From a virus: a stretch of 51,086 bases of DNA. Shown here one piece after another: positions 1-51,086 of the stretch; the first letter of the stretch is position 1; the number at the start of each line of letters is the position of its first letter. Where the stretch lies: positions 1 through 51,086 of IMG/VR virus record IMGVR_UViG_3300042486_000026; one strand, given 5' to 3'. The position numbers were made by a program, and so were the translations under genes. Under the pieces are notes generated by a model. That model saw only the letters and a list, made by a program, of their open reading frames with translations, was not told the DNA's origin and made no database searches.

Positions 1-2
1 CT

Positions 3-431
3 GATTCAGGTAATCGCTACATGCAAGGAGAAGGACAACACATCACTTACAACTTTGCATTCGATGCAATGGTAACTCGTGAGACTGGTCGTGTTGAGTT
101 AATTCACTTAAAAGAATTAGACCTTCCTCAAACTAACTTAGAATTCGGACAGAACAAGAAGTCTACTCCAGTATTTATGGTGTTTGACGTATCTCCAATG
201 TCTGATGGTTCAATGGTAAATAACATCCGTGAAGTACGTATGAAGGGTGCTCCTTCAATGACTTGGGGTTATATCGATGGTACTCGTCACCACTTAGGCT
301 TTGCTAAGTCTCAAGGTATGAGTTCTGCGAACAAATTCCCAGGATACGAAATCTGGATGAAGGATCGTTGTGATGTGTTCATTGAAGACTTGTCTCGCAC
401 AGTCTTGATTGAAGAAATCCCTCAATTCTAA
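3..431 (+). CDS. Probable major capsid protein, C-terminal part (5' end outside window)
   Basis: The reading frame is open from base 3, so the first visible Met (base 21) is internal and only the last 142 codons are present. The fragment is mixed alpha/beta without low-complexity sequence, and ends in a hydrophobic run (TVLIEEIPQF). Identification as the crAss-like major capsid protein is inferred from its position directly upstream of the conserved head and neck genes, from the strong hairpin just after it, and from its codon use: all eight arginines are CGT or CGC, the signature of the most highly expressed genes in this window, whereas most other genes use mainly AGA. The HK97 fold cannot be confirmed from a C-terminal fragment. 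Another abundant head protein is the main alternative. Confidence 0.6.
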   Translation, partial: DSGNRYMQGEGQHITYNFAFDAMVTRETGRVELIHLKELDLPQTNLEFGQNKKSTPVFMVFDVSPMSDGSMVNNIREVRMKGAPSMTWGYIDGTRHHLGFAKSQGMSSANKFPGYEIWMKDRCDVFIEDLSRTVLIEEIPQF

Positions 432-434
432 TAC

Positions 435-470
435 TAGGCTCCATGCCTAAATGCTTGCTAATCAGCAGGC
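435..470 (+). other. Two small hairpins downstream of the capsid gene
   Basis: TAGGC (435-439) pairs with GCCTA (445-449) around a 5-nt loop. GCTTGCT (453-459) pairs with AGCAGGC (464-470), one G-T wobble, around the tetraloop AATC. They are the first two of four consecutive stem-loops between this gene and the next. Confidence 0.5.
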
Positions 471-472
471 TA

Positions 473-521
473 CAAGAAAGAAGCTCCCCCACCCTCCCTC
501 CTCAGGGGGAGCTATTTCTTG
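473..521 (+). terminator. Very strong hairpin, probable terminator or mRNA 3'-end stabiliser after the capsid gene
   Basis: CAAGAAA (473-479) and AGCTCCCCC (482-490) pair with GGGGGAGCT (505-513) and TTTCTTG (515-521), giving 16 paired positions with a small internal loop and a 14-nt pyrimidine-rich loop. The inner stem is exceptionally GC-rich for this AT-rich genome. The 3' arm is U-rich but no separate U-tract follows, so termination may be partial; a role in protecting or attenuating the highly expressed capsid transcript is equally possible. Confidence 0.6.
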
Positions 522-525
522 AATA

Positions 526-582
526 CAGAGTGCTTGGATTGGGGTGTCCCTGGTCGCTATTCCTTCGATGGATAGCACTCTG
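526..582 (+). ncRNA. Putative structured RNA with a three-way junction between the capsid gene and the next gene
   Basis: CAGAGT (526-531) pairs with ACTCTG (577-582) as a closing stem. Inside, GGG-TGT-CCC (542-550) can form a small hairpin, and GCTAT-T-CC (556-563) pairs with GGATAGC (570-576) around TTCGAT. Together these could make a three-way junction. An alternative is a longer outer stem, CAGAGTGCT (526-534) with AGCACTCTG (574-582), which is mutually exclusive with the base of the inner stem. There is no open reading frame here. Whether it is an independent RNA, a 5' leader element of the 609 gene, or part of a transcription-attenuation structure cannot be told from sequence. It is too short (57 nt) to be a tRNA. 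Confidence 0.4.
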
Positions 583-608
583 CAAACCAAATTAAATTTA
601 AACTACAT

Positions 609-1577
609 ATGGGTAAGATAGGAAAAATCTCTACTATTAAGAAAGAGTATAACAACTCTCAAATGCAAACTATGCAAGGTGGTCTTGCTGCAAAAGGCAT
701 GACACGTATTCCTGGAACAGGAGTATTTAAGTATCCTTACAAAGAACTTGATGGTCAATATCGCACAGGATTAAATCCAAATGCTGCGTATATTCAACGT
801 ATTGGTGATAAGACTGAAAAAGAACTTGAAATCGAACGTGTTACTAGATTGAAAGAAAAACTAGAAGCAGCGTTAGGTGATGTGGATTTAGGTCCTCGTT
901 CTAAGTTCTGGAACTATGGTTTATCTCAAGGTGCTGATGATATGTTACACGTACAAGCAGTTAAATTGCTAGATGGTGATAACTACTTTGATTTCACTAA
1001 TCCAATGCAAGAGCTTGCTTTCGCTTGGTTACGTGTTCACCCTACAATCGCTTCTAGCTACCAAGCTTGGGAACGTGGTGAATATCCAGCAGATACACAG
1101 TTCTATGTTGTAGATGATGAAATTGAGAACGCAATCGTATTCAAAAAGAAACAATTAATCAACCGTGCTATTAGCAAGTTTGATTCAATGACTCCTGAGA
1201 AGAAACGTAAAGTTGCTCGATTACTAGGCTTACCTGTAACAGAAGATACCAAAGACGATATGGTATATAACCAAGTGGACAACATCTTAAAACAGACTGA
1301 GTTCAAGGATGGTAAATACCAAGGTCTTTCAACAATTGAAGTGTTCGGTAGATTTGCAGATATGCAAGAAAACCTTCTTCACGTAAAAGATTTAGTAAAA
1401 CAAGCAATTACTCATTCTATCTATAGAGTTAAACCTAATGGTAGAGTTTACCAAGGTGACTTTGAAGTTGCATTAGATGAGGAAGAATTAGTTAAGTTCT
1501 TGATTGATGAAGATCACCAAGATGATTTACTGATCTTAGAGCAGAAACTTAAAACGAAAAAACTAGCCGCTGTATGA
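609..1577 (+). CDS. Conserved crAss-like virion protein following the capsid gene (function unknown)
   Basis: A 322-residue, soluble, charged protein with no signal peptide or membrane segment. It has a basic N-terminus, a predicted mostly helical body, a charged helix near residues 75-90 (KELEIERVTRLKEKLEA), and an acidic then basic C-terminus (LDEEELVKFLIDEDHQ, KLKTKK). The ATG at 609 is the first start after the structured leader. The gene ends TGA overlapping the ATG of the next gene (ATGA), so the two are probably translationally coupled. By position it should be a head-associated protein, but I recognise no enzymatic motif. Codon use is intermediate between the capsid gene and the accessory genes. 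Confidence 0.6.
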   Translation: MGKIGKISTIKKEYNNSQMQTMQGGLAAKGMTRIPGTGVFKYPYKELDGQYRTGLNPNAAYIQRIGDKTEKELEIERVTRLKEKLEAALGDVDLGPRSKFWNYGLSQGADDMLHVQAVKLLDGDNYFDFTNPMQELAFAWLRVHPTIASSYQAWERGEYPADTQFYVVDDEIENAIVFKKKQLINRAISKFDSMTPEKKRKVARLLGLPVTEDTKDDMVYNQVDNILKQTEFKDGKYQGLSTIEVFGRFADMQENLLHVKDLVKQAITHSIYRVKPNGRVYQGDFEVALDEEELVKFLIDEDHQDDLLILEQKLKTKKLAAV

Positions 1578-2305
1578 TCCCCGTAGATAGTTTATTATAT
1601 AAGATTGACCAAAGACTAAATAAGCTATCAGCAAACGAGCATCAACAGATTCAGTTAGAAGACAAAATCTTAGCTCTCAATGAGGCTCAGATTAAGTTAA
1701 TAAAGCAAAAAGTAGATGGTCAGAATACAATATCAGGTCTTGGCTTAGATGCCTTTAAGAAAAGATATGAAGACCTGCAAAGCCTAGTGGTAAATTACAA
1801 TGATGGTGAGTTACCACTAGCTTTGAAGAACCCTGAGTTAAATCAGTGGAGTGCGTATGTTCATCAACTTGAGCCTAAGTACATGTTTTACGTAGATAGT
1901 TACGTAATTGCTAGTAAAGGATTATGTAAGGACAGAAAGATTTGGATTAATCGTGATCTTGCTAAACATGGTGATTTGCAGTATTGTTTAAACAACACTC
2001 ACTACAGACCATCGTTCGAGTATCAGGAGACCTTCAATTTCATATCCTCAGACGAGATTTCGATCTTCACTGATGGAACCTTCACACCAAGTAAAATCTA
2101 CGTCTCATACATGAGATATCCACAGTATATTAATAAGACTGGATACATTATGTTAGATGGAGAACCATCGTTCGATCAAGACTGTGAGCTTGAAACTTAT
2201 CTAGAAGATGAGCTTTTAGACTTGACCGTACAAAACCTTGCAATGTATACAGAGAATCAATCAGCGGTTGAAAGCTCGATATACAGAATCAAGACAAATG
2301 AATAA
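1574..2305 (+). CDS. Putative head-to-tail connector/ring protein
   Basis: A 243-residue protein. The N-terminal ~65 residues are helical and charged (likely coiled coil); the middle is beta-rich (residues ~120-200); and the C-terminus has the pattern of phage head-completion adaptors, in which a YPQYI strand region is followed by an acidic helix (residues ~208-235, DELLDLTVQNLAMYTEN). A helical core with a beta insertion and a C-terminal helix that contacts the portal is typical of P22 gp4/T7 gp11-like and crAss ring proteins. The start overlaps the upstream stop by 4 nt. The connector assignment rests on this pattern and on position, not on a catalytic motif. The exact ring is not determinable. 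Confidence 0.5.
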   Translation: MIPVDSLLYKIDQRLNKLSANEHQQIQLEDKILALNEAQIKLIKQKVDGQNTISGLGLDAFKKRYEDLQSLVVNYNDGELPLALKNPELNQWSAYVHQLEPKYMFYVDSYVIASKGLCKDRKIWINRDLAKHGDLQYCLNNTHYRPSFEYQETFNFISSDEISIFTDGTFTPSKIYVSYMRYPQYINKTGYIMLDGEPSFDQDCELETYLEDELLDLTVQNLAMYTENQSAVESSIYRIKTNE

Positions 2306-2331
2306 GTAAACAATTTAATTAATATACAAAA

Positions 2332-3405
2332 ATGGCTGATTTTTCATTAACCACCCTGTTTGTAGTTCCTGTAGGTAACTCATTACCTAGCTCTGGATCT
2401 ACACAAAACTTGACAGCAGGTCAAGTAGGTTTCTTCAAGGCTGATTACACAGTGGCTAACGCTGGTAACATCGCAGGAAGCAATCCTTACTTCTATGTTG
2501 CTCAAGGTCGCACAAACACTTACTTACAAGGTTCTAAGCGTTCTGACAAGATCTCTTCTACTGGAACTAACGTATCTGAGTGGTATAAAGTAGTTGGTAG
2601 TGCAACTGCAACAAACCAAGTCACTCAAGTTGGTGATTGGAATGTTACTCCTGGTACTGATGTAACTATTACATTACGTGCTCACTCGTCTTACATTGAT
2701 ACATTGTATTTCAATGGTTTCACTCGTTCAGTAACTGTTAAAGGTGCTTGTTTAGAGTGTGGTGGAGATCCATGTGCTCAAGTTGATCACCAAGCTTTAG
2801 TTGATGACTTAATTGCTAAGTTTGAACAAGAGGCTCCAGGTAACAACCCTGATAACATCTCTTTCAACACGTTCTTCACTTTCTCTCGTTCTGGCTCTGG
2901 TCAAAACTCTGTGTTAGTTATCACTGGTAAGCCATTAACTAAATATGGTCAACCATGTGACGTTGCTGCGTTCCCTTACGAGTATGATCGTTTATGGTTC
3001 CGTACATTCCCTTATGCTGGTCCTGCTACAACTGCTGACTTTATCGTTGCAGATAATTGTAACATCATCGCTGAGGCTGTTGTGACTCAAGAGTCTAACT
3101 ATCCTTACGGTCAATCAGATGAGATCGCTCAATTAGAGAAGAACTTCTACAGCTACCAAGCTGGTTACTTAAAGCACTTATACCGTATGGTTGGGTACAA
3201 TGAGAACTTTGAATCATGGGTATCTAACGGTACAACTTATGATGTGTTCTACATTAGATTCAACACATTAGATAAGGCTGCTTATCAGTGGGGTGATTAT
3301 ATCCAAGAAGATTCAACAGTGATTATTGCAGCTCCTCAATCGGTATCTGCAGGTATTGAAACTGTTTTAGCTGCTGCGTTAGGAACTCCTTCAACTGTTT
3401 CTTAA
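2332..3405 (+). CDS. Abundant virion structural protein, putative head auxiliary (decoration) protein
   Basis: A 357-residue beta-rich protein with Gly/Thr/Asn-rich turns and a short Cys cluster near residues 140-147 (CLECGGDPC). Eight of nine arginines are CGT or CGC, the same strong bias as the capsid gene, implying very high expression; it is closed by the best intrinsic terminator in the window. Crassvirales particles carry an abundant auxiliary capsid protein encoded close to the major capsid gene, which fits this gene's size, position and bias. Alternatives are a head-fibre or major tail component. It starts 27 nt after the preceding stop with an A/T-rich leader and no clear Shine-Dalgarno site. 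Confidence 0.5.
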   Translation: MADFSLTTLFVVPVGNSLPSSGSTQNLTAGQVGFFKADYTVANAGNIAGSNPYFYVAQGRTNTYLQGSKRSDKISSTGTNVSEWYKVVGSATATNQVTQVGDWNVTPGTDVTITLRAHSSYIDTLYFNGFTRSVTVKGACLECGGDPCAQVDHQALVDDLIAKFEQEAPGNNPDNISFNTFFTFSRSGSGQNSVLVITGKPLTKYGQPCDVAAFPYEYDRLWFRTFPYAGPATTADFIVADNCNIIAEAVVTQESNYPYGQSDEIAQLEKNFYSYQAGYLKHLYRMVGYNENFESWVSNGTTYDVFYIRFNTLDKAAYQWGDYIQEDSTVIIAAPQSVSAGIETVLAAALGTPSTVS

Positions 3406-3430
3406 TCAGAAGGTAAATAAATCATAACCT

Positions 3431-3480
3431 ATGCCAGAGGGTGAGAGGATTATTCTCAAATCCTCTGGCATTATTTTTTA
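3431..3480 (+). terminator. Rho-independent terminator
   Basis: A perfect 10-bp stem, ATGCCAGAGG (3431-3440) with CCTCTGGCAT (3462-3471), with possible further pairing inside the loop (GAGA with TCTC), is followed by a TATTTTTTA tract. This is a canonical intrinsic terminator separating the abundant structural protein from the accessory block. Confidence 0.9.
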
Positions 3481-3486
3481 TAAAAC

Positions 3487-4053
3487 ATGGCAGACTTGAA
3501 ATTGGATATATTAGTAATGAATACCTATAATACGTTTACGTTAGGTATTGCTGATATATCGACATATCCTACTAATCCTCCAGCAGTAAGTTCTCCTACT
3601 ATTGAAATCACAATGCCTGGTTTCTTACCAGTTGCTTTACCTTTTACGGTTGAAGACTTTAATGTTTTCAACTCTACGACATTAGAATTAACTCCTGTAG
3701 GAGCTGATTTAATACCGCTTCCTGATGGAGTGTATTTCTTAAAATATTCTGTTGCTCCTGCATATGAAAACTATGTAGAGAAAAACATCATGCGTGTAGA
3801 TCAAATTCAAGAGAAGTTTGATAATGCTTTTATGAAGTTAGATATGATGCAGTGTGATATGGCTATTAAGACTCAAGCTAAGATGCAATTAAATAGTATT
3901 TGGTATATGATTCAAGGATCTATTGCTGCTGCTAATAACTGTGCTATAGATACAGCTAATAAGTTATATACACAAGCTAACAATATGTTAGACAACTTCA
4001 TCAGAAATAACTGTGGATGTACTGGTAATAACTATATAAATAACTTTGCATAA
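3487..4053 (+). CDS. Unknown small virion-associated protein with beta N-terminal and helical C-terminal domain
   Basis: A 188-residue protein. The first ~105 residues read as a beta-sandwich (alternating hydrophobic strands, Pro/Thr turns, DGVYFLKYSV). Residues ~105-180 are a long helical segment rich in Gln, Asn and Met with Cys residues, ending in NNCGC. It begins only 7 nt after the terminator U-tract, so its own transcription depends on read-through or a promoter I cannot see. The stop overlaps the start of the next small gene by one base (TAATG). No family with a known function is recognised; a fibre or baseplate accessory is suggested only by its neighbours. Confidence 0.55.
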   Translation: MADLKLDILVMNTYNTFTLGIADISTYPTNPPAVSSPTIEITMPGFLPVALPFTVEDFNVFNSTTLELTPVGADLIPLPDGVYFLKYSVAPAYENYVEKNIMRVDQIQEKFDNAFMKLDMMQCDMAIKTQAKMQLNSIWYMIQGSIAAANNCAIDTANKLYTQANNMLDNFIRNNCGCTGNNYINNFA

Positions 4054-4175
4054 TGGCTAATTGTAAAAGATGTCAAGTACAAGTTGGATGCGGATGTCAA
4101 TTAACCAATGGGTATTGCTCGGCTTGTAACTATGCTGTACAACAAGAACAACAGCAAGCTGCTGTAAATAAGTAA
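4053..4175 (+). CDS. 40-residue Cys-rich small protein (putative zinc knuckle/ribbon)
   Basis: The ATG shares one base with the upstream TAA (TAATG) and the frame ends at TAA 4173-4175, five bases before the next ATG, so it fills the gap exactly. The protein has six cysteines at residues 4, 7, 13, 15, 22 and 25 (CKRC, CGC, CSAC), which could bind one or two zinc ions, followed by a Gln/Ala-rich tail. Tight coupling on both sides supports a real gene despite its size. Function unknown. Confidence 0.6.
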   Translation: MANCKRCQVQVGCGCQLTNGYCSACNYAVQQEQQQAAVNK

Positions 4176-4179
4176 TAAA

Positions 4180-4446
4180 ATGTTAACACCAAGACTTGTT
4201 AATTGTATTTATTGTGCTAGTATCCCTGTGTTGCTGGCTGATATTGATTGTAAGCTAACTGACTTAGCTAATATTCAATATAGTAATATTGTGTTTGCTT
4301 TGAACACATATATACCAGGAGAAGTAATTGCTGATCTATTACATTACAAGCAGATATTAACGTACAAGGTTTGTAACCCTGACTACTGTAAACCATTCAC
4401 TGTAGATATGATAGCCAGCAGAGTAAAAGTTTTAATTCATAAATAA
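4180..4446 (+). CDS. Unknown 88-residue protein
   Basis: A small protein with two cysteine pairs (CIYC at residues 9-12; CNPDYC near residues 65-70) and alternating hydrophobic helices. No signal peptide is convincing. It is co-directional and tightly spaced (4 nt after the upstream stop, 8 nt before the next ATG), so it is part of the accessory fibre operon. Nothing in it identifies a function. Confidence 0.5.
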   Translation: MLTPRLVNCIYCASIPVLLADIDCKLTDLANIQYSNIVFALNTYIPGEVIADLLHYKQILTYKVCNPDYCKPFTVDMIASRVKVLIHK

Positions 4447-4454
4447 AAAAAGAA

Positions 4455-5564
4455 ATGTCTTGTACAAATTGCTATACGGGGTGTGTTGATATTACACCTG
4501 ATAAATGTGTTAGATATACAGGAGCAAATAATGTAGCACTAGGAATCGAAACTGGTGATACTTTATTGGCTGTAGAACAAGCACTAATTGATACAGTTGT
4601 ATCATTCTTAGATGGAACAGGTATTGATATCACAATTGCTCCTTCTGACTATTGTGCTCTTGTTACAGCATATTTACCTGTAGGAAGAGTTCCAAATGCT
4701 GATGAGTTATTTACAGCATTGGTGAAAGCTGCTTGTAATTTGCAAGCACAAATCACAGGCATTAACGCTACCCTCACTACATTAAATGCTGATTATACAA
4801 TTGGTTGTTTAACTGGTGTTACAGCTTCTTCTGATACTCATGCTATTGTACAAGCAGTTATTAATAAAGCTTGCTCAACAGCAACAGATTTAACAGCACT
4901 AGCTTTAGATGTATCTACAAACTATGTTAAGCTTTCACAGTTAAATTCTCTTATTGCTGCATATCTTGGATCATTAACTCCAGGAGCTACACAGTTTAAA
5001 GACAGAATGGTTCCTTTTAGTGTTATCGAATACTATGGTAATGTATCAACAAACTTTGATAGCACTGGTAAAGGTTTAAGTAGTCAAGGCTTTACAGATA
5101 TCTATTTATGTAATGGTAACAACGGTACTCCTGATAAAAGAGGTAGAGTTGGTGTAGGTGCTATTATCGGTGCTGGTGGAGGAACATTACCTGCTGCCAC
5201 TAACCCAGATACTCCTGGTAATCCTAACTATAACATTTTAACTGTAGCAGGTTCTAACGTAGTTACATTAACAGCAGCACAGATTCCTTCTCACACACAT
5301 GCTGCTACAGCAAGTGCTACATCTACTGTAACGGATCCTGGTCACCATCACTTTGCTGGTAATACTCCTGAGGGTTGGGATAGTGCAGGATCTGTGGGTA
5401 TTGTAAACAGACAACCTTATAATGTTCAAACTACTACAAGTACAACAGGTATTACAGTAGCTACCACTGTAACTGTAACTAATGCTAATACAGGTGATGG
5501 TGCTTCTCACTCTAATATTCAACCAGTGTTAGCTTGTTATTACATTCAGTACAGACCTTCTTAA
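4455..5564 (+). CDS. Tail fibre protein with C-terminal phage collar domain
   Basis: A 369-residue putative receptor-binding fibre. The N-terminus (residues 1-45) carries four cysteines and a short motif (C-x-RYTG...LGIETGD-x-L) also found at the starts of two other proteins here, probably a virion attachment module. Residues ~50-185 are helical/coiled. Residues ~190-369 form a phage tail-collar (T4 gp12/Mdp-like) domain: PDKRGRVGVG near 226-235, the metal-binding-type histidines SHTH (279-282) and GHHHF (296-300), and the terminal HSNIQP (352-357) before a YYIQYR strand. In T4 gp12 such His pairs bind metal in a trimer; that role here is by analogy. Confidence 0.82.
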   Translation: MSCTNCYTGCVDITPDKCVRYTGANNVALGIETGDTLLAVEQALIDTVVSFLDGTGIDITIAPSDYCALVTAYLPVGRVPNADELFTALVKAACNLQAQITGINATLTTLNADYTIGCLTGVTASSDTHAIVQAVINKACSTATDLTALALDVSTNYVKLSQLNSLIAAYLGSLTPGATQFKDRMVPFSVIEYYGNVSTNFDSTGKGLSSQGFTDIYLCNGNNGTPDKRGRVGVGAIIGAGGGTLPAATNPDTPGNPNYNILTVAGSNVVTLTAAQIPSHTHAATASATSTVTDPGHHHFAGNTPEGWDSAGSVGIVNRQPYNVQTTTSTTGITVATTVTVTNANTGDGASHSNIQPVLACYYIQYRPS

Positions 5565-5574
5565 TTAATAACTC

Positions 5575-5856
5575 ATGAGTTTAAATTGTCTTCCAGGCAC
5601 TCCGTGCTATGATGCATATTATCATCCTACAGGAGATTGTGGATGTGGTCCATGTATAATTGATACAGCTAATGTAGTTTATTATGGTCCTAATCTTCCA
5701 AACTCAGGAGGTAATAACAAAGATCCATTAAATACTATTCTTCAGAAACTAGATAATTCTTTAGATGCAGCAACATTAGCAAGTGAGATAATTGATGCTA
5801 TTGCTGCTACTCCTGCATTAAAGGTTAAATTCTGCACACTAGTAAATAACTGCTAA
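5575..5856 (+). CDS. Small Cys-rich protein resembling the fibre attachment domain
   Basis: A 93-residue protein with a Cys-rich N-terminus (CLPGTPC; CGCGPC) followed by a segment (VVYYGPNLP...LNTILQKLDNSLDA, residues ~34-65) that matches the N-terminal module of the collar fibre at 4455 and of the long fibre at 47186. It looks like a stand-alone copy of that module with a short helical C-terminus. It could be an adaptor between particle and fibre, or the remnant of a fibre that lost its shaft and tip. The reading frame is intact and well spaced between its neighbours (10 and 9 nt). Confidence 0.55.
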   Translation: MSLNCLPGTPCYDAYYHPTGDCGCGPCIIDTANVVYYGPNLPNSGGNNKDPLNTILQKLDNSLDAATLASEIIDAIAATPALKVKFCTLVNNC

Positions 5857-5865
5857 TACAAACCA

Positions 5866-8364
5866 ATGATTGTACAAATAATACTAACGACAGCTGGTGC
5901 CAATACTGGACCTAACTTTGATCTATATTCAGATGTAGACAGTTATGAAATTCCATTTGAAACAAGTGTACCTAAAGCAGCTCTTGTTGCAGGGTATATA
6001 AGCAATGTTGTCCCAAATGGTACTACTGTCGTTCGTGTTGTTTCTTTTGGTACATGTAATACAGCAGTTGATATTAATATATTATTATTACCTGTAACTA
6101 CTACTACTACTACAACTTGGCCTGTACCTATTCCAACTAGTACTACTACTACTACAACTAGTACAAGTACAACCACTACTACAACAACTAGTACATCTAC
6201 TAGCACTACAACCACAACTAGCACAACTAGTACATCAACTAGTACAACCACAACAACAACTACTGCTGCACCAACCACTACAACAACAACTACTACATCA
6301 AATCTTCTTAACTTTACTGTAGTACAAGGCTGTGCTGGTAATAATCAGGCTTATGCTCTTATGAGTCAGTTCTCAGGAGGCAGTGGTCAGTATTATCCAT
6401 CTGTTTATGCATATTACACAGAGGCAGAGGCACTTAATGAACCTTTTGATACTGCAGTTACATTAACTCCTAGTAGTGTTAGTTGGGGGTTACCAGCTGG
6501 TTTACCAAATGGTATTTTTTGGGTAGCTATACAAGATAAAAATAACCTAACAGACAAAAGAGCTAAATCATTTGAAGTTACAGGATGTGGTATTTCAACA
6601 ACTACCACCACAACAACTACTACACAAGATCCTGGTGCTTATTGGAATGCTCAATTTTGTACATCACTATTTAATGCTCCTATACTAAGAGTCCCTTCTT
6701 CTGCTGTTTCTGGACAAGTTATTTATGGTGGTGATACATTAGACAGTTGTGCTACATTAACTACTCCTTATGTAGGTACTCCTCCATCTTATGTTGATAG
6801 AAGAACATATCCATTATATGCTAATTGTATTGCTTGTAATGAGTTAGTAAACTCACGTTGGGCTACGATGGTTAGATGTGATAATCCAGCAATAACAGCT
6901 TATAGTAAACGTTTTAATGTTGTAGACTTCAATGTTAATGATATTGTAGCAGATGATACGGTTTATAATCAACCTCCATTCTATACTTATCGTATTACTA
7001 GTATTTCTACCGATAGTGCGAATTTCCCTCAACGTTTTATTAATCCTACTGGTTTAAGCACTTGTCCTTCTGAATCTACAACAACAACTACCACAACTAC
7101 AGTATCACCTTATCCGTGTACATTCTGGACACTTACTAATTACTCACCTGATTTCTCAAACTATGTTGATTATACAGATTGTGATAATAATGTTACAACT
7201 ATAAATGTACAACCATTAACATCTCCTCAGATTTGTGTTAAAACTGGTACTACACCAACTACAAACGCGGAGTATATTAGTTTAGTTAATACAAACGAGA
7301 GTTGCGTATATTGTCTTGATTGTTATGTATATGAGTATATAAACACTAGTGGTAATACAGTTGCATTAAGTGGTACTTTGTGTAATGGTGGAAGTTATTC
7401 TACAAATGTAGGTCCATCAGGTGAAGGTACTACATTCTGTTTACAACAATATTCACAAAGTCAAATAAATGCATATGCAGCTAATGGCTTAACTCTTACA
7501 CGAGCTATTACACCTTGTGGAAATAGCTGTGTTACAACAACAACTACCACTACCACTATAAGAGAGTGGTATAATATAATTAATTGTAATGGTGGTGGAA
7601 CTGATACTTCTACATCGTATCCTGTAGATACTTATAATGTTAATGATAGAGTTGGGGCTGATGGAGGTATTTGGCGAGTTACAAGTATTACAAACTCTAA
7701 TCCAGGTGGATCTAATTTTGAACTTTCGCCTACAGGTTTAACTGGTTGTCCTACAACTACCACTACTACAACTACAGCTGCTCCTACATTAGAGTGGTAT
7801 ACCATAAGTAGTTGTGTTGCAGATGCAACTGATACTTCTACGTCATATCCTATAAATACATACGAGATTAATGATAGAGTTGGAGCTAATGGATTCCCTT
7901 GGCGAGTTATTGGAATTTCAAACACTAACCCAGGTGGATCTAATTTTGTGCTTTCAAATATTGGAGGAACTGGTTGTCCTTTTGTAGGATGTATTAAGTG
8001 GACTAATGAGTTTGATTACAGTCAAGAAGTTACATGTACTGATCCTTTTACTTCAGTAACTTCTTCAGGAACTGATGTTTATTATAGATTAACTGCTTCC
8101 TTATTTGAACTAGATGGTGTAACTCCTAAGAATGCTCCTCTTGGTGGTGTAATAATAACATTTGGTGTATCAACATCTGGTTCTTGTTCAACTGGTTCTG
8201 GAGGAACGTATGTAGTAACAATACCTGAATTTACTAATAGTGTAGTAGCTCCGTATCAGCAAACTAACTATAGTGAGTGTGGATATGGTTGTGGTTATAA
8301 TACTTTCACTCCGTTCCAACTTGAGTATACTAATTATCAATATGTAAATGAATGTCCAGCATAG
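5866..8364 (+). CDS. Multidomain adhesin-like protein with poly-threonine linkers
   Basis: An 832-residue protein. Residues 1-75 form a beta domain shared with the protein at 21048. They are followed by a poly-Thr/Ser linker (residues ~78-145). After that come cysteine-containing beta modules separated by runs of 7-9 threonines near residues 244, 405, 556 and 630. A ~64-residue module (starting EWY, ending GTGCP or GLTGCP) occurs as a tandem pair at 7561-7752 and 7789-7980, and a diverged third copy lies near 6890-7070. The C-terminus is another Cys/Tyr-rich domain. It uses the stop TAG. There is no enzyme motif. Likely a surface-exposed, flexible, glycosylation-prone tail or head appendage that contacts host or mucus glycans. 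Confidence 0.6.
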   Translation: MIVQIILTTAGANTGPNFDLYSDVDSYEIPFETSVPKAALVAGYISNVVPNGTTVVRVVSFGTCNTAVDINILLLPVTTTTTTTWPVPIPTSTTTTTTSTSTTTTTTTSTSTSTTTTTSTTSTSTSTTTTTTTAAPTTTTTTTTSNLLNFTVVQGCAGNNQAYALMSQFSGGSGQYYPSVYAYYTEAEALNEPFDTAVTLTPSSVSWGLPAGLPNGIFWVAIQDKNNLTDKRAKSFEVTGCGISTTTTTTTTTQDPGAYWNAQFCTSLFNAPILRVPSSAVSGQVIYGGDTLDSCATLTTPYVGTPPSYVDRRTYPLYANCIACNELVNSRWATMVRCDNPAITAYSKRFNVVDFNVNDIVADDTVYNQPPFYTYRITSISTDSANFPQRFINPTGLSTCPSESTTTTTTTTVSPYPCTFWTLTNYSPDFSNYVDYTDCDNNVTTINVQPLTSPQICVKTGTTPTTNAEYISLVNTNESCVYCLDCYVYEYINTSGNTVALSGTLCNGGSYSTNVGPSGEGTTFCLQQYSQSQINAYAANGLTLTRAITPCGNSCVTTTTTTTTIREWYNIINCNGGGTDTSTSYPVDTYNVNDRVGADGGIWRVTSITNSNPGGSNFELSPTGLTGCPTTTTTTTTAAPTLEWYTISSCVADATDTSTSYPINTYEINDRVGANGFPWRVIGISNTNPGGSNFVLSNIGGTGCPFVGCIKWTNEFDYSQEVTCTDPFTSVTSSGTDVYYRLTASLFELDGVTPKNAPLGGVIITFGVSTSGSCSTGSGGTYVVTIPEFTNSVVAPYQQTNYSECGYGCGYNTFTPFQLEYTNYQYVNECPA
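6142..6297 (+). repeat. ACN-trinucleotide tract encoding Thr/Ser linker
   Basis: About 50 consecutive codons are nearly all ACT/ACA/ACC with AGT/TCA/TCT serines and one Ala-Ala-Pro interruption. The synonymous codons are shuffled rather than a pure DNA repeat. Shorter tracts of the same type are at about 6092-6117, 6595-6627, 7077-7104, 7531-7560, 7753-7779, 15264-15290, 16465-16490, 16534-16616 and 21018-21042. Confidence 0.85.
7561..7980 (+). repeat. Tandem duplication of a ~192-nt protein module
   Basis: Segments 7561-7752 and 7789-7980 encode the same ~64-residue Cys-containing domain (shared elements TDTSTSYP, NDRVGA, WRV, NPGGSNF, TGCP). Similarity is still clear at DNA level (for example CCAGGTGGATCTAATTTTG in both). 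They are separated by a short poly-Thr linker. Confidence 0.8.
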
Positions 8365-8383
8365 CATAATTTAAAGAGACAAA

Positions 8384-8449
8384 AAACTCTGTTTGTTGGT
8401 TTACAGAGTTTCTCCCAGGGTGCAATGTGCTCTGGGAGTTTTCATTTCT
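8384..8449 (+). terminator. Tandem hairpin terminator
   Basis: First hairpin: AAACTCTGT (8384-8392) with ACAGAGTTT (8403-8411). Second, immediately adjacent: CTCCCAG (8412-8418) with CTGGGAG (8432-8438), extendable by two pairs, followed by TTTTCATTTCT. The second is a canonical intrinsic terminator and ends the accessory fibre block. Confidence 0.85.
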
Positions 8450-8491
8450 AATTAACTTAATTAACCTATATAATTAATTCTGTTACAATAG

Positions 8492-8524
8492 TTTGGTAAA
8501 TACGGAAATTAATTTTTATATTTA
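8492..8524 (+). promoter_or_regulatory. Probable Bacteroidota-type promoter for the phosphoesterase-muzzle operon
   Basis: TTTG at 8492-8495 (-33 box) is followed after 21 nt by TATATTTA at 8517-8524, one mismatch from the -7 consensus TAnnTTTG. It sits between the terminator and the gene at 8552, which gives a transcript leader of about 20 nt. Confidence 0.55.
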
Positions 8525-8551
8525 GGACAATTTAACTAAACTACAACTAGG

Positions 8552-9778
8552 ATGACTGGAAACCAGGATCAACTTTCGATGCTTCAGGCATTATTGAAGC
8601 AGAAGAAAAGTAAAACATACTATGCCTCAAGGCTTGGTATTAGTGAAATTGAAGTAGATGAATTGTTAAAAGAGCTAAGAGGAGAAGAACCAAACGATCC
8701 ATTGAAAGCACCTTTACTGTGTGAATCTGTAAGAAAGATTAACAATGAGAAAGGAACTATTGAGAGCACATTGATTCTCGATTTTGAACCCAAGGATGAT
8801 ATAGAGCTTGCTGCTCTGCACAAGATTAACCTTGATAAATACGTTATTACAAACTACTGGTCTAAGTTATTACCTAATGGTAAATTTACTTCTTCAGTAT
8901 TCTCTAAGAGAAAAGAAGCTAAAGACTACACTCCTGAGGACTTTGCAAAGTTCCTAGAAAATTACAAACCCAACTACATTCCTGAACTAAGACATGCATC
9001 TGCTCATATTGAGAAGAAGATGGTAGATGTTGAATTATCAATATCTGACTATCACTTAGCTAAGAGACATGTGGATGGTGATAACTCAATATTTGAGAGA
9101 ATGGCAAGATATTACAAAACTGCTACTACTCTTATTGGTAATGTCACAGCATTGTATGATATAGACACGATTGTGTTCCCTATATCAAACGATTTCTTCC
9201 ACACTGATAACTATCAGCATCAGACAACAAATGGTACTCCACAGGACACTATTATGGATTATGCTGATGAATATGAGCAAGGCTTTAGTTTACTTGTAGA
9301 TGTTATCAAAACAATAAGTAAAGTTTGTGAGCATGTACAAGTAGTATTGGTACAAGGTAATCATGATAGAACTAAGTCTTATTACCTAGCACATGCACTA
9401 GATGTATTCTTTAAGAATGAACCTAGAGTATCTTTTCAAAGAGAACATAGTACAGTGAAAGGTGTAATGGTAGGTGAGACATTTATCGGTTATCACCACG
9501 GTAACTGTAAGATTGAAGATCTTCCATTACTATTTGCAACTCATCCTGAGTATAGCCAAATGTTTGGATTTGCTAAGTACAGAGAGGTTCACACAGGAGA
9601 TAAACACCACTATATGGCTAAGGAAGTCAAAGGTGTAAGAATACAACAAATGCCTAGCTTGTCTGGTACAGATAGATGGCACTTAGATAACAACTATGTT
9701 CATAGTGTTAGAGCAGCACTTGCTCTAGTCTATAACAAGGACACTGGCAAGATTGCTGAATTTGAAGAAAGAATATAA
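8552..9778 (+). CDS. Calcineurin-like metallophosphoesterase with N-terminal helix-turn-helix
   Basis: A 408-residue protein. Residues ~8-42 resemble a helix-turn-helix (YYASRLGISEIEVDELLKEL). The rest carries the metallophosphatase motif series in order: D-Y-H (166-168), N-D (213-214), GNHD (269-272), GYHHG and G-D-K-H-H (349-353). These bind the two catalytic metals in the superfamily, which includes nucleases, phosphatases and 3'-5' exonucleases. Its substrate is not visible, but the HTH suggests DNA. It is first in an operon with its own promoter and lies 3 nt from the next structural gene, an unusual place for an enzyme of DNA metabolism. All metal-ligand motifs appear intact. Confidence 0.8.
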   Translation: MTGNQDQLSMLQALLKQKKSKTYYASRLGISEIEVDELLKELRGEEPNDPLKAPLLCESVRKINNEKGTIESTLILDFEPKDDIELAALHKINLDKYVITNYWSKLLPNGKFTSSVFSKRKEAKDYTPEDFAKFLENYKPNYIPELRHASAHIEKKMVDVELSISDYHLAKRHVDGDNSIFERMARYYKTATTLIGNVTALYDIDTIVFPISNDFFHTDNYQHQTTNGTPQDTIMDYADEYEQGFSLLVDVIKTISKVCEHVQVVLVQGNHDRTKSYYLAHALDVFFKNEPRVSFQREHSTVKGVMVGETFIGYHHGNCKIEDLPLLFATHPEYSQMFGFAKYREVHTGDKHHYMAKEVKGVRIQQMPSLSGTDRWHLDNNYVHSVRAALALVYNKDTGKIAEFEERI

Positions 9779-9780
9779 CA

Positions 9781-10494
9781 ATGGCAACATTAAGAAAATT
9801 AGTTTCAGACGTGCGTTCTATGCACAAATTGCTATCAACGGACAATCTTATCACTGATAGGGTTGTTGCGTCTGAGATTAAAAACAACACGCAGCTATTA
9901 CTTAAACGTGAGACTAATCTTCGTAGACTTTGGGCTACAGATACTATCTTCACAACTATCCCTTGTTTAGAGATGGTGCAAGTACCTATCTCTGAGTGTT
10001 GTGACTATGTTGATCCATGTACTGTATCTAGAACTAAGTTCAAGCTTCCTCGTATTGCAGAAGGTAACTATCAATATCTTATCCAAGGTGTATGGTCTAT
10101 CAATGCTATGGGAGGTCAAGGAACTCGATTCAAGGAAGTAACTATCAATAGATATATGAATCTATTGTCTCTTCCTTTGGTAAAGAACCAGCCTTACTAT
10201 TGGATTGTTAATGGATATCTATATGTTAGTAATCCGTTGTTACAAGCTGTAAGAATTGCTGCATTCTTTGAGGAAGATGTTCCAAATGAGATCATGTTCT
10301 CTGAGTGCTGCTGCACAAATGGTGTAAACCTTGATGAGTATTGCATGAATCCATTGGATAAAGAATACGGATGTCCAGGATACTTAGAGAAACAAGTGTT
10401 AGAGTTAACCTCACAAAAACTAGTCTCGACATACTTTAAGATCAATGATGATAAAACATCTGATAATAAAGATGATCAAGTAAGCAAGCAATAA
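9781..10494 (+). CDS. Conserved crAss-like neck/ring protein
   Basis: A 237-residue protein with a helical N-terminus (residues 1-50, LRKLVSDVRSMHKLL), a beta-rich middle, and a C-terminal helix (residues ~200-220, GYLEKQVLELTSQKLVSTYF) followed by a disordered acidic tail. Cysteines cluster in two places (ISECCDYVDPC and SECCCTNG). I recognise the overall pattern as a conserved crAss-like virion gene next to the IHF-like and tail-tube genes. A part in the head-tail connector is inferred from this neighbourhood. The stop shares its last A with the next ATG (TAATG), indicating coupled translation. Confidence 0.55.
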   Translation: MATLRKLVSDVRSMHKLLSTDNLITDRVVASEIKNNTQLLLKRETNLRRLWATDTIFTTIPCLEMVQVPISECCDYVDPCTVSRTKFKLPRIAEGNYQYLIQGVWSINAMGGQGTRFKEVTINRYMNLLSLPLVKNQPYYWIVNGYLYVSNPLLQAVRIAAFFEEDVPNEIMFSECCCTNGVNLDEYCMNPLDKEYGCPGYLEKQVLELTSQKLVSTYFKINDDKTSDNKDDQVSKQ

Positions 10495-10973
10495 TGCCAA
10501 GAGTTAAAATAGACTGGAGATCATCCAGTAAAGACAACTACAAAAGCTTCTGTAAGAAGCACACTTCCATAAAGCTCACATTTGATGAGTGGAGGAACAT
10601 CATCTACTCGTTCAACGAGGCATTCAAAAACTACATTCTTGAAACTGGAGAAAAAGCTAAGTTACCACTTGGCTTTGGTGAATTCTCTATTAACAAGAAG
10701 AAGAGAAAGAAGTTTAAGAAGGTAGATGGTGTAGATGTAATTAACTTGCCTATTGATTGGCAGAAGAGTAAAGAGAAGGGAAAGAGAATCTATAATTTCA
10801 ATTACCACACAGAGGGATACTTTTTTGGTTGGATGTGGTTTCGAGAGACAGCTAGATTGAAACATACAAACTTGTGGTACTTTAAACCTACCAGAACAAC
10901 ATCAAGACTATTATCTCACTATATAAAGACTGACGAGAAATATCAACATATCTATCGTGAGTGGAAAAAATAA
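10494..10973 (+). CDS. IHF-like DNA-binding protein of crAss-like phages
   Basis: A 159-residue, very basic protein. Residues ~25-80 follow the HU/IHF half-fold pattern: two amphipathic helices (LTFDEWRNIIYSFNEAFKNY), then a beta segment with a glycine turn (KLPLGFGEFSI), then a Lys-rich arm (KKKRKKFKK). The rest is rich in Trp, Tyr and Arg (FGWMWFRETARL). Two IHF-like subunits encoded in the structural block are a known conserved feature of Crassvirales; only this one is evident in the window. It probably binds packaged DNA or sits in the neck. It lies between two ring-type genes with 0-3 nt spacing. Confidence 0.65.
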   Translation: MPRVKIDWRSSSKDNYKSFCKKHTSIKLTFDEWRNIIYSFNEAFKNYILETGEKAKLPLGFGEFSINKKKRKKFKKVDGVDVINLPIDWQKSKEKGKRIYNFNYHTEGYFFGWMWFRETARLKHTNLWYFKPTRTTSRLLSHYIKTDEKYQHIYREWKK

Positions 10974-10976
10974 CTT

Positions 10977-11966
10977 ATGTCGTACTACTATAAATATAAC
11001 TTTGTCTCTCCTGAGCCTGTTTACTCTACAGTTAAAGAGGAATTAAAGAGCTACTTTGATACAGGAGCTGTAGATGACTTATTGTTCCCTACTTATTTAG
11101 ATAAGTGTCTTCGTAAGCTAGGTAGAGCTACTTATGTTATTCGTGAAGCTATTCTTCACATTGAAGACTTTCAAGCTAGACTTCCAGATAATTTTATTGC
11201 TGTGAGAGAAGCATGGATGGCTACAGAGATTCCTCAGTATCCATACCAAACAGCCAACTCATTATATACACAAGCTGCTTCTTCTACAACTATTCAGATT
11301 GCTCCTATTACAAGTGGAACAACACCTTGTACTAATCCTTTATGTACAACAGGCTGTCCTGCATGTTCAACAGATTGTGTTGACTGTATGCCTGAGATAA
11401 TTCAAGCTGTATACAAGACTAATCACCAAACTACTAGATCATATAAGAAAGAGTATTTACTTAAGCCAGGTAATATCTCAGCACAAGGTAACTGTGATGT
11501 TAATTATACTGAAGCTTGGAACTTTGCTCCTACAGTACCTCCTATTCATGAGTTTACTCCAGGTTCTGCAAGTTATGATTCATTTGATATTAGAGACAAC
11601 AAGTTTGTAACTAACTTCAGAAATGGTATAGTGCATTTAATATTCTACGTTACTGAGTATGATGGCATTGGTAATCAAATGATTCCTGATAACTATCGTA
11701 TTCGTGAGTATGTAGAAGCATTCATTAAGTATAAGATATTTGAAACCCTATCTAATCAATTAACAGATGAGACGTTCGAACAGCTACAGAAGAAACTTGG
11801 CTATTATAAGCAACTTTCTGAGGAAGCATTCATTATGGCAGACATTGAAATAAAGAAGCAAACTCCTTGGGAAAAGCAACGCAGAATTAAGAATGACCTA
11901 AACAGGTTCAACATGTACGAATTGCCAAACAGAACAAATAGATATGGCTGGAGAAGAAACAACTAA
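10977..11966 (+). CDS. Putative tail-tube/ring protein with inserted Cys cluster
   Basis: A 329-residue protein with an adaptor-like helical N-terminus (residues ~35-80, LDKCLRKLGRATYVIREAIL then ARLPDNFIAVREAW), a beta-rich middle, and a C-terminal helical region (~240-300) ending in a basic tail. The 'LPDNF' turn following helices recalls tail tubular protein A/P22 gp4 adaptors. Unusually, residues 118-137 hold six cysteines spaced C-x4-C-x3-C-x2-C-x3-C-x2-C, likely a metal-binding or disulphide loop inserted in the fold. The 3' end overlaps the muzzle gene by 23 nt. The function as neck/tail ring is inferred from pattern and context. Confidence 0.55.
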   Translation: MSYYYKYNFVSPEPVYSTVKEELKSYFDTGAVDDLLFPTYLDKCLRKLGRATYVIREAILHIEDFQARLPDNFIAVREAWMATEIPQYPYQTANSLYTQAASSTTIQIAPITSGTTPCTNPLCTTGCPACSTDCVDCMPEIIQAVYKTNHQTTRSYKKEYLLKPGNISAQGNCDVNYTEAWNFAPTVPPIHEFTPGSASYDSFDIRDNKFVTNFRNGIVHLIFYVTEYDGIGNQMIPDNYRIREYVEAFIKYKIFETLSNQLTDETFEQLQKKLGYYKQLSEEAFIMADIEIKKQTPWEKQRRIKNDLNRFNMYELPNRTNRYGWRRNN

Positions 11967-14900
11967 TCAAGGGAACGTAAGGCAAAACTTTAATGCTGCA
12001 CAAACTGGTCTTAATATGGACCAGACTTTAGCTCAGGTTCCTAAAGGTAAGCTGACCTATGCATTAAATGCTTCTGTTGAGAACTTTGACTCAGACTCTG
12101 TAAACTATCAGAATGAGCCAGGTAATGAACTATGCCTTAGCTTTCCTGAAGATTATGTTTTAATTGGAGAACATTTTATTCAAGAGAAGAGTAAACATAT
12201 ATTCTTTCTAACTAATCCTCTTGGAGGTGAAAGTGAGATTGGATACATGGATAATAATGACTGTGTATATCGTACATTAGTTAATGCTGCTTGTTTAAAC
12301 TTTAATGATAAGTATCCTATACACAAGGTAGTACATAAGATTACAAACTGTACTACTGAGATTTATTGGACTGATGGTTACAATCCTCGTAGATATTTAG
12401 ATATTGATAATATTCCTTACACAGTTGCCGTAGGAAATAGTGTTTGTGATACTGTTACATCAGATCAATTAGATTGTAATCAGTTAAAGATTCAACCTAA
12501 TTTCTCTATTCCTTCATTAGAAGTTACTGATGTTATTACAGGAGGTAATCTTACTGCTGGTACATATCAGTTTGCTATTCAGTACGCTAATGCTACTGGT
12601 GTACCTTATTCTTCGTACTACTCAGTTACTAATCCTACACCTATTGCAAATGTTAATAATACAACGCTAGATTTCAACTATCCTGTTGGAAGATCTATTG
12701 TTGTAAATATTAATGATATAGATACTACAGGATACTTTGAATATTTCAATTTAGCTGTAATCAAAACAGTTAATAACATTACATCTGTTGAGTTAATTGG
12801 TACATACTTTATTGGTAATACAAGTGATCAAATTACTTATACAGGACAGAATTCTGAAGCTATCAAGTTAACTATTGCTGATATCTTTGAGAAGTTTCCT
12901 TATTACGATATTGCTGATGATTTAACTACTGTGCAAGACATTCTTGTATGGGATGGATTAACATCTATTGATCGAGTAAACTATCAGAAAATTGCTAATC
13001 AGATTCAGTTACAATGGCAGACATATAGAATTCCTGCTACAGAAAACTATGCTGATGAGTTGAATGCTACTAACTTAAGAGGATACCTTCGTGATGAAGT
13101 GTATGCTTTTGAGATTGTATTCTTATTAAAGAATGGTAAGCAGACAGATGGTTTCCATATTCCTGGTAGAAAACTAACGTATGCTGAGTCTGTTCAGCCT
13201 CCTATTCCTAATACTAATCCTGACTTTATTGGTGATGGTGCATCTGCTCCATATTGGAAGATATACAACACTGGATCAGTTAGTGGTACATCTCCAGAAT
13301 ACACAGCTGCTACAGATAAGGTTGGCTACAAAGGTCCTTATCAATATGGACAGTTTGCTTATTGGGAATCAGCTGATAAGTATCCTTGCAATCCTGAAGT
13401 GTGGGGAGATTTAGCTGATCAATACATCAGACACCATAAGTTTCCAGATATTCTTGTAAGCCCTATCTTTGAGAGTGGTATACCTACTATTGTAGCTAAT
13501 AAGTATGAAGTGACTATGCGGTCAGGTGATGCTGTATTTCCTATTGGTGTAAATATTAACTCAGATGAAGTATATCGTTTAATTGAACTATCTGATTTAA
13601 CAGCAGAGCAAAAAGATGATATTGTTGCATACAAGATTGTTCGTGGTAATAGATCTACAAATAAGTCTATTGTAGCTAAAGGTATTCTACGTAACGTAGG
13701 TAAGTATAAGCGTGAGGGTACAGAGTATTACTATCCTAACTACCCTTACAATGATCTTAATAAAGATCCATTTCTTCTTGAAGAAAATAATGCTTATAAT
13801 GCTACTTCTGTATTATATAAATTAATTGTAACAGTTGCAGGATTTGTAACAATTACAGATGTTAATACAGGAGAGATAACAACTGTTCCAGTATCTGTAG
13901 GACAGAATAACATTTGTTCCTTGACAAGACCTGTTCCTAATGGTGATACAGCAATTACTTGGAATTTACCAGATGGTACATCAGCAGTACCTTCTGCAAG
14001 TGACACAATATTATTTACATCTGCATCTAGCACTACATTTATTTATCAAGATCCTTATAATTTTCTTAATCAATTAAGAATAACTGTTACAAATGGTAAT
14101 CCTCAATATGTATTAGCTTTTGCAGGTTATACTCCTCAATATGAAAGTGGTGATGAAGACTACAGTATAACAATAGTTCCAGGAAGAAATCCTTTATGTT
14201 ATCCAGATGAGTTAAATGGTTTTGGTACAGATGATTCTAAATATAGATATGTATTTAACTCTCCTGAAACATCTTTTGGACAACCTTATTTAGGTGATGT
14301 TCTTAAAGTTGAGAATGCTATTTATGGGGCTGGTAAAGCTCATTTTGTGAAGGTTAAAAATAATGCTCAGTATAAATTCCTTACAGGAGACATTCAGTAC
14401 ACTGCGTTGCAGTCTAGTTTTAATATTTCTAACATTGCAGGATTATTTAATGCTGCTGCAATGTTTACTGCCTATCAAGCATATCTAACAATATTCTTAA
14501 ACTCAATTAGTAGAAAGAATCTTTCTTACTCGTTTAATTCTATTGCTAGTTATGACTATTCTGCTCCTGTAGGAAATAATTTAGGTATTAAACAAAGACA
14601 GCTTCACTTAGCTCAATATCTTGTTCCTGGTGTACAATCTGTAGGTGATAGTTTTAATGTTAATAACTTTCAAAGAGAGTCTTCTGTATACTTAAAGACA
14701 ATAAGCACAAGAGATAATGTATCTGTAACTCCGTTACCATTTGTAAAAGATACTCCTTCATTACAATCACCAGTAACAGCACAACCTTTTATTACAGACA
14801 TTACAAGGTTTACTGCCTCTCAAAAGACAAATGGTTGTGGTAATCCTGAGAATCAAGAATCTACTACAGTAGTTTCTTACTATGCATCTATTAAGAATAG

Positions 14901-16752
14901 TTTCATCAATCAGTGGGGACAAATATATTCTTATCAAACTATTGATACAGGATTCCAAAAGAATATTCTTGGAGGAAATGCATTAGGTATAGATACGTTC
15001 TTCGGTGGTGATACATTCATTTGTAAGTTTGCATTTAAGACTAAGCTTCCATTCTTTATTGACAATAGAGTGGATGCTCCAGATGATTCAGATATATTCT
15101 ATGATGAGATTGGTAATATTGCTTATCCTCAATACTGGCATTCATCTAGATCTATTCAAAGTAATTATACTACACCAAACGGTGTAACCTTGCAGAATAT
15201 TATATCTGTTAAAGCAACAAATCTAGATTGTAGTAATACTAATATTGATTTTACTAACGGACCTACTACAACAAGCACTACCACATTGCGTCCAGGTTCT
15301 GTAGTTACTAGTTCTAGTAATGCTGTATACACTGGTAAGATGTACCAGTTTGCATATGGTATTCCATCGTTCTATTGTGAGAGTTCTATCAATGTAGACT
15401 TACGTCAAGCATTTAATAATAGAGAAGGAGACTTCTATCCGCACGTAAGTTCTGGTATTCCTGATGCATGGTTACAACAAACGTTTGTACCTATTGCTCA
15501 AGATAATACGTACTACTATAACGTGTCTTACTCTAAACAGAATACAGAGAACTTCTTCTCTCACTTGCCTGTAGATTGGACACCAGAGATATGTAATACA
15601 TATTATCCATTCAGAGCTATCTATTCAGATCAGCAAGATCCACAAGCAAACAGTAGAGTTAATAGCTGGTTAAGTTATTCTGCTACATCGTTCTTTGATT
15701 TTCCTCAGAACTATGGTGGTTTAACAGCACTAGATGGTATTCAGAACAAAGCTGTACTTGCTCGTTTTGAGAATAAGTCATTGTTATATAACACAATGCT
15801 TACAATCAATACAAGCAATCCTCAAGCTGCGTATTTGGGTAATAGTACATTATTTAAGTCTGCTCCTCCAATTGACTTTGCTGAGACAGATCTTGGCTAT
15901 GTAGGATCTCAAAACAAGATGTTGTTAAAGATTCCTCAAGGACAGATAACTATTGATGCTAAGCGTGGGCAAGTATTCTTAATTGCTGGCAATCAAGCTG
16001 CAGACTTATCTGCATTTGGTTCAGGACTTAATAAGTTCTTTACAGACCACTTAGCATTTGAGATATTACGTTACTTCCCTAAAGCTGATACAGATAACCA
16101 CTTTACTGGTTGTGGACTACATGGTGTATTTGATAGTAAGTATGATCGTGTGATTATATCTAAACTTGATTATATCCCTCAGAAAGATCAAATAGGTAAG
16201 ATATTCTATGATGAGGTTGCACGTGAGTACTATGTAAATAATACCTATGGATCTACTGTTCTTAAAGAGATTGTTCAGTTAACTGATATTAGATACTTCT
16301 GCAATAAGTCTTGGACTTTGTCATTCAGTATGAATACAAAGAGCTGGATTTCATTCCATAGCTACATTCCTAACTTCTACATAGCAGAGAATAACTTCTT
16401 CTATTCAGGACTTAACGAAGGTTGTGATTTACTTGCTGTGGCTATTTCGGAGATTCCAACTCCTTCTACTACAACAACTACTACCACTGGAATAAATTGT
16501 TCATTAGCTGGAGAGGCTGTTGAACTTTATCCTATAACTACTACAACAACTACATCTTCATCAACTACTACCACCACAACTACAGGTTTTCCTACAACTA
16601 CTACAACGACTACACCTGGTCCAGGATCATTTAATATTGTTGGATTCCAAAACTTTAACACGAATCTTAATACAATATATACGTCAGCTCATTATGATCA
16701 AGACACGCTATATGTTAACTTTAATGTAATTCCTGGAAGTTTAAGTACATAA
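11944..16752 (+). CDS. Tail muzzle/stabilisation-type protein of crAss-like phages
   Basis: A 1602-residue, beta-rich protein, the expected size and place for the Crassvirales muzzle protein, which forms the long nozzle below the ring stack and through which cargo leaves. The N-terminus (GNVRQNFNAAQTGLNMDQTL at ~11-30; then LTYALNASVEN and EPGNELC) is recognisable as the conserved start of this family, followed by ~1400 residues of alternating strands. Poly-Thr tracts occur near residue 1110 and, three times, between ~1507 and 1560, before a ~40-residue C-terminal beta segment; these are unlike the core and match the linkers of the 5866 protein. The start lies inside the upstream gene. No enzyme motif is visible. 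Confidence 0.72.
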   Translation: MAGEETTNQGNVRQNFNAAQTGLNMDQTLAQVPKGKLTYALNASVENFDSDSVNYQNEPGNELCLSFPEDYVLIGEHFIQEKSKHIFFLTNPLGGESEIGYMDNNDCVYRTLVNAACLNFNDKYPIHKVVHKITNCTTEIYWTDGYNPRRYLDIDNIPYTVAVGNSVCDTVTSDQLDCNQLKIQPNFSIPSLEVTDVITGGNLTAGTYQFAIQYANATGVPYSSYYSVTNPTPIANVNNTTLDFNYPVGRSIVVNINDIDTTGYFEYFNLAVIKTVNNITSVELIGTYFIGNTSDQITYTGQNSEAIKLTIADIFEKFPYYDIADDLTTVQDILVWDGLTSIDRVNYQKIANQIQLQWQTYRIPATENYADELNATNLRGYLRDEVYAFEIVFLLKNGKQTDGFHIPGRKLTYAESVQPPIPNTNPDFIGDGASAPYWKIYNTGSVSGTSPEYTAATDKVGYKGPYQYGQFAYWESADKYPCNPEVWGDLADQYIRHHKFPDILVSPIFESGIPTIVANKYEVTMRSGDAVFPIGVNINSDEVYRLIELSDLTAEQKDDIVAYKIVRGNRSTNKSIVAKGILRNVGKYKREGTEYYYPNYPYNDLNKDPFLLEENNAYNATSVLYKLIVTVAGFVTITDVNTGEITTVPVSVGQNNICSLTRPVPNGDTAITWNLPDGTSAVPSASDTILFTSASSTTFIYQDPYNFLNQLRITVTNGNPQYVLAFAGYTPQYESGDEDYSITIVPGRNPLCYPDELNGFGTDDSKYRYVFNSPETSFGQPYLGDVLKVENAIYGAGKAHFVKVKNNAQYKFLTGDIQYTALQSSFNISNIAGLFNAAAMFTAYQAYLTIFLNSISRKNLSYSFNSIASYDYSAPVGNNLGIKQRQLHLAQYLVPGVQSVGDSFNVNNFQRESSVYLKTISTRDNVSVTPLPFVKDTPSLQSPVTAQPFITDITRFTASQKTNGCGNPENQESTTVVSYYASIKNSFINQWGQIYSYQTIDTGFQKNILGGNALGIDTFFGGDTFICKFAFKTKLPFFIDNRVDAPDDSDIFYDEIGNIAYPQYWHSSRSIQSNYTTPNGVTLQNIISVKATNLDCSNTNIDFTNGPTTTSTTTLRPGSVVTSSSNAVYTGKMYQFAYGIPSFYCESSINVDLRQAFNNREGDFYPHVSSGIPDAWLQQTFVPIAQDNTYYYNVSYSKQNTENFFSHLPVDWTPEICNTYYPFRAIYSDQQDPQANSRVNSWLSYSATSFFDFPQNYGGLTALDGIQNKAVLARFENKSLLYNTMLTINTSNPQAAYLGNSTLFKSAPPIDFAETDLGYVGSQNKMLLKIPQGQITIDAKRGQVFLIAGNQAADLSAFGSGLNKFFTDHLAFEILRYFPKADTDNHFTGCGLHGVFDSKYDRVIISKLDYIPQKDQIGKIFYDEVAREYYVNNTYGSTVLKEIVQLTDIRYFCNKSWTLSFSMNTKSWISFHSYIPNFYIAENNFFYSGLNEGCDLLAVAISEIPTPSTTTTTTTGINCSLAGEAVELYPITTTTTTSSSTTTTTTTGFPTTTTTTTPGPGSFNIVGFQNFNTNLNTIYTSAHYDQDTLYVNFNVIPGSLST

Positions 16753-16762
16753 TAACTAAGAT

Positions 16763-18115
16763 ATGCTAACAGATAGAATACAAGAAAAGCTTAGAGAATT
16801 ATCAACCTTGCCAGGAGTTAAATCAATTGGTTTAGGTAAAAAGATTATTGGAGGAACTCAAACTGATACTGTAGGAATTACATTTGGTGTAACAATCAAA
16901 GAAGCTAATCCTGAGAACATGTTACCTACATCTGTAGATATAGATGGTGTAACGTATGTTACTGATGTTGTAGAGATTGGAGAAGTTTCATTTGCAGCTT
17001 GTCCAGCTACTCCTACAGGTACTACTCAAGAAAAATATGTAGTATCAGGAATGTCTTACATTAACAGATTTTTTTATAATTCATCAAGTTTTGATTCGGG
17101 AGAGCAAGGAATATATATTGGAACATTTGGATTTGTTGCTTATCATCCAGATAAAAATATATTGGTAGGTGTAACAGCAGCTCATTTACTTTATGATCCA
17201 TCAGAACCTTCTACTGTTAATAAACAGGCAGTAGGTAATAAATTTTATGTAGATATATCTGCTAATGGATATATTAATTTTAACTATCCTGTTGTTGCAG
17301 AGTCTTATTTTATTAATGGTCAAATTACTTCAATTAATATACAAGGTAGTTATATAGGAGCAGTATTATCTTATGTACCATTAAAAGTTAAACCTGAAAA
17401 TGATCCTAATAGATTCAATCAGGTAGATGCTTGTTTATCATATTTTGTAACATCTCAAACTTATACATGTGTTATTCCAGATTTTGTTGGAAGTGCACCT
17501 GCTCTTGAACTTGATCCATTTTATGATCCCTCTTGGAGATCTTATCAAGTAAAAGGGATTCCTGAAATAACCAGTCCTATGCCTTTTGCTACAACAGCAG
17601 AACTTAATGCATTAGTATCAAGTCCTCCTTCGCAGGTATCTAGTACTGGTGTAGGCACTGGAACAAAACATGGTTTTGAGTGTGGATTAAAAATAGATGC
17701 TGTGGGGGTAACTACTAGTTTGACATCTGATACAATACCAGGCGAAGTTTATTTTGATAACTTAATATCATTTTCAAGAATAACACCAGGATTACCTACT
17801 GTTCTTGCTGGAGATTCTGGAGCTGCATTAATTGCAAAAATAGGAGGAATTTGGAAAATTATTGGTTTAGTTATTGGAGGAAATGAAACAGTTGGATATG
17901 CTTCTAGAATTGATAAACTTGCAGAACAATTAGGAATTGAAGCTTGGGATGGAAGTGTTAAACCTTTAGGATCTATTGTTACTAGTTATTTTGGATATAC
18001 TGTTCCTAGTATTGTAACTCCAGGAATAAATGATGCTCAGCAAATAGTTATAGATGGTAGAATATATTATCAAGCAGGAGTCACTACACTTTCAGCAATT
18101 GGATATTATGAATAA
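16763..18115 (+). CDS. Trypsin-like serine protease, paralogue 1 of 3
   Basis: A 450-residue protein with a chymotrypsin-fold triad: His141 in TAAHLL, Asp222 in QVDACL, and Ser352 in AGDSGAAL. The N-terminal ~75 residues are a domain (GVKSIGLGKK, then IDGVTYVTDVVEIG) that I recall at the front of bacterial S1-like proteases of unknown function. After the protease, residues ~390-450 contain the shared element EAWDGS and a beta C-terminus with YYQAG. There is no signal peptide, so external action would need attachment to the virion. All eight arginines are AGA, unlike the capsid genes. It starts 11 nt after the muzzle stop. Substrate unknown. Confidence 0.82.
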   Translation: MLTDRIQEKLRELSTLPGVKSIGLGKKIIGGTQTDTVGITFGVTIKEANPENMLPTSVDIDGVTYVTDVVEIGEVSFAACPATPTGTTQEKYVVSGMSYINRFFYNSSSFDSGEQGIYIGTFGFVAYHPDKNILVGVTAAHLLYDPSEPSTVNKQAVGNKFYVDISANGYINFNYPVVAESYFINGQITSINIQGSYIGAVLSYVPLKVKPENDPNRFNQVDACLSYFVTSQTYTCVIPDFVGSAPALELDPFYDPSWRSYQVKGIPEITSPMPFATTAELNALVSSPPSQVSSTGVGTGTKHGFECGLKIDAVGVTTSLTSDTIPGEVYFDNLISFSRITPGLPTVLAGDSGAALIAKIGGIWKIIGLVIGGNETVGYASRIDKLAEQLGIEAWDGSVKPLGSIVTSYFGYTVPSIVTPGINDAQQIVIDGRIYYQAGVTTLSAIGYYE

Positions 18116-19421
18116 TATAAAAAAAGAATTACGACAAATACTTATGATTAATCCTGACGTTGTTGGCGCAGGATATAGTAAGAAAATTACAAATAATATT
18201 GTAACAGAGGAAAAATGCTTAAGCTTTGGTGTAAAGAAGAAACTTCCATTATCTGAGATTTCTCCTGAGAATCTAATTCCTTCAGAGATTGAGATAGATG
18301 GGGTGATATATAAAACAGATGTAACTGAGTTAAGTGATATCAGACGTATGACTTGCTCTCTACCTCCTAGTTGTTATAGTTGTTATGATGCTACTAATGG
18401 AGTACCTTGTGCAACAAATCGTACTGCTAATAGACCTATTAAAGGTGGTACTGTATTTCAGATGTCTGGAAGCTACGGTACATTAGGTTTTTTTGCCGTA
18501 CATACACCAACGCAAGCTATTGTTGCTATTACAAATGCTCACGTTGCAGATATAGCACCATACTTTAATCCTGTTACAGGAGGTGTATATAATGGAGGTT
18601 TACCTTTTTTATCTAGGTATACAAAAAGACCTCCTTTAGGAGTACCTAAAACAGACGCTTGGAGTTGGTATACATATACTCCATTTGGTATGCCTGCTCA
18701 TATAGATAAAGAATCTGCACTTCCTTTTGTGAATAAAATTGATGCAGCAATGGTTGCAATATATCAAAATGATACACAACAAGGAGTACCTTTTATAACA
18801 AATGCTGAATCATGGAAACAAATTGGGTTAAGTGATATTCCTGGCGGAATAAATACCCCTCCTACATTTGCATCTACACAAGAGTTAGATGCATTGATGG
18901 ATTTTACAGATTTACAATTGTGGAGTTCAGGTGCTAGAACTGGTGTTAAGAAAGATGAGTGCGGACTTAAAGTGTTCTCTGATGATTATGGCTTTTTAAT
19001 GCTTGTTGGAAATTATCCTTTTATTAGTTCCTATGACAATACTATTGTAGTAACTCGATCAGATGTAACTTGTGTAGCAATTAATGGTGGGGACTCAGGA
19101 TCTGCTTTAATGGGTAAAGTTCCTACATATAATCCATCTGATCCTAACTGGAAGGATGGTCCACGTACATGGAAGATACTTGGTCTATTATATGCAGGAA
19201 GTACTAGTGATACAGGAAATTATGGTATTGCTTGTAGAATAGACCACATTGCTGCAAAACTACAAATACAAGCTTGGGATGGTTCACCTAAAGCTTTTTT
19301 AGATATACCTAACATGGATTACGAAGTTCTTGAGGGTCCAATTTTTGATAATCCTAAAACTATTGATAATAAAGAATACTGGCAATTGGGAATGATAAGC
19401 AAACAGCCAACGATTTGGTAA
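18108..19421 (+). CDS. Trypsin-like serine protease, paralogue 2 of 3
   Basis: A 437-residue paralogue of the preceding gene. The triad is His145 (TNAHVAD), Asp212 (KIDAAM) and Ser330 (GGDSGSAL). The N-terminal domain is conserved (GAGYSKK, then IDGVIYKTDVTEL), and so is the C-terminal QAWDGSPKAF followed by YWQLG. A longer frame opens at 18054, but MNNIKKELRQ at 18108 aligns with the starts of the two paralogues, so this start is preferred; it overlaps the upstream stop by 8 nt. Relative to paralogue 1, an extra Cys-containing segment (PPSCYSCYDATNGVPC) precedes the protease domain. Confidence 0.82.
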   Translation: MNNIKKELRQILMINPDVVGAGYSKKITNNIVTEEKCLSFGVKKKLPLSEISPENLIPSEIEIDGVIYKTDVTELSDIRRMTCSLPPSCYSCYDATNGVPCATNRTANRPIKGGTVFQMSGSYGTLGFFAVHTPTQAIVAITNAHVADIAPYFNPVTGGVYNGGLPFLSRYTKRPPLGVPKTDAWSWYTYTPFGMPAHIDKESALPFVNKIDAAMVAIYQNDTQQGVPFITNAESWKQIGLSDIPGGINTPPTFASTQELDALMDFTDLQLWSSGARTGVKKDECGLKVFSDDYGFLMLVGNYPFISSYDNTIVVTRSDVTCVAINGGDSGSALMGKVPTYNPSDPNWKDGPRTWKILGLLYAGSTSDTGNYGIACRIDHIAAKLQIQAWDGSPKAFLDIPNMDYEVLEGPIFDNPKTIDNKEYWQLGMISKQPTIW

Positions 19422-19450
19422 ATAATCAATAGTGTTTTAATAAATGATAT

Positions 19451-19753
19451 ATGGCAAAGTATTTCAGCTTTTATGTAACTAGTGGAGTTAAGAATAATTT
19501 TAATCCGTATAGTGTATACTATGATCAGGTTAATGAAAATAATTATGCAACACGAGCATATACTGATCATTTAATGAAAAATTATGTGTTATCTCTTCCA
19601 GGAGAACTTCCTTATTTTGTAATGAATGTAGAAGTCCCTGATTCTGCCACATCAGTTATTGTGAAATCATTATATGAAACACAAACTTTTCCATTAGTTT
19701 CTACTCCTCCTACAATAGGTACACTGTTTTTAACATTTGATATTATAGACTAG
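19451..19753 (+). CDS. Unknown 100-residue protein between two protease genes
   Basis: A small, Tyr/Asn-rich protein with no cysteine. Its second half looks like a beta-sandwich fragment (LPYFVMNVEVPDSATSVIVK...GTLFLTFDI). It ends in TAG three bases before the next protease gene. No homologue is recognised. Its placement inside the protease cassette suggests a linked role, for example an inhibitor, chaperone or small appendage, but nothing in its sequence proves this. Confidence 0.5.
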   Translation: MAKYFSFYVTSGVKNNFNPYSVYYDQVNENNYATRAYTDHLMKNYVLSLPGELPYFVMNVEVPDSATSVIVKSLYETQTFPLVSTPPTIGTLFLTFDIID

Positions 19754-19755
19754 TT

Positions 19756-21048
19756 ATGACACATTCAAACAATATTAATCCAGCTTTAAAAGAGTTATCT
19801 GCTCAATATTATAAAAGAGACATCGGTGTGATGTTTGCAAATAGAATAAAAGATGGACAATTAACTGATGAAGAGTGTGTAACATTTGCAGTTAAAGAGA
19901 AGTTACCATTAGATCAAATAAGCTCTGAAGATGTATTACCTTCTTTTGTAATAGTTGATAATAAATATTATCCAACAGATGTTATAGTACTAAGTAATGC
20001 TAGTACGCTAAATTGTCCAACACAGTGTATTGCTTGGCAAACTACTCCTCCTGGTAATAGAAACACAGTAAGACCTTTGAAAGGTGGGGTATCTATTGGT
20101 GCTAAAAACAATATTGTTTCTCCGACAGAATGTAAGAAAGGTACGTTAGGATTTATTGCTGTAGATAGAGCATCTCAAGCTTTAGTTGGTGTTACTGCTG
20201 GGCACGTAGTTGTTAAAAATCAGTTCATGACAATGAATCAAGATTTAACTAAGATTGCTCAAAATGAAAAAGATAACTATGTATATCAGAATGGAGAAAC
20301 TTGTACAGCAAATCCAGCATTACAAATAGGTCAGGTAATTAGATATGTTCCATTGTATGTACCTGCTGTACCCACTGTTAATCCCAATTATTTTAATTTT
20401 TCAATATTTAACAGGGTAGATGGTGCTTTAATATCTTTAAAAGAATCAGATGTTTCTAATACAGAATCATTTAAACAGTATGGAGTAGATTATAACTTAC
20501 CATTACCATTTGCTACATCACCTGAAATATATTCCTTGAATCAGTCAATTCCATTATATATGTCTGGAAGAACTACTGGAGCTGCAGAGGGTGATTGTAA
20601 TTTATATTATTATACTCTATATAATGATCAGATACTTGTAAATGGGTATGATTTACAAGGAGCAGATAGTGGTAGTCTATTTAGTAGTGTGATAATTTTT
20701 CTTGGTAAGTATGTAGGTTGTTCTGCTGCTGAACCAGGAGATTCTGGAGCGGCTTTAGTTGCTGATTTTAATGGTGTTAGAAAAATTGTAGGATTAGTAT
20801 TTGGTCAAGCTGTAATAAATAATGGGACACCTGTAGGGCTTGCTTGTAGAATAGATTGGGTTGCTGAACAGTTAGGTATTCAGGCATGGGATGGGACACC
20901 TAAAAACTTTATTAACGAACTTACTATTAAATACACAACTGTTCCTGGAAAGAGTTATGATTCTGTTATTAAGAAAAATAACAAGATATATTGGCAAGTA
21001 GGATTAAGTTCTCTTTCTACCACCACCACCACAACCACTATAATATAA
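19756..21048 (+). CDS. Trypsin-like serine protease, paralogue 3 of 3, with poly-Thr C-terminus
   Basis: A 430-residue paralogue with the triad His150 (TAGHVV), Asp222 (RVDGAL) and Ser330 (PGDSGAAL). The N-terminal domain is kept but more diverged (FAVKEKLPLDQ, then TDVIVLSN), as is the C-terminal QAWDGTPKNF and YWQVG. Just before the stop is a run of seven threonines (STTTTTTTII) of the same type that links domains elsewhere in this genome; here nothing follows, so a further domain may have been lost, or the tail itself may be functional. The stop TAA shares a base with the next ATG (TAATG). Confidence 0.8.
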   Translation: MTHSNNINPALKELSAQYYKRDIGVMFANRIKDGQLTDEECVTFAVKEKLPLDQISSEDVLPSFVIVDNKYYPTDVIVLSNASTLNCPTQCIAWQTTPPGNRNTVRPLKGGVSIGAKNNIVSPTECKKGTLGFIAVDRASQALVGVTAGHVVVKNQFMTMNQDLTKIAQNEKDNYVYQNGETCTANPALQIGQVIRYVPLYVPAVPTVNPNYFNFSIFNRVDGALISLKESDVSNTESFKQYGVDYNLPLPFATSPEIYSLNQSIPLYMSGRTTGAAEGDCNLYYYTLYNDQILVNGYDLQGADSGSLFSSVIIFLGKYVGCSAAEPGDSGAALVADFNGVRKIVGLVFGQAVINNGTPVGLACRIDWVAEQLGIQAWDGTPKNFINELTIKYTTVPGKSYDSVIKKNNKIYWQVGLSSLSTTTTTTTII

Positions 21049-21914
21049 TGTCTAAAACAGTAATCATAAAGTTAGAGAAGGCTGGTAATAGAACAGGCCC
21101 ATTCACCATATCAGATAACTATGGTAATGTGCTTGGTACTAATATCACTAAACAAGACCTGATCGATGGTGTATCATACACTGTTGCTGATGAGGTTAGT
21201 GTTATTATATTGCAGTCTACTGGCAAATGTAAGACAGTAAAGAACTTGCCTCTTACGCAACTTGATATCGAGGAGATAGCTGCTATTCAGTTCACTCCTC
21301 AGAACACTGCTACAATGTGGAAGCACTTAGCTAACACAACAATCTACAATACCTACTATGGAAACATAGAACCATATATCATCGAGTATCCATTTGCATA
21401 TAAGTATCATGATGAGATATTACAGAATGTAAAAGACTTTAGTACAGTGTACAAATACTTACCTATCCCTGATGGTGTATTTAATGACAATGCTAAGATT
21501 CAAACAGATGATCAGTATTTCAATAAGGCTATCATTTACAATGGTCAGCAATGTTCTGGCATGTTAGAATTGGTTCCTAAGCCAATGAATAACATGAAAG
21601 CGTACATGCAATATCCAATGTACAATGAATACTCTAAGACGATTACTTATACTAAATCAGATAATTTTTATCAATATAATAATTTCTGGTCTGTAGTTAA
21701 AAATAAATCATTACCTTTGTTTGTAACTGGCTGTGAGTCTTTATCAATCGATAAGGTTCTCAACCAAGCGAACATGGATTATTCTACACGTTCGTTCAAG
21801 AAAGATACAATCAGAGCTAAAGGTTTATTAATTAGACACATTCTAGACAACAAGTCTGATGCTCATATTATTTCTCAATTCATTATAGCTCCTGCTCAAA
21901 TCTCTTACAAGTAA
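21048..21914 (+). CDS. Conserved crAss-like tail protein
   Basis: A 288-residue protein. A longer frame runs upstream to 20991 but would encode a His-rich artefact of the poly-Thr codons in another frame; the ATG at 21048, coupled to the upstream TAA, gives MSKTVIIKL, which aligns with the N-terminus of the 5866 protein (both have a 'TGP' turn near residue 16 and V-x-V-x-x-x-S-x-G-x-C-x-T near residue 55). The rest is mixed alpha/beta, with a basic C-terminal region (RSFKKDTIRAKGLLIRHIL) typical of conserved crAss virion proteins encoded before the ejection proteins. Exact function unknown; probably tail. Confidence 0.55.
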   Translation: MSKTVIIKLEKAGNRTGPFTISDNYGNVLGTNITKQDLIDGVSYTVADEVSVIILQSTGKCKTVKNLPLTQLDIEEIAAIQFTPQNTATMWKHLANTTIYNTYYGNIEPYIIEYPFAYKYHDEILQNVKDFSTVYKYLPIPDGVFNDNAKIQTDDQYFNKAIIYNGQQCSGMLELVPKPMNNMKAYMQYPMYNEYSKTITYTKSDNFYQYNNFWSVVKNKSLPLFVTGCESLSIDKVLNQANMDYSTRSFKKDTIRAKGLLIRHILDNKSDAHIISQFIIAPAQISYK

Positions 21915-21915
21915 T

Positions 21916-24315
21916 ATGGCAAAGCAAAAGTCTTCAGGGTGGTTAGATAAATATCAGGAAGGTGGTTGGACTGTCTCTCCCAAAGTAGCTGCATATAATA
22001 AAGCAGCAAAGCAAACACCAACTAATATTGATGATAATGCAATGCAAGCTCTTGGGCAGGTTACGTCATATCCTCAACGTAAAGTTACTGAGTGGATAAC
22101 TGGTAAAAATCAGTATCCTTCTCAAGCATTCAGTATTCAGAATCCTTATGCTGCATTTGCTGTTGATGCTGTATTAGATCCTACAAATTTAGTAGGAGCA
22201 GGACTATTAGGTAAAGCAGCTAAAGCAAGTAGTAAAGCAAGTAAAGTTGCTAAAGTAGCTAAAACTGTAGCAGCACCTAATAAACAAATAATATCATCTA
22301 CAGGTAATTTCTTTAATGAGTTAGCTGATAAGATTCTTCCTAGAGAAGTTCCTGTACAGCAATCAATAGATGCTGGTAATCAGTGGACTAAAGATTGGAT
22401 CAGTCATCCTGCCACACAGGAAAAGATGATGAGGGATTTTGATAAGATGGAACAAACTGCTCCTTGGACTTCACATAGTTACAAGCAACATTCCCTTAAC
22501 TATGATCCAAATTCTAAACTATATCCTTTGTCTCAACAAGCAAAAGATTTAGCACAAATTATATGGCAAGGTAAAACTAGCTATGGTAGTAAGGCTATGG
22601 TTCATGCGGATAATATGGGAGTGTCTTATAGACATACTGCTAATCCTTTAGATGATGCAGCAAATGCAAGTATATATCCTAGATTTGGTACATGGATTTC
22701 TAGAAACCCTAAGTATTCTCATTCACAAATAAAATCTACTGTTGGTCATGAGAATTTTCATGATTGGTTAAGGCAACCAATTTTAGTTGAAAGTGGACAG
22801 TTTCATGATATTCAAAATACTATTAAACCTGAGTATTTAGATTATTACAATCAGTGGGAGTCATTGAGACAGAGTGGAAAAACTTCTAAGGAGATAGATA
22901 AAATAATGGGTAAAGAGAATGCCTATAAGGCATATTTAGCTGATCCTACAGAAGTGCATGCAAGAATAGGTGAACTTAGACAGAAGTATGATTTATCACC
23001 TAGTCAAACGATTACTGCCAAAGATGTTCAAAACATGAGAGGTGGAGAAGGTTTACCTGGAAACGTAGTTGATAAAAGATTCTTTGATGTATTTAATAAT
23101 GATAATGGTTCGTCATTCTTATTTAATAGACTATGGGCTGCTCCTGCAGCTGTAGGAGTTGGTGCTGCTGCAATGGCTAATCAACCAGAGCAGAAGAACG
23201 GAGGATGGTTAGAGAAATATAATGATGGAGGTCCTGTACAACCAAACTATAACGATGCTTCTGTATCAATATCTAAAGACTTTGTAGGAGATGGATATAG
23301 TAACGTGGGACGTAACTATTCTCCTGCATGGGGAGGACAGTTTGCTATGGGAGGATCTATGCCAGGATCTGTAGGATTCATGTATGCACGTACAGGAGAT
23401 ATTCCTTCTAATGGTCCATACGCTAAGAAGACAAAAGCTTCTGCAGAGAATGGTAAAGAGATAAAAAAGAATAAGGAAGACAAAACTTATTACTCTGGAA
23501 TGTTACCAGAGATAACTGTAGTGGGATCTAAAGATCCTCAAACAGAAGAGTTCTATCGTACCATGTTAGATAGACTTACCAAGGAGGAAGGTTATCGTCA
23601 AGGAATTTCATCAGATGATCCTGTATATAATGATCCTAAATCTGTTGACATGGTTTACAATTATCCTAATGCAACAGATAATATATTAGGTAGATATGAG
23701 GGACTGATGGATCTTGGTAAGAAATATGGTTTTCCTAAAGTGCATCCTGTAGATAAAAATTCATTACTATCTAAAATGGCAACAACTGTTGGTGGTGATA
23801 GTAGACCTCCTGCAAATTATGATGCTTCATCTAAAACTATTCAAGCAGATAGTACAAAAGATTGGGTTAGTGAAATGGCTCATCATATTCAAATGAAAGA
23901 TAATAGATTGAATAAGACAATTCAATGGATGAAGAATGATTTACCAGCACTGGCTATTTCAGAAATAATGTTGAGAAATAGATTTGGTCAATATCATATA
24001 CCAGGAACAGTTGAACATGAAGCTCATTCTGTTATAGAACCTAAGTTACTGGAAGAGATGAAAAAATCAGAAAGTCAGTATAAAAATAACCCATATAGAA
24101 AAAAGAAAAGAGATGAATTTTATGGAGATAATTTTTATAAAAATCTAGGAGCATACGAGAATGGTGGTGAAATGAAATACTATCAACAAGGACTTGACTT
24201 TAAACCTAAGACCATCTCTAAGGATGGAAGCCAGTTGGTAAAACTGGATCAATTAACTAACTTTACTAATTACAATACAAAACAACCAGGAGGCTGGTTA
24301 GACAAATACCAATAA
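21916..24315 (+). CDS. Large virion protein with zincin metalloprotease-like domain(s)
   Basis: A 799-residue protein. Residues 276-350 carry a zincin site: HENFH (278-282, fits HExxH) with a candidate third ligand Glu346 in PTEVHAR. A second zincin-like region has SEMAHHIQ (652-659), where the first His of HExxH is Ser, and EHEAH (700-704). The peptide GWLDKYQ or a variant appears at the N-terminus (8-14), in the middle (GGWLEKYNDGG, 429-439) and as the last eight residues. A hydrophobic Ala/Gly stretch is at ~410-425 and a Lys/Ala-rich helical region at ~95-125. Probably packaged and ejected; the protease could process itself, its partners or host proteins. Activity is not demonstrated. Confidence 0.6.
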   Translation: MAKQKSSGWLDKYQEGGWTVSPKVAAYNKAAKQTPTNIDDNAMQALGQVTSYPQRKVTEWITGKNQYPSQAFSIQNPYAAFAVDAVLDPTNLVGAGLLGKAAKASSKASKVAKVAKTVAAPNKQIISSTGNFFNELADKILPREVPVQQSIDAGNQWTKDWISHPATQEKMMRDFDKMEQTAPWTSHSYKQHSLNYDPNSKLYPLSQQAKDLAQIIWQGKTSYGSKAMVHADNMGVSYRHTANPLDDAANASIYPRFGTWISRNPKYSHSQIKSTVGHENFHDWLRQPILVESGQFHDIQNTIKPEYLDYYNQWESLRQSGKTSKEIDKIMGKENAYKAYLADPTEVHARIGELRQKYDLSPSQTITAKDVQNMRGGEGLPGNVVDKRFFDVFNNDNGSSFLFNRLWAAPAAVGVGAAAMANQPEQKNGGWLEKYNDGGPVQPNYNDASVSISKDFVGDGYSNVGRNYSPAWGGQFAMGGSMPGSVGFMYARTGDIPSNGPYAKKTKASAENGKEIKKNKEDKTYYSGMLPEITVVGSKDPQTEEFYRTMLDRLTKEEGYRQGISSDDPVYNDPKSVDMVYNYPNATDNILGRYEGLMDLGKKYGFPKVHPVDKNSLLSKMATTVGGDSRPPANYDASSKTIQADSTKDWVSEMAHHIQMKDNRLNKTIQWMKNDLPALAISEIMLRNRFGQYHIPGTVEHEAHSVIEPKLLEEMKKSESQYKNNPYRKKKRDEFYGDNFYKNLGAYENGGEMKYYQQGLDFKPKTISKDGSQLVKLDQLTNFTNYNTKQPGGWLDKYQ

Positions 24316-24316
24316 T

Positions 24317-27300
24317 ATGAAAGCTCAAATCTTAAAAATTGCTGGAGTTAAAACTGAAGCTGAGTTCTACAAGAAGTATCCTACAGAGGAGGCTTTCATG
24401 AAGAAGCATGGTAAGAAGTTAAAGAAAGCTCAGGATGGCAATAAATTTTTACCAACCATTGAGTCTACTTTAGATGATGAGTATCTAGCTCCTCCTCTTG
24501 AGTATGGAGAGATTTCTGGTATTATAGAAAATGGATATAATAATAAAATGAGTCTTGCTAGACAACTTGGTGTAATGCAAGATTTCCCTGATGTTAATCC
24601 TAATGCTGCACTTAAAGGAACTAGTGCAACAACAGCTACTAAAAGTTCTAATCTTAAAGATGCTGGTAATTCATTATTAGCTAGTGCTCCTTCTATTGTT
24701 GGTGGCATTCAAAATGTTATTAAAGGTAATAAACAGTTAAAGGAACAAAAGCAAGCAGCAAATATTAGTAATCTAATTACGCAAGCTGCAGGTACTAGAG
24801 ATAATAAGAAGACTCGTAAGTATGTTCGTCCAGAAGATATTGTTATACAACCAGGACAGATGGGTAATCCTTATGGATCTGGTACAAACTATCTAGCTGC
24901 AAAGAATGGTGCTGAGATTCAGAATACATTTGCTCCTAACACTATTTATACAGACCAAGGATATACACCGTTGAATGATAATTCTAAAGTTAAGCAGTTT
25001 GCTGATGGTGGTGGATTTGGAGGTACAGGATTAAGTGCTAATTACTTAGCTGGTGAAGCAGGAGGTCTTGGTGGTGGTTTAGGTAGTTTAATTGGTGGTG
25101 GTGACTTTGAGCAAACAAACGAAGGAGCTTTAGGTTCTACATTAGGAGGCATTGCTGGTACTATTGTTGGAGGTCCTTTGGGATCTATAGTTGGTTCTGC
25201 TTTAGGTGGAGCTATTGGCGGTGCGTTTGGTGGAGACAGAACTAAGCAAATGAAGCAGCAGAAACAGTTAATGCAATCTAATTTAGCTAGTGCTGCTTGG
25301 CAGAATACATTACAGAGTGGTCAGTTTAATTCATTTATGGAAGATGGTGGCTGGGTAAGTAATGATTGGCAGCCACAAGTGATTGCTAAGTTTGGAGAAT
25401 ATGATGTTAAGGATTTATTGAAGCCTCCTCACGATGCTGATATGTTACGTGCTGGTGGTCACTTAAAAGAATACACTCCTCCTAGTGAAAGAGCTATGTA
25501 TACAGGCAAGGCTGAAGATGGTGTACAGATGGCTATGGGTGGTGACTTAAAAGTTTATCGTGGACAAGCAGAGACTATGTCCTACAATCCATATCTACCA
25601 GATGGTGGAGAAACAATTATGTTTAGAGGTCCTTCTCATGACAATGGTGGTATGCCTATTACCTTTGGTGAGAATGGTGTAGAGGTAGAAGGTGGAGAAC
25701 CAGCAGTTAAGCTACAGGATGGTGGATCACCAGATGGTAACTTAGTTGTGTTTGGTGATATGTTCATGCCTGGTAAGAAGCAGAAGTTCAAGCATTATGC
25801 TGCTGACCTATCTAAGACAGAAGCTAAACAAAACAAGATTGTTGATAAGTCAACTAGTATTATCAATGACTTAGATGTTAATACTGAGTTTGATAAGTTA
25901 ACATTACAAGCAGCTAATGCTAATATATTAGGTGCTAACATGAAGTTAAAAGATATTGCTACAAAGAAAACAGAAGCTGCTGCATTGCAGAATGCTATCC
26001 TTGATACAGCTAAAGAACAGGGATTAGTTTCTGCTGAGTTAGCTAAAGGTAAAATTGTTAAAGATAAAGAAGCTGCTAAGATGATGGCTAAATATGGTAC
26101 CAAGATGACTACCTATGCGGATGGTGGTTCTTCAGATCCAAACGATCCAAACGATGCATGGATTAATAAGATTCTTGATTATGAACTTAAGAAAGGATCC
26201 GCTACAGGTCATGGATTATCTAATTTTGGATATACTGATTGGCAAAAATTAGGTCATGCACATGCACCTAGAACTAGACAAGAAGCAATAGATTACTTCA
26301 AACAAGATTATCTTCCTAAAGTAGCTAATATTCCTTTAGGATTAAGAGGACGTGCTGGTGACTGGGCATTTAATACAGGCAAAGATCCTCGTATTCCTTT
26401 GTTACTTGCTGCAGGTAAGATTAAAGGTAATGCTTTTGGTACTATTAATCCTTCTAATCTATCTGGTCCTAGAATTGAATTAGCACAAGATCCTGCTGCA
26501 TTAGATGAGTTATGGAATAAGCATTCTGCTGAGATTTCTAAAAAAGAAAACGATCCTGCGTTCTTGAAGAAGTTTGATACTGCTAGAAGAGTGATGTATC
26601 AAAACATTAATAGATTACCTGATGGTTCTATTAATCCTGCATATCGCAACACATGGGTAGGACGTACTGAGGAAATGTTTAATGAGGATACCCCTGCAGT
26701 CGCTTCTCCTGTAGCTTCTCCTGTAGCTTCTCCTTCTGTAGTTACTCCTTCTGCACCTGCTCCTTATTTTGCTAATCCTGTTGTAAATCCAACTGGTGTA
26801 AGTTCTGCTAAGTGGACGCCTTCTGGTGTTACTGTTCCAAACTTTGCTGCTTCGAATGATGCAGTTGATGCAAGACAAGAAATGATGCCTGAATTGTATT
26901 CTCCTGTTGATATGGGTATGTATGGTGATATAAAAGATATTCCATTCACTCCATACGATGGTACGTTTATTCAGAAGAGAGATGTGCCTCCAGTAGTAAC
27001 TGAGGATGTCGTATCTACTCCTTCTACTACATCTACAAAAGATGGTAAGAAATCTAATACATGGAAAGATGCTGCGGTGTTTGCTAGTTCAATGATGCCA
27101 TTCTTACGACCTAGTAATCAAGAGCCTCTTGATCCTAATCAGTTGATGGGAGAGATGTATGCTTTATCTAATAACCAATTAGAACCAGTACAAGCACAAC
27201 TATACAATCCTCAATTGACTCAGCCTTATGAGATTAGTTTACAAGATCAGTTGAATGCTAATCAGTCTGACTTTAACGCTATGCAAAGACAGCTTGGTAA

Positions 27301-27820
27301 TAACCCAGAAGCTTTGGCTGCATTAGCTGCTCAGAAGTATGCTGCTAATGCTCAAGTGTTAGGAACTCAGTTTAGAGCTAATCAAGCTGAGAAGGCTCGT
27401 GCGTATGAGGCTAATCGCCAAACGATGAATGAAGCTCAACGTGCTAACTTAGGAATTCTAGATCAACAGTTCCAAAGACAATCAATGGCTAGATCTAAAA
27501 CTAAGCAAGAAGCACAGACAGCTTTACAATCAATTGCTGCTAAGATTGCACAGAACAATCTTTCTAATAGAACGCTTGGTGTATATGAGAACATGTACAA
27601 CTACAGATATGCACCAGGAGGACAAGCATACAACATGAATGCTCCATACTCTTTCAACATACCAGAAGTAGGAACAGGTGCTAGATCTACAAGTGATATT
27701 GCTCTTACAGAAGCAGAAAGACTACAAGCTTTAGCAGATGCTCAAAAGATTAAAGAGGCAAATTCTAAAACAAAGAAAGGAAGAAATGGTGCAATTGTTA
27801 AAGCTATCAAAAATCTCTAA
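24317..27820 (+). CDS. Large ejection-type virion protein with glycine zipper and embedded lysozyme-like domain
   Basis: A 1167-residue protein. Residues ~270-306 are a glycine-zipper segment (repeated GG-hydrophobic units), a membrane-inserting pattern. Many DGG turns (FADGGG, MEDGGW, LPDGGE, LQDGG, YADGG) punctuate the first 620 residues. Residues ~610-770 resemble a GH108-type muramidase: candidate catalytic Glu623 (DYELKKG), LSNFGY, a helix DYFKQDYLPKV, and GDWAFNTG (681-688) corresponding to the family's 'aVNSG' element. A Pro/Ala/Ser linker (PVASPVASPVASP) follows, then a long Gln/Ala/Asn-rich helical C-terminal region. It likely helps breach the envelope during DNA delivery. The GH108 assignment is by pattern only. 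Confidence 0.6.
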   Translation: MKAQILKIAGVKTEAEFYKKYPTEEAFMKKHGKKLKKAQDGNKFLPTIESTLDDEYLAPPLEYGEISGIIENGYNNKMSLARQLGVMQDFPDVNPNAALKGTSATTATKSSNLKDAGNSLLASAPSIVGGIQNVIKGNKQLKEQKQAANISNLITQAAGTRDNKKTRKYVRPEDIVIQPGQMGNPYGSGTNYLAAKNGAEIQNTFAPNTIYTDQGYTPLNDNSKVKQFADGGGFGGTGLSANYLAGEAGGLGGGLGSLIGGGDFEQTNEGALGSTLGGIAGTIVGGPLGSIVGSALGGAIGGAFGGDRTKQMKQQKQLMQSNLASAAWQNTLQSGQFNSFMEDGGWVSNDWQPQVIAKFGEYDVKDLLKPPHDADMLRAGGHLKEYTPPSERAMYTGKAEDGVQMAMGGDLKVYRGQAETMSYNPYLPDGGETIMFRGPSHDNGGMPITFGENGVEVEGGEPAVKLQDGGSPDGNLVVFGDMFMPGKKQKFKHYAADLSKTEAKQNKIVDKSTSIINDLDVNTEFDKLTLQAANANILGANMKLKDIATKKTEAAALQNAILDTAKEQGLVSAELAKGKIVKDKEAAKMMAKYGTKMTTYADGGSSDPNDPNDAWINKILDYELKKGSATGHGLSNFGYTDWQKLGHAHAPRTRQEAIDYFKQDYLPKVANIPLGLRGRAGDWAFNTGKDPRIPLLLAAGKIKGNAFGTINPSNLSGPRIELAQDPAALDELWNKHSAEISKKENDPAFLKKFDTARRVMYQNINRLPDGSINPAYRNTWVGRTEEMFNEDTPAVASPVASPVASPSVVTPSAPAPYFANPVVNPTGVSSAKWTPSGVTVPNFAASNDAVDARQEMMPELYSPVDMGMYGDIKDIPFTPYDGTFIQKRDVPPVVTEDVVSTPSTTSTKDGKKSNTWKDAAVFASSMMPFLRPSNQEPLDPNQLMGEMYALSNNQLEPVQAQLYNPQLTQPYEISLQDQLNANQSDFNAMQRQLGNNPEALAALAAQKYAANAQVLGTQFRANQAEKARAYEANRQTMNEAQRANLGILDQQFQRQSMARSKTKQEAQTALQSIAAKIAQNNLSNRTLGVYENMYNYRYAPGGQAYNMNAPYSFNIPEVGTGARSTSDIALTEAERLQALADAQKIKEANSKTKKGRNGAIVKAIKNL

Positions 27821-27830
27821 TCAAACTGGT

Positions 27831-27869
27831 TATACAAGATTACTAACTTTTGTTAGTAGTCTTTGTATA
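27831..27869 (+). terminator. Long hairpin terminator overlapping a promoter
   Basis: ATACAA-GAT-TACTAAC (27832-27847) pairs with GTTAGTA-GTC-TTTGTAT (27852-27868) around a TTTT loop, about 16 bp with one wobble and one bulge. It is followed by the U-rich GTAATATTTT. It ends the block of the lysozyme-like protein. Confidence 0.75.
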
Positions 27870-27892
27870 TGTAATATTTTAAATTATATTTG
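27862..27892 (+). promoter_or_regulatory. Consensus Bacteroidota promoter driving the giant-protein operon
   Basis: TTTG at 27862-27865, exactly 19 nt, then TATATTTG at 27885-27892 matches the Bacteroides primary-sigma consensus TTTG-N19..21-TAnnTTTG at every fixed position. The expected transcript start is about 10 nt upstream of the ATG at 27909. The -33 box lies in the 3' arm of the preceding terminator hairpin. Confidence 0.75.
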
Positions 27893-27908
27893 TTAATTAT
27901 ACTCACTC

Positions 27909-30767
27909 ATGGCTTCATTCACAGACGCTATTTCCAGTTTTAACCCTTACATTCAACAGCTTCCTGTTGAAGCAATGGTTGCTGTTGGTATGCAAAAGCA
28001 ACAACAGTATGATCAAGGGGTACAAAAGATTCAAGCTTATATCGATAATATAGCTGGATTAGATGTTATTAAACCTGAACATAAGCAATACCTTCAATCT
28101 AAACTTAATGATCTTGGTGGCAGACTACGTACAGTAGCTGCTGGTGATTTCTCTAATCAACAGTTAGTTAACTCTGTTGGAGGAATGGCTACACAAATTA
28201 TTAAGGATCCTAACATTCAACGTGCAGTTGGTTCTACTCAAAGAATCAGAAACTTCATGACTGAGATGGAGGCTGATAAGAAAGCAGGTACATATAATCC
28301 TGCAAACGAGACTGTATTCAATGATGAGGTTAATGAATGGTTATCTGATGGTAAGTTAGATACATCATTCAATGGTGAGTACTCTAAAGCATTTGATTGG
28401 CAGAAGTTTACTAAGGAACAGTTTGATGCTGTTAAACCTGGTAATTATAAATTTGATCAAATATTCCAAACAGATGCTAATGGTAATCTTCAGTATAAGA
28501 ATATAACTGATGAGAAAGGTCGTGTAATTGGAAGAAGACCTATTTACTCTCCAGCAATGAAACGTCTTGAAGCTGAAGGAAGACTTCCTCAAGAGGTTAT
28601 GGGTACCATTGGTATGATCATGTCTGATCCTAGAGTTAAGAAACAATTAGGTATTGAAGGTCGCTATACATACAGAGGTATGAATGGTGAGCAATTATCA
28701 GGTGCGTTAGGTACTCAAAAGACTGAGCTTCTTGATGATCAGTATGATCAAATGCTAGAACTGGCATTACGTAAAGGTGCTGGTGAAGATGTTCAAAAGG
28801 ATATTGATGATTTACAATTAAAGATTGATAATACTAGAAATCATTACGATGAGTATATGACTCTTGCTTCATCTAATCCTAATGCTGCTAAAGCTAAGTT
28901 ATACTCAGATGATGTCACAAAGAACATGACATCTATGTATGGTTCAGTACGTACAAGTACAACGTTTCATAATAATCCTGCTGCTGACTTTGAGTTCAAG
29001 CTTACTAAAGAAGCAAACGATATTAAGTTAGCTCATCAAAAGATGGATCAAGATGCTGCCCTTGCTGCATTGTCTAGACAAAATGCTTGGAACATTGCTA
29101 AATTAGGCAGAGAGACTCAACTAACAATTGCATCTATGAGAGGTAGCAAAGGTGGTCAAATGGTTGATACAGATGGCGATGGTGTTCCTGATACATTAAT
29201 GCCTGCTGCTGGTGGAATAGGATTAACTCCTGAACAAGGTGAGCAACCTTCTGACTTTGGTGTAATCAATGTATTAGAAACTGATTACGGTAATGCTGCT
29301 GAGAAGTTCTCTGATTCACAATACAATCTTATCTGGAACGGAATGTTTGCTAATGCTCCTACAGAGGTTGCTAAGTTAAATAGAATGATTGCTAACGGTA
29401 TTCCAAAATCACAAGCAATCAAAACTCTTATTGATAACGCTAAGCCTGCAGGACAAACTTCAGAGCAGTTCTTATCTAGATGGACTAATAAAGGTATTCA
29501 AGCTATACAAAAGTTACCTGCTTCTATTCTTCAAAAGAATCCTGATTTAGTAGATGCAGTTAATGGTTATAGAACTAGTGCAAAAGCTTTTGGTGATATT
29601 TCTACAGTAAGAGATAAAGTATTAACTACAACAGCTAATATCGTTGGACAAGATGCAATGAAGGAAGCTACTCTTACAGGTGTTAAACCTGTTAGTGGAA
29701 CATACCAAGGAAAGAAATTTACACTAAACCCTGCAGATCAATATGATCTTGCATTATATTTAAAAGGTAATCAATCTGTACTTGGGTTCTTAATTGATGA
29801 TGGTGTAAGAAAAGCAGGTGAAGAAGCTGGTAGAAGATTAGCAAACAAAGGATTAGATTTCTTATTAGATCAAACTCTTGAATATGCTTCTGGTAGACCA
29901 GATTTAATTAAGTCTGGACAAGTTCTTACTGGTGCTATTCGTAGTGCTAAATCGTTTGGTGGTTCTGCTTTAGACTATGGTCGTCAATTATTTGGTGGAC
30001 AATCTAAATATGCTGATGTAGACTTAGGATTCTTAAAAGGTATTGTTCCTAAGTTAGATAGCAAAGTACTAGGTAAAGTTTACGAAACACAAGCTGGTGT
30101 AATTAAAGATCATTATCAGATTGATCCTAATCTTAAACTTCCTATGATGACAGGAGATTCGGAGACTGATAAGAATATGATTGCTAATATTAGAAGATTC
30201 TCAGGTAACTACGCAACTAGTGGTAAGAATATGAGTCCTGACTTTGAAGGATTTGGTAAAGCATTAGCAGATAAAGACTTCTTTGAAAAAGGAGGATCTC
30301 TTGAAGCACAGATTGTTACAGGTAAGAATAATCAACCTATGGTTGAGATTGTTGCTGCTACACCAGATGGAGGAAGACAAGGTGGAATGGTAATTGCTCC
30401 TGATGAAGCGATGTTAAGACTTGGTATTAATGCTGGTTCTTTATATCAACCTAAGCAAACATCAATCATTAAAAGTAAAATGAGTAGCTTGGGTGGTAAG
30501 ACATCACAAGGTAATCCAGATAATAAAGAAGCATACTACAATGGTGATACTGAGTTTAAGAAATCTGATTTCCCTAACTTTGTAGGAGTACCAAACGTGG
30601 ATGTAGAAGCAAACCTTAAATATGAGAATGGTAAATACTACGGAGTATTTTACTATAAAGATCCTAACAATAATCTCATAGTACGAAAAACTCCAGGTCA
30701 TGAGGACTTACAGAAAGTAATCATGCGTATGAAGAGTTTAACAGTTTCAGATTTCAATAGACAATAA
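27909..30767 (+). CDS. Large helical cargo/ejection-type virion protein
   Basis: A 952-residue protein, predominantly helical and rich in Gln, Asn, Lys and Asp, with no signal peptide. The N-terminus (FNPYIQQLPVEAMVAVGMQK, then YDQGVQKIQAYIDNIAGL) is a pattern I associate with the internal proteins encoded just before the virion RNA polymerase of Bacteroidota phages. A calcium-loop-like DTDGDGVPD is present at residues ~419-427, and the C-terminal ~100 residues are more beta. First gene of an operon with a consensus promoter; one base separates its stop from the RNA polymerase gene, suggesting co-packaging. No enzymatic motif identified. Confidence 0.55.
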   Translation: MASFTDAISSFNPYIQQLPVEAMVAVGMQKQQQYDQGVQKIQAYIDNIAGLDVIKPEHKQYLQSKLNDLGGRLRTVAAGDFSNQQLVNSVGGMATQIIKDPNIQRAVGSTQRIRNFMTEMEADKKAGTYNPANETVFNDEVNEWLSDGKLDTSFNGEYSKAFDWQKFTKEQFDAVKPGNYKFDQIFQTDANGNLQYKNITDEKGRVIGRRPIYSPAMKRLEAEGRLPQEVMGTIGMIMSDPRVKKQLGIEGRYTYRGMNGEQLSGALGTQKTELLDDQYDQMLELALRKGAGEDVQKDIDDLQLKIDNTRNHYDEYMTLASSNPNAAKAKLYSDDVTKNMTSMYGSVRTSTTFHNNPAADFEFKLTKEANDIKLAHQKMDQDAALAALSRQNAWNIAKLGRETQLTIASMRGSKGGQMVDTDGDGVPDTLMPAAGGIGLTPEQGEQPSDFGVINVLETDYGNAAEKFSDSQYNLIWNGMFANAPTEVAKLNRMIANGIPKSQAIKTLIDNAKPAGQTSEQFLSRWTNKGIQAIQKLPASILQKNPDLVDAVNGYRTSAKAFGDISTVRDKVLTTTANIVGQDAMKEATLTGVKPVSGTYQGKKFTLNPADQYDLALYLKGNQSVLGFLIDDGVRKAGEEAGRRLANKGLDFLLDQTLEYASGRPDLIKSGQVLTGAIRSAKSFGGSALDYGRQLFGGQSKYADVDLGFLKGIVPKLDSKVLGKVYETQAGVIKDHYQIDPNLKLPMMTGDSETDKNMIANIRRFSGNYATSGKNMSPDFEGFGKALADKDFFEKGGSLEAQIVTGKNNQPMVEIVAATPDGGRQGGMVIAPDEAMLRLGINAGSLYQPKQTSIIKSKMSSLGGKTSQGNPDNKEAYYNGDTEFKKSDFPNFVGVPNVDVEANLKYENGKYYGVFYYKDPNNNLIVRKTPGHEDLQKVIMRMKSLTVSDFNRQ

Positions 30768-30768
30768 A

Positions 30769-33700
30769 ATGCCAGAAAAAATAATCAACCAAAGAGGTTA
30801 TCTTGAAGCTCCCACAGTACCTGATAGAAGTGTTCCTGGATCCGCTCCTGTTGATACTAAAACACCAGGAAGTCAGCTGTCATTCAATGATTATTTTAAT
30901 CAAGGATTAAATAACATTAAGACAGGAGTTTCCTCTATTCCTCTATCTTCTGTATACACTGGAGACAGATATGCATCTAGTAGACCTGGTCAGGATCTAG
31001 AAGAGATGTATGCTCAGCAACAAGGAATTGGTGAGAAGTTTCTTAATGGTGCTATTAAGATGACAGGAACTGCTGCTTCATCTTTCTTAGCTGGTACTGC
31101 TGGTCTTCTTTATGGTGTTAACCAGATATTTGAAACAGGTAAGCTTTCATCTCTTTATGATAATGAGATTAATAATAAAGCAGATGAGATAAATAAACAC
31201 TTTGAAGATATTCTTCCTAACTATTATAGCACTCAAGAAAGAGATGCTGAGTGGTGGTCTCCTGATAACTTATTAACAGGTAACTTCTGGTCTGATAAGG
31301 TCATGAAGAACTTAGGATATTCTCTAGGTGCGTTAGCTGGTGGTGCTCTATGGGCAAAAGCTTTAGGAGCTATTGGTATGACTAACCGATTAGTTCAAGC
31401 TGGTCGTGGTATGGAAACTGCTACTGCTATTGAAGAAGCTATGTCTCTTGTTCCTCAAGCTGAGAAATATACAGCATTTGATGGAGCATTAACATCTATA
31501 GCACAAAAGTATTTAAAGAATCCATTTGCACAAAACATTCTAAAGAATGGTGAGCGTATCACTATATCAACAATGGGTGCTTTGGGAGAAGGTTCTATTG
31601 AGAGTCTTCAGAACACGAATAACTTCAGAGCTAATGCTATTGAAGAGTTCAGAAGAGTGTATGGTAGAAATCCACAAGGTGCTGAGTTAGATAATATCAA
31701 TGACTATGCTAGTCAAGTTGGTAATAATACATTAGGTGCAAACTTCTTGTTGTTATCAGCAACTAACTATCTTCAGCTTCCTAAAATCTTAGGATCATCT
31801 AGAAGATTTGATAAAGCGTTAATTAATGAGCTTGAGCAAAAAGAAGTGAGTGGTGTAGTTACTGCATTCACTCCTAAAACTATTTTTGGTAAAGCTGCTG
31901 TTGCTACAAGAAATCTTGGTGGATTAGTATTCTCTCCTTCAGAAGCATTTGAAGAAGGAGCACAGTATGCTATTCAAACAGGTGTATATAACTTCTTTGA
32001 TAGAGCTTACAAGAATAGAGAGGATACTTCTAGCTTACTTACTGGTATGTATGGAGCAATGGGAAACATCTTTGGAGAAGGTGTTGATCAAGCTTTAAGT
32101 ACTAAAGAAGGTTTAGAGAGTATGCTTATTGGTGGTATCTCTGGAGGTATTCAACAAGCTAGAGGTGAGGTTAAAGAAAGAGGATTCTTAGGAGGTGGTG
32201 GACAGAAAGCTGTTAACACAGAGATTGCTATTGCTGCTTTAAACAATAGTAAGATTCAAGATGTCCTTCGTGATCAAGTTAAGTATGTAGGTATTGGTAT
32301 TGGTTCTCAGAAAGCTAGACAGAATGCTATCTTAGCAAATGATGTATTAGAAGAGAAAGATGCTGAGCATGACTACACTCTATCTTACTTAATGCCTCGC
32401 ATCAAGTATGGTAAAGAAGACTTTGTTATGCAAGAGTTAGGATACTACAAGACTCAAGCTGCTACACAAGAAGGATTCAATGAGCTTGTAAGTACGGGTA
32501 TTGTTAATCCTAATGAGACAAGACCTCAGTTTAATGAAAGACTTAATAACCTAGAAGCTCTTGCAAAGGGTGTAGGTGAGTTATATTCTGTAGTTGAAGA
32601 TAGATATGCAGATGTACGTGATGAGAACGGTAAACCTGTTTACGATCCATCAGTTATGGATAAGATGGTCTATGCTATGGCAAAGATCAATAACTATGAT
32701 CAACGTATTCCTGATCTTAACAACTCATTATTAGCAAATGGTATTAACACAACAGATGTGTTACAATCTCTTATCAAAGATAAGAAGGTGAATATTGCTG
32801 CTACTAAAGAAGCATTGGCACAGATTAATGATCTTGATGTAGTGAGTGAAACAAAAGATAAGCTAAAAGAAAACTTATCTGATGTAATGGAGATGTCTCT
32901 TCGTAGAAAGTTATACATCGATGAGTATGATAAGATTAAGAACAATCCTGAAGCATATCAAGATATAGATGAGTTACCTATTAATGTAACTGAACAACCT
33001 GCTGCTATTGTTAAGCAAAAGATTACAGAGGATGGTAAGACAAAAACTGTTGGTAAAGAGTTAGAGATTGGTAAAGAGTATTCTTTATCACAACCTGCTA
33101 TGCGTATTGGCAACCAGTTATATCTTGCTCCTAAGATGACTGTTCTTGCTACAACGTTAGGTGGAGAGTTTGAAGTTAAGATGCCTGATGGTTCTGTCAC
33201 TTACATGAAGCCAGATGATTTCAAGGCTTACAAACTAAGTGAAGCAGATAACTCATCTAAAGAAATCAATGATATTCTTAATGATGTTATTGATGCTGAG
33301 GTGGAGAAAGCAGAAGGACTTACTGAGTTACAAAAGATAGCAGCTAATGCTGAAGGTGTAGATAAGTTAGAGGTTGTCAATTCATTTGATAATCCAGAGT
33401 TGATGAATGCTATTGAGAAGTCTTTTGCTAAGAAGGCTAAAGAGGCATTTGAGAAACTAGAGAAAGCTAGACAAGAAGAGGAAGAGTTAAAGAAGAACGA
33501 AGCACTTAATGCAGAACTTGTTGCATCTTTAGATACACAAGGAGAATTGCTTGAGGGTGGCGATAGAGAACCAGATAGTAAGAAGAGTGATGCTAACGTG
33601 ATGAACGGTACTATCAACTCTGATAACATTGTTGGTAATGATAGAGCTAATCAGTTTGGCTTTAACTTAGATAACTTTCCTAACAGAGATAAGATCCGTG

Positions 33701-36700
33701 GTGTATATGTTACATACAATAATGAGGATAAACTTATCCCTGGTTTAACTCAATACTTAAAAGATCAAGGCGGTGAGTATGCTCAGGATATAGATCCTAA
33801 GCAAACTATTGCTATGGTATTGGTTCAACAGAACGAAGATGGATCTATTCAACTAGTTGATAAGAATGGTGAGGTAATCCCTGAAGGAGCTAATGCATTA
33901 GAGAATGCTATCTACCAAGTTAAGCCTGGTCCAGAATTAAAGTGGAGTAAAGCGTACACTGAAGGTGGTAGCACTGACATGTTCAGAAAGTCTACTCCTG
34001 ATACAACAAAAGAATTACTAAGAAGTCAATATGATGCTTGGAGAACATCTACATTAAAATCTACTGAGATTTCTACTTTCCCTGTCAATTCTTCATTTGG
34101 TATTCCAATGAAGTTAACAGATGCTAGTGGTAAAGAAATACAAGATGGTAGAGCTAGTGCTATTGATGCAGGATTAATTACTGAGGATGACTTAGCTAAT
34201 GGACCTGTAATCACTATCCCTACAACTAACGATACATTAACTGGTGGAACATCATCATTCAAGAACCCTATTGCTAAGGCATTCCTTAAGGTGGGTAATG
34301 AATATGTAAAGCTTGATAACAGACGTATCTCAGAGAAGGAAGCTAAGCTTCTTTTCAAAGTGATTCATAAGATTGCTGAGAATGCACAACGAGATGGAAA
34401 TATCCAGTCTCTAGAATCTCAACGATTAATCAAGTATCTAAGATCAGTAGTTTATTGGGGTACACCAACAACTCCTCAAGGTGAATCTAAACCTGCAGGT
34501 AATAACAGTGTGTGGTTTGATAACGGAATGTTATTAATCTCTAACCCTGTACAGACATTCCCATTTGCTCCTCAAGCATTAGAGAATAGCAAGGATGAAA
34601 TTGTTGCTGCGTTAACAGGCATCTTTAACAATGCTAACTTGTCTATGATTAAATCAGATGATGAGTATGCTGAGATTACAAACATCACTGATGCTGGAGA
34701 GATTCAGACTAAGAGATGGCCTAACTATCAATCATTCTTGTTATCTAGTAAAGACAGAGAAGGATCTGAGATTCCTCTTTCTGTAAACATGAGACCAGGT
34801 GTCAATAGAAAAGGTATCTACTTTATTGATAAGCAAGAAGCAGATAAGTTTGCTGCTCCTGTACCTGCACCAAAACCTGTTGCTGTTAAACCTATTCTTC
34901 CTGGAGCTCCTAAGAAGACACAAGCTCCTGCTGCAGATCCTGTAGCTGATATAGAGAGAAGAAGAAAAGAAGAGTTAAAGGCAGAAGCTAATGGTTTGAG
35001 AACTGCTAGAAAAGGAGATAAGGGTATCTTCTGGACACAATTCAAAGGAGCACGACAAGATAATGAAACAGATAGAGAAGTTGAAGTAGAGGCAGTTTCT
35101 AAATATGGAGTAAAGTTTAAAGGAGATAAAGATTTTACTAATTTCCAAAGTTATTTCTATTTTACAAATACTACTAAAGCACAACAAATCAATGCTAAGT
35201 ATGATGCAGAACTAGCAGCATTAAAACCTAAAGCTCCTGCACAACCTACAGTTATTGATTTAACTGGTAAGAAAGCAAACAGTGTAACTATTCCTACTGT
35301 AGGAACAATTGAGTTTACATTAGATGCTGCTGCTAACCAAGCTGATCCTACTACTGGTTTTGGATTTGTATCTGATAGTGCAAACAATACTGCTGCTGTT
35401 GAAGCATTGATGGCTGCTAAAGGTATTGATGCTAATGCTGCTAAAGGAATCATTGCAGGAAGTATATTAAACAAATACAAGTCTGACATTGCTGCATACG
35501 TTGCTGAAGATGAGGATGAGTTAGAGTTTACTATTCCTGATGCGTTTGACGAAACATACACTGCATCTGAGGATGAAAGAATGAATAGCCAAATGAATGA
35601 TGAGGCTGATGATGAGGTGTTACGTGCTATTGTATCTGAGCAAGCTAAACAATTTGAAGGTGAGAACTGGACACAGTTAGAAGGTTGGTTAAAAGCTAAC
35701 TTCCCTAACGTTCCTGTATATCGTGTTAAGAATGTAATCACTGCTACTAATGGTATGCAGGCTTGGGGTATGTTGAAAGATGGAGCTATCTATCTATATC
35801 AAAATGCTGAAGCTGGTACAGCTTACCACGAAGTATTTGAGGCAGTGTGGAAGATGTTCACTAGTCCTCAAGAGAGACAAGATATTCTAAATGAGTTCAA
35901 GTCTAGAAAAGGATCATTTGTTGACAGACCAACAGGTCGTGATGTTAAGTTCTCTGAGGCTACAGATCTTGAAGCTAAGGAGCAATTAGCAGAAGAGTTT
36001 AGAGAGTATACTCTTAACCCTAAGGTAGAAGGTCCTAAGTCATTTATCGGACAGTTGTTCCATGATTTAGTTAAGTTCATCAAAGAATTCTTCACTGGTC
36101 CTGCTGCTGTTAGCAATACTGATAAGTTATTCAAGAAGATTGGTACAGGATATTACAAACAATATTCTCCAATGCACTCATCTCTTTCTTTTGCTAAGAA
36201 AGGATTTATTAACATTGAAGATGTATACGCTTCTGATGAAGCTGAGTATAGTATTGCAAACTTTACAGGTGCTGAGCAACATGACTTGATTCAGCAAATG
36301 ACTTACTTAACTCTAAGAGACTTAGTTGTAAACAACAAGAGTTTGTTTAGAGTGACAGATCTTTATAAGAAGAAGAGTGAGTTGTATGCTAAGCTTAAAA
36401 ATGATTTACAGAAGACAGTTCTTAAGTCTAAGAAAGCTGCATTAGCTAACATTGCTAATGGTACAATGACTAAAGAAGAAGCTGCTCCAATCATTGCTAA
36501 GTCAAATGCAATGTGGAAAGCTATTGATAACGAGGAGAACTGGAATCAGATTGCTGCTAAACATCAAGAGAGACTTAAGTCTTATAACATTGAGTTTGAT
36601 GAGAACGATGAGCTTGTTCGTAATGAAGAAGATAAGACTAAAGAGATTAATGATGATGCAACAAAGATTGACTTGTTCAGAAAGATTAACCCTGCTGTCA

Positions 36701-39700
36701 AACTTTTATTGTCTACTCTTCCTTATGTAAAGAAGAATGATACTAATGGTAAGCTAGAGTTAATCTACTCATCTATCAATGGTGTACAGTTGATTCCATC
36801 TACTCAGGCTTACATGGCTATTATGAACCGTGTTAATAAGTCTCGTAACTTGGAAGAGATGATGGAAGGTATTCGTGCATTAGCTAATGACGATATCAAC
36901 TATCAAACTATATATACACGTCTTACTAAGAACAGTGACTTATCACAGCCTGCTGACTTATCTAAGTTAAATAACATTCATGACATTCAGTTACTAGCTG
37001 CATTCTGGAGATCATTCAAGAAGCAGAGTCCTAATGTTAAGAACGTATTTGTATTAGAGAATGGTGAGGTTGTTGTAGGTGATTCTAACTTCACTACTGC
37101 TGCTAGACAAGCTAGTGAGGAGTTCATGAATAACATCAGAAAGGTGTTACAAGGAAAGAACAATCCTTACTTTACATACAAGTCTAAAGAGAGAGTGTAT
37201 GAAGGTAAGAAAGGATCTACTAAGTCTATTACATTTGATGCAGCTACTGACTCTCAGCAGATTGCTATGATGACTGCATTCTTGCGTCAGTTTGGTATTG
37301 TCTTCAATCCTAAAGATATTCTTAGTGATAAGATTACTTCTAGTGAAAGAGATATGTTCAAAGAAGCTACTATCTATTTAAGAGATAGTATTGGTAAGGG
37401 ACAGAAGATGTTTAAGATTGATAGTGGTAGAAACAGTTTAGATATCACAGGACGCTTACGTCAGTTATCTGAAATCAAAGCTAAGATTGACAATCCTGAA
37501 TTTAGCAGTACGTATTACAATGTTAAAGGTGAACGTACACAAACATTCATTGGTACAAACGCAGCTAGTGATTTATATGATATGTTATCTCAGATCAGCA
37601 ACAAGTCTGAATTGAGAAACACTCAGTATGAATACTTACTAGATGATGTGTTCTCTACTAATTCTGTCATCTTGAAGAAGATGTTCAATCCTACTACAGG
37701 AGCTGTAAACAAATCTGCATTACAATTAATGAAGCCATCTTATGCTGATGGTCTTGTTAACTTATCTACAGGTAAACGTAAACAATCTGCAAAGCTTACA
37801 TACAAGGAGCGTCTTACACAAGAGCTTAATATGAACTTGGCTGGTTACTATTTAAACTTAGTACCAGGTGATTCATCTATGGAGTGGATGCTTTACATGG
37901 GTAATCCTATTACTAAGGATAACTTATTAGATGGATACGATAAAGTGTATGACATCTTCCAAGGATACTTCATTGATGAGATGAATCTAGCTAGAGCTAA
38001 TCGCCCTGTAGCTAAAGGACGTGTGTCTTCTGATATGCGTTTCATGAAAGCTGTATTAGGTGACACTCTACATGATAAGTTAATTAACAAGGAAGGATCT
38101 CCTAGTGAAATTTATGAGGCAAACAAAGAAGATATCGATGCTGCTGTATTGAAATTCATTAGTACTGAATCATTTAAGTTTAGATCAGTTCTTATGAACT
38201 ATGGTATCTTAACGCAGAATGAGGAAGGTAACTATAACATTGAAGGTGTTGCGGTAGGCAAGAAGACTAATCTATCTCCTGACGAGTTATTGTTAGAGCT
38301 GAATGCATTGAATGCTAGTTACATCATCAATAACATTGAGATGCACAAGCTTCTTTATTCTGATCCATATCAGTATTCTGATGAGCTTAAACGTATCAAG
38401 AACTTTAACTCTCCACGTCAAGCTATCATCAACAGCTCTGTTGAGTTGAACAAAGCGATGAATAAGGTTTGGAACAAGGGATATAAGAAAGGTGATATTG
38501 GTAATACTGATTTCAATAAAGACTTCTTCAAAACTGTTACACTTAGTGATGTAATGGGAACTAGTACTCTTGAGGGATATGGTACATTCGAGGAAACTGA
38601 TGGTGGTGGATTCATCACTATGAAAGCTAATCGTAACTTCCGTATTCGTGCTGGAGAGTGGAATGAGAATGAGGAGTTGCAATACAAATATGATGTTGCA
38701 TTTGAGAAGAACAAAAAAGATATTGCTTTAACTAAAGAAGAAAGTGATATTCTAGAAGCAGGTAATCCTCAAGTAAAGAGTGCATACACTCCGTTGAAGC
38801 CTATTGTATCTGGTAACAAAGCTGATGGTGAGAAATACAATGATGTAATGTTGGATAAGTTTGCTCTTTATCCTTTATCATATCGTATTGCATACGAACT
38901 TAATCCTGAGTCTAATGCTGTCAAGATGTATGACAAGATGCAAGCTGAGGGTGTTGACTATGCTGTATATAATAGTGGTAGAAAGGTAGGAGCTAATGAA
39001 TCTCATGATTTATATGTTACTGATGAAACTACTAATAAATCTAAATTAAACCCTGAGCCATTTGCTAAAAATACTATTGTAAACGTTCCGTTTGCTATCA
39101 TGAGTATTCAGTCTGAGGTTCCTTCTAAGGACACAGCATTGGTTACACGTGGTTCTCAGGTGACTAAGTTAATCACCATGGATTACATGGAAGCTGGTGT
39201 ACCTGTTGATTTCAAAGAAGGTGATGCGTTTACTGAGAGATACAAGGCTTGGAATGATTTAAAAACAGAAGAAGCTAAAGAGAAAGCATCTCCAGTATAC
39301 AAAGAGGTTAAGAATAACCAGAAGTTCCTTGAGTTAATTACAGAGAACGGATTCAATACATTACTTGACAAACTTGGAATCAAGGTGGTTAATGGTAAGT
39401 ATGAGGTGGATGACTTTGCTAAGATGACTGAGATTCTTCGTCAAGAGATTCTTAAGAGAGAGGTGAATGATAACATCACTAGTGCATTAGCAGACTTTGA
39501 TAAAGCTGAATCTCTTGTAGATGTATATCAACAAATCAACACAATCCTTTACTCTATTGCTGACAAGAATGTAATCTCACCTAAGATCTCTGGTGGTATG
39601 AAGGTACAGATCCCTTCTACATTATTAGAGAGTGTACGTGCAAAGAAAGAGGGTGGGGCATATACATCTGATGTATTAGGATTCTATGAGAAGGATGGTA

Positions 39701-42618
39701 AGCACGTAGCTGAGATAATGGTTGGTCGTTGGTTTGATACTGACATGACTGATGCTGAGTTGCTTGAGTATCTAAACACTACACCAGAAGGACAAAAGAT
39801 TTTATCTGGATTAGCATTCCGTATCCCTACTCAGAACAAGAACTCTATTGATGCATTTGTTATCAAGCAGTTCTTACCTAAAGAGTTTGGTGACTCAGTT
39901 GTTATTCCTTCAGCTCTAGTTAAGAAAGTCGGATCTGACTTTGATATAGATAAGTTGAGTATATATTTTAAGAATGTATATCCAGGAGTTGATGGTAAAC
40001 CTACACTAGTTGAATACAAAGGATCTGAAGAAGCTACTAAAGACTTCTACGGTAAGGTGTATGATAAACTATCTGAGAAGGAGAACTACTACATCAAGAA
40101 AGAATTAGAAAGACTTGCATTAGCAGATGATGTAGATTATGACACAGACTATGAATCAGCAACAAGAGATGCTGAGGAAAGATTGATGTTAAAGCAAGAG
40201 AGTCAAGCTAGTAGAAGAGATACGTTTGTAGACAACATGTATAGAAAGTCTCTTGAGAATGAATACATTCAGTCTTCTGAGAACTTAGTTACTAATGATA
40301 GAAACTTTGATCAGTTAGTTAAACCTAACTCTGCTGATCAGTTGAAGAAGCTATCTGATACTATATCAACTAAACTTCGTTCTGAATCATTTGATTACAC
40401 TGCTGTAGGTAACTTGTTGAACAGATCGTTCATGTCTAGATTACGTCATGCATTCGTATCTGGTAAGTATGCTATTGGTATTGCTGCGGTTAGCCAAACT
40501 AACCACTCATTGAATCAACGTCAACCTATCATTGTTGATAGATTACGTATGACTAATATGCCTTTGCAAGAACGTCAGTGGTTGGGTGATGGTATTGTTA
40601 AGTTCCAGAAATACAATAGAATTGCTATTGATGGTAAGACATATCCTACATTATCAATGATTAACAATGCTGCTACTAAGCCTCAGAACATCTCTGACAT
40701 CTTAGGGCAGTTCATCGATGGTTATGTGGATATCTCTAAAGGTCCTTGGATCATGGAGCTTGGTGCTACACCAAACGTTGCATCTACTTGGTTATTCTTA
40801 ACTAAGCTTGGTGTACCTATCAATACTATTGCGTTCTTTATGAACCAACCAATTGTTCGTGAATACTTACGTTCTGTAGAGAATGCTGGTTACTCATGGT
40901 TATTCATTGATGATATTGTTGAGTCTACTAAGGCTAACTACAGCACAAGTAAAGACTTAATCTCTAAGATGAATGTTGTTCCTGGTGAGACTGAGTTGCT
41001 TAACATGGTTGGCAAGAAGAACTTAACTGCATCTGAGAATGCTGCACAGCATTTCATGTTAGATGAGTTCTTGAAATATGCTAAGATGGCTGAGCAGTTA
41101 TTCAATGTAACTCAAGGATCTAACTTTGATACATCTACATTCAACAATCCTTACTTGGTATTCAAGAAGCAAGAGCAGTTGAAGAAAGCTCAGCAAAGCA
41201 TTGTAACATCTGTAGATGATCTATTAGAGAACTCATTCATTGGTAAGCTTAATGAGATAATCAATAAGACACGTGATGCTTTAGCTACCGTGTTAACTTC
41301 TGATAAGCAGAATGTAAGAACAGTTATTGAGAAGACTCTTACACCATACACTAATCTTCCAGACAGAGAGTTTGTTAAGTTAGCACAGAGAGCTGTGAAT
41401 GATTTGTTTGACTGGGCTGTACAGACAGACAGAAGAATCAATACTAACCTAGCTAACATCCTTGTTAACAAAGAAGATAGTGTATCTAGTGCTAGAAGAA
41501 TTCTTGAGTTCAAAGAAGATGTGATGAGTAATCCTGAACATCCACTATACAGAAACCATGTAATCAACTTGATTGATGCTAAGTTATCTGATGTAGAAGG
41601 TGGTATAGATAACATCTCTATCAAGAATAAGGATAACAAAGCATACGATCAGAACCAAATGATCTATGCATTCAGAGAGATTAAAGAATACCTTAATGGT
41701 TCAGATAATAATCTATATGGTGCGTTAGTAAGACTTGCTATTGTACAGTCAGGATTATCTAACTCTCCTATCTCATTCACATCTTTACTTCCTTATGAGG
41801 ATTTCAAAGAGGTATATGGTAGAACAATGGCTACTATTGAGGAGAAAGAGAATCTACAAGACTATCACACATTAGCTGTATTCCAGAGAAACAACTGGGC
41901 AGATGATGATGTTACTCCTTACAGAAAAGCTAAGCGTACAGAGAAAGGTGATTACAATAACAACATGAAGCTTTCTGCTAAGGTGAACCTTGCTGTTATC
42001 CAAGGTAAGATACCTAAGATGTTAAAGCTAGACTCTCGTGCTAGAGAAGCTAATAAAGATGTTATTGTTTACCAATGGCAAGATCAAAACTTAACTCCTG
42101 CTGAGCAGAAGCTAAGAGATGAGAAGAAAGCTAGAGGTGACTACAGCTATATCAACAAAGGATTATTCCAAAAGGTATACGTTGATGACGCTAAGACAGA
42201 AGCATTAACTATCAAAGACTTCTATGGCAATACACAATATGTGTACAAGATGATCAATGCTTGGGGAGATAGCTTCAAGGCTAATGAGTTCTACGCAGTG
42301 GCTAGACCATCTGCCTTCACAGAGAATGGTTTCTTACCTGTACAATACTCTGTAGAAGAAACTCCAAACGGTCTTACTTATACATCTAATGAAGTTTCTG
42401 ATGGTGAGATTGTTCCTTACTTTGTATCACCAAAGACTGGGCAAGTAGCTCCTGAAGAAGAAGTAGTTGCTCATGATGCAGTAACTAATCCTGTTATAGA
42501 AGTTGCTCCTAAGAAAGTGGTAACTCCAGCAAATCAGTTATCTTTGTTTAATGATGCTGAAGTAGATGCGGTCATTAATAAAAAAGAAAAAGAATCAGAA
42601 CTTTGTAATGGTAAATAG
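30769..42618 (+). CDS. Giant virion-packaged RNA polymerase with fused zincin-like domain
   Basis: A 3949-residue protein. The catalytic loop DFDID (3057-3061, in VGSDFDIDKL) is the metal-binding signature of the single-chain crAss virion RNA polymerase, shown biochemically and structurally for phi14:2 gp66, which transcribes early genes after ejection. The downstream GIAAVSQTNHSLNQ is also typical. Upstream regions: two hydrophobic stretches (~95-115, 182-205), a Lys/Glu coiled coil (~840-920), a Pro/Ala linker (~1360-1390), and a zincin-like site HEVFE (1687-1691) with LAEEF about 55 residues later. At nearly twice the length of gp66 it is a fusion, possibly a polyprotein. It ends in TAG two bases before the next ATG. 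Confidence 0.88.
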   Translation: MPEKIINQRGYLEAPTVPDRSVPGSAPVDTKTPGSQLSFNDYFNQGLNNIKTGVSSIPLSSVYTGDRYASSRPGQDLEEMYAQQQGIGEKFLNGAIKMTGTAASSFLAGTAGLLYGVNQIFETGKLSSLYDNEINNKADEINKHFEDILPNYYSTQERDAEWWSPDNLLTGNFWSDKVMKNLGYSLGALAGGALWAKALGAIGMTNRLVQAGRGMETATAIEEAMSLVPQAEKYTAFDGALTSIAQKYLKNPFAQNILKNGERITISTMGALGEGSIESLQNTNNFRANAIEEFRRVYGRNPQGAELDNINDYASQVGNNTLGANFLLLSATNYLQLPKILGSSRRFDKALINELEQKEVSGVVTAFTPKTIFGKAAVATRNLGGLVFSPSEAFEEGAQYAIQTGVYNFFDRAYKNREDTSSLLTGMYGAMGNIFGEGVDQALSTKEGLESMLIGGISGGIQQARGEVKERGFLGGGGQKAVNTEIAIAALNNSKIQDVLRDQVKYVGIGIGSQKARQNAILANDVLEEKDAEHDYTLSYLMPRIKYGKEDFVMQELGYYKTQAATQEGFNELVSTGIVNPNETRPQFNERLNNLEALAKGVGELYSVVEDRYADVRDENGKPVYDPSVMDKMVYAMAKINNYDQRIPDLNNSLLANGINTTDVLQSLIKDKKVNIAATKEALAQINDLDVVSETKDKLKENLSDVMEMSLRRKLYIDEYDKIKNNPEAYQDIDELPINVTEQPAAIVKQKITEDGKTKTVGKELEIGKEYSLSQPAMRIGNQLYLAPKMTVLATTLGGEFEVKMPDGSVTYMKPDDFKAYKLSEADNSSKEINDILNDVIDAEVEKAEGLTELQKIAANAEGVDKLEVVNSFDNPELMNAIEKSFAKKAKEAFEKLEKARQEEEELKKNEALNAELVASLDTQGELLEGGDREPDSKKSDANVMNGTINSDNIVGNDRANQFGFNLDNFPNRDKIRGVYVTYNNEDKLIPGLTQYLKDQGGEYAQDIDPKQTIAMVLVQQNEDGSIQLVDKNGEVIPEGANALENAIYQVKPGPELKWSKAYTEGGSTDMFRKSTPDTTKELLRSQYDAWRTSTLKSTEISTFPVNSSFGIPMKLTDASGKEIQDGRASAIDAGLITEDDLANGPVITIPTTNDTLTGGTSSFKNPIAKAFLKVGNEYVKLDNRRISEKEAKLLFKVIHKIAENAQRDGNIQSLESQRLIKYLRSVVYWGTPTTPQGESKPAGNNSVWFDNGMLLISNPVQTFPFAPQALENSKDEIVAALTGIFNNANLSMIKSDDEYAEITNITDAGEIQTKRWPNYQSFLLSSKDREGSEIPLSVNMRPGVNRKGIYFIDKQEADKFAAPVPAPKPVAVKPILPGAPKKTQAPAADPVADIERRRKEELKAEANGLRTARKGDKGIFWTQFKGARQDNETDREVEVEAVSKYGVKFKGDKDFTNFQSYFYFTNTTKAQQINAKYDAELAALKPKAPAQPTVIDLTGKKANSVTIPTVGTIEFTLDAAANQADPTTGFGFVSDSANNTAAVEALMAAKGIDANAAKGIIAGSILNKYKSDIAAYVAEDEDELEFTIPDAFDETYTASEDERMNSQMNDEADDEVLRAIVSEQAKQFEGENWTQLEGWLKANFPNVPVYRVKNVITATNGMQAWGMLKDGAIYLYQNAEAGTAYHEVFEAVWKMFTSPQERQDILNEFKSRKGSFVDRPTGRDVKFSEATDLEAKEQLAEEFREYTLNPKVEGPKSFIGQLFHDLVKFIKEFFTGPAAVSNTDKLFKKIGTGYYKQYSPMHSSLSFAKKGFINIEDVYASDEAEYSIANFTGAEQHDLIQQMTYLTLRDLVVNNKSLFRVTDLYKKKSELYAKLKNDLQKTVLKSKKAALANIANGTMTKEEAAPIIAKSNAMWKAIDNEENWNQIAAKHQERLKSYNIEFDENDELVRNEEDKTKEINDDATKIDLFRKINPAVKLLLSTLPYVKKNDTNGKLELIYSSINGVQLIPSTQAYMAIMNRVNKSRNLEEMMEGIRALANDDINYQTIYTRLTKNSDLSQPADLSKLNNIHDIQLLAAFWRSFKKQSPNVKNVFVLENGEVVVGDSNFTTAARQASEEFMNNIRKVLQGKNNPYFTYKSKERVYEGKKGSTKSITFDAATDSQQIAMMTAFLRQFGIVFNPKDILSDKITSSERDMFKEATIYLRDSIGKGQKMFKIDSGRNSLDITGRLRQLSEIKAKIDNPEFSSTYYNVKGERTQTFIGTNAASDLYDMLSQISNKSELRNTQYEYLLDDVFSTNSVILKKMFNPTTGAVNKSALQLMKPSYADGLVNLSTGKRKQSAKLTYKERLTQELNMNLAGYYLNLVPGDSSMEWMLYMGNPITKDNLLDGYDKVYDIFQGYFIDEMNLARANRPVAKGRVSSDMRFMKAVLGDTLHDKLINKEGSPSEIYEANKEDIDAAVLKFISTESFKFRSVLMNYGILTQNEEGNYNIEGVAVGKKTNLSPDELLLELNALNASYIINNIEMHKLLYSDPYQYSDELKRIKNFNSPRQAIINSSVELNKAMNKVWNKGYKKGDIGNTDFNKDFFKTVTLSDVMGTSTLEGYGTFEETDGGGFITMKANRNFRIRAGEWNENEELQYKYDVAFEKNKKDIALTKEESDILEAGNPQVKSAYTPLKPIVSGNKADGEKYNDVMLDKFALYPLSYRIAYELNPESNAVKMYDKMQAEGVDYAVYNSGRKVGANESHDLYVTDETTNKSKLNPEPFAKNTIVNVPFAIMSIQSEVPSKDTALVTRGSQVTKLITMDYMEAGVPVDFKEGDAFTERYKAWNDLKTEEAKEKASPVYKEVKNNQKFLELITENGFNTLLDKLGIKVVNGKYEVDDFAKMTEILRQEILKREVNDNITSALADFDKAESLVDVYQQINTILYSIADKNVISPKISGGMKVQIPSTLLESVRAKKEGGAYTSDVLGFYEKDGKHVAEIMVGRWFDTDMTDAELLEYLNTTPEGQKILSGLAFRIPTQNKNSIDAFVIKQFLPKEFGDSVVIPSALVKKVGSDFDIDKLSIYFKNVYPGVDGKPTLVEYKGSEEATKDFYGKVYDKLSEKENYYIKKELERLALADDVDYDTDYESATRDAEERLMLKQESQASRRDTFVDNMYRKSLENEYIQSSENLVTNDRNFDQLVKPNSADQLKKLSDTISTKLRSESFDYTAVGNLLNRSFMSRLRHAFVSGKYAIGIAAVSQTNHSLNQRQPIIVDRLRMTNMPLQERQWLGDGIVKFQKYNRIAIDGKTYPTLSMINNAATKPQNISDILGQFIDGYVDISKGPWIMELGATPNVASTWLFLTKLGVPINTIAFFMNQPIVREYLRSVENAGYSWLFIDDIVESTKANYSTSKDLISKMNVVPGETELLNMVGKKNLTASENAAQHFMLDEFLKYAKMAEQLFNVTQGSNFDTSTFNNPYLVFKKQEQLKKAQQSIVTSVDDLLENSFIGKLNEIINKTRDALATVLTSDKQNVRTVIEKTLTPYTNLPDREFVKLAQRAVNDLFDWAVQTDRRINTNLANILVNKEDSVSSARRILEFKEDVMSNPEHPLYRNHVINLIDAKLSDVEGGIDNISIKNKDNKAYDQNQMIYAFREIKEYLNGSDNNLYGALVRLAIVQSGLSNSPISFTSLLPYEDFKEVYGRTMATIEEKENLQDYHTLAVFQRNNWADDDVTPYRKAKRTEKGDYNNNMKLSAKVNLAVIQGKIPKMLKLDSRAREANKDVIVYQWQDQNLTPAEQKLRDEKKARGDYSYINKGLFQKVYVDDAKTEALTIKDFYGNTQYVYKMINAWGDSFKANEFYAVARPSAFTENGFLPVQYSVEETPNGLTYTSNEVSDGEIVPYFVSPKTGQVAPEEEVVAHDAVTNPVIEVAPKKVVTPANQLSLFNDAEVDAVINKKEKESELCNGK

Positions 42619-42620
42619 CT

Positions 42621-45600
42621 ATGGCTTGTAGTATAATTAGAAATAAAAAAACTGGTGACATTGTAAGAGTGAATGCTTCTAATGGTAAGGAGTCTTTACT
42701 CTACAATGATATATTGAAGCAAGAGCCTAATAAGGAAGATGCCTTAAAAGCTTGGGCTCAGGTATATACACCTACGTTTACAGAATGGCAGAAAGGTGCT
42801 ACTCAAGTAGAACTAGATACTAACGGTGAGCCTACATTATCTACGTTGAATGACTATATATCTACTCGTGGTATTTCTGAGGAGATTGTTCCAATAGAAG
42901 TTGAGTTCGAAGTTACTGAGAAACAGAAAGCTGTACAGGATAAGATTAAACAAACTAAAGCTGGCATTAGAAAAGTAGAAAGCAATGAACCTGTTGATCC
43001 ATTACTTGCTGACTCTGAAGAAGCTAGTAACTACTATGAGGTTAAACAACCTGATGGCACTTGGAAAAGAATCGAGAAACGTGTAACTGACCGTGTTAAA
43101 GCATGGTACAGAAACAAGTTTGGTACTAAGAAGTTTACTGAGTTTGAAACAAAGTTCAATGAGATTAAAAGAAAGTTTGGTGTAGAAGGTCATAAGGACT
43201 TAGAAGAAATCCATGATCGTTTCTATAACAAGGATGGTACTAAGAAGCAGACACCTGATCCTAGACCAGCTAAGTTCAATGTAACATCTCAGGCTATGTA
43301 TTCTCAATTAGAGAAATACTATGTTGATACAGTGAACAGTTTACCTAAGGGTACATTGGTATTCTCTGAGGTGATGATCTATGATCCTAAGATACAAGAG
43401 GCTGGTACTATTGACTTCTTGGCTGTAGATCCTGAGGGTAAGACAACTATCCTTGACTGGAAGTTTATGTATGTATCTGAGAAAGAAACGGATGTGCCTT
43501 GGTACAAACAAGGAGCATACGATGTTCAGATCGGTAGATACAAACAAATGCTACAAGAGAACTATGATGTAAAGAGCTTTGGTAAGATGAGAGCTATTCC
43601 ATTCTTAATGGAGTTTGCTTTCTCTAAAGATAAGTTACCTGTACTTCAAGGTATTGCTACTGGTTCTGCTGATGCTTCTCAGATTGTTGACCTACGTTTA
43701 GTTCCCATCTCAGAACAAACTGAATCTACAGGAGAAGCTAGACTTGATGCTGTAATTGCTAAGTTAAATGGATTAACTCGTCAGTTAGAGAAAGAGAAGG
43801 TAACTGATGAAGAAGAACGTAAGTTAAAGAACGAACGTTTGAATAAGGTGAGACAAGCTATTCGTCTTGTACAATCCACACAGAACATTCGTTATCTGAT
43901 TGATGTAATCCAGGTTACTAGAAAAGAAGGTGAGAGAATCATTAATGAATACGATACTACTTATGCTAATGTTCCTGTAACATCTACAGACTTTGAGAAC
44001 TCTCAGTTGTCTGACTTTGCAGATGATATGAACAGCTACATTAAGTTAGCCCAAGTATTTGAGAACATCTCTAGAGAGATTGATGATCTTATCTATACTC
44101 CACAGATGGAGCAGGAAGCTACTAGTGATGAGGAGAAAGCAGAGATTGCTGAGAGAAAGAAGATATTAGATGACTTACGTGCTGAGTCTGATAGCATCTT
44201 CAAGTCTAAGAATACTATTATCAAAGCAGCTGAGAAGTTTGCTGATAAACACATTGGTGAGAAGAACTTAGTTGCTGGTCTTACAAAGGCTGAGGCTGTA
44301 GTAAAAGGACTAGGATCATTGTTCAGAGGTGTATCCGATTTACCATTACGTGCGTTACAAGTATTATATAAGTTAACTAGAGCTGCACAAGGTAGAGCAT
44401 CAGAAGATTCATTTGCTGAGGTGCAAGAGTTAATGGCTATTAGAACTAAGCTTGCTGAACGTGGTGGAGATCTTAGAAAGCTAGTGCAACAACTATATCA
44501 GAAAGACACCGAGGGTAAACTTTCTAATCGTCTTATCTACAAATACTCTAAAGAGTTTTATGATAAGTTGTCAGAGAAAGCAGCTAAGGGTGGTGATATG
44601 GAATGGTTGCAAAACAATATTGATATTGAAGCCTACAAGAAAGAAGCTAATGCTCTTCTTGAGAAACGTATTGAACGTATCAATAACAATAACTATGCTG
44701 GTACAGATGAAGAGGTTGAGCAAACTAAGAAAGCATTAGTTGAGAAAGCTAAGCAAGAACTTGATATTGACAACCCTAAGTTTGATGGTTTCAACAACTA
44801 CATTCTTAAGAGACATCCTCAAGACAAATGGTTCTCTGATCAATACAAAGCTATTGAGAAGGATCCAGACTTGTTATCTCTATACAATTTCATCACTAAG
44901 ATTAATACTAAAGCTAAGGATGCTGGATACATTCAGAATCAAGTAGCATCTACCTTCTTGCCATTCATTAGAAAGACTATGGCTGAGCAGTTGGTATGGG
45001 ATAACAAGCTATCTGTTATGTCTAACTTCTATGATAGCTTACAGATCAATCCTGATGATGTGGGCTATGGTGAGATTAATGAGGTGACAGGAGAGTTAGA
45101 GAATAGCATTCCTAAGTATTACACTAGAGACTTTGTACAAGATTCTGAGAATCCAAATGATTACTCACAGGTAAGTGAAGACTTGTTCAAGAACATGATT
45201 CTTTATTTACAGCAAGTGAATAAGTATAAGTACCTATCTGATGTAGAAGGACAATTAAAACTTGTTAAGACTATTGAAGAGTTCAAAGGACACTTAAACA
45301 CTACAAGAATAGGTAACGTTGTTAAGACAGGTGATAACAAGTTAGAAGAACTTCCAGGTAATGAAGAGAATACAAAGATGTATGATGACTTCTTACGTGT
45401 TCTTCTTTACGATCAAAAGTATGTATTGTCTGATAGTGACACTCCATTGAATGTTGGTAAGGTGGTTAACTTTGTTAAGAAAGGAGTTAATACACTAGCT
45501 GGTAAAGAGGTGTGGAAAGAGAATGAGAATCCAACAGCTACATCATTAATGAAAACTATTGATGCTGCTAACAGAGGATTCCAACTAAAGACATTAGGAT

Positions 45601-47057
45601 TTGAGTTCATCTCAGGTGCTGTCAATGCTTTTGGTGGTAACGTACAGATGGCTGCACAGTCTGGTAACTACTTCAAAACTAGAGAGTTTGCTAAGAACGA
45701 AGCTAAGATTATTAAGCAAGACTTCCAGAACAATGAGGATAAAGAAGTGTTCATCCAAATGGTGAATACATTTATGCCTCTAAAGGATGATCCTGCTTAT
45801 GAAGAATTCAAGAAGGCTGGTATGTCTAAGCTTACTCAAAGCAATCTTGGTGACATCCTTATGGTGTTCATGAGATATCCTGAACAGGTTATCGAGAAGT
45901 CTGTGTTCTTAACATTGTTACAAAACACAATGGTAGAGAATGGTAGACTAGTTAACATCAACGAGTTTGTAAAAGCTAAGTATAAAGATAGATATAACTC
46001 AGCTGCTGAGTATAGAAGTTCTAAGGAAGCTATTGAAAGAGAGGTTGAAGAGTTAAAGGCTACACGTGCTATCTCTGTTACAAGAAAGTTAGAAGATGGT
46101 CAACTTGTAATCCCTGGATTAGATCTAAGCAATAGAGCTGAGATTCAACGATTGACAAACCTATCTAGACGTATTTCAAGAAATGCTACAGGTGGTATGG
46201 CAGATAGTGATGTGAATAGAATGTCTATGTCTATCTGGACTAAGTCTATGATGGTCTTCAAGAACTGGATTCCTAAACTAGCTGATACACGTTTCTCTGA
46301 GTTCAGAAAGGTAAGTGATGACTTCTCTACAGTTATTAACGAAGAGATTGATCCTGACACAGGAGAATTAATCAGCACTATCTCTGGTGAGAAATATGAT
46401 ATTGGTAGAATTCGTTTACTAGGATATGTACTTGCATCTTCTATTGAGACCAAGTCAAATGATATTGTAAACATCATGACAATGAATGATGCTGGTATTG
46501 AAGCTTTGGATAGATACTACCAAGACTTTGCTGCTAAGTATGAGGAAGAGACTGGCGAACCTTTGAACATGTCTAGAGAAGATTTCATAGATATGATTAG
46601 AATCAATCTACGTAATCAGTTGAAAGAACTTGCTATCTTAGGATCATTGATGGGTATGATGTTTGCCTTAGGCTTCACTGCTCCAGACGATGATGATGAT
46701 AAAGCTAGTAAGAACTTCCATCGTTATACATTGAGAGTTATGGATAAGTTTGTAGGTGAGCTTTCGTTCTTCTACAATCCTGCTGAGTTCCAGAACTTAT
46801 TAAACGGTGGTATGTTCCCAGCTATGGGTATCGCTGGAGACATTAGTAAATTTACTAAACACTCCTTGATGCAAATAACAGGAATGGATATGAATTCTGA
46901 GACTAGCTATGATGATGTTCGTAAGAAAGCTCAGCCTATCAAGTATGCTATGAAGATGTTCCCTGTTAGTAAGTCAGTTGTAACATACCTATCAATCCTT
47001 AATAGTAATTTTGCTAAAGAGTTTGATGTAACTATCAATAAGGATAGCAATCGCTAA
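42621..47057 (+). CDS. Giant virion protein with RecB-type PD-(D/E)XK nuclease domain
   Basis: A 1478-residue protein. Residues ~200-320 carry the RecB/Cas4-type nuclease motif series: Glu250 (FSEVMIYD), Asp265 (GTIDFLAVD), D-W-K (279-281) and Q-x-x-x-Y (303-307, QIGRY). The N-terminal ~90 residues (IIRNKKTGDIVRV...LYNDIL) form a small domain I associate with giant Bacteroidota phage proteins. The remainder is long, charged and helical; a hydrophobic segment at ~1336-1354 precedes DDDDDK. It follows the RNA polymerase gene by two bases and is probably packaged with it. The nuclease could act on host or competing DNA on entry, or during packaging; both are inference. Confidence 0.65.
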   Translation: MACSIIRNKKTGDIVRVNASNGKESLLYNDILKQEPNKEDALKAWAQVYTPTFTEWQKGATQVELDTNGEPTLSTLNDYISTRGISEEIVPIEVEFEVTEKQKAVQDKIKQTKAGIRKVESNEPVDPLLADSEEASNYYEVKQPDGTWKRIEKRVTDRVKAWYRNKFGTKKFTEFETKFNEIKRKFGVEGHKDLEEIHDRFYNKDGTKKQTPDPRPAKFNVTSQAMYSQLEKYYVDTVNSLPKGTLVFSEVMIYDPKIQEAGTIDFLAVDPEGKTTILDWKFMYVSEKETDVPWYKQGAYDVQIGRYKQMLQENYDVKSFGKMRAIPFLMEFAFSKDKLPVLQGIATGSADASQIVDLRLVPISEQTESTGEARLDAVIAKLNGLTRQLEKEKVTDEEERKLKNERLNKVRQAIRLVQSTQNIRYLIDVIQVTRKEGERIINEYDTTYANVPVTSTDFENSQLSDFADDMNSYIKLAQVFENISREIDDLIYTPQMEQEATSDEEKAEIAERKKILDDLRAESDSIFKSKNTIIKAAEKFADKHIGEKNLVAGLTKAEAVVKGLGSLFRGVSDLPLRALQVLYKLTRAAQGRASEDSFAEVQELMAIRTKLAERGGDLRKLVQQLYQKDTEGKLSNRLIYKYSKEFYDKLSEKAAKGGDMEWLQNNIDIEAYKKEANALLEKRIERINNNNYAGTDEEVEQTKKALVEKAKQELDIDNPKFDGFNNYILKRHPQDKWFSDQYKAIEKDPDLLSLYNFITKINTKAKDAGYIQNQVASTFLPFIRKTMAEQLVWDNKLSVMSNFYDSLQINPDDVGYGEINEVTGELENSIPKYYTRDFVQDSENPNDYSQVSEDLFKNMILYLQQVNKYKYLSDVEGQLKLVKTIEEFKGHLNTTRIGNVVKTGDNKLEELPGNEENTKMYDDFLRVLLYDQKYVLSDSDTPLNVGKVVNFVKKGVNTLAGKEVWKENENPTATSLMKTIDAANRGFQLKTLGFEFISGAVNAFGGNVQMAAQSGNYFKTREFAKNEAKIIKQDFQNNEDKEVFIQMVNTFMPLKDDPAYEEFKKAGMSKLTQSNLGDILMVFMRYPEQVIEKSVFLTLLQNTMVENGRLVNINEFVKAKYKDRYNSAAEYRSSKEAIEREVEELKATRAISVTRKLEDGQLVIPGLDLSNRAEIQRLTNLSRRISRNATGGMADSDVNRMSMSIWTKSMMVFKNWIPKLADTRFSEFRKVSDDFSTVINEEIDPDTGELISTISGEKYDIGRIRLLGYVLASSIETKSNDIVNIMTMNDAGIEALDRYYQDFAAKYEEETGEPLNMSREDFIDMIRINLRNQLKELAILGSLMGMMFALGFTAPDDDDDKASKNFHRYTLRVMDKFVGELSFFYNPAEFQNLLNGGMFPAMGIAGDISKFTKHSLMQITGMDMNSETSYDDVRKKAQPIKYAMKMFPVSKSVVTYLSILNSNFAKEFDVTINKDSNR

Positions 47058-47113
47058 TTGCTATATTATGCGGCATACTTTGCTGCTAGTCGCTTGAAAT
47101 AAAATTAATTACT

Positions 47114-47121
47114 TATTTTTG
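47114..47121 (+). promoter_or_regulatory. Possible promoter -7 element for the long fibre gene
   Basis: TATTTTTG matches TAnnTTTG exactly. The best upstream partner is CTTG at 47094-47097 with a short 16-nt spacer, so the -33 element is weak. A start about 7 nt downstream would place the hairpin at 47126-47157 at the very 5' end of the transcript. Confidence 0.4.
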
Positions 47122-47125
47122 TTAC

Positions 47126-47157
47126 TATGGTGTATATTGTCCGCAGTGTACACCATA
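47126..47157 (+). terminator. Hairpin between the nuclease and fibre genes (terminator or 5' leader stem)
   Basis: A perfect 9-bp stem, TATGGTGTA (47126-47134) with TACACCATA (47149-47157), has a 14-nt loop and is followed by ATTTCATAT. The U-tract is poor, so it may instead be a stabilising 5' stem-loop of the fibre mRNA or an operator. Confidence 0.5.
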
Positions 47158-47185
47158 ATTTCATATACCCCTAATATATAATTGT

Positions 47186-50100
47186 ATGAGCAACTTTGTA
47201 TGTTCTGTTGATAGTTGTCCCGTTATCCTGAGTGCCATTTGTGTAATCTATCAAGGAGAGAACTTGATATATACAGGAATTAATACTGGAGATAATCTTC
47301 AGGCAGCTCTTGAAAAAATTGATGCAGCGTTTGCGGATGCTGGACTGGGCTATGCTTTTCAGAACGGTGTTGTTCAAACAACTCCTGGTGTACCTGTTGA
47401 GTTAGGTGGATCACTTCTTCATGACACAACTATTACTGGTAATTACAAATTACTATTAGAGGGTAGAATAGAAGCTGCTAAACATATTACTACAGGGGGA
47501 ACTACTTCTCAGTTTGTAAAGGGTGATGGTACATTAGATTCAAATGCTTATCAGTTAGCAGGTAATTACATTACAGCTTTAACTGGTGATGGAACTGCTG
47601 TTGGTCCTGGATCAGCTGCATTAACATTAGCTACAGTGAACGCTAATCCTGGTACCTATGGTACTAGTACATTGATTCCTCGTATCACTGTAGATGCAAA
47701 GGGTAGAGTTACAAGTATTACAACTACAGCTATACCTAACGTTTCAAACATTCTTGTATTCGAAGGAGATGTTACTGGATCTGGTACAACAGGTGCTCCT
47801 GTAACACTTACGTTAGCAACAGTTAACCCAAACGTTTATAATTCTCTTACTTTTCTTAACTTAAAAGTTAATGCGAAGGGTTTAGTTACAGGTGCAAGTC
47901 CTGTTACAAACTTAGATATAGAAGGTGCTTTAGGATATGTTCCTGTTCCTAACACAAGAACCATTACAATCAATGGTGTTACACAAAACCTTCAGGCTAA
48001 TAGAACTTGGACACTTCCTGTCGGTGTAGCATCTGTTACAGCCACTGCTCCTTTAGCTTCTACTGGTGGTGCTGATCCTAACATCTCTATTACAAAAGCA
48101 GATGCATCCACTAATGGTTATTTAAGTTCAACTGATTGGAATACTTTTAATACTAAAGTTCCTAGCTCTAGAACTATTACAATCAATGGAACTACTTATG
48201 ATTTAAGTGCGGATAGATCGTGGACTATTAACTCTATGGTTTATCCTGAAGCAGGTATTGCTGTATCAACAGGAACTGCATGGGGTACATCTATTGTAGA
48301 CAACTCTGCAAACTGGAACACTGCATATACAGAAAGAATATCTTCTTCGTCTTCTCCTTTAAGTATCTTAAACCACGTTATTTCTATTTCTCAAGCAACG
48401 GGATCAGCTGATGGTTACTTGAGTTCTACAGACTGGAATACATTCAATAACAAACAACCTGCTGGCAGTTATGTTACTACTAGTAGAACTATTAGTACAA
48501 CTGGACCTTTACAAGGTGGTGGTGATCTAAGTGCTGATAGAACATTATCAATCACTCAAGCTGGTGCATCTACAGATGGATATCTTTCTTCTACAGATTG
48601 GACTACATTTAATAGTAAGCAAGGTTCTGGTGATTACATCACTGCATTAACTGGTGAGGCTACTGCAACAGGACCTGGTTCTGCTACAGTTACTTTATCT
48701 ACCCCTGCTGTTACTGGTAAGTTATTAACAGGTGTTAACATCACTGGTGGTTCTGTAGTTGCTACAGATACTATCCTAGAAGCATTTGGTAAGGTACAGA
48801 ATCAAATCAATGGTTTGATTGGAGGTTCTATATATAAAGGAACTTGGAATGCTTCTACAAATACACCAACTCTTACATCTGGTGTAGGTACAACAGGATG
48901 GTATTACATTGTTAGTGTTCCTGGAACTACAAACATTGATGGTATCACAGACTGGAATCTAGGTGACTGGATTATCTTTGATGGTACAGCTTGGCAACAA
49001 GTGGATAACACTGATGCTGTTGTATCTGTTAATGGTTATACAGGTGCTGTATCATTAGTATCTTCTGACGTTCCTGAAGGATTAACTAACTTATACTACA
49101 CTCCTGCTCGTGCTCGCACAGCTATATCTCTTACAACAACTGGGACATCTGGTGCAGCTACATATGATAATCTTACAGGTGTTTTAAATGTCCCTGTCTA
49201 TAGTCCTGACTTAACTGGATATGTTCCTACAACTCGTACATTAACTATTAATGGTACAGGGTATGACTTGTCTGCAGATAGATCGTGGACTGTTTCAGGA
49301 ACTATGCCTGCTGGTGGAACTGCTGGTCAAATCTTAGCTAAGATTAATTCTACAGATTATAACACACAGTGGATTGATAACTTCTCTTCACAAGTAAAGA
49401 ATGTAGTTAAACTAGGAGCAGCGTTAACTAAAGGAACTCCTGTATATGTTTCTGGTGCTGATGGAACAAACATGATTGTTTCTGCTTCTTCTAATACTAC
49501 AGAAGCAGGATCATCGAAGACTTTTGGTCTATTAGAAACAGGTGGTGCATTAAATGCTCAGGTTGAGTGTGTGACTTATGGTTTAATTACAGGACTAGAT
49601 ACATCTGCAGCTGGTGCTGCTGGTGATCCTGTATGGTTAGGACCTAATGGTACATTATTATATGGACTAGCTAACAAACCTGTAGCTCCTGCTCACATGG
49701 TTTACATTGGTGTTGTTACAAGAAAGCAACAAAACAATGGTGAAATCTTTGTAAACATACAGAATGGATTTGAAATAGAGGAGCTTCATGATGTATTAGT
49801 TACTGCTCCTAAAACAGATGGTCAAGGATTATTCTTACAGACTATTGCTGGTACACAGCTATGGAGAAACAGATCTATTCCTGATGTATTAGGATACACT
49901 CCTGCTAATGATGCTGATGTAGTTAAGTTAACTGGCACACAATACATTGCAGGTAATAAATATTTCACTGGATTCGGTTTATTTGATAATACAATATTAA
50001 TCAAACAAGATTCAAGCGTTTCATTCCTTGCAGGATATAATTCTATTGATTCAGATTCTACTGGTATCATTTTCAGTTTGCCTGCTGGTAACATGGCTAA

Positions 50101-51086
50101 ATTTATTCTCACAAGTTTAACCGCTTCAAGAGATTACACTTTACCAAACGCTTCAGGTACTATTGCATTAACAAGTGATATTGTTCCATACTCTTTACCA
50201 ATTGCTACAGCTTCTGTATTAGGTGGTATTAAGGTTGGATCTAACTTATCAATCAATGCTACTACTGGAGTGTTGGATGCTACATATTCATATACATTAC
50301 CTATAGCTTCAACAACTGTATTAGGTGGTGTTAAGGTGGATGGTTCAACTATTACAATCAATGCTACTACAGGTGTAATCTCTGGAACTGCATCTTACAG
50401 TCTTCCTATTGCAACAGCATCAGTACTTGGAGGTGTTAAGATTGGTGCAGGAGTTAGTGTAGATGCTGGTGGCATCATTAGTGTTTCTACAAACTATCAA
50501 GCCCCTTTATCAGGAACTGGATTTGTTAAGTCTACAGCTGGTACAATTTCTTATGATACAAATACGTATTTAACTACAGCTTCTGCCGCCTCAACATATG
50601 CACCTTTAACTGGTACAGGAGCTTCTGGTACTTGGGGTATTAATATCACAGGTTCGGCTGGTTCAGCAGGTTCTGTAACTTGGGCTAATGTTTCTGGTAA
50701 ACCTTCTAGTATATTTTTCTATGAAGGATTTACATTGAATGCAGATACAATGTCTACAAATGCATCAGGATTTACATATTCTGTAAATGCTCCATATACT
50801 GGTCCAATTATGAGAGTTGGAGATGGTGGTTATTCTTTACAATTAAATGCTACATATAGTGGTGGAGGAACAGGAATTGCATTCAGAACAAGGAATGGAG
50901 ATGCTGGAACTTTTAATCCATGGAGAGTAATATTAAATGATGCAAACTATACATCTTACTCTCCTTCTCTTACAGGATCTGGAGCTTCTGGTACTTGGGC
51001 TGTAAGAATTACAGGATTTGCTAATGCAGGTTCTCAAAGATTATATTCAACTGATGCTGCATATAATTATGATTCAGCTAATCCAT
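47186..51086 (+). CDS. Long tail fibre protein (3' end outside window)
   Basis: The ATG at 47186 opens a frame that stays open to the window edge (1300 codons). The N-terminus has three cysteines and the motif C-x-IYQG-x-NL...GINTGDNL-x-x-ALEKID, also found in the 4455 and 5575 proteins: a likely virion attachment module. The shaft consists of repeats typical of Bacteroidota phage fibres: YLSSTDWNTFN (three copies, ~48120-48620), ITALTG...GPGSA (two copies), LSADRSWT (two exact copies plus LSADRTLS), LPIA(T/S)-x-(S/T)VLGG(I/V)KV (three copies, 50188-50440), and GASGTW (two). It should be a trimeric beta-fibre that recognises the host surface; the tip and any chaperone domain lie beyond the window. 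Confidence 0.8.
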   Translation, partial: MSNFVCSVDSCPVILSAICVIYQGENLIYTGINTGDNLQAALEKIDAAFADAGLGYAFQNGVVQTTPGVPVELGGSLLHDTTITGNYKLLLEGRIEAAKHITTGGTTSQFVKGDGTLDSNAYQLAGNYITALTGDGTAVGPGSAALTLATVNANPGTYGTSTLIPRITVDAKGRVTSITTTAIPNVSNILVFEGDVTGSGTTGAPVTLTLATVNPNVYNSLTFLNLKVNAKGLVTGASPVTNLDIEGALGYVPVPNTRTITINGVTQNLQANRTWTLPVGVASVTATAPLASTGGADPNISITKADASTNGYLSSTDWNTFNTKVPSSRTITINGTTYDLSADRSWTINSMVYPEAGIAVSTGTAWGTSIVDNSANWNTAYTERISSSSSPLSILNHVISISQATGSADGYLSSTDWNTFNNKQPAGSYVTTSRTISTTGPLQGGGDLSADRTLSITQAGASTDGYLSSTDWTTFNSKQGSGDYITALTGEATATGPGSATVTLSTPAVTGKLLTGVNITGGSVVATDTILEAFGKVQNQINGLIGGSIYKGTWNASTNTPTLTSGVGTTGWYYIVSVPGTTNIDGITDWNLGDWIIFDGTAWQQVDNTDAVVSVNGYTGAVSLVSSDVPEGLTNLYYTPARARTAISLTTTGTSGAATYDNLTGVLNVPVYSPDLTGYVPTTRTLTINGTGYDLSADRSWTVSGTMPAGGTAGQILAKINSTDYNTQWIDNFSSQVKNVVKLGAALTKGTPVYVSGADGTNMIVSASSNTTEAGSSKTFGLLETGGALNAQVECVTYGLITGLDTSAAGAAGDPVWLGPNGTLLYGLANKPVAPAHMVYIGVVTRKQQNNGEIFVNIQNGFEIEELHDVLVTAPKTDGQGLFLQTIAGTQLWRNRSIPDVLGYTPANDADVVKLTGTQYIAGNKYFTGFGLFDNTILIKQDSSVSFLAGYNSIDSDSTGIIFSLPAGNMAKFILTSLTASRDYTLPNASGTIALTSDIVPYSLPIATASVLGGIKVGSNLSINATTGVLDATYSYTLPIASTTVLGGVKVDGSTITINATTGVISGTASYSLPIATASVLGGVKIGAGVSVDAGGIISVSTNYQAPLSGTGFVKSTAGTISYDTNTYLTTASAASTYAPLTGTGASGTWGINITGSAGSAGSVTWANVSGKPSSIFFYEGFTLNADTMSTNASGFTYSVNAPYTGPIMRVGDGGYSLQLNATYSGGGTGIAFRTRNGDAGTFNPWRVILNDANYTSYSPSLTGSGASGTWAVRITGFANAGSQRLYSTDAAYNYDSANP

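Follow-up and report, generated by a model that had tools for sequence, protein, structure and literature searches.

The window, a 51,086-nt stretch of viral DNA (IMG/VR record IMGVR_UViG_3300042486_000026), carries three paralogous protease genes, designated here PR1, PR2 and PR3, which lie between the gene of a large muzzle protein and that of a 288-aa protein (Table 1). The assignment of this region to a crAss-like virion operon, made in an earlier note on the sequence, was supported by the match of the muzzle to PF25731 and by PHROG matches to virion structural proteins.

Table 1. Features of the protease locus, with positions counted along the window
Feature	Position	Strand	Evidence and remarks
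Muzzle, 1602 aa (hexameric tail-tip protein in crAss001)	11944..16752	+	PF25731 crAss_MUZ 8.7e-40; PHROG virion structural 8.5e-98
Poly-Thr/Pro low-complexity linker and following stretch, near muzzle C-terminus	16525..16665	+	sequence
Motif-like peptide LNTIYTSAH, near muzzle C-terminus	16666..16692	+	score 7.5
Second, weaker motif-like peptide QDTLYVNFN, muzzle	16699..16725	+	score 4.8
PR1 protease	16763..18115	+	450 aa; triad H141/D222/S352; PHROG 20754 protease 1.5e-5
PR2 protease	18108..19421	+	437 aa; triad H145/D212/S330; PHROG 20754 8.7e-11
100-aa protein between PR2 and PR3	19451..19753	+	ORF; C-terminal motif; proposed PR3 carrier
C-terminal motif IGTLFLTFD of the 100-aa protein	19715..19741	+	score 9.7
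PR3 protease	19756..21048	+	430 aa; triad H150/D222/S330; AlphaFold pLDDT 83.9, pTM 0.87
288-aa split-off C-terminal muzzle part, closes insertion slot	21048..21914	+	conserved in relatives; fused in Lbo-JY46

The insertion slot in the muzzle

The proteases had been described as lying between the muzzle and a conserved tail gene. The upstream neighbour is indeed the muzzle, and the downstream gene turned out to be part of the muzzle as well. In Leptolyngbya phage Lbo-JY46 (L303, 8932-13896) one ORF matches both the muzzle profile and that of the 288-aa protein, and the slot therefore sits inside a split muzzle. The three paralogues are not strictly consecutive, as the note had them, because the 100-aa ORF separates copies 2 and 3. 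Relatives of the 100-aa protein were looked for outside the window virus and none was found. Its origin as a copy of an N-terminal domain common to tail genes was rejected (hhalign E 0.015, probability 3%). That domain, of about 70 aa (LTTAGxDTGPFxLYSD), opens several tail genes that have poly-Thr linkers and differ at their ends; it was seen in the window at 5866-6108 and from 21048 onward, in L029 at 14643 and in L077 at 14921.

Among the 80 nearest muzzle loci, most of them 57-66% identical and a few on contigs that end before or within the slot, proteases occupied the slot only in the window virus's own record, and the cassette was absent from the slot of the 79 nearest relatives. No protease was matched anywhere in the full records of 45 muzzle relatives; in a separate run, with alignment A1, the same search tool recovered all three copies in the window's record. 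The slot of protease-free relatives was either empty or held one gene of roughly 75-355 aa. Many of these slot genes share the N-terminal domain of the protein encoded at 5866-8364 in the window, followed by poly-Thr linkers.

The cultured muzzle relatives nearest to the window are phages of Leptolyngbya, Cellulophaga and Flavobacterium, and two distant human-gut records also match its muzzle. The closest cultured relative (33.5% identity) has a cyanobacterial host, which is unusual for crAss-like phages, described as infecting Bacteroidetes (PMC10136315).

Three diverged proteases of the NAL1 type

The start of PR2 at 18108 (437 aa) is more likely than that at 18054 (455 aa), and its triad is numbered from 18108. 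PR1, PR2 and PR3 are 26-30% identical in pairs over their full length, with BLASTP E values of 4e-31, 4e-49 and 9e-32, far beyond chance. When duplication in place was tested, grouping of the three as a single clade was neither demonstrated nor rejected (p-AU 0.17, with long branches). The TDV and AWDG elements reported earlier were found in all three, and the triad positions agreed exactly with the ORF translations. The triad columns were invariant in alignments of 3, 10 and 34 rows, and H, D and S were retained in 101 of 103 distinct viral homologues, in agreement with the view that the triads stayed intact despite strong divergence. One of the five copies in L276 has a damaged triad. In the profile alignment, a relative in L201 (5001-6224) has Glu where the catalytic Asp is expected. 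Because H, D and S are conserved in 101 of the 103 homologues, we infer that PR1, PR2 and PR3 are probably active serine proteases.

The term trypsin-like, used in the earlier note, held for the fold and failed for the family. Structures were predicted for PR3 and for one relative, and both models gave a chymotrypsin-type fold with the NAL1 (NARROW LEAF 1) domain layout. The first 34 PDB matches of the PR3 AlphaFold model in Foldseek were all NAL1, with E values down to 1e-13, and the list continued with bacterial chymotrypsin-fold proteases; the top 34 PDB matches of the second model were likewise all NAL1 (E 5e-16). When the 34-row family profile was compared with PDB sequences, rice NAL1 was the best match (1.9e-6), in an alignment that passes through the catalytic His and has a second stretch spanning GDSG. 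All three proteins matched phrog_20754 "protease" among the PHROGs profiles (1.5e-5 to 3e-13). Pfam NAL1_N gave weak to moderate matches below the cut-off in relatives and no reported match for PR1, PR2 or PR3, and no Pfam family was assigned to PR1 or PR2. The classical trypsin family (Pfam PF00089) was matched by PR3 alone, at 18.1 bits against a cut-off of 20.6. Profile and model comparisons thus point to NAL1-type serine proteases and not generic trypsins, with a predicted layout of a NAL1_N-like domain, a chymotrypsin-fold domain and a C-terminal YWQxG element.

A C-terminal motif on the upstream gene products

The protein encoded directly upstream of a protease of this family usually ends in a Pro/Thr linker followed by N-T-[IVL]-[YFW]-x-x-[FIWYL]-[DEP]. 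The motif mostly ends 0-5 residues from the C-terminus of its carrier, and the T/P/S fraction before it had a median of 0.64, compared with a background of 0.20. A strict regular expression was written from the first loci and tested on loci fetched afterwards. Matches were found in 28 of 60 distinct held-out upstream genes, compared with 6 of the 766 remaining genes in these loci (Fisher p 1e-29). Such p-values overstate independence because the held-out loci, being of the same family and not fully independent, share ancestry with the training loci. Several genes missed by the expression carried visible variants, as judged by eye (e.g. NTIWMWFE and NTIYVHTP). With a position score for which the first loci served as training set, 46 of 61 held-out upstream genes were recovered, as against 17 of the 766 others.

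The information in the motif is concentrated in codon positions 1 and 2, and its distance and frame relative to the protease start vary; the motif is therefore a protein-level signal. The same analysis of codon positions and frame ruled out a promoter or ribosome-site DNA element. Motif similarity followed protease identity (Mantel r 0.26, p 0.0005, 0 of 2000 shuffles as high) over 2639 pairs in which BLAST showed no relation between the upstream bodies. When 75 muzzle C-termini were scored, the only passes came from the window virus itself and from one internal match of marginal score (L086). The muzzle of L106, which has a protease neighbour, scored 20.8.

The window motifs, scored with their own instances excluded from training, are weaker than those in the rest of the family. 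The C-terminus of the muzzle is proposed as a candidate carrier of protease tags, and by the trained score PR1, which directly precedes PR2, has no motif. Tentatively, PR1 and PR2 may be assigned to the muzzle, which has two motif-like copies, and PR3 to the 100-aa protein. In the arrays of L104 and L276 a motif-like peptide closes the upstream protease, with another protease behind it, as if the proteases were chained, the end of one tagging the next. A one-to-one rule of motif to protease does not hold, because L101 and L162 each carry two motifs ahead of one protease. Protease-free muzzles (L019-L097) often end in poly-Thr-linked DCxLxGTAVxxC repeats, which may be another type of C-terminal tag.

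The upstream C-terminal peptide may specifically engage the protease, and its most likely role would be that of a tether on a flexible leash, displaying the protease at the tail tip. Docking in cis was modelled with AlphaFold on a fusion of the L114 upstream tail and its protease, in which the stop codon was read as Ser purely as a short modelling linker and not as biology. The motif was disordered in this model (pLDDT about 33-44) and formed no strand, which could be explained by the short linker, by an interaction that requires separate chains or an oligomer, or by the hypothesis being wrong.

The main rival to tethering is peptide cleavage, with the motif as a cleavage or recognition site. 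On this reading the protease would cleave the upstream tail protein at its end, or in an array the protease before it, in the course of assembly or infection, and so mature or release a tail part. In favour of it, the motif lies at the exposed end of the neighbouring gene product, after a flexible linker, and tracks the protease type, and the lack of stable docking in the AlphaFold model is what a transient substrate should give. However, a cut this close to the C-terminus would free few residues, and a simple cleavage site would not be expected to be hydrophobic and strand-like, as the motif is. We consider this reading unlikely.

The motif might also serve another role, such as folding or trimerisation of the carrier tip, while the proteases are virion or late proteins and the gene pair travels as a recombination cassette via the Pro/Thr linkers. 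Low-complexity linkers lend themselves to recombination, the muzzles without a protease carry different linker-joined short repeats (DCxLxGTAV) at their ends, and motif and protease could just be inherited together. Against this, few of the other genes at these loci have the motif (17/766) and it is essentially missing from muzzles without a protease neighbour, and we hold this explanation, too, to be improbable.

Relatives, proposed role and comparison with known systems

A search of crAss-like genomes, as proposed in the earlier note, found the family elsewhere, usually in one copy, and the triplet in none of the 79 close muzzle relatives. Family members were present in the tail regions of other crAss-like phages and of myoviruses. 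L106, a crAss-like phage, has one copy in the same muzzle slot as the window, while in the crAss-like L099, L121, L123, L128 and L134 the protease occupies a different tail-gene slot; in L009 it lies near a tail-sheath gene. Tandem arrays comprise two copies in L104 and L185 and five in L276. In some relatives the protease is joined to cohesin-like, PKD, DUF285 or PEBP-like domains. Fusions of a phosphatidylethanolamine-binding-protein domain to proteases were seen in L142 (9995-11908) and L104 (10924-12870). A 484-kb phage and Aeropyrum coil-shaped virus have relatives of the proteases without tail context. For a bacterial source, no relative was found with the patterns used in two GTDB genome scans, which cover close relatives only.

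With the muzzle upstream, a muzzle part downstream and relatives in the tail regions of unrelated phages, the virion association suggested earlier is likely, at the tail. An alternative is that the proteases are made late and remain intracellular, acting on host regulators and outside the virion. Plant NAL1 works inside the cell, on a TOPLESS-type corepressor (PMC12915138), and such a role would suit the two relatives without tail context. It would also suit the absence of signal peptides, a point of the earlier note with which a crude hydropathy check agreed, no strongly hydrophobic N-terminus being seen in PR1, PR2 or PR3. Nevertheless, the consistent location of the proteases in tail regions of unrelated phages, the fusions to adhesion-type domains and the presence of the motif on tail carriers make an intracellular role quite improbable.

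Maturation of capsid proteins or of the giant cargo proteins, the latter a role raised in the note, is hardly credible. Although cargo genes lie in the same operon, close muzzle relatives keep the downstream genes without a protease, and in other phages, which bear sheaths, the proteases occur near tail-sheath genes. Degradation of mucin or immunoglobulin in the gut, another suggested role, finds no support in the hosts of the nearest cultured muzzle relatives, the human-gut records being only distant.

Taken as a whole, the reading we prefer, with a probability of roughly 45%, is that PR1, PR2 and PR3 are active NAL1-type virion proteases, that they form an accessory module for host contact at the tail tip, and that the C-terminal peptide of the upstream protein tethers them there. 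The displayed proteases would trim host-surface proteins during adsorption or penetration, a target suggested by the tail position and the adhesion-type fusions. The occurrence of the same tag before proteases in many unrelated phages suggests a shared, undescribed scheme of tail carriage. A general version for tailed phages, in which a leash with a C-terminal address peptide recruits the NAL1-type protease of the next gene, can be chained and is swapped between unrelated tails as a module, is possible and is put forward with reserve.

Phage-tail enzymes are known mostly as sugar- and peptidoglycan-degrading. If the proposal is true, a widespread tail-region protease family with a readable partner tag would offer a handle on virion-borne proteolysis, the tag-protease pairs would bear on how tails swap enzymes, and there would be a route to further tag-enzyme pairs in unannotated phage genomes.

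The muzzle gp44 of crAss001 (PMC10172136) belongs to the same family as the product of the gene upstream of PR1, and the main text of that account of the tail machinery contains no word beginning with protease, proteolytic or cleav. In a limited search of the open-access literature, no description of NAL1-type proteases in phage tail regions or of the motif was found. The putative serine protease of Aeropyrum coil-shaped virus (Alphaspiravirus) and PHROG 20754 belong by profile to the same family as PR1, PR2 and PR3. The Aeropyrum virus protein matches NAL1_N at 2.6e-5. Unlike PR1, PR2 and PR3, it has 326 aa and lies outside any tailed-phage tail region, and the upstream motif of the tailed-phage family was not seen with it. 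An uncharacterised protein of Virus NIOZ-UU157 (BFVD A0A7S9XDX3) matched the protease over the whole chain, with a TM of 0.84 and 31% identity.

Plant NAL1 (PF25608 NAL1_N; PDB 7y77, 8pmm and 8hau), of which the solved structures matched are rice proteins, shares with the phage proteases an N-terminal domain with a DV-type signature and a chymotrypsin-fold domain in which the catalytic His and GDSG are aligned, and the structural match is almost full-length. In contrast, identity is about 16% with a TM of 0.5-0.68, the setting differs, and the C-terminal YWQxG stands on the phage side, exclusive to the phage family within the fetched loci. NAL1-type proteases were already known, and what appears new here is the tail-region family with the C-terminal motif on its upstream neighbours.
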